Source: Ilumatobacter nonamiensis YM16-303 (GTDB lineage Bacteria; Actinomycetota; Acidimicrobiia; Acidimicrobiales; Ilumatobacteraceae). Taken from it: DNA of 39,436 nucleotides. The notes beneath the pieces are model-generated. The model had not been told where the DNA came from and did no database searches. It was given only the letters and a program-made list of their open reading frames with translations. Where the stretch lies: assembly GCF_000350145.1 (NCBI RefSeq), contig NZ_BAOL01000043.1, forward strand, positions 1-39,436, read 5' to 3'. Shown piece by piece: positions 1 to 39,436 of the stretch (position 1 is the first letter of the stretch; each line of letters begins with the position of its first letter). Made by a program: the position numbers and the translations under genes.

Positions 1-52
1 CACGGAGCGCCGGAACAGATCACGAGAACGGGGTTGTAGGGTCGGGCGCTCT

Positions 53-967
53 ATGTCGGATTCGGGAGGAGTGGGTCGGGTCGTCGCTGGGATCGAGGGT
101 GGCGGGACGACGTTCAAGTGCGCCGCAGGCCGCGATCCCCTCGACCCGGATCTCGAGACGACGATCCCGACGACCGATCCGGAGACGACGCTCACGGCGG
201 TGGCCGACTTCCTGCGCGATGCCGAATCCCGCCTCGGCCCGATCGACGGAATCGGCGTGGCGATGTTCGGTCCGATCGAGATCCGTCCGACGAACGAACA
301 CTGCGGTCGAATCGGTCGGACCCCGAAGCTCGAGTGGCGTGAGGCGAACGTGCTCGAACCACTCCGTGCGTGGACCGACACCACCATCCGGTTGGACACC
401 GACGTCAACGGCGCCGCCCTCGCCGAGTCGGTCCACGGAGCCGGATCCGATGTCGAGTCGATCATCTACATCACGATCGGTACGGGGATCGGTGGCAGCT
501 ACGTCAGCGGCGGTCGCGTGCCGCCCGCCCTGGTGCACCCGGAGATGGGTCACATCTCGGTCCGCCGCCCACCGAACGACGAGTTCGCCGGAGTGTGTCC
601 GATTCACGGAGACTGCTGGGAAGGGCTCGCCTCCGGCACGGCTCTCGCTGCGCGGAACGGTTTGACCGGCGCCGAGATGACGGTGGACCAGCTCGCCGCT
701 GCAGTCGCTCACGAGGGCCGCGACCTCGGAGCGGGGATCGCCGAACTCGCACTCTCGACCGCGCCGCACCGGTTCGTGCTCGGCGGCGGCGTTGCGCAGA
801 TGACCGGTCTGCTCGACGCCGTCCGGATGCATGTGGCCACCGCGCTCGATGCGTACCCGGGCGTCGCCGCCCACCAGTCTCCCGACTACATCGTCACCTC
901 GCGACTCGACGGTCGTGCCGGGATCATCGGCGCAATGATGCTCGGAGTCGAGGCGGCTCTGTCCTGA
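53..967 (+). CDS. ROK-family sugar kinase, probable fructokinase
   Basis: Predicted cytosolic ATP-dependent hexose kinase of 304 aa, the usual ROK length. The N-terminal phosphate-binding loop IEGGGTTFK is at residues 14-22, and DTDVNGAA near 116-122 carries the probable catalytic aspartate D117. The signature HPEMGHI (162-168) is followed by CPIHGDCWEG (182-191). H167, C182, H185 and C188 fit the structural zinc site known from the fructokinase branch (Bacillus YdhR/GmuE type), which replaces the CxCGxxGC of glucokinases and NagC-like repressors. There is no N-terminal HTH, so it is an enzyme and not a ROK regulator. ATG at 53 follows a TAGGGT -10-like hexamer at 37-42, so the leader would be only a few bases. 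The assignment to fructose rests on the zinc motif and is an inference; mannose or another hexose is possible. Confidence 0.88.
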   Translation: MSDSGGVGRVVAGIEGGGTTFKCAAGRDPLDPDLETTIPTTDPETTLTAVADFLRDAESRLGPIDGIGVAMFGPIEIRPTNEHCGRIGRTPKLEWREANVLEPLRAWTDTTIRLDTDVNGAALAESVHGAGSDVESIIYITIGTGIGGSYVSGGRVPPALVHPEMGHISVRRPPNDEFAGVCPIHGDCWEGLASGTALAARNGLTGAEMTVDQLAAAVAHEGRDLGAGIAELALSTAPHRFVLGGGVAQMTGLLDAVRMHVATALDAYPGVAAHQSPDYIVTSRLDGRAGIIGAMMLGVEAALS

Positions 968-979
968 CGCGTCGGGAAC

Positions 980-1000
980 TCGCGTCGGCTTCGGACGCGA
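980..1000 (+). terminator. Hairpin after the ROK kinase
   Basis: TCGCGTC at 980-986 and GACGCGA at 994-1000 are perfect 7-bp inverted arms around a 7-nt loop, 13 nt after the kinase stop codon. No T-run follows. It could be a GC-rich tail-less terminator and lies between the kinase and the convergent glsB-like gene. Confidence 0.45.
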
Positions 1001-1051
1001 CCGCATCGTTTCCGGCCCAGCGCAATCGTTGGCGTGTGCTCGCGGCGGTCG

Positions 1052-1315
1052 TCAGGGGGTAGGGGAGCGTCGGGCGTCGATGGCCCGCCAGATCAGCAGG
1101 ACGATCACGGCGCCGATGATCGAGAAGATCACACCGCCCGGTTGCAGGGCTCCCTCGTCGGCGTCCCAACCGAAGAGCGCCCACGCCAGGAACCCTCCGG
1201 CGAACGAGCCGACGATGCCGAGCAGCACGGTCCACCAGAAACCGATCGCGTCGCGCCCGGGTACCAGCAGTCGAGCGAGGAACCCCGCCACGACACCGAT
1301 GAACAGCAAGTACAT
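1052..1315 (-). CDS. GlsB/YeaQ/YmgE-family small membrane protein
   Basis: Small integral membrane protein of 87 aa with the glycine-rich hydrophobic pattern of the transglycosylase-associated/YeaQ stress family. There are three hydrophobic segments: about 1-17 (LLFIGVVAGFLARLL), 26-48 (FWWTVLLGIVGSFAGGFLAW) and 60-78 (GGVIFSIIGAVIVLLIW). The family is linked to general stress responses, but its molecular role is unknown. The start is odd. The well-placed Shine-Dalgarno GGAGGAGA (complement of 1341-1348) serves a GTG at 1336, and that frame reaches an in-frame TAG after three codons. The ATG used here lies four codons after that TAG, with no ribosome-binding site of its own. The protein may therefore start by reinitiation or have lost its native start. 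Confidence 0.8.
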   Translation of the reverse strand: MYLLFIGVVAGFLARLLVPGRDAIGFWWTVLLGIVGSFAGGFLAWALFGWDADEGALQPGGVIFSIIGAVIVLLIWRAIDARRSPTP

Positions 1316-1350
1316 GATCGCCCACTAGTTGAACACGGTCTCTCCTCCGA

Positions 1351-1371
1351 ATGTGGGTGCCCGGCACATCA
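1351..1371 (-). repeat. Possible contracted copy of the 13-5-13 palindrome
   Basis: The plus-strand sequence ATGTGGGTGCCCGGCACAT at 1351-1369 keeps the core GGTGCCCGGCAC of the intergenic palindrome (identical to the core of the copy at 35350), but most of each arm is missing. On the minus strand it begins at the TGA of the small ORF at 1369-1515, as other copies begin at stop codons. The match is short, so this may be chance. Confidence 0.3.
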
Positions 1372-1515
1372 TCGCGCGACGGGGTGGCCGTGAGTGGGAA
1401 CGACCGATTCGGCGATGGGCATTCGAATCAGCTCCGTGATCTCGATGTTCGGCCTTTCGTCGACGCGCTGCGCCTGTACGTCGGATGCCGTGGTCAAGAC
1501 ATTGACAGCGAACAT
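1369..1515 (-). CDS. Possible 48-aa protein divergent from the HNH gene
   Basis: Unrecognised small ORF beginning MFAVNVLTTASDV and ending PTHGHPVAR. GC at third codon positions is about three quarters by hand count, close to the genes here. Its ATG lies inside the LexA box at 1509-1522, and a TATTAC hexamer on the minus strand ends six bases upstream, so it would be a leaderless message. It ends where a relative of the gene-end palindrome begins. There is no hydrophobic segment and no known domain. It may be chance, since the longer frame around it reads into the HNH gene. If real, it would share SOS control with that gene and could be co-transcribed with the GlsB-like gene downstream. Confidence 0.35.
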   Translation of the reverse strand: MFAVNVLTTASDVQAQRVDERPNIEITELIRMPIAESVVPTHGHPVAR

Positions 1516-1531
1516 ACGTTCGTAATACTGT
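1502..1531 (+). promoter_or_regulatory. Promoter with consensus SOS (LexA) box
   Basis: TTGACA (-35) is at 1502-1507 and TACTGT (-10) at 1526-1531, with an 18-bp spacer. Between them, CGAACATACGTTCG at 1509-1522 fully matches the Gram-positive/actinobacterial LexA operator CGAACRNRYGTTYG. The ATG of the HNH gene lies 7 nt after the -10, so the mRNA is predicted to be leaderless. LexA bound between the hexamers should block RNA polymerase, making the gene DNA-damage inducible. Confidence 0.85.
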
Positions 1532-1537
1532 CTCGGT

Positions 1538-3058
1538 ATGGACACAGGGTTCGTGGACGAGTTGGTCGCGATGCCGACCGCTGCACTCGACGAACTCCTG
1601 CGTGCGGCCGAGCTCGAACGTCGCGATGCCGAGGTCAAGCTCGCGCTGATCGCCTCGGTGGCGGAACAGCGTCAACAGTTCCTGTCCGACGGTCACCGGT
1701 CGATGGCGGGCTACCTGAAGGCCCATCTGAACTGCTCGGGCGCCGAGGCGAATCGGATCCGTCGCCGCGGCAAGCTGCTGAACGAGAAGGAGGGAGCGAT
1801 CGAGGCACTCGCGGCGGGGCGGGTGTCGATGAGCAACGCCGACGTGCTCGCGAAGGCGATCGCGCATCCACGCGTGGGTGACCGGGTCGGTGAGTTCGTG
1901 CCGACGCTGCTCGAACACGCTGAGCACTTTCCTCCGAAGGACTTCGGCGTGTTGGTCGACCGAGTGATCGCGAACGCCGATGCCGACGGTGCCCATCCGG
2001 ATGATGATCACGGGGCATGTGCCACGGTCACGGCCGGACCGGATGGCGTGTACATCAACGTCACCGGCGGGACCGCGCTCCAGGGCGCCGAGATGAAGGC
2101 GATCTTCGATCTGGCGGTCGAAGCGGAGTTCCGGAGGGATGTCGAGGCTCGCCGTATCGAGCATGGCGAGGCTGCCGACCAGCGTCCGCTGCCGCGATCC
2201 GCACGTCAGCGGCGTTTCGCTGCCCAGTACGCGATTCACATGGCGTACGTGTCGACTCCCGCCGATGCCCAACGCCCGGAGCCGATCGTGAACATCCTCT
2301 ACACCGCCGGGCGGGCGGGGAGCGCCCTGGCCGAGCACGGGTTGGCAGCCGACGACCACGTGTTCGACGCCCCGGAGAACGGCCTCGCCGTGGAAGACGC
2401 GGATGACCTCCTTGCCGGTCGGTGCGAGACCTCGACCGGCGTGACGATCGGTGATCACGCCGCGACAGCCGCGATGATTCGTGGACGAGTTCGGCGTGCC
2501 GTGATCGACACCGCCGGGGTCACGATCGATCTCGGGCCCCGCCGACGCCTGTTCGTCGGAGCTGCACGAGAAGCGGCGCAGTTGATCGCGCTCCGTTGTT
2601 CGCACCCGGGCTGTTCGATCCCCGCAGAATTCTGTGATGTCGACCACCTTCGACGTCACGCCGACGGTGGGCCGACCGACCAGCACAACGCGGGTCCGGG
2701 ATGTGGATCGCACAACCGTTTCAAGGAACGCGCCGGGCTCCGAAGTCGGCGGGCGGCGAACGGCCGCATCTACCTGATCCGGCCCGACGGCTCGGTCGTC
2801 CTCCCCGTCGGAGAACGACGACCCGACTGGGCCGAACCCGATCCCCGGCTCGATCCCCGGCTCGATCGACAGCCGGATCGACCGCCGGATCGTGCACCGC
2901 CGGGACCAGAACCTCCCGGGTTCGAGTCGATCACGTGGGGCGAGTTCATGGAGCGGCGCGACGAGCTGACGAGGGTCGCCGGAGGCGGTGCCGGGCACCA
3001 GAACGCCGTGTGGTCGATCGTTCGACTCGGCGTCGGCGACCTGCCGCTCACCGGCTGA
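1538..3058 (+). CDS. DUF222 / HNH endonuclease domain protein (13E12-repeat type), SOS-controlled
   Basis: Protein of 506 aa with an N-terminal DUF222 region (about 15-330), rich in helices and containing the typical GYLKAHLNCSGAEANR and GRVSMSNADVLAKA segments. A C-terminal HNH module lies at about 352-400: CSHPGCSIPAEFCDVDH, then HADGG, then CGSHNRFKE. The Cys pairs and the D-H and H-N-R residues of a zinc-stabilised HNH nuclease are all present, so it looks catalytically intact. This is the architecture of the mycobacterial REP13E12 family, some members of which are known LexA targets. The role is unknown; a DNA-processing function after damage or in mobile-element biology is an inference. 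The tail (about 435-454) is a low-complexity Asp/Pro/Arg stretch encoded by a 12-bp tandem repeat. The start is fixed by the leaderless promoter. Confidence 0.88.
   Translation: MDTGFVDELVAMPTAALDELLRAAELERRDAEVKLALIASVAEQRQQFLSDGHRSMAGYLKAHLNCSGAEANRIRRRGKLLNEKEGAIEALAAGRVSMSNADVLAKAIAHPRVGDRVGEFVPTLLEHAEHFPPKDFGVLVDRVIANADADGAHPDDDHGACATVTAGPDGVYINVTGGTALQGAEMKAIFDLAVEAEFRRDVEARRIEHGEAADQRPLPRSARQRRFAAQYAIHMAYVSTPADAQRPEPIVNILYTAGRAGSALAEHGLAADDHVFDAPENGLAVEDADDLLAGRCETSTGVTIGDHAATAAMIRGRVRRAVIDTAGVTIDLGPRRRLFVGAAREAAQLIALRCSHPGCSIPAEFCDVDHLRRHADGGPTDQHNAGPGCGSHNRFKERAGLRSRRAANGRIYLIRPDGSVVLPVGERRPDWAEPDPRLDPRLDRQPDRPPDRAPPGPEPPGFESITWGEFMERRDELTRVAGGGAGHQNAVWSIVRLGVGDLPLTG
2840..2899 (+). 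repeat. 12-bp tandem repeat inside the HNH gene
   Basis: Five consecutive 12-bp units start with GATC at 2840, 2852, 2864, 2876 and 2888. The first two are identical (GATCCCCGGCTC) and the rest have diverged. In frame they encode the four-residue period DPRL, DPRL, DRQP, DRPP, DRAP, forming a probably disordered linker. Copy number may vary between strains. Confidence 0.8.
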
Positions 3059-3095
3059 CGGATCGTCGACCGCCGTCTCGCTCGGGCTTCCCGCC

Positions 3096-3269
3096 TCAGG
3101 CTTCGACGATGCCGGCGCGAATCGCGCGGGCCACGTCGTCGGGAACTTCGCTCATGCCGTGCGCCGACGCGGCGTGCGCGGCCGCAGCGGCCATCACGTC
3201 GTCGTCGGTTTCACCGGTCACCACTCCGTCGCATCCGTCGACGACGTCGCCACAGGAAAACTTCTTCAT
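3096..3269 (-). CDS. DUF1059-family small protein
   Basis: Protein of 57 aa starting MKKFSCGDVVDGCDGVV, followed by GETDDDVMAAAAAHAASAHGM. This is the typical DUF1059 layout: a Lys-Phe-x-Cys-Gly start, a second cysteine, and a helix ending in AAxHAxxAHGM. The Cys/His pattern suggests a small metal-binding or redox-active fold, but no function is established. The ATG at 3269 is preceded on the minus strand by GGAGCGAACG, a usable Shine-Dalgarno, which is why the longer in-frame start at 3311 is rejected. A second small gene of similar build lies just upstream on the same strand. Confidence 0.78.
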   Translation of the reverse strand: MKKFSCGDVVDGCDGVVTGETDDDVMAAAAAHAASAHGMSEVPDDVARAIRAGIVEA

Positions 3270-3321
3270 CGTTCGCTCCTCGATCGGCGGCACTCCGGAG
3301 GAGCGACGCAACGTACGGAGA

Positions 3322-3477
3322 TCAGTTCGGATGAGTCATGGAACGCGCTTGTTCGTCGCTCAGGTCCATGTCGTGCACCGACCGCGCGTGTGACTGCGCC
3401 TCGGCGACGACCGCATCCTCGTCGATGCCGCGTAGCACGGTTCCGCAGGGGCACTCGATCGTGTGTCCGCTCATCAT
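3322..3477 (-). CDS. Second small DUF1059-like protein
   Basis: Protein of 51 aa, MMSGHTIECPCGTVLRGIDE followed by a helix with HARSVHDMDLS and a charged C-terminus. It keeps the CxCG plus C-terminal helix with HxxxxH layout of DUF1059 proteins but diverges from its neighbour. A near-perfect Shine-Dalgarno AGGAGGT lies just upstream. Two consecutive ATGs (3477 and 3474) are available and the second has better spacing. The longer frame upstream is antisense to the BTAD gene and is a shadow. It probably forms a small operon with the gene at 3096-3269. Function unknown. Confidence 0.65.
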   Translation of the reverse strand: MMSGHTIECPCGTVLRGIDEDAVVAEAQSHARSVHDMDLSDEQARSMTHPN

Positions 3478-3534
3478 CTGACCTCCTGTGTGGCAACCTA
3501 CGGAACCGGACTTGGGGGGATCGTTGGTGAAAGC

Positions 3535-4296
3535 TTGGCACGTCTGTATCTGACCGGGGGACTGGTGATGGAGGGCCCGGGCGGTGGCTTCGGCGAAGCC
3601 GATCTTCCCGGGCCGCAGGCGAGAGTCGCCCTCGTCGCGCTCGTCGTCGAGCGTCGGCCGATCTCCCACGACGCACTCGCCGACATCGTGTGGGACGGCG
3701 ATCCGCCAGTCCAGTGGAAGTCGGCGCTCGCCGCGTTGGTGTCGAAGATTCGCTCGCTGATCACCGGGATCGGAATGGACGGATCGGCGATCGTGGTATC
3801 CGCCGGCGGCAGCTACGGATTCGCGGCGCCACCCGAAACCTGGATCGACCTGGAGCACGCTGCAGCGGCGCTCGACCGTGCCGAGGGGGCACTGCGCCAC
3901 GGACGACTCGAAGATGCGGTGCAGGAGGCAACCGTTGCGGCCTCCATCTTCCGTCGGCCGCTGCTGGCGGGTGCGGAGTGTTCATGGCTCGACGCGGCCC
4001 GGGAGCGCCAGCGCGATGCGCGCCATCGGGCGTTGGTCACCCTGGCGAGTGGCTGGCAGCGCCTCGGCGATCACCAGCTCGCCTCCGTCGTGGCCGAAAC
4101 CGCCGTGACGACCGACCCCTATCGCGAGACGGGACACCGACTGCTGATCGAGGCGCACCGTGATCGGGGCGACAGCGGCGCAGCGCTGCGTGCACTCCAG
4201 CGATGCGAACAGATCTTCACCGAGGAGCTCGGTGTCCATCTGTCACCGGAGACGGTGGCGCTCGCCGATCAGGTCCGACTCCCCGCCACCCGCTGA
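3535..4296 (+). CDS. BTAD-domain transcriptional regulator (SARP/AfsR-like)
   Basis: About 253 aa from a proposed TTG start. The N-terminal part (about 1-95) reads as an OmpR-type winged helix: a first strand LYLTGG, then QARVALVALVVERRPISHDALADIVW and KSALAALVSKIRSLI. A bacterial transcriptional activator domain of TPR-like helices follows (WIDLEHAAAALDRAEGALRHGRLEDAV to the C-terminus, including ALRALQRCEQIFTEELGVHLSPET). There is no ATPase or TPR extension, so it is a small standalone SARP-type regulator. The start is uncertain: a GTG at 3463 would overlap the divergent small gene, and TTG at 3535 gives a first strand of family-typical position with GGTGAA upstream. Target genes are unknown; the downstream usp gene is a candidate. 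Confidence 0.7.
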   Translation: MARLYLTGGLVMEGPGGGFGEADLPGPQARVALVALVVERRPISHDALADIVWDGDPPVQWKSALAALVSKIRSLITGIGMDGSAIVVSAGGSYGFAAPPETWIDLEHAAAALDRAEGALRHGRLEDAVQEATVAASIFRRPLLAGAECSWLDAARERQRDARHRALVTLASGWQRLGDHQLASVVAETAVTTDPYRETGHRLLIEAHRDRGDSGAALRALQRCEQIFTEELGVHLSPETVALADQVRLPATR

Positions 4297-4354
4297 CCCA
4301 GCCGACCCCGCGAGTTCGGGACGTTCGGCCTTCACGGCGACGAGCAACGATCGA

Positions 4355-4360
4355 TACCGT
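4355..4360 (+). promoter_or_regulatory. -10 element of a leaderless promoter for the usp gene
   Basis: TACCGT ends 7 nt before the GTG at 4368. This matches the TAnnnT-N6/7-start pattern seen at several other genes in the window and is the reason for choosing that start. No clear -35 is visible. Confidence 0.5.
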
Positions 4361-4367
4361 GCAGTGG

Positions 4368-5252
4368 GTGAGCGAACGGAACGCATCGCCGGAGCAGGTT
4401 TCCCGATGGATGGTCGGCGTCGATGGCTCTCACAACGCGGCGTCCGCGTTGCGCTGGGCTGTCGCGGCCGCCGCCGAGATGACCGGCGATGTCGTTCCCG
4501 TGTGCGTGTGGCATGTCCCGCTCCCCATCTTCGCTCTCGCCGGCCGCCGGGCCATCGATGTGGATCGCGCCGGAATCGAAGCGAGCACGAATGTCGCCGC
4601 GACAGCCAGTATCGAGATGGCCGCCGAGGAGCACGGAGCCGGGTTCGAGGTCGGCGAGTTGTCGTCGGTCGAGGGGCATCCGTCAGAAGTACTCGTCGAT
4701 CTGACCGGCGACGGGGACGCGGTCGTGGTCGGACGTCGCGGCATCGGCCAGATCCGCCATCGGCTGCTCGGCTCGGTCAGCCGCGACCTCGCGACCAACG
4801 CACGCGGTCCCGTCGTGATCGTGCCCGACGGATGGGAGCCACGGCCGATTCGATCGGTCGTGGTGGGTTTCGACGGGAGTGATCATGCGAAGGCGGCACT
4901 GGCCTGGACGTTGGCGAACGCGCCGACCGAGGCGCGCGTCGAGGCGCTGATCGCGATCGACCTCATGCCGTGGCTGCAACCCGAACTCGTACTCGAACGC
5001 CACGGCGACGACGTTGCCGCCGCCGAGGATCGCATCCGAGCTGCGGCCGCCGAGGTGGACCCCGATGGCCGGGCGGCGCAGAGGATCGTGCTCCACAGTC
5101 CGAAGCAGGCGTTGGCCGAGGCGATGAGCGATGCCGACCTGGTGGTCGTGGGTCCGCGGGGGATGGGCGCGATCGGCCGCTCGGTGCTCGGTTCGGTGAC
5201 GACGTGGCTGCTGCAGGACGCGGCCTGCCCCGTTGCCGTGGTGCCGAGCTGA
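4368..5252 (+). CDS. Universal stress protein with two UspA domains
   Basis: About 294 aa with two tandem UspA folds. Domain 1 starts WMVGVDGSHNAASALRWAV and ends with VVGRRGIGQIRHRLLGSVS. Domain 2 starts SVVVGFDGSDHAKAALAWTL and ends with VVGPRGMGAIGRSVLGSVT. Both halves carry the nucleotide-binding signature GxxG-x9-GS, so both should bind ATP. Tandem UspA proteins are common in actinobacteria and are linked to starvation, hypoxia and redox stress. GTG at 4368 is chosen because a TACCGT hexamer ends 7 nt upstream. The longer frame from 4203 overlaps the BTAD gene. Convergent with the PNPOx gene. Confidence 0.88.
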   Translation: MSERNASPEQVSRWMVGVDGSHNAASALRWAVAAAAEMTGDVVPVCVWHVPLPIFALAGRRAIDVDRAGIEASTNVAATASIEMAAEEHGAGFEVGELSSVEGHPSEVLVDLTGDGDAVVVGRRGIGQIRHRLLGSVSRDLATNARGPVVIVPDGWEPRPIRSVVVGFDGSDHAKAALAWTLANAPTEARVEALIAIDLMPWLQPELVLERHGDDVAAAEDRIRAAAAEVDPDGRAAQRIVLHSPKQALAEAMSDADLVVVGPRGMGAIGRSVLGSVTTWLLQDAACPVAVVPS

Positions 5253-5273
5253 CTCGTCCGGAGCCGAGTCAGC
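5248..5273. terminator. Bidirectional hairpin between usp and the PNPOx gene
   Basis: GCTGACTCG (5248-5256) and CGAGTCAGC (5265-5273) are perfect 9-bp inverted arms around an 8-nt loop. The TGA of the usp gene lies inside the left arm, and the stop of the opposing gene starts 6 nt beyond the right arm. No T-run is present on either side. It is probably a shared tail-less terminator. Confidence 0.6.
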
Positions 5274-5279
5274 CGACGT

Positions 5280-5804
5280 TCAGGACGGACGGATCTTCGA
5301 GGCGCCGGGATGGTATTCGGCGCCGGGCTCCGGGACGACCGCTCCCGGCTTCGCGTCGACGGGCTTCCAGCCGATCGACGAGTCGGCCCGGATCGTGTCG
5401 AGGATGTGGAACCTGCGGCCGGTGACCTCGTGGGGCGTGATGCGGACGAAGTTGGGCTTCGGATCGGCGGCCCACGGGAACAACGGGAGGTCCTCGGCGT
5501 CGAAGACCTCCTCCATCCGCTCGACCTGGTCGGCCCATCCCTTCACGACGACGCTCCACGCCACGCGTTCGGTCGGAAGGTAGCCGTCGATCTCGAAGGC
5601 GACATGATGCATCAGGGCGGCTGCCGCGAACTTCGTCCCCGCGCCGGTGCGGAACACGATGGTGCCGTCGTCGACCACGTAGTTCACCGGGTAGATGTCC
5701 GGCCGACCCGCGACATCGACGGCGAGTCGACCCACGGTCGTCTCGTCCAGCAGCCGCCAGCACTCGGTGTCGCTGAGGATTTCGGGGGCGTACTCGTTGC
5801 TCAT
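5280..5804 (-). CDS. Pyridoxamine 5'-phosphate oxidase-fold flavoprotein
   Basis: Protein of 174 aa with the split-barrel FMN/F420-binding fold. The opening ILSDTECWRLLDETTVGRLAV, then PDIYPVNYVVDDGTIVFRTGAGTK and HHVAFEIDGY, is characteristic of the Pyridox_ox_2/nitroreductase-like group that reduces small substrates or detoxifies nitro compounds. It is not the vitamin B6 enzyme, as the PdxH C-terminal substrate motif is absent. The C-terminal 40 aa is Pro/Gly-rich and probably loose. The ATG at 5804 has GGAG close upstream. Substrate and cofactor (FMN or F420) cannot be told from sequence alone. Confidence 0.82.
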   Translation of the reverse strand: MSNEYAPEILSDTECWRLLDETTVGRLAVDVAGRPDIYPVNYVVDDGTIVFRTGAGTKFAAAALMHHVAFEIDGYLPTERVAWSVVVKGWADQVERMEEVFDAEDLPLFPWAADPKPNFVRITPHEVTGRRFHILDTIRADSSIGWKPVDAKPGAVVPEPGAEYHPGASKIRPS

Positions 5805-5893
5805 GACTCCATCGAAGCGCAGTTCGGATCGTCGTGCCAGGGTCCAAGGTCACGTTGTTCGGTCGCATCGGGCGTTCCGGCCAGAATCGGGGG

Positions 5894-6883
5894 ATGCCAC
5901 GTCTCGTGATGTTCTCGACCAAGCCCTACGACCAGCGGGGATTCGACTCCGAGGCGGTCGGTCGTCAGGTCGAGATCGAGTATCTGGAGACGCGCATGGA
6001 CGTCCACACCGTCGCTCTCGCTCAGGGCGCCGATGCGGTGTGCATCTTCGTGAACGACGACGCATCGGAACCGGTGCTCGAGGCGCTCGCGAACGGTGGG
6101 ACGAAGATCGTGGCCCTCCGGTGTGCCGGGTTCAACAACGTCGACCTCGATGCGGCAGGTCGGCTCGGGATCACGGTCGTGCGGGTTCCCTCGTACTCGC
6201 CGAATGCCGTCGCCGAGCACACGATCGCGTTGATCCTCAGCCTGAACCGCCACATCCATCGTGCGTACAACCGCGTGCGGGACGGGAACTTCGCGCTCGA
6301 CGGGCTGGTCGGATTCGACGTGGCCGGCACGACCGCGGCGGTGATCGGCACCGGTCAGATCGGCATGATCGTGGCGCGATTGCTGTGGCACTTCCGGTGC
6401 GACGTGGTCGCCGTCGACCCGTACCGGGACCAGCATCTGCTCGACCTCGGCGTCGAGTACGTCGAACTCGACGAGGCGCTGGAGCGGTCCGACATCGTCA
6501 CGCTGAACTGTCCGCTCGTCGACGAGACGCATCACCTCATCGACGCGGAGGCGATCGCCAAGATGAAGCCGGGTGCGATGCTCGTCAACACCGGTCGGGG
6601 TGCGCTGATCGACACGGTCGCCGTGCTCGACGGTCTCAAGTCGGGTCAGGTCGGATCGCTCGCCCTCGATGTGTACGAGGAGGAGGGCGAACTGTTCTTC
6701 GAGGACCGCAGCGCCGAGATCATCGACGATGACGTGTTCGCCCGACTGTTGACGCTGCCCAACGTGTTGATCACCGCGCACCAGGCGTTCTTGACGCGAG
6801 AGGCGCTCGGAGCGATCGCCGAGACGACGATCGCCAACGTGCTCACGGTCGCTTCCGGATCGACCTCACCGAACCAGCTGTAG
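5894..6883 (+). CDS. ldhA: D-lactate dehydrogenase (LdhA type)
   Basis: NAD-dependent 2-hydroxyacid dehydrogenase of 329 aa, closely patterned on the fermentative D-lactate dehydrogenase. Landmarks are MFSTKPYDQ at the N-terminus, EAVGRQVEIEYLETR, ADAVCIFVNDDASEPVLE, then ALRCAGFNNVDLDAA (substrate-binding and catalytic Arg region). The Rossmann motif VIGTGQIG follows, then VNTGRGALID, the LFFEDRSAEIIDDDVFARL segment typical of LdhA, and TAHQAFLTREAL with the catalytic His. It interconverts pyruvate and D-lactate. The ATG at 5894 gives the family-typical first strand; 20 codons of upstream frame are ignored. In an otherwise respiratory-looking gene set it may serve redox balance under oxygen limitation, which is an inference. 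Confidence 0.92.
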   Translation: MPRLVMFSTKPYDQRGFDSEAVGRQVEIEYLETRMDVHTVALAQGADAVCIFVNDDASEPVLEALANGGTKIVALRCAGFNNVDLDAAGRLGITVVRVPSYSPNAVAEHTIALILSLNRHIHRAYNRVRDGNFALDGLVGFDVAGTTAAVIGTGQIGMIVARLLWHFRCDVVAVDPYRDQHLLDLGVEYVELDEALERSDIVTLNCPLVDETHHLIDAEAIAKMKPGAMLVNTGRGALIDTVAVLDGLKSGQVGSLALDVYEEEGELFFEDRSAEIIDDDVFARLLTLPNVLITAHQAFLTREALGAIAETTIANVLTVASGSTSPNQL

Positions 6884-6909
6884 GCAACCGGCCCGCTCGC
6901 CGAACGGGA

Positions 6910-8373
6910 TCAGTCGCACGCCGCGAGGAAGTCCGCGAACGACGACTCGATGTCATCGCGGAACGACTCCGGATCCGTGAACGCCGCTGGATCGACGAAG
7001 ATTCCGATGTCGAACTGGCCGTTCATGGAGAGCGCGGTGATGTTCGCTCCGGTCCCTGCCACCGGGCCCATCGGGATGGCGGCCATCACCTCGGAACCCG
7101 ACACGTAGATGGGGAACGGGGCGCCGCGCAGGTTCGACGTGGCGAAGTCGATGCGTGCTGCAGCCGAGCGTGCGGTCGAGGTGACGACCGATGTCGGCAG
7201 GAGATTGATGACACCGGACAACCCCGTCATCCCGCCCGTGCGCTGCGCCTCGTCCTTGGCGCTTTCGAGTGTCGCAATGACGGCGGCGACTCGTTCCGCC
7301 GGTTCCATCGGTCCTGCGGGCAGCCGGACGGGGACGGGGGTGAACGCGTTTCCGCCCGCCTTTCCGTCCTTCCGCGTGCTGAGCACGAAACTCGAGTTCA
7401 CGTGCGCGATGTGGATCCCGCGCTCGAGGTGATAGCGGTGGGCAGCCTCGGTCAGTCCGGCGAGGAACGCGTCGTTGATGGTGCCACCCGCGAGCTTGCC
7501 GATCTTCTTCAGATCGTCGACGCGCAGGCTGACCCACTCGAACCGTCGATGGCGTGACCGACCCGACAGCAGCGGCGACCCGGTCGGCGCCTCGCCCTCC
7601 TCGTCATTCGACGGGCGCAGCTGGGATGCTGCACCGCGGACGGTGTCGCGGACGTTCCCGACCGTCGTCCCGATGCGGCTGGGATCGGCGGGCCACATCG
7701 CGACCTCACCGAGCAGGCGTCGACTGATCCCGACCTGGCGTCGAGCGAGGTGCGTTGTCGAGGCGCGGATGTTGGACACGGCAGTGGTTGCCATGTCGCC
7801 ACCGGCTTCCTTGGCCGAGTGTGCAGCGGCTGCCTCGGCGATGATGCCTTCGAGGTCGACATCGGGAGGCGCCGGATCGTCCCGAGTGATCTGCTGGTAC
7901 AGCTCGGCGATGCGGAGCTGGCCGATGCCGTCGCTGATGGCATGGTGGATGATCACCCACAGCGCCGATCGGTTGCCTTCGAGTCCACCGATGACGACGA
8001 ATCGCCACAGCGGTCGCGTCCGGTCGAGCGGCTCGGAGTAGAGCTGCGCGGCGAGGTCGAGCAGTTGGCGAGTCGATCCGGGCGCCGGGAGCACGATCTC
8101 GCGCAGGTGCGCGTCGAGGTCGAACTCGGCGTCGGGCACCCACGCCGGGGTGGACATCCGGGCGAACCCCGGCACGACGCGCTGATACAACCGAGGCGTC
8201 TTCGCGACGCTGGCGCGCAACGTCGGGCGGAAGCGGTCCATGTCGAGCGGGCGGTCGAGAATGGTCAACGACGCGCCGCTGGGATTCAGCCACGGGTCCT
8301 TCTCGATGTTCCACATGAGCGCCTCGTGCTCGCTCATGCGAACCGACGTTTCGGCGGTGCGTTCTCTGGCCAT
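6910..8373 (-). CDS. Wax ester synthase / diacylglycerol acyltransferase (WS/DGAT)
   Basis: Protein of 487 aa, typical for the bacterial WS/DGAT family. The catalytic motif HHAISDG (HHxxxDG) is at 143-149, preceded by the conserved PLDRTRPLW (115-123). The C-terminal half contains the NDAFLAGLTEA block and the family end region. It transfers an acyl group from acyl-CoA to diacylglycerol or a fatty alcohol at the membrane surface, making triacylglycerol or wax esters for lipid bodies. GGAG is placed 6 nt before the ATG at 8373. It lies 29 bp downstream of the HAD-PlsC gene on the same strand. The same HAD-PlsC and WS/DGAT pairing is known in mycobacteria (Rv2483c-Rv2484c). Confidence 0.92.
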   Translation of the reverse strand: MARERTAETSVRMSEHEALMWNIEKDPWLNPSGASLTILDRPLDMDRFRPTLRASVAKTPRLYQRVVPGFARMSTPAWVPDAEFDLDAHLREIVLPAPGSTRQLLDLAAQLYSEPLDRTRPLWRFVVIGGLEGNRSALWVIIHHAISDGIGQLRIAELYQQITRDDPAPPDVDLEGIIAEAAAAHSAKEAGGDMATTAVSNIRASTTHLARRQVGISRRLLGEVAMWPADPSRIGTTVGNVRDTVRGAASQLRPSNDEEGEAPTGSPLLSGRSRHRRFEWVSLRVDDLKKIGKLAGGTINDAFLAGLTEAAHRYHLERGIHIAHVNSSFVLSTRKDGKAGGNAFTPVPVRLPAGPMEPAERVAAVIATLESAKDEAQRTGGMTGLSGVINLLPTSVVTSTARSAAARIDFATSNLRGAPFPIYVSGSEVMAAIPMGPVAGTGANITALSMNGQFDIGIFVDPAAFTDPESFRDDIESSFADFLAACD

Positions 8374-8402
8374 GGCGTCTCCGTGTCGTCGTTCGGCTGA
8401 TG

Positions 8403-9848
8403 TCAGGTGTCGGTGCCGGGGCGGCGCGTCGACTCGGCGTGTGGGTCTCCGCTGTACCCGGGCGGGAAGGTCCGCATGAGTTCCTCGGTGGTCGGCTCGC
8501 GATGTTCACGTGCCTCGGGAGGCAGCAGCGCGGAGATCGCGGTCATGATCCGCTTGGTGTCGGCGTTCGGGCTGCGGTACTTGAGCTCGACCGGCTCGCC
8601 GACCACGGCGGTCACGACCGGGCGTGTGAGCGGGTTGATGTTCGGGAGCCGCTGGCTGCGCGGCCAGACGTTCTCGGTTCCCCACAGTCCGACCGGGATG
8701 ACGGGAACACGCGTCTGCGCTGCGAGCTTCGCCGCGCCCCACCGACCCTGCAGTTCCGGTTCGAAGAAGGCGGGTCCGCGAGGGATCGTGCCCTCCGGCG
8801 CGATGATCACGACCTCGCCGCCCTCGAGCGCACGAGCCGCGGCGATCAACGGCTCGTCGGACCCCGAAGCACGTTCGACGCGGACGCCACCGAGACCCTG
8901 GAGGAGTCGTCCGACGACCGGGACGTCGAACACTTCCTTCTTCCCGAGCCCGCGAACGTTCCGTCCGGCCCGTGCGAGCAGCAGGCCCATCACCGTCGGA
9001 TCGAAGTACGAGCGGTGGTTGAACACGACGAGGGCAGGTCCCTCGGCGGGAATGTTGTCGTCGCCCTGGAACACGATGTCGGCGTACGGAGCGACGAGTT
9101 CGGGCCGCATCAGCGGACGCGTCCACTCCTGGATCTCGCGCCCGCCGACCTTGATGACACCTTCGCTCTTGTCGAGATGGCGGATCGGCCATCCCTTGAT
9201 GCTGGCGAGCGCGGAGAGCCGGGCATCCGGATTGACCGCCACGGGCTTGCCGACGAGATCGAGGAGTGCAGCGTCGAAGTAGCTGTCGCTGTAGGCCGAG
9301 CTGCGGTCGAGGCGGACGTCGTGCTCCTCCGCCCACTCCTCGACAGCGTGCGCCTTGTCGGGGCCCCAGACGAAGACGCCGTCGATCTCACCGGTGTAGC
9401 TGTCGTCGTCGTGCTTCCACGCGGTGCCGACCACGCCGTCGAACTCCAGTCGGCGGGCGAGTGGCTCGGTGAACGCCAGGGGCGACGTGGACGCGAGCAC
9501 GAGCAGGTCACCCGCCTGGCGGTGTTCCTCGATGAGCAACTTCGCGAACGGAAGCAACTGCTCGGCGATCTCCTCGGCCGCATCTTCCGCGGCGGACTCG
9601 ACATCGGCGACCGACCAGCCCGCCGCGGCACGCACGGCGAGTTTCGCGGGTTGCATGAGGATCCGCGACTCACCCACCGTGTCGAAGATGGTCTTGAGTG
9701 CCCTGCTCGCGAGCCCGACGACCGAATCGACCGCGGGATTCGACGTGCCCGACGAGATGCCGGCATCGGTCAGATGACGCATGAAGATCGGCGTCGTCGA
9801 CGCGGCGATCAGTGTCCGGTCGAGATCGAAGATTGCTGCAGTTGTCAT
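8403..9848 (-). CDS. Bifunctional HAD-IB hydrolase / 1-acylglycerol-3-phosphate acyltransferase
   Basis: Fusion of 481 aa. The N-terminal HAD-IB phosphatase (about 1-220, SerB-like) has motif I FDLDRTL with D8 and D10, motif II LASTSPL, and SDSYFDAALL as the metal-binding motif. The PlsC acyltransferase (about 255-450) has NHRSYFD (H278-x4-D283), GKKEVFDVPVVGRLL and APEGTIPRG. The acyltransferase makes phosphatidate from lysophosphatidate. The HAD domain may act on a phosphorylated lipid or on phosphoserine; the family is named after the mycobacterial PlsC fusion and its HAD substrate is unsettled. ATG at 9848 gives the canonical HAD N-terminus and has GGGGAA upstream; 46 codons of upstream frame are rejected. 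Divergent from the acyl-CoA ligase. Confidence 0.9.
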   Translation of the reverse strand: MTTAAIFDLDRTLIAASTTPIFMRHLTDAGISSGTSNPAVDSVVGLASRALKTIFDTVGESRILMQPAKLAVRAAAGWSVADVESAAEDAAEEIAEQLLPFAKLLIEEHRQAGDLLVLASTSPLAFTEPLARRLEFDGVVGTAWKHDDDSYTGEIDGVFVWGPDKAHAVEEWAEEHDVRLDRSSAYSDSYFDAALLDLVGKPVAVNPDARLSALASIKGWPIRHLDKSEGVIKVGGREIQEWTRPLMRPELVAPYADIVFQGDDNIPAEGPALVVFNHRSYFDPTVMGLLLARAGRNVRGLGKKEVFDVPVVGRLLQGLGGVRVERASGSDEPLIAAARALEGGEVVIIAPEGTIPRGPAFFEPELQGRWGAAKLAAQTRVPVIPVGLWGTENVWPRSQRLPNINPLTRPVVTAVVGEPVELKYRSPNADTKRIMTAISALLPPEAREHREPTTEELMRTFPPGYSGDPHAESTRRPGTDT

Positions 9849-9916
9849 GAGTTCCCCTTGGTCGACCCGCATGCGGATCGTAGTCGTGGCCATCGGTGAG
9901 GCTGCACCGGCCGTGA

Positions 9917-9949
9917 CATACTGGGGTGAACGGGTCGAGGGGCGACCCG
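9917..9949 (+). promoter_or_regulatory. -10 element and 7-5-7 inverted repeat upstream of the acyl-CoA ligase
   Basis: A -10-like CATACT at 9917-9922 is followed at 9931-9949 by CGGGTCG, five bases, then CGACCCG, a perfect 7-bp inverted repeat. It lies between the likely transcription start and GGGGGAACG before the ATG at 9964. It could be an operator or an RNA hairpin in the leader. The size suits a TetR/FadR-type fatty-acid regulator; that is an inference. Confidence 0.45.
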
Positions 9950-9963
9950 ATGATGGGGGAACG

Positions 9964-11424
9964 ATGAATCTTGCAGACGTGATCAACGGACACGACGCCG
10001 ACCAGGTCGCGTTGATCGCCGGTGACGACGTGGTGACCTACGGAGTGCTCCGGGGACGCGTCGCTGCGATGCAGGCGGACCTGAACGGCCGAGGCGTCGG
10101 CGTCGACACCACCGTCGCGCTGGTCACCGGGAACGATGCCGCATTCGTCGTGGCGAGCCTCGCGGTGCTCGGCCTGGGCGGAGTGGTGATGCCGCTGAAT
10201 CCCGGGAGCCCGACCAGCGAACTGGCCCGGAAGTTGAACGTCGCCGAACCGTTGCTCGCGCTGGTGGGTCATGCCGGCCGATTGCATCTGGGCGATCCAG
10301 CGGTCGGCACGCCGACGGTCGACCTCATCGAGATGGACAGCAACGCAGCGTCCGCCCAAGCGGCTGCCGACGGACCGACCGATGTGCTGATCGTCGACCG
10401 CGATCCGGACGCCCCGGCGTTCTACATGGCGACGAGTGGGGTGTCGGGAGCAGCGAAGGTCGCCGTGCTGAGTCATCACAACCTCGCGTGGGTGCACGAG
10501 GCGTTGGGCCAGGTCGATCCTCCGTTGACGGCGGACGACGTCGTGCTCGGCTCGCTGCCGTTCACGCACATCTTCGGGCTGAACGTCGTCCTGCTCGCCA
10601 CGCTCAACGCGGGCGGGACCATCGTGATGCAGGAGCGTTTCGATGCAGACGAGAGCCTGCGTCTCGTTCAACGCCGCGGCGTCACCACATTGACGGGCGC
10701 GCCGCCGATGTGGAAACGCTGGCTCGAGGCCGATGTTCCCGACGATTCGCTGGCGTCGGTCAACTGGGCCGCGTCCGGAGCGGCCTCGCTCCCGCTCGAA
10801 CTCTTCGAAGCGGTCCGGGAGCGTTTCGGCATCGAGGTCGTACAGGGCTATGGGCTGACCGAAACGTCGCCGATCGTCACGCTGGGCCGCGGCGCGCCGG
10901 TGCGTCCGACCTCCGTCGGCAAGGTGCTCCCCGGCGTCGAGGTCGCGCTGGTCGACGAATCCGGAACCCCGGTCGACTTCGGTGACGAAGGCGAGATCGT
11001 GGTCCGCAGCCCGGGTGTGTTCAGCGGCTATCTCGACGACCAGGACACGACCGAAGCGGTGCTGTCCGACGACGGCTGGCTGTGGACCGGTGACGTCGGG
11101 ATCTTCGACGAGGACGGCTATCTGTACCTGGTCGACCGGATCAAGGACATCGTCATCGTCTCGGGCTTCAACGTGTATCCGGCCGAGGTCGAGAACGTGC
11201 TGATCCAGCACCCCGACGTGAGCGGAGTGATCGTGACCGGCACGGCCGACGAAACGACCGGCGAGACGGTCGTCGCGCACGTGGCGGGCACCGCCACGCA
11301 GCAACAGTTGGAGGCGCTCGCCGCCGAGCACCTGAGTCGTTACAAACGGCCGACGCAGTACCTCTTCCTCGACGAACTGCCGATCGCTGCGAACGGAAAG
11401 CCGATCCGACGGGCGCTGCGCTGA
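9964..11424 (+). CDS. AMP-binding acyl-CoA synthetase (fatty acid-CoA ligase)
   Basis: Adenylate-forming enzyme of 486 aa. Motifs in order: FYMATSGVSGAAKVAVLSH (P-loop, diverged from YTSGTTGxPKG), GYGLTETSP (A5), LWTGDVG (A7), DRIKDIVIVSGFNVYPAEVE (A8 hinge) and NGKPIRRALR with the A10 catalytic lysine. It activates a carboxylic acid, most likely a fatty acid, to acyl-CoA in the cytosol, which would feed the acyltransferases beside it. The P-loop variation (MATSGVSGAAK) is unusual but keeps Ser, Gly and Lys. ATG at 9964 has GGGGGAACG directly upstream. The stop codon overlaps the next ATG by one base (TGATG), so plsC is translationally coupled. Confidence 0.88.
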   Translation: MNLADVINGHDADQVALIAGDDVVTYGVLRGRVAAMQADLNGRGVGVDTTVALVTGNDAAFVVASLAVLGLGGVVMPLNPGSPTSELARKLNVAEPLLALVGHAGRLHLGDPAVGTPTVDLIEMDSNAASAQAAADGPTDVLIVDRDPDAPAFYMATSGVSGAAKVAVLSHHNLAWVHEALGQVDPPLTADDVVLGSLPFTHIFGLNVVLLATLNAGGTIVMQERFDADESLRLVQRRGVTTLTGAPPMWKRWLEADVPDDSLASVNWAASGAASLPLELFEAVRERFGIEVVQGYGLTETSPIVTLGRGAPVRPTSVGKVLPGVEVALVDESGTPVDFGDEGEIVVRSPGVFSGYLDDQDTTEAVLSDDGWLWTGDVGIFDEDGYLYLVDRIKDIVIVSGFNVYPAEVENVLIQHPDVSGVIVTGTADETTGETVVAHVAGTATQQQLEALAAEHLSRYKRPTQYLFLDELPIAANGKPIRRALR

Positions 11425-12338
11425 TGGGTGGTTCGGCATCGTTCTCCTTCGAGTTGGCGCCTGAACTCCCGGGCGCCGACCGCTTCAGCAAGTACCTGAC
11501 GGCCGCCTTCCGCACGATGGCGACGAAGCTGTGGGACTTCACGGTCGAAGGGCGCGAGAACATTCCGCTCGAGGGACCCGGAATCATCACCCCGAATCAC
11601 CTCTCGTTCTGTGACTCCGTGTTCGTGCCATCCGCGCTCCCGCGCCGGGTGTGGGCGATCGGCAAGGGCGAGTACATGGACAGCTGGAAGACGAAGCACA
11701 TCTTTCCCGCGATGGGAATGATCCCCGTGGACCGCACGGGTGGCGACGCGGCGAAGGCGGCGCTCGACACCGCGGCCAAGGTGCTCGACCAGGGGCATCT
11801 GTTCATGATCTACCCGGAGGGGACCCGCTCGCGTAGCGGCGATCTGCACAAGGGACGCACGGGAGCGGCGCGACTCGCGATCCGATGCAATGCTCCGATC
11901 ATCCCGACCGGCCACGTCGGCACGGTCGAGGTCCAGCCGCCGGACAGCGTCGTCATGAAGCCGCGCAAGGCGGTGACCGTCCGGTTCGGAGCGCCGATGT
12001 GGGCGCACGAGTTCGGCGACCCGGAGGATCCGCGCACACTGCGTCGGTTCACCGACGCCGTGATGTTCGAGATCGCCGAGCTGTCCGGACAGAAATACGT
12101 CGACACCTACGCCGGGAAGAAGACGGAGACCCCGGATGAGCCCACGCCCGCACCGGAGCAGACTTCCGTCACCCCACGTCGGCCGAGCGTCGTCGGTGCC
12201 CATGGCGGAGTCGGGACGCGACCCACGCGGCCCTCGATGCGCGCCAGCGCATCGTCGGACGATGACGAGACGACCGTCGGCGTGCCACGCGGGCGCAAGG
12301 TGCCCGCAACCGCCGGAAACGCGGCCTCCGACAGCTGA
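11424..12338 (+). CDS. 1-acyl-sn-glycerol-3-phosphate acyltransferase (PlsC family)
   Basis: Protein of 304 aa. Acyltransferase motif I NHLSFCD (H-x4-D), motif II region GKGEYMDSWKTKHIFPAMGMIPVDR, motif III YPEGTRSRSGDLHKGRTG and motif IV APIIPTGHVG are all present. It acylates lysophosphatidate to phosphatidate at the inner face of the membrane. About 70 C-terminal residues after KYVDTYAGKKTET are Pro/Ser/Thr/Arg-rich and probably disordered, beyond the normal family end. Its ATG overlaps the stop of the acyl-CoA ligase, so activated acyl-CoA and its acceptor enzyme are made together. With the HAD-PlsC and WS/DGAT genes this gives activation, two acylations and a final DAG acylation in one locus. 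Confidence 0.9.
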   Translation: MGGSASFSFELAPELPGADRFSKYLTAAFRTMATKLWDFTVEGRENIPLEGPGIITPNHLSFCDSVFVPSALPRRVWAIGKGEYMDSWKTKHIFPAMGMIPVDRTGGDAAKAALDTAAKVLDQGHLFMIYPEGTRSRSGDLHKGRTGAARLAIRCNAPIIPTGHVGTVEVQPPDSVVMKPRKAVTVRFGAPMWAHEFGDPEDPRTLRRFTDAVMFEIAELSGQKYVDTYAGKKTETPDEPTPAPEQTSVTPRRPSVVGAHGGVGTRPTRPSMRASASSDDDETTVGVPRGRKVPATAGNAASDS

Positions 12339-12345
12339 CCGTTCG

Positions 12346-12367
12346 CGACCTCGTCACGAAGAGGTCG
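12346..12367 (+). terminator. Hairpin between plsC and the membrane protein gene
   Basis: CGACCTC (12346-12352) and GAGGTCG (12361-12367) form a 7-bp stem with an 8-nt loop, 7 nt after the plsC stop and 20 nt before the next ATG. No T-run follows. It could end the ligase-plsC message or be an operator for the next gene. Confidence 0.4.
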
Positions 12368-12386
12368 TCTGCTTCAATGGCGTCCG

Positions 12387-13283
12387 ATGACCGATGACGA
12401 CCTGATCACGGGAGCAGCGGCGCCCTCGGCGGAGCGGATCATTCGCTCGCCGATCGCGCTCGACGCGGTGTGGGTCGCGTGCGTCTCCGCATTGTTGATC
12501 GTCTCGTCGGTGTTGCCACTCGTCGATCTCGAGGAGGTGTATCTGCGGACCGCCGACGCACCGTTGCGGGTGTACACCGTGTGGCTTCCCGTCGTGGCGG
12601 TGGTAACGGCGGTGCTCGGCGTCGTTCGGCGCTCGTCGGTGCTCGGCGCTGTGGCCACGGGACTGCTGGTCCCATCGGTGGCGCTCGCCGGTTCGGTCGC
12701 CGCTGCGCTGTTCTTCGATGCGGCTTCGCCGTTCACGGACGTCGGTGTGCCGGTCACACTGGCCGCAGCGGCGATCGGGCTGATCATGCTCCTGCGATGG
12801 TTCGTGTACCAACCGACTCCGATCGTCGGTGTCGATCTCCGACCCAACCGTGTGTCGGCGGTCGTGCTCGTGGCCCTCGGCGTCGCTCTCGCGGCGAACG
12901 TGGCCGTGAGCGCGGTCAGCGATGACGATCCGTGGTCGCTGCCGTTCGCGATGTCCACGGCACTGATGATGCTGACCGCGGCGGTCGTCGTCGCTGCTGG
13001 ATTCGTTCGATCGGACGAGGCGAATGTGCTCGCGGCGACCGCCTGCGCGGCACAGTTGCTGGCGGTGATCGTGGTGCGCGTCGTCGAGCCATCCGACAGC
13101 GGCGTCGGGCTGGCCGAGTCGGCGACCACGTTGCGCACGGGAGCCGTCGGCCTGGTCCTGCTGGCTGCGGCGGCGGGGGTGGCGATCTTCGGCGCCGCAG
13201 TGTCGCGGCTCGATCCGGCCGTCGCCGACGGACCGGACGCGACCGACGACGCGGCCTGGCGATGGTCGGCCGACGACGCCTGA
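12387..13283 (+). CDS. Polytopic membrane protein of unknown function
   Basis: Protein of 298 aa, not recognised. Roughly eight hydrophobic segments can be seen, for example VWVACVSALLIVSSVLPLV, VVAVVTAVLGVV, LAAAAIGLIMLL, VVLVALGVALAANVAVSAV, ALMMLTAAVVVAAGFV, ACAAQLLAVIVVRVV and GLVLLAAAAGVAIFGAAV. Ala and Val dominate, there are no conserved charged residues inside the helices that would suggest a transporter, and there is a short acidic tail. The N-terminus MTDDDLITGAAAPSAERI is cytoplasmic by the positive-inside pattern. It converges on leuS with only 6 bp between the stop codons. No functional assignment is made. Confidence 0.75.
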   Translation: MTDDDLITGAAAPSAERIIRSPIALDAVWVACVSALLIVSSVLPLVDLEEVYLRTADAPLRVYTVWLPVVAVVTAVLGVVRRSSVLGAVATGLLVPSVALAGSVAAALFFDAASPFTDVGVPVTLAAAAIGLIMLLRWFVYQPTPIVGVDLRPNRVSAVVLVALGVALAANVAVSAVSDDDPWSLPFAMSTALMMLTAAVVVAAGFVRSDEANVLAATACAAQLLAVIVVRVVEPSDSGVGLAESATTLRTGAVGLVLLAAAAGVAIFGAAVSRLDPAVADGPDATDDAAWRWSADDA

Positions 13284-13289
13284 GCCGGC

Positions 13290-16199
13290 CTAGACGACGA
13301 CGTTGACCATGCGCCCGGGGACCACGATGACCTTCTTCGGCGTGCCGCCATCGAGCGCCGCGACGATCTTCTCGTCGGCGAGCGCGCCGGCCTCGAGATC
13401 GTCCTCGCTCGCGTCAGCGGCGACGGTCATCCGGCTGCGGACCTTGCCGTTGACTTGGATCGGCACCTCGATCGTGTCGTCGACGAGGAGGTCGGGATCG
13501 GCGACGGGGAACTCGACGTAGGTGATCGAGCCGTCGGTGTCGACGGAGCGACCGAGTTTCGCCCAGAGTTCCTCGGCGACGTGCGGCACGAGCGGGGCGA
13601 GCATCAGCACCATCGGCTCGGCGACCTCCCGCGGCATCGCGTCGAGCTTCGTCACGTGGTTGTTCAACTCGATCAGCTTCGCGATCGCCGTGTTGAAGCG
13701 CAGCGCCTCCATCTCGGTCCGGACGACGTCGATCGTCTTGTGCAGCAGTCGACGAGTCTCGTCATCGGCGGGTTCGTCGACGACCGTGCAGTCGCCGGTG
13801 GTCTCGTCGACCATGTTCCGCCAGAGGCGTTGCAGGAACCGGTACTGGCCCACCACGTCCCGGGTCGACCAAGGTCGCGATGCGTCGAGCGGACCCATCG
13901 CCATCTCGTAGAGCCGGAGCGTGTCCGCGCCGTACTGCTCGTACATCTCGTCGGGCGAGACGGCGTTCTTCAGGCTCTTGCCCATCTTTCCCCACTCGCG
14001 GGTAACGGGCTGTTCGTGGAAGGAGAACTGGGGTTCACCGTCGATCTCGGCTTCTTCCACGACCTCACTCGCCTCGACGTAGATCTCGCGCTCGTCCTTG
14101 AACGCGGCGGCCTGGATGTAGCCCTGGTTGTACAGGCGTGCATACGGCTCGATCGAGCTCACGTGGCCGAGGTCGTACAACACCTTGTGCCAGAAGCGCG
14201 CATAGAGGAGGTGCAGCACGGCGTGCTCGACACCGCCGACGTAGAGATCGATCCCGCCCGGATGGTCGGGGCGGATGTCGGTGCGCGGACCCATCCAGTA
14301 GCGCTCGTTCTCCGGATCGACGAAACGCTCCTCGAGCGTCGGATCGATGTAGCGGAACTGGTACCAACACGACCCCGCCCACTGCGGCATCACGTTCGTG
14401 TCGCGCCGATAGGACCGGACGCCGCGCCCGTCGCCCAGGTCGAGTTCGACGTTCACCCAGTCCTCGAGCCGGTCGAGCGGGCTCTCCGGATTCGAGAACT
14501 CGTCGTCGGCGTCGAAGGTCCGCGGCGAGAACTGATCCGTCTCGGGAAGCTCGATCGGCAGCAGTTCGTCGGGAACCGTGTGTGGCCGGCCGTCCTCGTC
14601 GTAGACGATCGGGAACGGTTCGCCCCAGTAGCGCTGGCGGCTGAACAGCCAGTCGCGCAGCTTGTAGTTGATCGTCGCCTCGCCAGCGTCGTGGGCTTCG
14701 AGCCAGGCGTTGGTCATCGCGATGCCCTCGGCCGTGTTGTCGATGCCGTTCAGGTCGAGCGGCTCGGTGCCGGCAGGAGTTCCCGCCGACTGCACGTAGG
14801 CCGCGTCGCCGACGTAGGCCGTGGGCCAGTTCGTCGTGTCGAGGCCCGGCTCGATGCCGTGGTCGGCGAACCACTCGGCGGGCGGCTGCTGGATCGCGGG
14901 GATCGGGAGACCGAACTTGCGGGCGAATTCGAAGTCACGCTCGTCGCCGCACGGGACCGCCATGATCGCTCCCGTGCCGTAGCCCATCAGCACGTAGTCG
15001 GCGATCCAGATGGGGAGTTGCTCACCGTTGATCGGGTTCGTGGCGTACGCGCCGGTGAACACGCCGGTCTTCTCGCGGGTGTCGTCCTGGAGCTCGAAGT
15101 CCTTCTTGCCGACCGCTTGCTCGCGGTAGGCCGCGATCTCGTCACGCTTCGATTCGTCCGCCAGTTCATCGACGTACGGGTGCTCGGGGGAGAGCACCAT
15201 GAACGAGGCGCCGAACAAGGTGTCAGGGCGGGTGGTGAACACCGTGATCGGGCCGGCAGCGGACGCGAAGTGGACTTTCGCACCGTGGCTGCGGCCGATC
15301 CAGTTGCGCTGCATCGACTTGATCGCGTCGGTCCAGTCGAGGGTGTCCAGGTCGTCGATCAGCCGGTCGGCGTACGCGGTGATCCGCATCATCCACTGGC
15401 GCATGTTGCGCTTGAACACCGGGAAGTTGCCGCGGTCGGAGCGTCCGTCGGCGGTGACTTCTTCGTTCGCGACGACGGTGCCGAGACCCGGGCACCAGTT
15501 GACCGGAGCCTCCGACACATACGCGAGTCGGTGATCGTCGATCACTTCGTCGCGCTCGGACGGGGACAGGTCGGCCCAGTCATGGCCGTCGTGGGTGGTG
15601 CGTGCTCCCGAGTCGAACTCGGCGATCAGTTCGTCGATCGGCCGTGCCTTCTCGGCGTCGGTGTCGTACCAGGCGTTGAAGATCTGGCTGAAGATCCACT
15701 GGGTCCAGCGGTAGTAGTCGGGGTCGATGGTGGAGATCGAGCGGCGGGTGTCGTGGCTGAGACCGAGGCGCCGGAGTTGGCGACGCATCGTGGCGATGTT
15801 GGCGTCGGTGGTGACCGCCGGGTGGGTGCCGGTCTGGACGGCGTACTGCTCGGCCGGGAGCCCGAACGCATCGAAGCCCATCGTGTAGAGCACGTTGTGT
15901 CCGGTCATCCGCTTGTAGCGGGAGAACACGTCGGTGCCGATGTAGCCGAGCGGATGGCCGACGTGCAGGCCGACGCCGGACGGGTACGGGAACATGTCCT
16001 GGACGAACAACTTCTCGCCACGCTCGGCGACGAGCTCGGCGTCGCCGAGCGGGCCGACCGGGTTGGGGGTCTCGAAGACGCCGGCGGCATCCCAGCGGTC
16101 CTGCCAGCCGACTTCGATCTCCTGGGCGAGTTCCGAGGTGTACCGGTAAGCAGGCGTGTCCGCCGTCGGGCTGCTGGTCGTGCTGTTCTCGTCACTCAT
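13290..16199 (-). CDS. leuS: Leucyl-tRNA synthetase
   Basis: Class I aminoacyl-tRNA synthetase of 969 aa that charges tRNA-Leu with leucine. The HIGH motif is HVGH (79-82) in the context [18 protein letters not shown]. The CP1 editing domain has the threonine-rich TTRPDTLFG and [17 protein letters not shown] with its conserved aspartate. The KMSKS loop is KMGKS (about 738-742), followed by [10 protein letters not shown]. The anticodon-binding domain and C-terminal VNGKVRSRM block complete it. KMGKS instead of KMSKS is an actinobacterial-type variant as far as I know. ATG at 16199 is used; the 315 codons of open frame upstream are a shadow of the divergent gene. No T-box or leader peptide is visible upstream. 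Confidence 0.97.
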
Positions 16200-16242
16200 A
16201 CCGGCCCGCAATCCTACGGACGCCCACCCCCACCCTTCGAAA

Positions 16243-16274
16243 ATGTTCGGTGGTGCCCAGTCACCGATGGACAT
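16243..16274. repeat. Degenerate palindrome copy between leuS and the esterase gene
   Basis: ATGTTCGGTGGTG (16243-16255), six bases, then CACCGATGGACAT (16262-16274). Ends and loop-proximal bases match the 13-5-13 family, but four of 13 pairs are broken and the loop is one base longer. Unlike the other copies it lies between divergent gene starts, not after a stop. Confidence 0.6.
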
Positions 16275-16352
16275 TTCGTCGTGGCGCTCATCCCGTGACC
16301 CGACACTCGATGGGGCGACGCGGTCGAGCGCAGTTGGAATGACGGCTCTGGT

Positions 16353-16358
16353 TATGGT
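16353..16358 (+). promoter_or_regulatory. -10 element of a leaderless promoter
   Basis: TATGGT ends 6 nt before the ATG at 16365, the TAnnnT-N6-ATG layout of leaderless messages. No convincing -35 is seen. Confidence 0.5.
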
Positions 16359-16364
16359 CGGCGG

Positions 16365-17525
16365 ATGGTCGAGATCAACGGAACGGTCGCTCAGGGATTC
16401 GGCGCGGTCGCCGACGCCTTTCAACAGAACTTCGAGGAGTTCCCGGAGTTGGGAGCGGGGTTCGCGCTCGTCGCTGATGGGGAACTGAAGGTCGACATCA
16501 CGGCCGGGGTGGCCGACAAGGCGACTGGTCGAGCCTTCGATGAGCAGACGTTGCAACTGGTGTTCTCGACCACGAAGGGTGCCGCAGCGATCTGCGTCGC
16601 TCGGCTCGTCGACGCCGGCGTGCTGTCGTACGACGACACGGTGGCGTCGCACTGGCCGGAGTTCGGCGCGGCAGGCAAGGAGAACGTGACGGTGGCCCAG
16701 ATGTTGAGTCACCAGGCCGGACTGCCGTACGTGGACCAGGTCTTGTCGATGGACGCGCTGCTGGCCGTCGGACCGATCGTCGACGCGCTCGCGGCCCAGA
16801 CCCCACTCTGGAAACCGGGGAGCACCCACGGCTATCACGCGGTCACGTACGGCTGGCTCGCCGGCGAACTCGTGCTTCGCGTCGACGGCCGATCGATCGG
16901 TACCTACTTCGCCGAGGAGGTCGCCGGGCCGCTCGGCCTCGATTTCTGGATCGGGCTCCCGGAGTCCGAGGAGCCTCGGGTGAGCACGCTGGAGCAGGCC
17001 CCGGCGCCGACCGACCCGGAGCAGTTGGCGTTGATGATGCAGGTGATGGGTCCTGGCACCGCTGGCTTCAACGCACTCACCATGAGCGGGGCGTTGATCG
17101 CGCTCGGCGCCGGCACCAATCCGTTCAACACCCGTGCCGTGCACGCCACCGAGATGCCCGCGGCGAACGGGATCACCAACGCGTCGAGCTTGGCGAAGAT
17201 GTATGCGGCCACGGTGGGCGAGGTCGACGGGGTTCGCCTCGTCTCACCCGAGGTGATCGCGGCGGCGTCGGCCGAGGCCGTCAACGGTCCCGACCAGTGT
17301 CTCGTTGCCGAAACTCGCTTCGGGATGGGCTTCATGTTGCCCAACGACATGGTGCCGATGCTCGGCCCGAACGCGTTCGGCCACGCCGGCGCCGGCGGTT
17401 CGCTCGGCCAGGCCGATCCCGACACCGGCGTCGGCTACGGCTACGTGATGAACCAGATGCTCGGCGGAATCGCCGGCGACCCCCGCACCGTCCGACTCAA
17501 CGACGCCGTCCGCACCTGCCTCTGA
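16365..17525 (+). CDS. Beta-lactamase-fold serine hydrolase (family VIII esterase / CubicO-like)
   Basis: Cytosolic-looking serine hydrolase of 386 aa with no signal peptide. The nucleophile motif is S68-T-T-K71 (SxxK) in [10 protein letters not shown], the general-base tyrosine is probably Y161 in [11 protein letters not shown], and [27 protein letters not shown] is the third active-site block. This pattern is typical of family VIII carboxylesterases and of the mycobacterial LipD/LipL type, and differs from true secreted class C beta-lactamases. It probably hydrolyses short or medium ester bonds; the substrate is unknown. The stop TGA at 17523-17525 is followed one base later by a degenerate copy of the palindromic element. 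Convergent with the P450 gene. Confidence 0.88.
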
Positions 17526-17526
17526 A

Positions 17527-17557
17527 CTGCGCGTCGGTGTCGCTCACCAAAGCGCAT
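17527..17557. repeat. Degenerate 13-5-13 palindrome between convergent genes
   Basis: CTGCGCGTCGGTG (17527-17539), TCGCT, then CACCAAAGCGCAT (17545-17557). It has exactly the 13-5-13 spacing and starts one base after the TGA of the esterase gene. Ten of 13 positions pair, including TGCGC/GCGCA and GGTG/CACC. It lies in the 42-bp gap between the esterase and P450 stops, so it could terminate both. Confidence 0.6.
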
Positions 17558-17567
17558 CGCGCCGAAC

Positions 17568-18836
17568 TCAGACGCTGAACTCGCAGGGCATCCGCTTGAT
17601 GCCGTTGATGAAACCGGAGACGAGGCGGTCGGGTTCGCCGGTGATCTCGAGATCGGGCAACTCGCGGAAGATCTCGTCGTACATCACCTGGATCTCGCGG
17701 CGGGCGAGGTTCGCCCCGAGACAGAAGTGCGGACCGCCGGCTCCGTAGCCCTCCATGTCCTTGGTGTTCGGACGGGTGATGTCGAAGCGGTGTCCGTCGG
17801 CGAACACGTCCTCGTCACGGTTGCCCGACCAGTACCACATGACGACCTTCTCGCCGGCGGCGATCGTGGTGTTGCCGACCGTGACGTCCTCGTTCGCCTT
17901 GCGACGCATGTGGATCACCGGCGACGCCCAGCGGACGATCTCGTCCGCAGCGGTGAGCGACATCTCGTCGAAGTTGTTCCGGAGCAGTTCACGCTGATCC
18001 GGGTGCTTCGTCAGCTGGTGCATGCCCCACGAGATCGCGTTGCGGGTGGTCTCGTTTCCGGCGACCGCCAAGAGGATGAAGAACGATCCGAACTCGGCCG
18101 GTGTGAGGCGCTCGCCGTCGACCTCGGCGTGCATCAGGACGGACGCGATGTCATCCGTCGGCGTGCGCAGTCGATCCTCGCCGAGCTGTTGTGCGTAGTC
18201 GAACATGCCGGAAGCGCCCACGATGAGGCCGTCGAGATCGAGCGTGAAATCGGGATCGCCGGCGCCGAGGATGATGTTGGTCCAGTCGAAGATCTGCTGC
18301 TCGTCCTCTTCGGGGACACCGAGCATGTCGCAGATGATCTGGAGGGGGAGTGGGGCGGCGAATGATTCGACGAAGTCGATCGGCTCACCCCCTGCGGCCT
18401 TCTCCCTGGCCGCGACCACGAGCCGCTTCGCTCGCGTCTTCACCGACTCTTCGATCGCCGCCACCGTCTTCGGGGTGAAGCCCTTCTGGACCAGCATCCG
18501 GAACTTCGCGTGGCGAGGGTTGTCCATCACGATCATCGAGCCGAAGAACTCGAGCGTTTCCGGGGGCTGCTCGCCGAGCGTGATGCCGCCGGCGGACGAG
18601 AACAGGTCGGCCTTGCGGTTGACCTCCTTGATGTCGTCGTAGGTGACCGCCGACCAGAATCCGGGCCCCGCGATGCCGCCCTCGATGACCGAGAGTTCCT
18701 CGTGGAAGCACATGCCGTCGCCGTGTTTCGACTCCTCGCGCAGCGCAACGAAGGCCTCGTTCCGCCGATCGAGCGGTTCGATCCAGAAGTCGTTGCTTCC
18801 GAGGTGGGCGTCGGCCACGGTCCGGTATGCGGGCAT
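17568..18836 (-). CDS. Cytochrome P450 (CYP125/124/142-like)
   Basis: Soluble bacterial P450 of 422 aa. The I-helix oxygen-activation motif is AGNETTRNAI, the K-helix ExxR is E-I-V-R in ADEIVRWASPVIHMRR, and the heme-ligand loop is GAGGPHFCLGANLARRE with the axial cysteine. The LLAVAGNETTRN and GGPHFCLG forms are those of the CYP125, CYP124 and CYP142 group, which hydroxylates the terminal carbon of sterol side chains or methyl-branched lipids. A branched-lipid substrate is therefore plausible but not proven. No ferredoxin gene lies nearby. ATG at 18836 is chosen because it gives the normal N-terminus; a start at 18875 is in frame. Divergent from the zinc-ribbon gene, 32 bp away. Confidence 0.92.
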   Translation of the reverse strand: MPAYRTVADAHLGSNDFWIEPLDRRNEAFVALREESKHGDGMCFHEELSVIEGGIAGPGFWSAVTYDDIKEVNRKADLFSSAGGITLGEQPPETLEFFGSMIVMDNPRHAKFRMLVQKGFTPKTVAAIEESVKTRAKRLVVAAREKAAGGEPIDFVESFAAPLPLQIICDMLGVPEEDEQQIFDWTNIILGAGDPDFTLDLDGLIVGASGMFDYAQQLGEDRLRTPTDDIASVLMHAEVDGERLTPAEFGSFFILLAVAGNETTRNAISWGMHQLTKHPDQRELLRNNFDEMSLTAADEIVRWASPVIHMRRKANEDVTVGNTTIAAGEKVVMWYWSGNRDEDVFADGHRFDITRPNTKDMEGYGAGGPHFCLGANLARREIQVMYDEIFRELPDLEITGEPDRLVSGFINGIKRMPCEFSV

Positions 18837-18855
18837 GTGCCCATGGTGGCAGTCG

Positions 18856-18861
18856 TAGTGT
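18856..18861 (+). promoter_or_regulatory. -10 element of a leaderless promoter for the zinc-ribbon gene
   Basis: TAGTGT ends 7 nt before the GTG at 18869, which supports that start over longer in-frame alternatives. Confidence 0.5.
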
Positions 18862-18868
18862 CGTCGTC

Positions 18869-19189
18869 GTGTCACTGGAGATCATCTGCCCGCGCTGCGA
18901 GTCGGACGACGACCTCCGCGGTACTCCGCTCGACGACGGGCGGATCCAGCTGACGTGTGAAGCGTGTTCGATCACGTGGGAGCGTGATCCGCGGCCGACC
19001 TGTCCGACGTGTGGCGGCGACGATCTCTACCACGTGCCGCAGGTGATCCTCGAGAAGTCCCGTGGGTCGCAGATGTCGGTGCAGGGAATTCACGTCGAGT
19101 ACGGCTGCTGGTCGTGCAACCCTCCCGAGGTGAAGGTGCGCGGCGGCCGAACTCATCACCTGCCTGACCGCCTCGACGGGAGCCAGTGA
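18869..19189 (+). CDS. Double zinc-ribbon protein of unknown function
   Basis: Protein of 106 aa with four CxxC pairs: CPRC (about 7-10), CEAC (31-34), CPTC (44-47) and CWSC (about 81-84). It starts MSLEIICPRCESDDDLRG, like a small transcript-elongation-type or rubredoxin-like ribbon, with a second ribbon after QVILEKSRGSQMSVQGIHVEYG. The C-terminus is basic (KVRGGRTHHLPDRLDG). I do not recognise the family. A nucleic-acid or protein-interaction role is the usual one for such ribbons. GTG at 18869 is supported by the TAGTGT hexamer 7 nt upstream. It is divergent from the P450 gene and just upstream of the acyl-AMP ligase. Its TGA is directly followed by a perfect copy of the palindromic element. 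Confidence 0.75.
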   Translation: MSLEIICPRCESDDDLRGTPLDDGRIQLTCEACSITWERDPRPTCPTCGGDDLYHVPQVILEKSRGSQMSVQGIHVEYGCWSCNPPEVKVRGGRTHHLPDRLDGSQ

Positions 19190-19191
19190 AG

Positions 19192-19222
19192 ATGTTCGTC
19201 GGTGAATGGCACCGACGAACAT
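19192..19222. repeat. Perfect 13-5-13 palindrome, copy A
   Basis: ATGTTCGTCGGTG (19192-19204), loop AATGG, CACCGACGAACAT (19210-19222): all 13 pairs match. It starts two bases (AG) after the TGA of the zinc-ribbon gene and lies 45 bp before the ligase start. As RNA it would be a strong tail-less terminator-like hairpin; as DNA it is a 31-bp palindrome. Confidence 0.92.
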
Positions 19223-19254
19223 GTGGGGTCATCTGCGGGCTCGATTCCTGTCGC

Positions 19255-19260
19255 TAGCGT
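19255..19260 (+). promoter_or_regulatory. -10 element of a leaderless promoter for the acyl-AMP ligase-like gene
   Basis: TAGCGT ends 7 nt before the ATG at 19268. The same hexamer and spacing occur before the genes at 31348 and 38460. Confidence 0.55.
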
Positions 19261-19267
19261 TCACTGA

Positions 19268-20968
19268 ATGGCCGACTCGACCATCTCTCGCCTCGAAGCT
19301 GCCGCCGACTCCGGAACCGGAGTGCGGTTCGTCGGCAAGTCCGTCATGCCGGACGGCGTGCCCGTGTACGTCGGCTGGGATCAGATCCACGACGAGGCGC
19401 GGGCCGTCGGGGCCGCGCTCCAGGCGAAAGGGCTCGTGCCCGGTGATCACGTCGCGGTGCTCGGCCCGACCAGCCGCGAGCTGATGACGATCGTGCGCGG
19501 CTGCTGGATGGCCGGCATCGCGTCGATGGTGCTTCCGTTGCCGATGCGGATGGGATCGCTCGACGTGTTCATCGAGTCGACGCGGGCGCGAATCCGACAC
19601 GGCGATGCGAAGTTGGTCCTGATCGACGACCAGCTCGCCGACTTCTACACCGCCGTCGAGGGTGATCCACCCATCGAACCGATGGCGTCGGTCATGCCCG
19701 GTGCGGCGAACGTACCCACTGGCGACGCGCTCGAACTGCCGCCACACGACCCGGAGCGGCTCGTCATCCTGCAGTACACGAGCGGGTCGACGAGCGAGCC
19801 GAAGGGCGTGATGATTCCCGACCGGGTCCTGTCGGCCAACCTCGACGCCACCTGCGAGGCAGCGGTCCTCGGTGCCGGCGAGACGATGGTCTCGTGGTTG
19901 CCCCTCTATCACGACATGGGGCTCGTCGGTTTCCTCGCTCTCCCGATGACGAAGGGGGTCGACCTGGTCCAGGCGGCGCCGCAGGACTTCCTCGCGCACC
20001 CGGGCAACTGGATGGACTGGATCTCCGAGCACCGGGGCACGGCGACCGCCGGACCCAACTTCTCGTGGGTGCTCGCCACGCGGGCGCTCAAGCGCAAGAC
20101 CGACCTCGACCTCTCGTCGCTGACGCTCGCGCTGTCGGGCGCTGAGCCCGTCGATCCGAAGGCGGTCGACGCGTTCGTCGCCGAAGCGCAGCGTTTCGGC
20201 TTCTCGCCCGGTGGCGTCTTCCCGGCCTTCGGGATGGCCGAGGTCGCGATTGCCGGCGCGTTCCCCGCTCGCGGTCGTGGCCTGGTCACCGACACCGTCG
20301 ACCGCCAGGTGCTCGAAACGCAGCGCGTGGCCAAGCCGATCGAGATCGACGATCCGGACGATCTCGCGCTCCGGGCCCGTCAACTCCCGCTGCTCGGCCG
20401 CGCCGTCCCGGGGCTCGAGATGAAGGTCGTCGATCCGGACACGCACGAATCGCTGCCCGAGCGCCACGTCGGGGAGCTGCTGCTGCGCGGTACGTCGGTC
20501 ACCCCCGGCTACTACAAGCGTCCCGATGCCACGGCTGCGCTGTTCGTCGACGACTGGCTCTGCACCGGCGACCTCGCCTATCTCCTCGACGGTGAACTCG
20601 TGATGTGCGGTCGGATCAAGGACGTGATCATCGTGGGCGGCCGGAACGTGTTCCCGGAGGACATCGAACGCGCGGTCGGCCCGCTCGACGGTGTGCGCGC
20701 CGGGAACGTGATCGCGCTCGGTGTCGAGGGGTACAAGGGCAAGGAGTCGGTCGTGGTCGTCGCCGAGGTGCGCCTGACCGACACGTCCGGGGACCTCGAC
20801 GACGTGCGCGCTCACGTCCACGAGCGGACGCTCGACGTGTGCGGGCTCCCGCCGCGCGACGTGATGCTCGTGCAGCCGGGAACACTGCCGAAGACCAGCA
20901 GTGGCAAGCTCCAGCGCGCCAAGTGTCGCGAGGAGTACCTCGACGAGGATCTGCAACTCATCGAGTGA
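19268..20968 (+). CDS. Fatty acyl-AMP ligase-like adenylate-forming enzyme
   Basis: Protein of 566 aa. Motifs: ILQYTSGSTSEPKGVMI (P-loop, about 166-182), WLPLYHDMGLVGFL (typical of FAAL/FadD32-like enzymes), LALSGAEPVD, FGMAEVAIAG in place of YGxTE, LCTGDLAYLLDGELVMCGRIKD, VGGRNVFPEDIERAV, and the A10 region LPKTSSGKLQRAKCREEYL with the catalytic lysine. The layout fits fatty acyl-AMP ligases, which activate fatty acids to acyl-AMP and pass them to carrier proteins instead of CoA. Whether the FAAL-specific insertion is present cannot be settled by eye, so an acyl-CoA synthetase is the alternative. There is no PKS, NRPS or acyl-carrier gene in the window. It is bracketed by two nearly identical palindromes (19192 and 20971). 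Confidence 0.82.
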   Translation: MADSTISRLEAAADSGTGVRFVGKSVMPDGVPVYVGWDQIHDEARAVGAALQAKGLVPGDHVAVLGPTSRELMTIVRGCWMAGIASMVLPLPMRMGSLDVFIESTRARIRHGDAKLVLIDDQLADFYTAVEGDPPIEPMASVMPGAANVPTGDALELPPHDPERLVILQYTSGSTSEPKGVMIPDRVLSANLDATCEAAVLGAGETMVSWLPLYHDMGLVGFLALPMTKGVDLVQAAPQDFLAHPGNWMDWISEHRGTATAGPNFSWVLATRALKRKTDLDLSSLTLALSGAEPVDPKAVDAFVAEAQRFGFSPGGVFPAFGMAEVAIAGAFPARGRGLVTDTVDRQVLETQRVAKPIEIDDPDDLALRARQLPLLGRAVPGLEMKVVDPDTHESLPERHVGELLLRGTSVTPGYYKRPDATAALFVDDWLCTGDLAYLLDGELVMCGRIKDVIIVGGRNVFPEDIERAVGPLDGVRAGNVIALGVEGYKGKESVVVVAEVRLTDTSGDLDDVRAHVHERTLDVCGLPPRDVMLVQPGTLPKTSSGKLQRAKCREEYLDEDLQLIE

Positions 20969-20970
20969 AG

Positions 20971-21001
20971 ATGTGCGTCGGTGACCGGCACCGACGCACA
21001 T
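20971..21001. repeat. Perfect 13-5-13 palindrome, copy B with a compensatory pair change
   Basis: ATGTGCGTCGGTG (20971-20983), loop ACCGG, CACCGACGCACAT (20989-21001). Relative to copies A and C, position 5 is G instead of T in the left arm and the partner position is C instead of A, so all 13 pairs remain. It starts two bases after the TGA of the ligase gene. Confidence 0.92.
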
Positions 21002-21038
21002 TTCGCGTCCGTTCATCGTCGCGATCAGGTGGTCGGTG

Positions 21039-21062
21039 GGTCGAGCTGCGACACTCTCGACC
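21039..21062 (+). promoter_or_regulatory. Inverted repeat over the -10 of the phosphonate/selenate-type operon
   Basis: GGTCGAG (21039-21045), ten bases, CTCGACC (21056-21062). The spacer contains GACACT (21050-21055), a -10-like hexamer 7 nt before the ATG at 21063. A protein bound here would cover the promoter, so it is a candidate operator; a hairpin is the alternative. Confidence 0.45.
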
Positions 21063-21098
21063 ATGACAAACACCACCATCACGGTGCGGCTCCAATGA
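21063..21098 (+). CDS. Possible 11-codon upstream ORF coupled to the binding-protein gene
   Basis: ATG at 21063 opens MTNTTITVRLQ and stops with TGA at 21096-21098, which overlaps the ATG (21095) of the binding protein as ATGA. It begins 7 nt after GACACT, the leaderless spacing used elsewhere in the window. The downstream ATG has no clear Shine-Dalgarno, so translation of the small ORF could feed ribosomes onto the transporter gene. Four of 11 residues are threonine; whether it acts as an attenuator peptide is not known. Confidence 0.4.
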   Translation: MTNTTITVRLQ

Positions 21099-22114
21099 GC
21101 CGCACTCGCCGGTCCGCCAGTTGGCGGGCACTCATCCCACTGAGCCTTCTGGCTCTCACTGCTGCGTCGTGCGCCGGCAGTGACGACTCCGGCAGCGACG
21201 AACCTCCGGGAAGCGCTGCCGCCGAGACGGACGGAACCTCCGAACCGGTCGAGGAATCCGAGTCGGCCGACGAGTCGGACTCACCCGTTCTGCACATCGG
21301 AGCGATTCCCGATCAGGAACCTGAGCGGCTCCAGCGCACCTACGGCCTCTTGGCCGATCACCTCGAGGAGGAACTCGCCGACGACGGTTTCACGACCGAC
21401 GTCGAGTACGTCCCGGTGACCGACTACTCCGGCGCCGTCACCGGCTTCGTGGTGGGTGATCTCGACGCTGTCTGGTTCGGCGGGCTCACCGGTGTGCAAG
21501 CGCAACTCGAGGTCGAGGGCGCTCAAGCCGTTGCACAACGTGACATCGACGAGGCGTTCACGTCCGTCTTCATCGCGGGAGCCGACACCGGGGTCGAGAC
21601 GATCGATGACGTCGCGGGACTCGCCGCGCTCGAAGGACAATCGTTCACGTTCGGTTCGGAATCGTCGACGTCAGGGCGGCTGATGCCGCAGTCGTTCCTC
21701 GCCGAAGCCGGGATCGATCCCGACGAGGACTTCGAGGGACAGCCCGGGTTCTCCGGCTCGCACGACGCCACGATCGAGCTCGTGGCGGCCGGGACCTACG
21801 ACGTCGGCGCGCTCAACTCCCAGGTCTGGGACGACCGCGTCGCCGACGGCACCGTCGACGAGACCGCGGTGGTCGAGGTCTTCCGGACTCCGCCGTACTA
21901 CGACTACCACTGGGTCGTGCAGCCGGATCTCGACGACGAATTCGGCGACGGGTTCACCGAGGCGTTCACCGAGGCGATGACCGCGCTCGACCCGGACGAT
22001 CCGGACGATGCCGAAGTGCTCGAGCTGTTCGGTGCCGGTGCATTCATCGAGACCGAGAACGGGAACTACGCGGCGATCGAAGCGGTCGGGCGCGATGCCG
22101 GCCTCATTCGCTGA
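21095..22114 (+). CDS. Phosphonate/selenate-type ABC transporter substrate-binding lipoprotein (PhnD-like)
   Basis: Protein of 339 aa. A lipoprotein signal (SLLALTAASC, lipidated Cys26) is followed by an acidic Ser/Glu/Asp linker, then a PhnD-type periplasmic fold: HIGAIPDQEPERLQRTYGLLADHL, VEYVPVTDYSGAVTGFVVGDLDAVWFGGLTGVQAQ, AQRDIDEAFTSVFIA, FTFGSESSTSGRLMPQSFLAEAG and PGFSGSHDATIELVAAGTYDVGALNSQVW. The DQEPERLQR, WFGGLTGVQA, AQRDID and FGSESSTSGRLMP signature is, to my recollection, that of the subfamily annotated as putative selenate-binding proteins, and differs from classical PhnD. The ligand is thus an oxyanion or phosphonate, not proven. First gene of a three-gene import operon with an ATPase and a fused permease. 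Confidence 0.85.
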   Translation: MSRTRRSASWRALIPLSLLALTAASCAGSDDSGSDEPPGSAAAETDGTSEPVEESESADESDSPVLHIGAIPDQEPERLQRTYGLLADHLEEELADDGFTTDVEYVPVTDYSGAVTGFVVGDLDAVWFGGLTGVQAQLEVEGAQAVAQRDIDEAFTSVFIAGADTGVETIDDVAGLAALEGQSFTFGSESSTSGRLMPQSFLAEAGIDPDEDFEGQPGFSGSHDATIELVAAGTYDVGALNSQVWDDRVADGTVDETAVVEVFRTPPYYDYHWVVQPDLDDEFGDGFTEAFTEAMTALDPDDPDDAEVLELFGAGAFIETENGNYAAIEAVGRDAGLIR

Positions 22115-22874
22115 ACCACTGGCGCTGAGCCTTCGCGACGTCGTCGTCGACCACCCGGTCGGCGGCGGCGTCGTGCGGGCACTCGACGGCGTCGACCTGG
22201 ACGTCGGAGCGGGCGAGCGGGTCGCGCTGCTGGGCTCGAGCGGTGCCGGGAAGTCGACACTGCTCGACGTGGTCGCCGGACTGGTTCGGCCGACGTCCGG
22301 CGACGTCGAGGTCCTCGGTCGACGGATCGCCGAGCTCGGTGGTGGTGCGTTGCGTCGACACCGCTCAGAGGTCGGCGTGATCCGGCAGGCACATGGTCTG
22401 CCCGGCGCGCTCCGCGTGGTGCACAACGTGAACGGCGGCCGACTCGGCGCGTGGTCCACCGTGCGTGCCCTGGCCTCGCTGATCGTGCCGATGGGTCGGA
22501 GCGACGTCGATGAAGCCTTGGGGCGAGTGGGCCTCGACGGGCTCGCCGACCGTCGCACCGGCGACCTGTCCGGCGGTCAGCAGCAGCGGGTCGCGGTCGC
22601 CCGCGTCCTCGTGCAGAACCCGGAACTGGTGTTGGCCGACGAACCGGTGTCGGCCGTCGACCCTCGGCTCAGCGCCGACGTCGTCGAATTGCTCTGCTCG
22701 ACGACCGAGCGCGAACCGCGACGAGACGCCGTCCTGCTCAGCCTCCACGATCCCACACTCGCTCGTGATCACGTCGATCGGATCGTCGGACTCCGCGAGG
22801 GACGGGTCGCGTTCGACCTGGCGGCCCAAGCGGTCGACTCCGGAATGCTGACGTCGCTCTACGCGCCGGCGTGA
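22095..22874 (+). CDS. ABC transporter ATPase (PhnC-like)
   Basis: Protein of 259 aa. Walker A is GSSGAGKST, the signature is LSGGQQQRVAVARVL, and Walker B is ELVLADEPVSAVD. The Q-loop segment VGVIRQAHGLPGALRVVHNVNGGRLG is similar to PhnC (which usually has NVLxGR). It energises import of the ligand captured by the upstream binding protein. Its ATG at 22095 lies inside the end of the binding-protein gene (20-bp overlap), so translation is coupled. The permease GTG starts 10 bp after its stop. Confidence 0.9.
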   Translation: MPASFAEPLALSLRDVVVDHPVGGGVVRALDGVDLDVGAGERVALLGSSGAGKSTLLDVVAGLVRPTSGDVEVLGRRIAELGGGALRRHRSEVGVIRQAHGLPGALRVVHNVNGGRLGAWSTVRALASLIVPMGRSDVDEALGRVGLDGLADRRTGDLSGGQQQRVAVARVLVQNPELVLADEPVSAVDPRLSADVVELLCSTTEREPRRDAVLLSLHDPTLARDHVDRIVGLREGRVAFDLAAQAVDSGMLTSLYAPA

Positions 22875-22884
22875 TCCCGATCCC

Positions 22885-24435
22885 GTGACCCTCACTCCCC
22901 GGCGCCGTCTGGTCCTGATCGGCGCGTTGGTCGTCGTCTGGGCGATCGGTCGCGCCGGGCTCTCCGGAGTCGTCAACACGTCGGGAGCTTCCGCGTTCCA
23001 GCGTTTCTGGAGGAGCGCGCTGTCGCCCGATCTGTCGGCGGACTTCCTGTCGTTGACGATCGAGGCCACCGCGACGACCGCTGCGTTCGCCGTCCTCGGT
23101 TCCGCGCTCGCGCTCCTGATCGGCGTGGCCGGAGCGCTGGCGATCTCCGAGCGGGCGATGGGGACCGGATGGTTGCGGCGGGCGGCGGAGGTCGTCGCGA
23201 CGGTTCCTCGCGCGGTGCACGAGATCCTCGTGGCGCTGCTGTTGATCCAGGTGCTCGGCTTCGACCCGATGGTGGCCGTCATCGCGATCGGGGTTCCCTT
23301 CGGTGCGGTCACGGCGAAGGTGTATGCCGACGCGCTCGACGACGCGGATCGTTCGGCCTACGACGGACTCCGGGCGTCGGGAGTGGGTCGGCTGACCGCC
23401 GTTGCGTACGGACTCGTCCCGTTGGTGCGCGGCGAGTTCGTGTCGTACGCGTTCTACCGATTCGAGTGTGCGATCCGCTCGGCCGCCGTGCTCGGGATCG
23501 TCGGGGTCGGCGGGTTGGGGTTCCAACTCGACATCAGCTTCGAATCGTTGCGGTACGACGAGATCTGGACGCTGATCTTCGCCCTGATGTTGCTCAGCGG
23601 AACCGCCGATGCGGTGTCGTCGTGGGTGCGCGGGCCGTCGGGTCCGAGCGACGGGGGACGATGGTTTCCGGTCGTCGCGGCCGTCGGTGTCGCGTGGTCG
23701 TGGTGGCAGGTCGGCCTCGACGTGTCGGTGTTGTGGTCCGCTCGGACGCTCGAACGCGGGCCCGAACTCCTGCGTGACCTGTTCCCTCCCGAGCTCGGTC
23801 CCGGCGGTTGGACCGAGCTGTGGTCGGCGACGGTCGACACGATGTCGCTGGTGGTCGTGGCCGTGGTGGTGGCCGCGTTGTTCGGTTTCGTCGGTGCCGC
23901 AGTGGTCCGTCGACCGGTGATCGACAAGCGGTCCGGGCTTTCGGCGGTCGGCGACGGGTTCCGAATCGTCGTCGGTCGACTCGTGCTCCTCACGGCTCGG
24001 GCGGTCCCGGCGCCCGTCTGGGCGTTCCTGTTCGTCCTGGTGCTGTATCCCGGGATCTGGCCGGGTGCGGTTGCACTGGGTGTGTACAACGCAGGTGTCC
24101 TCGGACGTCTGTACGCCGAGGCGATCGAATCGCAGCCCCCGGAGCCGGAGCGGGCGGCCGCTCTCGCGGGTGCCGGACGGTGGACGAGGTGGGCGTACGG
24201 GGTCATCCCCGGCGCTGCTCCGCGCCTCGTGTCGCTCACCGTGTACCGCTCCGAGGTGATGGTGCGTGAGACGATCGTGATCGGCGTGGTCGGTGCGGGC
24301 GGGCTCGGGCAGTTGCTTCGCGACCATCTGGTCGCCCGGGATTTCGGCGCCGTGATGGGGGTCGTGATCGTGTTGATCGTGCTCGCCATCGCGGCGGATG
24401 CACTCGGTCGGGTCATCCGGCGAGTTCTCCGCTGA
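22885..24435 (+). CDS. Fused double permease of the phosphonate/selenate-type ABC transporter
   Basis: Protein of 516 aa containing two complete PhnE-type BPD_transp_1 domains in one chain. Domain 1 (about 1-245) has the EAA-like loop YDGLRASGVGRLTAVAYGLVPLV. Domain 2 (about 270-516) has the EAA loop ERAAALAGAGRWTRWAYGVIPGAAPRL and RETIVIGVVGAGGLGQLL. About six membrane segments are visible per half. Normally PhnE works as a homodimer or as PhnE1/PhnE2; here the two halves are one polypeptide. GTG at 22885 is used because the alternative GTG at 22871 runs into a stop after a few codons. Its TGA is followed by a degenerate copy of the palindromic element. Confidence 0.88.
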   Translation: MTLTPRRRLVLIGALVVVWAIGRAGLSGVVNTSGASAFQRFWRSALSPDLSADFLSLTIEATATTAAFAVLGSALALLIGVAGALAISERAMGTGWLRRAAEVVATVPRAVHEILVALLLIQVLGFDPMVAVIAIGVPFGAVTAKVYADALDDADRSAYDGLRASGVGRLTAVAYGLVPLVRGEFVSYAFYRFECAIRSAAVLGIVGVGGLGFQLDISFESLRYDEIWTLIFALMLLSGTADAVSSWVRGPSGPSDGGRWFPVVAAVGVAWSWWQVGLDVSVLWSARTLERGPELLRDLFPPELGPGGWTELWSATVDTMSLVVVAVVVAALFGFVGAAVVRRPVIDKRSGLSAVGDGFRIVVGRLVLLTARAVPAPVWAFLFVLVLYPGIWPGAVALGVYNAGVLGRLYAEAIESQPPEPERAAALAGAGRWTRWAYGVIPGAAPRLVSLTVYRSEVMVRETIVIGVVGAGGLGQLLRDHLVARDFGAVMGVVIVLIVLAIAADALGRVIRRVLR

Positions 24436-24441
24436 AGTGGA

Positions 24442-24472
24442 GTGCCCGGCGGTGACCGGCGCCGATGGACAC
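24442..24472. repeat. Degenerate 13-5-13 palindrome after the permease gene
   Basis: GTGCCCGGCGGTG (24442-24454), loop ACCGG (same as copy B), CGCCGATGGACAC (24460-24472). Nine of 13 positions are Watson-Crick pairs and two more could be G-U in RNA. It follows TGAAG at the end of the permease gene, the same context as copies A-C, so it appears to be a decayed member. Confidence 0.6.
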
Positions 24473-24521
24473 GTGGTCGAATCGCGACGGGACCGGTCGG
24501 TCGTCCTAGGCTTTCGCGTAG

Positions 24522-25154
24522 ATGAGCGACGGCTGGGAGCGACGACAGGAGCGAACGCGGCGGGACGTCTTGGACGCGGCGGGAGAACTGATCGCGAACG
24601 GCGGCGTCCACGGGTTGACGATGCGCAAGCTCGCCGAGCGTGCGGGCGTCGCCGTCGCCACCCTCTACAACCAGTTCGGCGATCGTGACGGCGTACTCGT
24701 GGAGTTCGTCAGTGCGGGGCTCGACCAACTCGAGGGTGAACTCGACGAGCAGCCGGACGCCGGGCCGATCGACACCACGCGCGAACTCTTCGATGCGCTC
24801 GACGAACGCTTCGCGAACGAGCCCGAGGTGTGGGGACCGATCTTTGCTTCCCTGCGGTCCGCTGCCGGCGTCCACGGCATGGGCGAGGTCGGTGATCGTG
24901 TCGCCGCCTACATCGAGGCCGACCTCGCGAAAGCGGCCGCGCAGGGCATGTTCGTCGTCGACTGCGACGTTGCGGAGCTCGCACGCCACATCTTCACCAC
25001 GCGGACCAACCGCCTCGAACGGTGGGCTCAGGGCGTGATCGAGTGGGATCTGTACCGATCGTCGTCCACGCTCGGTCTCGAACTGATCCTCGCCTCGATG
25101 CTCACCGAGCCGGGACGTAGCGAGGCGCTTCGGCGTTCCGGAGTCGTGCGCTGA
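24522..25154 (+). CDS. TetR-family transcriptional regulator
   Basis: Protein of 210 aa. N-terminal HTH: RRDVLDAAGELIANGGVHGLTMRKLAERAGVAVATLYNQFGDRDGVL (about 10-57), with the recognition helix VAVATLYNQFG. The C-terminal ligand-binding domain is helical and not assignable. A TAGGCT hexamer lies upstream at 24507-24512. It sits between two importers. The 253-bp gap on its 3' side contains two palindromes ahead of the peptide-type operon, so it may control that operon or its own gene; this is an inference from position only. Confidence 0.85.
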   Translation: MSDGWERRQERTRRDVLDAAGELIANGGVHGLTMRKLAERAGVAVATLYNQFGDRDGVLVEFVSAGLDQLEGELDEQPDAGPIDTTRELFDALDERFANEPEVWGPIFASLRSAAGVHGMGEVGDRVAAYIEADLAKAAAQGMFVVDCDVAELARHIFTTRTNRLERWAQGVIEWDLYRSSSTLGLELILASMLTEPGRSEALRRSGVVR

Positions 25155-25191
25155 GGCCGTGATTTTCCGCAAGCAGATCGTCGGTCCCGCG

Positions 25192-25203
25192 CCGGAATTC
25201 CGG
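25192..25203. promoter_or_regulatory. 12-bp palindrome upstream of the peptide-type transporter
   Basis: CCGGAATTCCGG is a perfect 12-bp palindrome in the gap between the tetR-like gene and the transporter operon. It is a candidate operator for a dimeric regulator. Confidence 0.35.
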
Positions 25204-25249
25204 AATGTGCAACACTGGTACCTTCGGCTTCCTCGCCGCGCACGTGCCG

Positions 25250-25268
25250 GTGAACGTTCGGCGTTCAC
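25250..25268. promoter_or_regulatory. 7-5-7 inverted repeat upstream of the peptide-type transporter
   Basis: GTGAACG (25250-25256), TTCGG, CGTTCAC (25262-25268), perfect arms. A 19-bp inverted repeat is the right size for a TetR operator and lies 96 bp after the tetR-like gene. A UUCG-loop RNA hairpin is the alternative. The remaining gap up to 25407 is an A/C-rich, little-structured leader ending in AAAGGGGAG before the ATG. Confidence 0.45.
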
Positions 25269-25407
25269 TGATCCGGCAACGGCAAGGGTTTCGATGAATG
25301 GCGGGCGGGAACAACCCGTCGTGAACAACTCGCCATCGTCGTCGTGACATCACAGAGAACAATTCACACACACAACTCGACATCAACACACTCCAAAGGG
25401 GAGAACT

Positions 25408-27174
25408 ATGGATTGGAAACGCTTGGACTCGGCCCGTCGCTCGACGGGGCCCATCGAGGTCGACCTCATCGAGGCGTACGCACAAGGCAAGATCAAGCGC
25501 CGTGACTTCGTGAAGCGAGGTGCGATGATCGGCCTCTCCGTGCCGTTCATGGGCGCGATCATCGCGGCATGTGGTGGCAGCGACGACGACTCGTCGGGTG
25601 GTGAGAGCAGCGAAGGGTCGGCCGCTCCCGGTACCGACGCCTCGTCCGAAGGATCCGCGGCGCCCGGTGGCTCCGGTGGCGAGATCCTGGCCGGCATCCA
25701 GACCGGCGATGCGAACTCGGGTCTCGACCCGCTGAACATGCTCGATCTCGGGACCTACTGCGTGTGCTCGCAGAGCTTCGAGTACCTCGTCGGCCTCGAC
25801 GCCGACGGAGCGATCGGTCCGACCTCGTTGGCGACGGAATGGTCGCCGAACGACGACGGCAGCGTGTGGACGTTCACCCTGCGTGAGGGCGTCACCTGGC
25901 AGGACGGGACACCGTTCACGGCCGCCGACGTCGCCGCCACGATGGACCGCATGGTCGAAGTCGGCGCCGGCATCGCCGGTGTCGTGAGCGAAGGTGCGGT
26001 CGAAACACCGGACGATCTCACGGCGGTGGTCAACCTCGACGGGCCCAACGGAAACTTCCCCGCACTGGTCTCGATCTACAACCCGCAGTCGCTGATCACG
26101 CCGGCCGACTACACCAATGGCACGACGCTCGACGAGCGGCCCTCCGGCACCGGCGCGTGGATCATCGACGACTTCGATCCATCTTCGTTCCGCGTCCGGT
26201 TCACCCCGAACCCGAACTGGTGGGGCGGCGCCGTCAACCTCGACGCGGTCACCCTGCAGGGCTTCGACAGCGGTGGTACCCAGGTGGCCGCGATGGCTGC
26301 CGGCGAGACCGACGCCATCCAGCAGTTCTCGGTGTCCGACGGAGCGAACCTCCTCGACGACTCCGAGTTCACCGTGCTGAAGCCGCCGTCGTCCAACCAC
26401 CGCCAGATGTGGTTCAACACGCAGGTCCCCGAGGGGAACCCGTTCACCGATCCTCGCGTCCGCCAGGCCGCCTGTTACGCGGTCAACCGTCAGCAGCTCG
26501 TCGACACGATCTACGAGGGCAACGCCACCATCGCCAACGACCACCCGGTGTACCAGTTGTGGCCGTACTTCGATGACACCCAGGAGCAGCGTCCCTACGA
26601 CCCGGAGATGGCCAGGCAGCTGTTGTCCGACGCCGGCTACGCCGACGGGATCAGCGACACCCTCCAGGTCGGCGACCTCCAGGAGATCCCGCGCATCGCG
26701 GCGATCATCGAGCAGAACCTCGCCGAGGCCGGCTTCACCACGCCGGTCGGCGTCACGCCGAACTCCGACTTCTACGGTGAGTACTGGTGTACCGGAGCGA
26801 GCTACGGCACACAGCCGGAATCGAGCGGACCCGGGATCCCGTGTGGTGCATCGGCGACGATCGGCATCGTCGACTACGGCCACCGCCCGACGCCCGACAT
26901 CTTCTTCTCCCGTGCGCTCCAGACCGACGGTGACTGGAACTCCTCGAACTACGCCTCGTCGGAGTTCGATCAGTTGTTCACCGACTACCAGGCGTCGGTC
27001 GACGTGGAAGGACAGAAGGACGCGTGCGGCAAGATCCAGCGTCTGCTGCACGAGGACGCACCGGCGTGCTACCCCTTCTTCTTCGACTACCTGTCAGGCC
27101 ATACCAATGGCGTCAACGGAATCGAGGTGACCGCACTCGGTCACATGCAGTTCCAGAAGGCGACGAAGAGCTGA
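25408..27174 (+). CDS. Family 5 extracellular solute-binding lipoprotein (peptide/nickel-type ABC importer)
   Basis: Protein of 588 aa. The N-terminus has a twin-arginine-like motif RRDFVK (31-36) followed by a hydrophobic stretch and the lipobox IAAC with Cys55, so it is likely a Tat-exported lipoprotein. A Ser/Gly-rich linker follows. The SBP_bac_5 domain has SLATEWSPNDDGSVWTFTLR, EGVTWQDGTPFTAADVAATM and FTDPRVRQAACYAVNRQQLV. It captures oligopeptides or a related ligand (nickel chelate, opine, glutathione) outside the membrane; the ligand is not readable from sequence. AAAGGGGAG is an excellent Shine-Dalgarno. A strong stem-loop separates it from the permease genes, as is common where the binding protein must be made in excess. 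Confidence 0.92.
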   Translation: MDWKRLDSARRSTGPIEVDLIEAYAQGKIKRRDFVKRGAMIGLSVPFMGAIIAACGGSDDDSSGGESSEGSAAPGTDASSEGSAAPGGSGGEILAGIQTGDANSGLDPLNMLDLGTYCVCSQSFEYLVGLDADGAIGPTSLATEWSPNDDGSVWTFTLREGVTWQDGTPFTAADVAATMDRMVEVGAGIAGVVSEGAVETPDDLTAVVNLDGPNGNFPALVSIYNPQSLITPADYTNGTTLDERPSGTGAWIIDDFDPSSFRVRFTPNPNWWGGAVNLDAVTLQGFDSGGTQVAAMAAGETDAIQQFSVSDGANLLDDSEFTVLKPPSSNHRQMWFNTQVPEGNPFTDPRVRQAACYAVNRQQLVDTIYEGNATIANDHPVYQLWPYFDDTQEQRPYDPEMARQLLSDAGYADGISDTLQVGDLQEIPRIAAIIEQNLAEAGFTTPVGVTPNSDFYGEYWCTGASYGTQPESSGPGIPCGASATIGIVDYGHRPTPDIFFSRALQTDGDWNSSNYASSEFDQLFTDYQASVDVEGQKDACGKIQRLLHEDAPACYPFFFDYLSGHTNGVNGIEVTALGHMQFQKATKS

Positions 27175-27205
27175 AAGACGCGAAGCACAGCGACATGCGT
27201 GACGT

Positions 27206-27240
27206 GAGGGACCGGTCCACCCGTCGGGGTGCGGTCCTTC
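27206..27240 (+). terminator. Intra-operon stem-loop after the binding-protein gene
   Basis: GGACCG (27209-27214) pairs with CGGTCC (27232-27237), extended by flanking pairs to 9 bp with one G-U. Above a 3-nt bulge, CACCC (27218-27222) pairs with GGGTG (27227-27231) around a GTCG tetraloop. The bulge and loop give a compact imperfect hairpin 32 nt after the stop. Without a T-run it is more likely to be a partial terminator or an mRNA 3'-end stabiliser that lowers permease expression relative to the binding protein. Confidence 0.7.
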
Positions 27241-27289
27241 GCGTCGCGCCGTCGTACGCGATGGCTGGGCGGGACATGCGGGAGACGAC

Positions 27290-28255
27290 ATGCTGAAATT
27301 CATCGCGAGGCGACTGGTTCTCGGGTTGATCACCCTGGCGATCCTGCTCGTGATCATCACGCTGATCCCGAACATCGCTCCGGGTGACCCGGCACGCAAG
27401 ATCGCAGGGGGTACCGCTACGCCCGAGCGGTTGGCGCAGGTGAACGAATCGCTCGGGTTGCGCGACCCGGTCAGCACGCAGCTCACCAATCTCGGCCAGT
27501 CGGTCTTCACCCTCGATTTCGGTGAATCGTTCTCCGTCGCCGCAGGTCAGCCGGTGATGGACCTCGTGTTCACCGCACTGGGCAATTCGGCGAAGCTCGT
27601 CGCGTTGTCGCTGATCATCATGGTGCCGCTCGCGATCCTGGGCGGCCTCGTCGCGGCGTACAAGAAGGACACCTGGATCGACCGCACGATCGTCAACACC
27701 GGTCTGGCGTTCTCGTCGATCCCCGACTTCGTCGCCGGCGTGTTCCTGCTCGCATTCCTCGCGGTGCCGTTCGAGTTCTTCAAGGTGCAGGCGAATGCCC
27801 CGCCCGGATCGTCGATCCTGGTCCAGATCCAACACCTGTTGCTCCCGGCGATCGCCGTGCTGATGGTCTACTTCGGCTACATCGCACGGATCACCCGCGC
27901 CGGAACCATCACCTCGCTCGACGCCGACTACACGCGCACGGCGTTCATGCGTGGGCTCACGACGCGGGAGGTGTTCCGCAAGCACGTTGCACGCAATGCG
28001 CTGCAGCCGACCGTCGCCGTCCTCGGCACGCAGCTCGGCTATCTGTTCGGCGGCATGGTCGCACTCGAGATCGTGTTCCAGTATCCGGGACTCGGCAACC
28101 TGATCATCCGCGCGGTGGACCGCGCCGACTACCCGGTCCTGCGGGCCGGCGTGCTCACCGTGGCGATCATCTACATGCTCGCCACTCTGGCCGCCGACCT
28201 CCTGATTGCGTGGATGAACCCGCGAGCCCGGCTCAACATCGGAGAAGACGCATGA
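27290..28255 (+). CDS. ABC importer permease, DppB type
   Basis: Protein of 321 aa with six membrane segments and the DppB/OppB N-terminus MLKFIARRLVLGLITLAILLV, then PGDPARKIAGG and LGLRDPV. The EAA loop is YTRTAFMRGLTTREVFRKHVARNALQPTVAVLG. It forms one half of the transmembrane channel for the family 5 binding protein. ATG at 27290 follows GGGAGACGAC. Its stop overlaps the next start (ATGA). Confidence 0.92.
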   Translation: MLKFIARRLVLGLITLAILLVIITLIPNIAPGDPARKIAGGTATPERLAQVNESLGLRDPVSTQLTNLGQSVFTLDFGESFSVAAGQPVMDLVFTALGNSAKLVALSLIIMVPLAILGGLVAAYKKDTWIDRTIVNTGLAFSSIPDFVAGVFLLAFLAVPFEFFKVQANAPPGSSILVQIQHLLLPAIAVLMVYFGYIARITRAGTITSLDADYTRTAFMRGLTTREVFRKHVARNALQPTVAVLGTQLGYLFGGMVALEIVFQYPGLGNLIIRAVDRADYPVLRAGVLTVAIIYMLATLAADLLIAWMNPRARLNIGEDA

Positions 28256-29187
28256 CCGCCTTCGATCCCGAAGCGCCCGAGACACCGCACGACCCGCTGG
28301 ATCTCCATCCGGCGTCGGACGAGGACGGTGGTGCCCCGCAGGCGGCGACGCGCAAGCAGGTCCGCAAGGAACAACGGATGATGTTGTTCAAGAGTCCTGG
28401 CTTCATCATCGGCGTCCTGATCGTCGGCTTCTGGGTACTCTCCGCCGTCTGGCCCAGCCTGCTGACCACCTACGGTCCCGACGAATTCGTCGACGCACCG
28501 CCGCGCACCGGTCCGAGCAGCGAAGCGTGGCTCGGAACCGACGGCGTGGGTCGTGACGTGTACACCCGGATCATCTACGGCGCCCGACCGATTCTGATCG
28601 TGGCACCGTTGGCCACCGCCATCGCCATCGTGATGGGCACGTTCCTCGGTCTGGTGATGGGGTACTACCGGGGCTGGGTCGACGAGATCCTGAGCCGCAT
28701 CATCGAAGCGATCCTGTCGATTCCCGTGATCCTCATGGCGATCCTGGTCGTGTTCACCTTCGGGCGATCCCGTCCGGTCGTGATCTTCACGATCGCCATC
28801 CTCTTCGTGCCGGCCATCACCCGAACGATCAGATCCGCGGCGATCGCGGAATCCGAACTCGACTACGTGACGTCGGCGAAGATGCGCGGCGAGTCGGGCG
28901 TGTTCATCGTGTCGCGCGAGATCTTGCCCAATGTGACCGGGCTCGTCGTCGTCGAACTCACCGTTCGCCTCGGCTACGCCGTGTTCACCTACGCCACGCT
29001 GGCGTTTCTCGGTCTCGTCGGGACGAACATCACGACAGCCGACTGGGGGATCGACGTCTCGCAGAACTACGAACAGATCGTCCGTGACGTGTGGTGGCCG
29101 TCCATCTTCCCGGCGATGGCGATCGCCAGCCTGGTGATCGGGGTCAACTTGATCACCGATTCGATCGACAAGGCGCTCAAGTCATGA
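28252..29187 (+). CDS. ABC importer permease, DppC type
   Basis: Protein of 311 aa. A hydrophilic N-terminal extension of about 45 residues (EAPETPHDPLDLHPASDEDG) precedes the first membrane helix FIIGVLIVGFWVLSAVWP. Then come the DppC landmarks WLGTDGVGRDVYTRIIYGARP and the EAA-type loop YVTSAKMRGESGVFIVSREILPNV. It is the second channel subunit. ATG at 28252 overlaps the dppB-like stop as ATGA, so translation is coupled. The acidic N-terminal extension is longer than in well-known DppC proteins. Confidence 0.92.
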   Translation: MTAFDPEAPETPHDPLDLHPASDEDGGAPQAATRKQVRKEQRMMLFKSPGFIIGVLIVGFWVLSAVWPSLLTTYGPDEFVDAPPRTGPSSEAWLGTDGVGRDVYTRIIYGARPILIVAPLATAIAIVMGTFLGLVMGYYRGWVDEILSRIIEAILSIPVILMAILVVFTFGRSRPVVIFTIAILFVPAITRTIRSAAIAESELDYVTSAKMRGESGVFIVSREILPNVTGLVVVELTVRLGYAVFTYATLAFLGLVGTNITTADWGIDVSQNYEQIVRDVWWPSIFPAMAIASLVIGVNLITDSIDKALKS

Positions 29188-31262
29188 CCACGACCGAAAT
29201 CACCGACGACGGAATCGTCTCCGATCCCGACACGGCTGCCCTCGCGATCGAAGATCTCGAACTGTCCTACGTCGTGCGCGGCACGCCGCGGGCGGTGCTG
29301 CGTGGCGTCACCTTCGAGGTCCGCCCCGGTGAGGCGTACGGCCTCGTCGGGGAATCCGGCTGTGGGAAGTCGACCACCGCGTATGCCGCGCTGCGGTATC
29401 TGCCCAGCAACGGTCAGATCGACGGCGGGCGGGTCACGTCGAGCGGCCAGGAACTCACGTCGATGTCGGCCAAGGAATTGCGCGAGTTCCGCGCCCGCCA
29501 GGCGTCGATGGTGTTCCAGGATCCGGTCCAGGCCGTCAACCCGGTGCTGAAGATCGGCCGCCAGGTCGCCGAAGCGTTCGAGGTGATGGGGCAGTCGAAG
29601 TCCGAGGCGAAGAAGTCGGCGCTCGCAGCGCTCCACCGTGTGCGCATCGCGTCACCCGAGAGCGTGATGGATCGCTATCCGTACCAACTCTCGGGGGGCA
29701 TGTTGCAGCGCGTGGTGATCGCGATGGCGCTCGCCTGCGACCCGAAGCTGCTGGTCCTCGACGAACCGACCACCGGCCTCGACGCGACCGTCGAGGCCGA
29801 AGTGCTCGATCTCGTGCGGGACCTGCGCTCGGAGTTGAACTCGGCGATCCTGTTGATCGCTCACAACCTCGGGGTGATCCGCACGATGTGCGACCGCGTC
29901 GGCGTGATGTACGCCGGCAGGGTCGTCGAGGAGGGAACCGTCGAGGAGGTCTTCGACAACCCGAGTCATCCGTACACCGTCGGACTGTTGAACTCCATCC
30001 CACGGCAGGGACTCCGCAAGACCGATCGTGAGTTGTTCGCGATTCCCGGCAACCTGCCCCAGATCGGTGAGCCACTCCCGACATGCGTGTACGTCGACCG
30101 ATGTCCCATCGCGAACGACACGTGTCGGACCGAGGTTCCCCCGATCGTGGACCGGAGCGAGGGCCACTGGACGCGTTGCCACTTCCCCGACCGGCTGGAC
30201 GAGATTCCCGAACCCGAGGAGGTTTCCGAAGTCGTCGCCGTCGGTTCGGAGGAGGTCGTCGGGGTCCACGGAGTGTCCAAGACGTTCCGTCAGCGCGGAC
30301 ACGACATCCCAGCACTGGTCAGCGTCGATCTGGGCTTCGCCGAGGGAGAGACACTCGGCTTGGTCGGCGAGTCGGGTTCGGGCAAGTCGACGCTCGCCAA
30401 GACGATGCTCGGCGTCTACGAGGCCGACGAGGGCGGCGAGATCACGCTGCGCGGACGCCCCATGGCGGGCAAGGCCACCAAGCGGGTCGAGGAGTCGATT
30501 CGCTCGCTCCAGATGGTCTTCCAGAACCCCGACTCGGCGCTGAACCGCGCCTGGACGGTGCGCCGGATCCTCACCAGGTCGATCACCCGGCTCACCGGCA
30601 TGAAGGGCGACGAAGCGGACAAACGGGCCGTCGAGGTCGCCGAGGCGATGCGTTTGTCCCCGCGGCACCTCGACATGCGTCCGCGCCAGTTGTCCGGCGG
30701 TCTCAAGCAGCGTGTGGCGATCGCCCGCGCGTTCGCCGGTGACCCGAACGTCGTCGTGTGCGACGAGCCGACGTCGGCGCTCGACGTCTCTGTCCAGGCG
30801 GCGATCCTGAACCTGCTCGCGAGCCTGCAGCGAGACGACCGCACGAGCTATCTGTTCATCAGCCACGACATCAGCGTCGTGCGCTACCTCGCCGACCGGA
30901 TCGCGGTGATGTACGTCGGGCGGATCATGGAACTCGGCTCGACCGAGCAGATCTTCGAGGGACCGAATCACCCCTACACCGAGGCGCTGCTCTCCGCCGT
31001 TCCGAGTGTCGACGGTCAGGCCGAGAATCGGATCCCGCTCACCGGTGAGATCCCGTCACCCGCGAACCCGCCGTCCGGCTGCGTTTTCCACACCCGGTGT
31101 CACCGTTTCATCGAGGGGCTGTGCGAGGTCACCGAACCCGAGATGCACGAACTGTCGCCGGGCCACACGATCAAGTGCCACCTCACGGTGGAGCAGTTGA
31201 GCCAACCGGTGGAGATCACCGAGAAGGACCGGATGGCCGACGTCGCCGAGCCGCTCGAGTAG
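29184..31262 (+). CDS. Fused ABC ATPase (DppD-DppF) of the peptide/nickel-type importer
   Basis: Protein of 692 aa with two complete nucleotide-binding domains. NBD1 (about 20-270): Walker A GESGCGKST, signature LSGGMLQRVVIAMAL, Walker B LLVLDEPTTGLD. NBD2 (about 355-600): Walker A GESGSGKST, signature LSGGLKQRVAIARAF, Walker B VVVCDEPTSALD. Each is followed by the oligopeptide C-terminal (oligo_HPY) region with clustered Cys (CVYVDRCPIANDTC and CVFHTRCHRF), a possible Fe-S or metal site seen in this family. Both sites look active. The ATG overlaps the dppC-like stop (ATGA), completing a four-gene import operon. No terminator is seen before the next gene. Confidence 0.92.
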   Translation: MTTTEITDDGIVSDPDTAALAIEDLELSYVVRGTPRAVLRGVTFEVRPGEAYGLVGESGCGKSTTAYAALRYLPSNGQIDGGRVTSSGQELTSMSAKELREFRARQASMVFQDPVQAVNPVLKIGRQVAEAFEVMGQSKSEAKKSALAALHRVRIASPESVMDRYPYQLSGGMLQRVVIAMALACDPKLLVLDEPTTGLDATVEAEVLDLVRDLRSELNSAILLIAHNLGVIRTMCDRVGVMYAGRVVEEGTVEEVFDNPSHPYTVGLLNSIPRQGLRKTDRELFAIPGNLPQIGEPLPTCVYVDRCPIANDTCRTEVPPIVDRSEGHWTRCHFPDRLDEIPEPEEVSEVVAVGSEEVVGVHGVSKTFRQRGHDIPALVSVDLGFAEGETLGLVGESGSGKSTLAKTMLGVYEADEGGEITLRGRPMAGKATKRVEESIRSLQMVFQNPDSALNRAWTVRRILTRSITRLTGMKGDEADKRAVEVAEAMRLSPRHLDMRPRQLSGGLKQRVAIARAFAGDPNVVVCDEPTSALDVSVQAAILNLLASLQRDDRTSYLFISHDISVVRYLADRIAVMYVGRIMELGSTEQIFEGPNHPYTEALLSAVPSVDGQAENRIPLTGEIPSPANPPSGCVFHTRCHRFIEGLCEVTEPEMHELSPGHTIKCHLTVEQLSQPVEITEKDRMADVAEPLE

Positions 31263-31316
31263 GTCGCCGGGGTTCGTTTTCGTTCGCGCGCAGAAAGATT
31301 CGCGATCGATCTGTAA

Positions 31317-31333
31317 TTGCGAGCCGGTCGCAA
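31317..31333. promoter_or_regulatory. Candidate Fur-family operator at the metal importer promoter
   Basis: TTGCGA (31317-31322), five bases, TCGCAA (31328-31333): a perfect 6-5-6 palindrome directly upstream of a TAGCGT -10 at 31335-31340. The layout matches the TTGCAA-N5-TTGCAA type of box described for the nickel-responsive Fur homologue Nur in Streptomyces. Binding would cover the promoter spacer and repress the importer. The Fur-family gene at 34053 is the obvious candidate regulator. Confidence 0.6.
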
Positions 31334-31334
31334 C

Positions 31335-31340
31335 TAGCGT
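31335..31340 (+). promoter_or_regulatory. -10 element of the leaderless metal-importer promoter
   Basis: TAGCGT ends 7 nt before the GTG at 31348, which supports the GTG start and a leaderless mRNA. Confidence 0.55.
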
Positions 31341-31347
31341 CGACGGA

Positions 31348-32370
31348 GTGAAGCGACAGTTGTGCGGATGGTTCGGGTTGGCGTTGATCGTCGCAGCGTG
31401 CGGAGGAGGCTCGGATGATGGTTCCGCTGACGGCTCCACGAACTCCGCGGCATCGGAGACCGACGAGCTGACGGTCGTGACCACGGTCGCTCCGATCACG
31501 TCGATCGCGTCGCAGATCGTCGGGGACCGGGCGACGATCGTCGGGCTGGTGCCGGAGGGCACGAACTCGCACACGTTCGAACCCTCGCCCTCGGCCGCGG
31601 AAACCCTGAGTACCGCCGATGTGGTGTTCATCAACGGGCTGCAGCTCGAGGAGCCGACCAAGGAACTGGCGGCCACCAACATGAAAGACGGCGCACCGCT
31701 CGTCGAGATCGGCAACGAAGTGATCGACCCCGACGAATACGAGTACGACTTCTCGTTCCCCGAGTCGGAGGGCAAGCCGAATCCGCACCTCTGGACGGAT
31801 CCGACGCTGGTCGAGGAGTACGCCGACGTCATCCTCGACACGATGATCGATCTCGATCCGGACGGGGAGGAGACCTACAGCGAGAACCACGAGGCGTTCG
31901 TCGACCTGGTCGATGAGTTCGATGCTGCGGTGTCCGAGTCGCTCGACACGGTTCCCGAGGAGAACCGCAAACTCGTGACCTACCACGACGCCTATGCGTA
32001 CTTCGCCGACACCTACGGGTGGACGGTCGTCGGTGCGATCCAGCCGGCCGACTTCGGCGAACCCACCCCGACCGAGGTGGTGCGTTTGATCGAGCAGATC
32101 CAGGCCGAGGAGGTCCCGGCAGTGTTCGGTTCGGAAGTGTTCCCGTCGCCCGTGCTCGAACAGGTGGCGAACGAGACCGGCGCGATCTACGTGGACGACC
32201 TTCGCGATGACGACCTTCCTGGCGAGCCGGGCGACACCGACCACTCATGGCTCGGCCTGATGAAGTACAACTTCGTCACGATGACCGACGCACTCGGCGG
32301 CGATCCGGCCGCACTCGAAGCCTTCGAGGTCCGCAACGTGGTGCCCGACGAAGCGACGTATCCGCAATGA
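31348..32370 (+). CDS. Metal ABC transporter substrate-binding lipoprotein (ZnuA/MntA family)
   Basis: Protein of 340 aa. The short lipoprotein signal ends VAAC with Cys18, then a Gly/Ser/Asp linker. The cluster A-I fold has VVTTVAPITSIASQIVGD, then NSHTFEPSP, KPNPHLWTDP and TYHDAYAYFADTYGW, which should supply three His ligands. The fourth is acidic, in VDDLRDDDLPGEPGDTDHSWLGLMKYN. There is no His-rich flexible loop of the kind seen in many ZnuA proteins, which leans toward manganese or a low-capacity zinc system. Metal identity is open. GTG at 31348 fits the TAGCGT hexamer. The ATPase gene follows 7 bp after its stop. Confidence 0.88.
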   Translation: MKRQLCGWFGLALIVAACGGGSDDGSADGSTNSAASETDELTVVTTVAPITSIASQIVGDRATIVGLVPEGTNSHTFEPSPSAAETLSTADVVFINGLQLEEPTKELAATNMKDGAPLVEIGNEVIDPDEYEYDFSFPESEGKPNPHLWTDPTLVEEYADVILDTMIDLDPDGEETYSENHEAFVDLVDEFDAAVSESLDTVPEENRKLVTYHDAYAYFADTYGWTVVGAIQPADFGEPTPTEVVRLIEQIQAEEVPAVFGSEVFPSPVLEQVANETGAIYVDDLRDDDLPGEPGDTDHSWLGLMKYNFVTMTDALGGDPAALEAFEVRNVVPDEATYPQ

Positions 32371-32377
32371 GCGCAGG

Positions 32378-33190
32378 ATGACCTCGGACGTGACCACGCT
32401 GATCTCCCCGGTCGAGGCGTTGATCGCCGCGGAACGCGTGACCGTCGCGTACGAGAACGACCCGGTGATCGTCGACGTCGACTTGACGATCGAGCCGGGA
32501 GACATGATCGGCATCGTCGGACCGTCGGGTTCGGGGAAGTCGACGCTGTTCCGTGCGTTGCTCGGCAGCGTCCCGTTGCACAGCGGTTCGGTCTCCCGGC
32601 GAGCCGGCCTGACCGTCGGGTTGGTCCCACAGGTGGAACGGATCGACTGGAACTTTCCGGTCACGGTGGCCGAGTGTGTCGCGATGGCGCGGGCGGGCGG
32701 TTGGCGCACGCCGTGGATCCGACGCGGTGAACGACGCGAGATCGACGCGGTACTCGAACGCCTCGGATTGGATGGTCTGGCGGGTCGGCACATCCGCAAC
32801 CTGTCGGGCGGCCAGCAGCAACGCGTGTTCCTCGCCCGCGCGATGTTCACGGGAGCCGAGGCGATCTTCCTCGACGAGCCGACATCCGGCCTCGACGTGA
32901 CGACGCGCCACGAGGTGCTCCACCTACTCGACGACCTCAACCGGGACGGCGTGACGATCGTGTTGTCGACGCACGACCTGAACGGCATCGCCACCCACCT
33001 GCCGACGATCGTCTGCCTCAATCGGTCGGTCATCGGCGCGGGAACCCCCGCCGATGTCCTGACCCCCGACGTACTCGAACGCACCTACGGCTCGCCGATG
33101 GAGATCCTCGAACACGGCGGGATGCGGGTCGTCGTCGATTCCGGGCACGGATCGAGCCTGCTCCCGCTCCGGCGGGACGTCGGCGCATGA
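32378..33190 (+). CDS. Metal ABC transporter ATPase (ZnuC/MntB family)
   Basis: Protein of 270 aa. Walker A is GPSGSGKST, the signature is LSGGQQQRVFLARAM, Walker B is AIFLDEPTSGLD, and the switch histidine is in VLSTHDLN. GLVPQVERIDWNFPVTVAECV is the Q-loop block typical of zinc/manganese importers. The start could be ATG 32378 or the GTG twelve bases later. Its stop overlaps the permease start (ATGA). Confidence 0.92.
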   Translation: MTSDVTTLISPVEALIAAERVTVAYENDPVIVDVDLTIEPGDMIGIVGPSGSGKSTLFRALLGSVPLHSGSVSRRAGLTVGLVPQVERIDWNFPVTVAECVAMARAGGWRTPWIRRGERREIDAVLERLGLDGLAGRHIRNLSGGQQQRVFLARAMFTGAEAIFLDEPTSGLDVTTRHEVLHLLDDLNRDGVTIVLSTHDLNGIATHLPTIVCLNRSVIGAGTPADVLTPDVLERTYGSPMEILEHGGMRVVVDSGHGSSLLPLRRDVGA

Positions 33191-34035
33191 ATTGGTCGGA
33201 GCTCACCGCTCCGTACGCATTCGAGTTCTTCCGCAACGGCGTCTACGTCGCCACCATGGCCGGCGCGCTCTGCGGATTGGTCGGGTGCTACGTCGTCCTG
33301 CGCAACATGAGCTACATCGGCCACGGGCTGTCGCACGCGATCTTCGGGGGATACGCGGTCGCGGGACTGATCGGCGTGAACCTGTTCCTCGGCGCCGGGA
33401 TCTGGGGTGTCGTGACGGCATTGGCGATCGGCGGGATCGTGCGGCGGCGGCCGATCGGCTCCGACGCCGCGATCGGCGTGGTGACCACGGCGTCGTTCGC
33501 GCTCGGGATCGCGCTCGTCGAACGGTACGGGTCGCCCGGTCGCAGTGCCGACGCGCTCCTGTTCGGCAACATTCTGGGCGTTCGGAGCAGCGACGTCTGG
33601 CTCGTCGCGGGGGTGTCGCTCGCCGCGGTCGCGTTCATCGTCCTGGCGTACCGCCCGCTGTTGTTCACCACGTTCGACTCGGAGGTGGCGGAAGCGACGG
33701 GTGTGCCGACCACGTTGATCGACACCGCGCTGATGATCGTGCTCTCCGCGACGGTGCTGGCGACGATGAACGTGATGGGTGTGACCTTGATCGCCGCGAC
33801 GCTCGTCGTGCCGGCCGTCGTGGCGCGGATGCTGACCGACAGCTTCGGGAAGATGCTCGGGGTGGCCACCGTCGTCGGTGCGGTCAGTGGCTTCATCGGG
33901 ATGAACGTGAGCTACCACCTCGACCTGCCGTCGGGGTCGACGATCGTCCTCGTCGGCACGGCGTTCTTCCTCGTCGCGTTCGTCGCGAGTGACACCTTCC
34001 GTCGGCGCGGCGCCAGCGTCACCCACGCACACTGA
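33187..34035 (+). CDS. Metal ABC transporter permease (ZnuB/MntC family)
   Basis: ABC-3 family membrane protein of 282 aa with about eight hydrophobic segments. It opens YAFEFFRNGVYVATMAGALCGLVGCYVVLRNMSYIGHGLSHAIFGG, the standard ABC-3 N-terminus. FGNILGVRSSDVWLV and VMGVTLIAATLVVPAVVARML follow, and the C-terminus is SYHLDLPSGSTIVLVGTAFFLVAFV. It forms the homodimeric channel for the metal ion. Translationally coupled to the ATPase gene by ATGA. Confidence 0.92.
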   Translation: MNWSELTAPYAFEFFRNGVYVATMAGALCGLVGCYVVLRNMSYIGHGLSHAIFGGYAVAGLIGVNLFLGAGIWGVVTALAIGGIVRRRPIGSDAAIGVVTTASFALGIALVERYGSPGRSADALLFGNILGVRSSDVWLVAGVSLAAVAFIVLAYRPLLFTTFDSEVAEATGVPTTLIDTALMIVLSATVLATMNVMGVTLIAATLVVPAVVARMLTDSFGKMLGVATVVGAVSGFIGMNVSYHLDLPSGSTIVLVGTAFFLVAFVASDTFRRRGASVTHAH

Positions 34036-34040
34036 CACGG

Positions 34041-34046
34041 TACGGT
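34041..34046 (+). promoter_or_regulatory. -10 element of a leaderless promoter for the Fur-family gene
   Basis: TACGGT ends 6 nt before the GTG at 34053, in the 17-bp gap after the permease gene. The regulator may thus be expressed separately as well as from the importer operon. Confidence 0.5.
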
Positions 34047-34052
34047 CGTGGC

Positions 34053-34508
34053 GTGAGGCCCGAACCGAGCAAGGCGTTTGATCCCGGGGAGTGGGAGCCG
34101 GAGCGGGCGGGGGAGGCACTGCGTGCGCACGGATGCCGGGTCACCCAGCCGCGGGTCGCGGTGCTGCGCGCACTGCTCGAGCATGGTGGAACGATCGATG
34201 CGCTCGGGTTGACCGCACTGGCCCAGCGGTACGAACCGGGGATCCACGAGGCGACCGTGTATCGGACGGTGAACGTGCTGTCGGAGGTGGGCATCGCCTC
34301 CCACGTGCACGCCGGGCACGGCCCGTCGCTGGTCCGGCTCGCGGGTGACGAGCAACTGGTCGCCGTGTGCCGGGACTGTGGGGCGATTGCTCCGATCCCG
34401 GAGGAGTCGGTCGCACAGCTGGTCGAGTCCGTCGAGGCGCGAACCGGGTTTCTCCTCGAACCGGGGCACTTCGCGCTCGAAGGGGTGTGCGGGGAGTGCT
34501 CCCCATGA
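34053..34508 (+). CDS. Fur-family metal-responsive regulator
   Basis: Protein of 151 aa. The winged helix (about 18-95) contains HGCRVTQPRVAVLRALLEHG and recognition helix HEATVYRTVNVLSEVG. The C-terminal dimerisation domain has structural zinc cysteines CRDC (106-109) and CGEC (146-149). Possible sensing ligands include H84, H86 and H89 in ASHVHAGHGPS and H139 in EPGHF. The usual His-rich stretch just before the first CxxC (HHHxxC in many Fur and Zur proteins) is replaced by DEQLVAVC, so the sensor site differs from the textbook one. Being encoded after znuABC-like genes, it probably represses them in response to their metal. Zur, Mur or Nur identity cannot be decided. Its stop overlaps the phzF-like start (ATGA). 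Confidence 0.88.
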   Translation: MRPEPSKAFDPGEWEPERAGEALRAHGCRVTQPRVAVLRALLEHGGTIDALGLTALAQRYEPGIHEATVYRTVNVLSEVGIASHVHAGHGPSLVRLAGDEQLVAVCRDCGAIAPIPEESVAQLVESVEARTGFLLEPGHFALEGVCGECSP

Positions 34509-35347
34509 CGAGTCGACGATTCATGCAACTCGACGTCTTCGCCTCGGGACCGTTCACGGGGAATCCGCTGGCGGTCGTTCTCGACGGAGAGGGCCTGTCG
34601 ACCGCCGAGATGCAGCAGATCACCGACTGGACCAACTTGTCCGAAGCGACGTTCCTGTCGGCCCCGACTCATCCCGAGGCCGACTATCGAGTGCGGATCT
34701 TCTGCCCGGGGCGTGAGCTCCCGTTTGCCGGGCACCCGACCTTGGGTTCGTGTCAGGCGTGGCTGTCCGGTGGCGGTGTGCCGATGAGCACCGGTCGAAT
34801 CGTGCAGGAGTGTGGCGCCGGGCTGATTGCCATTCGCCGCGATGGCGATCGCCTCGCGTTCGCCGCGCCGCCGATGATCCGGACGGGGCCGGTCGACCCG
34901 GCGCTGCTCGAGCGGCGGATCCGGCTGATCGGTCTCGACGAGTCCGATGTCGTGGCGTCGGCGTGGATCGACAACGGTCCCGGCTGGATGGGGATCCTGC
35001 TGGAGTCGGCCGATGCGGTTCTCGACGTCGACGTTCCGCACGCATCCGAGCCCGGATTCGACGTCGGTCTCGTCGGCCTGCGCGGCCCGGAGAGCGACTG
35101 CGCCATCGAAGTGCGGGCGTTCTTCGCCGACGGTTCCGGATCGATTCGCGAGGATCCGGTCACCGGCAGTCTGAATGCATCGGTCGCTCAGTGGCTCACG
35201 GAGACCGGCCGCGTCGAGGCGCCGTACGTCGCAGCGCAAGGTCAGCAGCTCGGCCGACGCGGGCGCGTGTACGTCGAGGCCGACGACGGCGAGCTCTGGA
35301 TCGGCGGCCGCAGCACCGTGTCGATCACCGGCACGCTGTCGACGTGA
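34505..35347 (+). CDS. PhzF-family isomerase-like protein
   Basis: Protein of 280 aa with the diaminopimelate-epimerase-like double fold of PhzF. It has MQLDVFASGPFTGNPLAVVLD at the N-terminus, NLSEATF with the catalytic glutamate E47, and FCPGRELPFAGHPTLGSCQAWL. The second half has VRAFFADGSGSIREDPVTGSLNASVAQWL. Most members outside phenazine clusters are of unknown function, probably isomerases or hydratases of small metabolites; no phenazine genes are near. The ATG overlaps the fur stop, so the two are coupled, which is an unusual partner for a metal regulator. Its TGA is followed two bases later by perfect palindrome copy C. Confidence 0.88.
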   Translation: MTSRRFMQLDVFASGPFTGNPLAVVLDGEGLSTAEMQQITDWTNLSEATFLSAPTHPEADYRVRIFCPGRELPFAGHPTLGSCQAWLSGGGVPMSTGRIVQECGAGLIAIRRDGDRLAFAAPPMIRTGPVDPALLERRIRLIGLDESDVVASAWIDNGPGWMGILLESADAVLDVDVPHASEPGFDVGLVGLRGPESDCAIEVRAFFADGSGSIREDPVTGSLNASVAQWLTETGRVEAPYVAAQGQQLGRRGRVYVEADDGELWIGGRSTVSITGTLST

Positions 35348-35349
35348 AG

Positions 35350-35380
35350 ATGTTCGTCGGTGCCCGGCACCGACGAACAT
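35350..35380. repeat. Perfect 13-5-13 palindrome, copy C, filling a convergent gap
   Basis: ATGTTCGTCGGTG (35350-35362), loop CCCGG, CACCGACGAACAT (35368-35380). It starts two bases after the phzF-like TGA, and its last base abuts the stop triplet of the opposing oxidoreductase gene (35381-35383). It fills essentially all of the intergenic space and could act as a bidirectional terminator. Confidence 0.92.
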
Positions 35381-36400
35381 TCAGGCGGCTCGGAGGTCGG
35401 CCATCACCTTGGCCCAGCGCTCGGGATCGCTGGCGTAGGGGGCGTAGAAGCTGATCCGCTGGATCACGTCGCCGTAGCGGCGGGACAACTCCGGTGCGAC
35501 CTGCTCGGGTTCGCCGACGACCGCGAACGTGTTCAGGATCTCATCGTCGATCAGGGTGCCCATCTTCTCCCACTCGCCCTGCTTCGACATCGTGTTCAAC
35601 TCGTCCTGCAAACCGCCCCAGCCGTGCGCGTCGAGGACGGGTCGGTAGGCCGGGGTCGACCCGTAGAACGCGATCTGCTGACGCGTGCCGATGGCGGCCT
35701 TCTCGATCTCCTCGTCGGTGTTGCCCGTGACGACGAACGACGGGCCCACGATCTCGAAGCCCTCCAGCGTCTTGCCGGCCTTCGCCCGACCGCGTTCGAG
35801 CGCCGGAATCGTGACCTCGCGAAGGAACTTCTCGGTCGTGAAGCCGTGGCAGATGAAGCCGTCGCACACCTCGCCGGCGACCTCGGTCATCAGCGGACCG
35901 ACACCGGCGAGAAACACCTTCGGGGTGCCGAAGTCACCGAGATCCTCGGGATCCGGAGCGAAGAACGGCGTCATCAACGTGTGTCGGTAGAACTCGCCGC
36001 GGAACTCGAGCTTCTCGCCGGTCTCCCACGTGTTCCAGATGGCGCGCATCGCGAGCACGAACTCGCGCATGCGTGCCGCCGGCTTCGACCACTCCATCGA
36101 GAACCGCTTCTCGATGTGCGGTTTGATCTGGCTGCCGAGTCCCAGGACGAACCGACCCTTCGAGTAGGCCTGGAGGTCCCACGCGGTGTTCGCGGTGGTC
36201 ATCGGGCTGCGCGCGAACGCGACGGCGATCGACGTGCCGATCTCCAACTCACTCGTGTGCTCGGCTGCGAGGAGCAGCGGAAGGAACGGGTCGTGTGCCG
36301 TCTCGGCGGTCCACGCACCGGAGTAGCCCTCTGCCTCGGTCCTCTTGGCGTTGGCAGCCACGTTGGCCAGGTCGGTTCCGATGTTTCCGTCGACTTTCAT
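35381..36400 (-). CDS. LLM-class (F420-type) oxidoreductase
   Basis: Luciferase-like monooxygenase-fold TIM barrel of 339 aa. Landmarks are GYSGAWTAETAHDPFLPLLLAAEHT, LEIGTSIAVAFARSPMTTANTAWDLQAYSKGRFVLGLGSQIKPHIEKRF, MREFVLAMRAIWNTWETGEKLEFRGEFYRH and VFLAGVGPLMTEVAGEVCDGFICHG. These match the F420-dependent subgroup abundant in mycobacteria and Acidimicrobiia. It probably oxidises or reduces an alcohol or enone using F420; the substrate is unknown. The ATG at 36400 has a TACTGT hexamer 6 nt upstream on its strand, so it can be expressed as a leaderless mRNA, as well as from the PAC2 gene 15 bp upstream. Confidence 0.87.
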   Translation of the reverse strand: MKVDGNIGTDLANVAANAKRTEAEGYSGAWTAETAHDPFLPLLLAAEHTSELEIGTSIAVAFARSPMTTANTAWDLQAYSKGRFVLGLGSQIKPHIEKRFSMEWSKPAARMREFVLAMRAIWNTWETGEKLEFRGEFYRHTLMTPFFAPDPEDLGDFGTPKVFLAGVGPLMTEVAGEVCDGFICHGFTTEKFLREVTIPALERGRAKAGKTLEGFEIVGPSFVVTGNTDEEIEKAAIGTRQQIAFYGSTPAYRPVLDAHGWGGLQDELNTMSKQGEWEKMGTLIDDEILNTFAVVGEPEQVAPELSRRYGDVIQRISFYAPYASDPERWAKVMADLRAA

Positions 36401-36406
36401 GGCCCC

Positions 36407-36412
36407 ACAGTA
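36407..36412 (-). promoter_or_regulatory. -10 element of a leaderless promoter for the LLM oxidoreductase
   Basis: The minus strand reads TACTGT, six bases, then ATG at 36400. The hexamer and spacing are the same as for the HNH gene at 1538. Confidence 0.5.
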
Positions 36413-36415
36413 CGT

Positions 36416-37351
36416 TCAGGGCTGATCTTTGAAGAACTCCTGGATCTCGGCGGCGAGTTCGTCTCCGGAACGCAGCTCGAGCTCTTCGACCTCGTCGTCC
36501 TCGCTCTCCGATGGAGCGAGATCGTGCAACTCCTCCAGTTGGCGCAGCATCGCCTCGTTCTCGGGCTTCTCGGCGATCATCCGATCGAGCCGGTTCCGTT
36601 GCGTGTCGACCTCGGCGCGCAGGCCGAGCGCTTCGATCGAGATGCCGGTCACCTCTTCGAGGCCTTCCAGCAGCGCGACCGAGGCCGCCGGATACTCCAT
36701 TGCCGACACGTAGTGCGGTACCTGCGCCCAGATGCCGATCGACGGGATCTTCTGTGCGTGGAGCGCGTGTTCGAGCACACCGGCCATCCCCGCCGGAACA
36801 TCGACCGAGCTCCGTGCGAACGACACCGCGGCGAGCATGTCCGACGAAGGTGACGACACGGAGAGCCGGGCCGGACGGGTGTGAGGAGCGGCGAACGGAT
36901 ACGCCCCGAGCCCCACCATCTGACGGACACCGAACTCGGTGGCCAGTGTCGCCACCGCACGGCCGAACCGGCGCCAGGCCATGTCGGGTTCGGGGCCGAC
37001 GAGGAACAGCACGTCGCGACCGCCGGGGGAGCGTCCGGCGCGCATCTCGATGGTCGCCCAGTCGAGGTTGGTGTTGAGCCCGTCACGCAGCTCCATGGTC
37101 GGCCGGCGAGCGCGATAGTCGACGTAGGTGTCGTCGTCGAACGACAGGATCGGCGAGGACTCGCACGCGCGGGTCAGCTGGTCGGTGGCAGCGGCCGCAG
37201 CGCCGGCGGCGTCGATCCAGCCGGTGAGCATCACGATCATCACCGGCTCGTGGAGAGTCGGGTCGTCGACGAGGCGTTCGATGCCGTACTCACGATCGAG
37301 CTCGTCGCGGCGGCTCGAGGAGTCGGGGGTGTCGGGTGCGGAATCGCTCAT
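36416..37351 (-). CDS. PAC2-family protein
   Basis: Protein of 311 aa. The PAC2 domain spans about 30-250: EPVMIVMLTGWIDAAGAAAAATDQLTRA, VDYRARRPTMEL, FLVGPEPDMAWRRFGRAVATLA, VVGLGAYPFAAPHTRP-like (here MVGLGAYPFAAPHTRP), and IGIWAQVPHYVSAMEYPAASVALLEGL. An acidic, coiled-coil-prone tail follows (EELHDLAPSESEDDEVEELE). The fold is named for the eukaryotic proteasome assembly chaperone 2. In actinobacteria its members are abundant and their function is unproven; a link to proteasome or ATP-grasp chemistry has been suggested. GGAGG is 8 nt before the ATG at 37351, which overlaps the stop of the upstream phosphotransferase gene (ATGA). Confidence 0.87.
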   Translation of the reverse strand: MSDSAPDTPDSSSRRDELDREYGIERLVDDPTLHEPVMIVMLTGWIDAAGAAAAATDQLTRACESSPILSFDDDTYVDYRARRPTMELRDGLNTNLDWATIEMRAGRSPGGRDVLFLVGPEPDMAWRRFGRAVATLATEFGVRQMVGLGAYPFAAPHTRPARLSVSSPSSDMLAAVSFARSSVDVPAGMAGVLEHALHAQKIPSIGIWAQVPHYVSAMEYPAASVALLEGLEEVTGISIEALGLRAEVDTQRNRLDRMIAEKPENEAMLRQLEELHDLAPSESEDDEVEELELRSGDELAAEIQEFFKDQP

Positions 37352-38415
37352 CCGAGTGCCTCCAGACGTGTTTCGGCGCTCGCCGCAGCTCCATCGACCT
37401 GCATCTTGAACGCGTGGAGGAACTCGGGGTCCTGCTCGCCGAGTGCCCCGCCGAGGTACCGGGAGTAGACACCTTCGAGGATGCACGCCAGCTTCCAGTA
37501 GGCGAACGCGACGTAGAAGTCGAGCTGTGAAAGATCACGACCGGTGATCTCGCCGTAGCGCTGGGCGAGCTGCGCTCGATCCCAGAATCCGGGCGGTGTG
37601 GTGGCGCTTCCCGTCCAGGCGGAGTGGTCGTCGTTCGGTCCGGTCCAGTACACCTGGAGCAAGCCGAGATCGGCGAGCGGATCGCCCAACGTGCAGATCT
37701 CCCAGTCGAGAACGGCGACGACATCACCCCGGTCGTCGACCATGCAGTTGTCGAGGCGGTAGTCGCCGTGGACGATCGTGGCCGGACCCTGCTCGGGGAT
37801 GCGTTCCGCCAGTCGGTCGTGGACCCGGTCGACCGCCATGAGATCGCGGGTCTTGCCCTGGTTCCACTGGCTGTACCAGCGCTTGAGCTGGCGGGCGATG
37901 TATCCCTCGTGGCGTCCGAGCTGAACGAGGCCGGCCGCTTCGAGGTCGACCGAATGGATCTTGGCCATCGTGTCGACCAACGATCGGCTCGCGTTGTCCC
38001 GCGCCTCTTCATCGAGCGCTGCCGCCGAGGCCTCGGCGTCGCGCAACACGTGTCCGTCGACGAACCCCATCACGTAGAACGGGCTGCCGTTGACGGACTC
38101 GTCGGTGCACAGGCCGCCGATGGGCGGAACGGGCACGTCGGTGTCGCGCAGCCCGGACACGATACGATGCTCGCGCTCCATGTCGTGGGCGCTCGCGAGC
38201 ACATGGCCGAGCGGAGGGCGGCGGAGCACGAATCGGCGACCGTCGGACCCGGTGACGGTCATGGTGAGATTGGAGTGACCGCCGGTGATCGGGTGGAACA
38301 CGAACGGAGCGACGGCGCCGTCCACATTCGACGCCATCCACGCCGAGACACGTTCGACATCGACTCCCGGCACGGGGGAGTGGCTGGGCTCGGGGGGCGC
38401 TGCGGCGTCGGTCAT
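37348..38415 (-). CDS. Phosphotransferase (APH/choline kinase-like) family protein
   Basis: Protein of 355 aa with the aminoglycoside phosphotransferase fold. GGHSNLTMTV is the nucleotide-loop equivalent, followed by FVLRRPPLGHVLASAHDMEREHRIVSGLRDTDVPVP. The catalytic loop is HGDYRLDNCMVDD (Brenner motif H-G-D-x4-N), then AVLDWEICTLGDPLADLGLL. This is the subgroup related to the N-terminal part of ACAD10/11 and mycobacterial FadE36-type proteins, thought to phosphorylate hydroxyacyl-CoA or other small hydroxylated compounds and not antibiotics. ATG at 38415 has GGAAGGGAG directly upstream. First gene of a three-gene minus-strand run with PAC2 and the LLM oxidoreductase. Confidence 0.86.
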   Translation of the reverse strand: MTDAAAPPEPSHSPVPGVDVERVSAWMASNVDGAVAPFVFHPITGGHSNLTMTVTGSDGRRFVLRRPPLGHVLASAHDMEREHRIVSGLRDTDVPVPPIGGLCTDESVNGSPFYVMGFVDGHVLRDAEASAAALDEEARDNASRSLVDTMAKIHSVDLEAAGLVQLGRHEGYIARQLKRWYSQWNQGKTRDLMAVDRVHDRLAERIPEQGPATIVHGDYRLDNCMVDDRGDVVAVLDWEICTLGDPLADLGLLQVYWTGPNDDHSAWTGSATTPPGFWDRAQLAQRYGEITGRDLSQLDFYVAFAYWKLACILEGVYSRYLGGALGEQDPEFLHAFKMQVDGAAASAETRLEALG

Positions 38416-38446
38416 CTCCCTTCCGAGAGTAGCGAGGCTCGGCCGG

Positions 38447-38452
38447 TAGCGT
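38447..38452 (+). promoter_or_regulatory. -10 element of a leaderless promoter for the thioredoxin-like gene
   Basis: TAGCGT ends 7 nt before the ATG at 38460, in the 44-bp divergent gap shared with the phosphotransferase gene. Confidence 0.55.
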
Positions 38453-38459
38453 TCATCCC

Positions 38460-39167
38460 ATGCCAGCAATCGACGTCACCGAGACCACCTTCGAGGCCGA
38501 AGTCATCGAGAAATCCAAGACGGTTCCCGTCGTCATCGATCTGTGGGCCGAGTGGTGTGGACCCTGCAAGACGCTCGGCCCGATCCTCGAGAAGGTGATC
38601 GATGCCACGGACGGCAAGGTGGTTCTGGCGAAGGTCGACGTGGACGCGAACCCCGGTCTGAGCCAAGCCTTCAAGGTGCAGTCGATCCCCGCCGTGTACG
38701 CGATGCGGGACGGGGCCGTCGTCGATGGCTTCATGGGCGCGTACCCGGAATCGGCCGTGCAGGAGTTCGTCGACAAGCTCCTCCCGTCCGAGGAGGAGGA
38801 CACGGTGGCCACACTCGTCGCCGCCGGTGACGAAGACAGCCTCCGCCAGGCGCTCGCGCTCGAACCGGCTCACGAGGACGCGATCGGCGCCTTGGGCGAG
38901 TTGCTCGTCGGAAGCGACCGCGGACCCGAGGCGCTCGAACTGATCGCACGCATTCCCGAGAACGACCGGACCCGGAAGATCGCCGCCGCCGCTCGCGTCG
39001 GAGAGAAGCCGACCGACGATCACGACGCGACGTTGACGGCGCTGCTCGACCGGGTGAAGGCCGACGACGAGGCACGCCAGCAATTCGTCGACATCCTCGA
39101 ACTGATGGGCCCCGACGATCCGCGCACGGCCGATTACCGGCGCCAGCTCACCCAACGGCTGTACTGA
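38460..39167 (+). CDS. CnoX/YbbN-like thioredoxin with C-terminal TPR-like domain
   Basis: Protein of 235 aa. Thioredoxin domain (about 1-108): VVIDLWAEWCGPCKTLGP with the redox pair C33 and C36, and the cis-proline in QSIPAVYAMRDG. The C-terminal half is helical and repeats a TPR-like pattern (LVAAGDEDSLRQALALEPAHEDAIGALGELLVG; ALLDRVKADDEARQQFVDILELMGPDDP), ending RRQLTQRLY as in YbbN/CnoX proteins. The Escherichia coli homologue is a chaperedoxin that protects clients and hands them to GroEL. Here the intact WCGPC suggests true disulfide activity. The start is supported by TAGCGT 7 nt upstream. Confidence 0.9.
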   Translation: MPAIDVTETTFEAEVIEKSKTVPVVIDLWAEWCGPCKTLGPILEKVIDATDGKVVLAKVDVDANPGLSQAFKVQSIPAVYAMRDGAVVDGFMGAYPESAVQEFVDKLLPSEEEDTVATLVAAGDEDSLRQALALEPAHEDAIGALGELLVGSDRGPEALELIARIPENDRTRKIAAAARVGEKPTDDHDATLTALLDRVKADDEARQQFVDILELMGPDDPRTADYRRQLTQRLY

Positions 39168-39189
39168 AGCCGACCCGCCGAATCGACCC

Positions 39190-39218
39190 TTGCCGTCGGT
39201 CCGGCTCCTCGGTAGATT
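39190..39218 (+). promoter_or_regulatory. Promoter of the gene at the right edge
   Basis: TTGCCG (-35, 39190-39195), 17 bp, TAGATT (-10, 39213-39218). Transcription would begin near 39225, giving a leader of about 59 nt. Confidence 0.6.
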
Positions 39219-39224
39219 CGCCCG

Positions 39225-39283
39225 TACCGACTCCCTCCTGATGCCACGCGAGTTCGCTCGCTCATCGGTAGAAGGGAGTCGAC
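39225..39283 (+). promoter_or_regulatory. Structured 5' leader that can mask the ribosome-binding site
   Basis: CGACTCCCT (39228-39236), at the very 5' end of the predicted transcript, is complementary to AGGGAGTCG (39273-39281), which contains the Shine-Dalgarno AGGGAG of the next gene. CTG and TAG extend the stem after one mismatch. Inside the loop, GCGAG-TTCG-CTCGC (39248-39261) forms a tight UUCG-capped hairpin. The fold would hide the ribosome-binding site; a cis-regulatory RNA is plausible but unproven. Confidence 0.45.
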
Positions 39284-39436
39284 GTGCGCCAGCGCCTCGA
39301 CACAGAGTCCGATCACGATCACCACGGCCGTTCGACCGGTGGGGTCGCTCGCGACACCTCCGACGAATCGGTCGGTGATCCACCTGGTGGTCCGGAGAGG
39401 CCAGAAGCCACTTCGGCGCGGAGCGACCGGTTGCGC
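39284..39436 (+). CDS. N-terminus of an unidentified gene (cut by window end)
   Basis: Open frame of 51 codons from GTG at 39284 to the window edge. AAGGGAG lies 5 nt upstream and the promoter-like pair described at 39190-39218 lies further upstream. The visible part is hydrophilic and low-complexity (RLDTESDHDHHGRS, then GDPPGGPERPEATSARSD), like the disordered cytoplasmic head of a membrane or envelope protein. No domain is recognisable, so no function is given. Confidence 0.5.
   Translation, partial: MRQRLDTESDHDHHGRSTGGVARDTSDESVGDPPGGPERPEATSARSDRLR

Follow-up and report, generated by a model that had tools for sequence, protein, structure and literature searches.

Short palindromes behind bacterial genes are features of several described systems: REP sequences with their REP-associated Y1 transposases (RAYTs), intrinsic terminators, and the uptake-sequence terminators of Neisseria and Pasteurellaceae, in which one genome-specific word stands in inverted pairs behind genes. 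REPs are found mainly downstream of genes and their GTAG termini often provide a TAG stop codon, according to the part of the source available (PMC3733652), and the consulted portion of a 2010 survey describes REP palindromic features maintained by complementary mutations and suitable RAYTs in Gammaproteobacteria only (PMC2817692). In excerpts from later work, REP classes outlive their RAYT and switches of the flanking REP occur (PMC3686654), and a group 3 enzyme cuts mismatched stems poorly, as it requires the stem to be matched and particular bases in the loop (PMC8266576). The available sections of a 2018 survey give only IS200-type members for high-G+C Actinobacteridae and report no REP-like sequences near subclass 2.1 (PMC6006769). 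A search of open-licence PMC text found no paper on the palindromes analysed here. The Acidimicrobiia, to which the present genome is assigned, are not usually placed in the Actinobacteridae.

The window, meaning the whole stretch of 39,436 nt that was analysed, comes from the 4.28-Mb assembly of Ilumatobacter nonamiensis YM16-303 (399 contigs; 67% G+C in the part read). Its relevant features are given below, with arm pair 5 denoting the fifth base counted from the outer end of the arm, together with its partner.

17527-17557, unstranded: diverged fourth copy of the palindrome, 10 of 13 pairs; the stop of a P450 gene lies 10 nt away
17568-18875, minus strand: the P450 gene by the fourth copy
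18827-19189, plus strand: small ORF ending 2 nt ahead of copy A; zinc-ribbon matches only, under the Pfam cut-offs
19192-19222, unstranded: copy A, arm pair 5 T-A, loop AATGG, starting 2 nt past a TGA
19268-20968, plus strand: AMP-binding enzyme (PF00501), with copy B at its 3′ end
20966-20970, plus strand: TGAAG, the upstream gene's stop codon plus 2 nt, left of copy B
20971-21001, unstranded: copy B, arms 20971-20983 and 20989-21001, loop ACCGG, arm pair 5 G-C
21095-22114, plus strand: phosphonate-type periplasmic binding protein (PF12974), the next gene downstream of copy B
22095-22874: ABC ATPase, after the PF12974 gene
22885-24435: permease, after the ABC ATPase
34496-35347, plus strand: PhzF-like protein (PF02567), left of copy C
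35345-35347 (plus) and 35381-35383 (minus): convergent stops around copy C
35350-35380, unstranded: copy C, arm pair 5 T-A, loop CCCGG, occupying the gap between the convergent stops
35381-36400, minus strand: luciferase-like monooxygenase (PF00296), right of copy C and convergent

Copy B has 13-nt arms that are 100% complementary with 5 nt between them, and copies A and C likewise have perfect 13-nt arms around 5 nt, giving a total of 31 nt. A search of the window with a 31-nt pattern admitting both variants and up to three mismatches found exactly these three places, each with 0 mismatches. As the original prediction had it, copy B differs from copies A and C by a G-C in place of T-A at arm pair 5, with all 13 pairs intact. 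A chance palindrome was rejected, there being no match in 100 dinucleotide shuffles. The plus strand of copy B with its flanks was predicted to fold as RNA at -29.7 kcal/mol (z -6.4, none of 200 shuffles as good), and the same stretch as DNA at -19.1 (z -5.8). All three copies start two bases past a TGA, and the stop of the convergent luciferase-like gene abuts copy C on the right. Copy B stands between the AMP-binding enzyme gene and the phosphonate-type transporter operon, which are co-directional, and since the TGAAG to its left matches the YGARA foot of the element described below, that foot contains the stop codon.

The arms recur throughout the genome: there are 17 occurrences of GTCGGTG-N5-CACCGAC and 0 of the reversed pattern, and a single arm with at most one mismatch is present 284 times against 23 for its reversed form. 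Copies were collected with a family model built from 26 copies, themselves picked by likeness to the arm consensus with N at position 5; because the model held sequence alone, pairing could not be rewarded. Only the best 150 of 11172 first-look candidates were scored, so weaker copies may be missing, and the 150 matches collapse to 81 places (76 fetched stretches and five in the window). The family thus comprises at least 81 places, 74 of which align in register, and as a short palindrome present in many copies outside genes it resembles REPs. The seven places out of register, C349 and C319 among them, were excluded from the counts; C349 at least resembles a copy whose loop has 4 nt. Neighbouring places on a contig, among the 81, are always more than 1 kb apart, and therefore no REPIN-like pair is found among them. 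Four contigs end exactly at near-identical copies with a CCWGG loop (G000:C122:4546, C216:5409, C261:11409 and C287:28413), as if the assembly had been broken there, and a RAYT gene lying between copies of this kind could have dropped out of it.

Among these copies the arms vary with their pairing preserved. In register, 795 of 960 cells (82.8%) are paired, and sliding the partner by 1-3 bases brings this to 17-34%. At pair 5 the 74 copies comprise 21 G-C, 20 T-A, 17 C-G and 16 unpaired, so that 58 are paired against 23.4 expected with independent arms; pair 4 is T-A in 43, C-G in 13 and unpaired in 18, and pair 9 is C-G in 33, T-A in 13, G-C in one and unpaired in 27. One duplicate 31-mer was removed and partners were permuted 5000 times among the 73 distinct copies, in a test that ignores relatedness and whose counts are not probabilities. 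Pair 5 was Watson-Crick in 57 of 73 copies against a shuffled mean of 23.2, and pair 4 in 55 against 37.9, with no shuffle as high in either case; for pair 9 the figures were 47 against 36.9, with 31 of 5000 shuffles as high. Pairs 1, 2, 7 and 8 gave no clear covariation (263, 1709, 915 and 598 of 5000 shuffles as high), and pairs 3, 6 and 10-13 are almost invariant. With T-A as the reference, the 73 distinct copies hold 37 compensated and 16 unpaired states at pair 5, so arm mismatches are not as frequent genome-wide as compensated pairs. This excess and the covariation at pairs 4, 5 and 9 support the original prediction that the palindrome is acted on as a unit. The further suggestion that copy B itself underwent two changes found no support: G-C is the commonest state at pair 5, and copy B may therefore have carried it from the start. 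A paired change unique to copy B was rejected, G-C being present in 21 of the 74 copies. Within a pair-5 class, likeness over the rest of the copy averages 21.44 of 27 positions and between classes 21.12, a difference reached in none of 2000 shuffles, and the nearest neighbour is of the same class in 21.6 of 58 copies against 18.8 expected. With so weak a link between the class and the other positions of the copy, the pair-5 state holds little lineage structure.

The comparison of the same locus in sister strains, also proposed originally, could be made in part: G009 alone of 40 relatives matched both sides (74% identity), the relatives compared being distant ones with no sister strain among them. 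The family hairpin is absent at the G009 counterpart of the copy B locus, and no clean empty site was found among these distant relatives. In G001 (L043) the 3′ end of the AMP-binding homologue has another strong hairpin, unlike that of the family, which is centred on GGTGTCTGACC and has a predicted energy of -29.4 kcal/mol.

The element measures about 41 bp, with the consensus YGARA-ATGTNCGTYGGTG-MCNGK-CACCRACGNACAT-TYTCR, and its inner arm GGTG..CACC is almost fixed. Loop positions C2 (72 of 74 copies) and G4 (69 of 74) are near-fixed although pairing is impossible in a 5-nt loop; M and K stand at the two ends of the loop in 59 of 74 copies, and these two positions do not covary (25 pairs against 30.3 expected). 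The loop centre is G or C in 51 of 74 copies, which makes MCNGK looser than the YCWGR found beside RAYTs and counts against a REP-like reading. Outside the arms the YGARA foot is present on both sides, with CGA on 30 and TGA on 26 of 144 sides at -5 to -3, and no covariation of the outer foot pairs was seen. Where its Y is T the foot contains TGA, which is often the stop codon of the neighbouring gene. The GTAG/GTGG tag of REPs is absent from the family: GT[AG]G stands no further than 8 nt from the foot in 6 and 2 of the 74 copies on the two strands, and in two relatives in 1 and 1 of 32 copies (G016) and 1 and 0 of 35 (G003).

Gene ends were taken from a simple codon-usage gene caller and are rough, 16 of the 74 copies falling inside called ORFs and nine being unclear. 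Next to copies there are 91 called gene 3′ ends, of which 72 are no more than 15 nt away and 49 of them only 0-3 nt; of 35 called 5′ ends one is within the 15 nt. The same caller places 27 copies between convergent genes, 20 between co-directional and two between divergent ones. Part of the 16 copies inside ORFs are probably miscalls; copy A is scored as divergent despite the small ORF that stops 2 nt ahead of it, and the luciferase-like gene to the right of copy C, which Pfam supports, is missed. An older sorting (26 convergent, 37 one-sided, 11 none) counted antisense frames as genes, and the G-U and tail tests given below rest on it.

With a confidence that goes little past even, copy B is read here as a member, or a relic, of a dispersed family of REP-like elements of the RAYT type that lack the GTAG tag and keep their pairing as a unit. 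Such elements would be spread by REP-associated Y1 (HUH, IS200-like) transposases, the RAYTs; the transposase would recognise a hairpin of single-stranded DNA, and it is this recognition that would keep the pairing. Copies would persist mainly behind genes, and some may also influence mRNA 3′ ends. The paired change in copy B would then be family variation kept by the hairpin requirement, and either two successive changes or a template switch from one arm to the other would have produced it. The reading draws on the covariation and the compensated excess, the position at gene 3′ ends, the near-fixed core and loop bases and the relatives described below, and the published behaviour of REPs cited above agrees with it. 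Counting against it are the missing tag, the lack of REPIN-like pairs and of an empty site, the other arms beside the only Y1 gene found in the own genome, the single public RAYT locus in 80 with perfect-arm core palindromes on both sides, and the lack of a strict association of core counts with RAYTs.

The core of the element extends to relatives. Of 60 genomes, most hold more matches to GGTGMCNGKCACC than to the reversed control, and in some the excess is strong, with 60 against 3 in the own genome, 104 against 2 in G016, 54 against 1 in G003 and, in G025 of another family, 51 against 2. Arms were inspected in G016 and G003, at 35 loci each of the 104 and 54 cores, mostly chosen for CCWGG, and 32 and 35 copies were obtained. 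They are species-specific around the common core (GTYACATCTGGTGCCWGG.. in G003; GTAACAGATGGTGCCWGG.. and GTTACGGTTGGTGCCWGG.. in G016), and these palindromes are likewise close to stop codons. Paired counts, set against simple independence, are higher at pairs 1, 3, 6 and 8 in G016 and at pairs 3 and 4 in G003, and some of the excess in G016 clearly comes from contrasts among subfamilies. Six interspecies alignments begin by a palindrome in both genomes (C139/L222, C310/L239, C349/L226 and C319:3677/L200 with G003; C336/L206 and C392/L183 with G016). In these six cases the 3′ end of a homologous gene seems to carry species-specific arms.

Matches to PF01797 (Y1_Tnp) were present in 14 of the 60 genomes. 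Among 16 RAYT-like loci of the genus and family, core palindromes stand on both sides at L245, L261 and L254, and a close variant, GTC-TCWGA-GAC, on both sides at L257; L248 of the own genome has one full core palindrome and one cut by the contig end, L259 of G016 has one with the other side beyond the contig, and L253 has a weak one. At the loci with core palindromes on both sides, L264 (below) among them, the palindrome on the left is centred on A and that on the right on T, an inverted pair. A core palindrome is absent at nine of the 16 loci, which counts against the REP-like reading; two of these carry other palindromes, on both sides at L252 and one at L250. A scan of public RAYTs listed at least 559 relatives, and among the 80 loci kept the Ilumatobacter locus L264 is the sole case with perfect-arm core palindromes on both sides. 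In G007, a relative assembled as one contig (C1), GTGTCWGACAC cores are often paired 20-60 bp apart, for example at 2039129-2040128 and at L357, and also flank a Y1 gene at 2039177-2040073.

For G016, the RAYT at L259 bears, on the sole side within the contig, the arms of the dispersed family of that genome, with an exact match in 11 of the 32 fetched copies. For the copy-B family a cognate Y1 gene was not found, nor were inverted copies of its own palindrome flanking a RAYT gene, the only Y1 gene found in the own genome (L248) having other arms; the transposase serving this family may be lost or unassembled. Nine genomes have at least 30 cores, five with a PF01797 match and four (G025, G028, G041 and G042) without one, and a RAYT alignment search gave two pieces in G041 and nothing in G025 and G042. 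G002, G004, G005 and G006 have Y1 matches yet hold 2-9 cores. Core counts and RAYTs are thus not strictly associated, and the link of the copy-B family to RAYTs is one of likeness, not of a found gene.

A second family in the own genome, CCATCGGGTG-TCWGA-CACCCGATGG, has arms like those beside the own RAYT and occurs in imperfect dispersed copies, one pair of which lies 62 bp apart, as in a REPIN.

G000:C360, 907-1908, minus strand: own RAYT ORF (L248), beside which stand arms like those of the second family
L065:22, L072:19131, L072:19193, L082:7142, L114:2997 and L008:862: dispersed copies of the second family

Two similar 16-17-bp palindromes, GCGTTACGTNACGGGT-CTG-ACCC.., at L065:4810-4846 and L076:3279-3313 of the own genome are possibly a third family.

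A broader proposal, to which we give tentative credence well short of even, is that these palindromes form an undescribed class of tagless, nearly mirror-symmetric REPs with the common core GTG-xCNGx-CAC, dispersed by the lineage's own RAYTs and settling exactly at stop codons with a YGARA foot that gives TGA. In the present genome a stem position free in its letters yet kept paired would have undergone many changes on both arms, leaving little lineage structure and a natural record of template switching from arm to arm or of recognition of the hairpin.

The alternative that survives best holds that the palindromes originated and evolve where they stand as transcription terminators, many of them bidirectional for convergent genes, with the covariation reflecting selection on an RNA hairpin; we judge it unlikely, with a chance large enough to need weighing. 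It fits the strong hairpins directly behind stop codons, with their stable G+C-rich stem-loop, and the 27 of 74 copies called convergent, and in the 37 one-sided copies T occupies positions +1 to +3 in 50-65% and gene-strand G-U outnumbers A-C by 30 to 17. The G-U bias, however, is not significant (p 0.08), comes to 34 against 25 when relatives are added (p 0.30) and is absent in the convergent copies (16 against 19), and in the one-sided copies the T run has its equal in a run of A at the opposite end of the stem, which makes it a property of the element. A terminator-like T run after the stem is wanting, copy C being followed by TCAGGCGG and the family having T at +1 to +3 only at the frequency just given, and a scan of 19000-23000 that needs 5 T in 8 calls no terminator at copy A or B. 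Over 440 kb, strong hairpins behind called genes are barely above shuffles (0.33 against 0.22 in convergent gaps of at least 40 nt, most classes being equal), and termination needs neither fixed loop bases nor common arms. The tests for termination are thus mostly negative, and an effect on mRNA ends is possible.

A second alternative, which appears quite improbable, invokes no functional selection: hairpin-templated replication errors (template switching) would copy one arm onto the other, undoing or doubling arm mutations. Template switching has been proposed to create and maintain hairpin stems, although in the portion of the paper available its authors find it less clearly shown that short stems are maintained (PMC8794818), and the weak tie of the pair-5 class to the rest of the copy, as if it had often changed, agrees with it. 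Alone, however, it would leave the fixed core and loop bases unexplained, and pairs 1, 2 and 7 and the YGARA feet are often mismatched, without clear covariation. That the core is the binding site of a dimeric protein on double-stranded DNA is very improbable. The fixed but unpaired bases, arranged as mirror images (loop C2/G4, the M/K ends and the YGARA feet), would suit such a protein, but recognition by letters does not account for a pair 5 that varies among three letters yet stays paired, and the copies stand at 3′ ends, not upstream of genes.

If the REP-like reading of copy B is right, REP/RAYT biology extends past the groups described in the available parts of the two surveys (PMC2817692; PMC6006769), and palindromes of the REP type exist without the GTAG tag. 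The roughly seventy copies in one genome are material for studying paired hairpin change and a caution against annotating such hairpins simply as terminators.

Like intrinsic (Rho-independent) terminators, bidirectional ones included, the family places a stable hairpin directly behind stop codons and also between convergent genes, but it differs from them in a run of about three T mirrored by A, in fixed loop bases and in arms common to many copies. With the uptake-sequence terminators it shares a genome-specific word, inverted pairs and a position behind genes, whereas here the arms change in letter while staying paired and several species have the core in common. The TIRYT, which are the Y1 proteins of subclass 2.1 and have terminal inverted repeats (Quentin et al. 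2018, available sections of PMC6006769), are alike in that a RAYT-like Y1 gene ends in inverted repeats; here the ends are the hairpin palindromes themselves, dispersed in G016. The REP/REPIN and RAYT (TnpA_REP) systems of Gammaproteobacteria are alike in their short dispersed palindromes behind genes or between convergent genes, varying with pairing kept, in the foot that can provide a stop codon and, in relatives, in an inverted pair that flanks a Y1 gene and matches dispersed copies. They differ in that the copy-B family is without a GTAG/GTGG tag, is nearly mirror-symmetric with a fixed core xCNGx loop, and consists of single copies, not pairs, in an actinobacterial host where its own RAYT was not found. 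The REP/RAYT kind is known, and the present palindromes depart from what has been published in having no tag, in the symmetry of their core and in their lineage.
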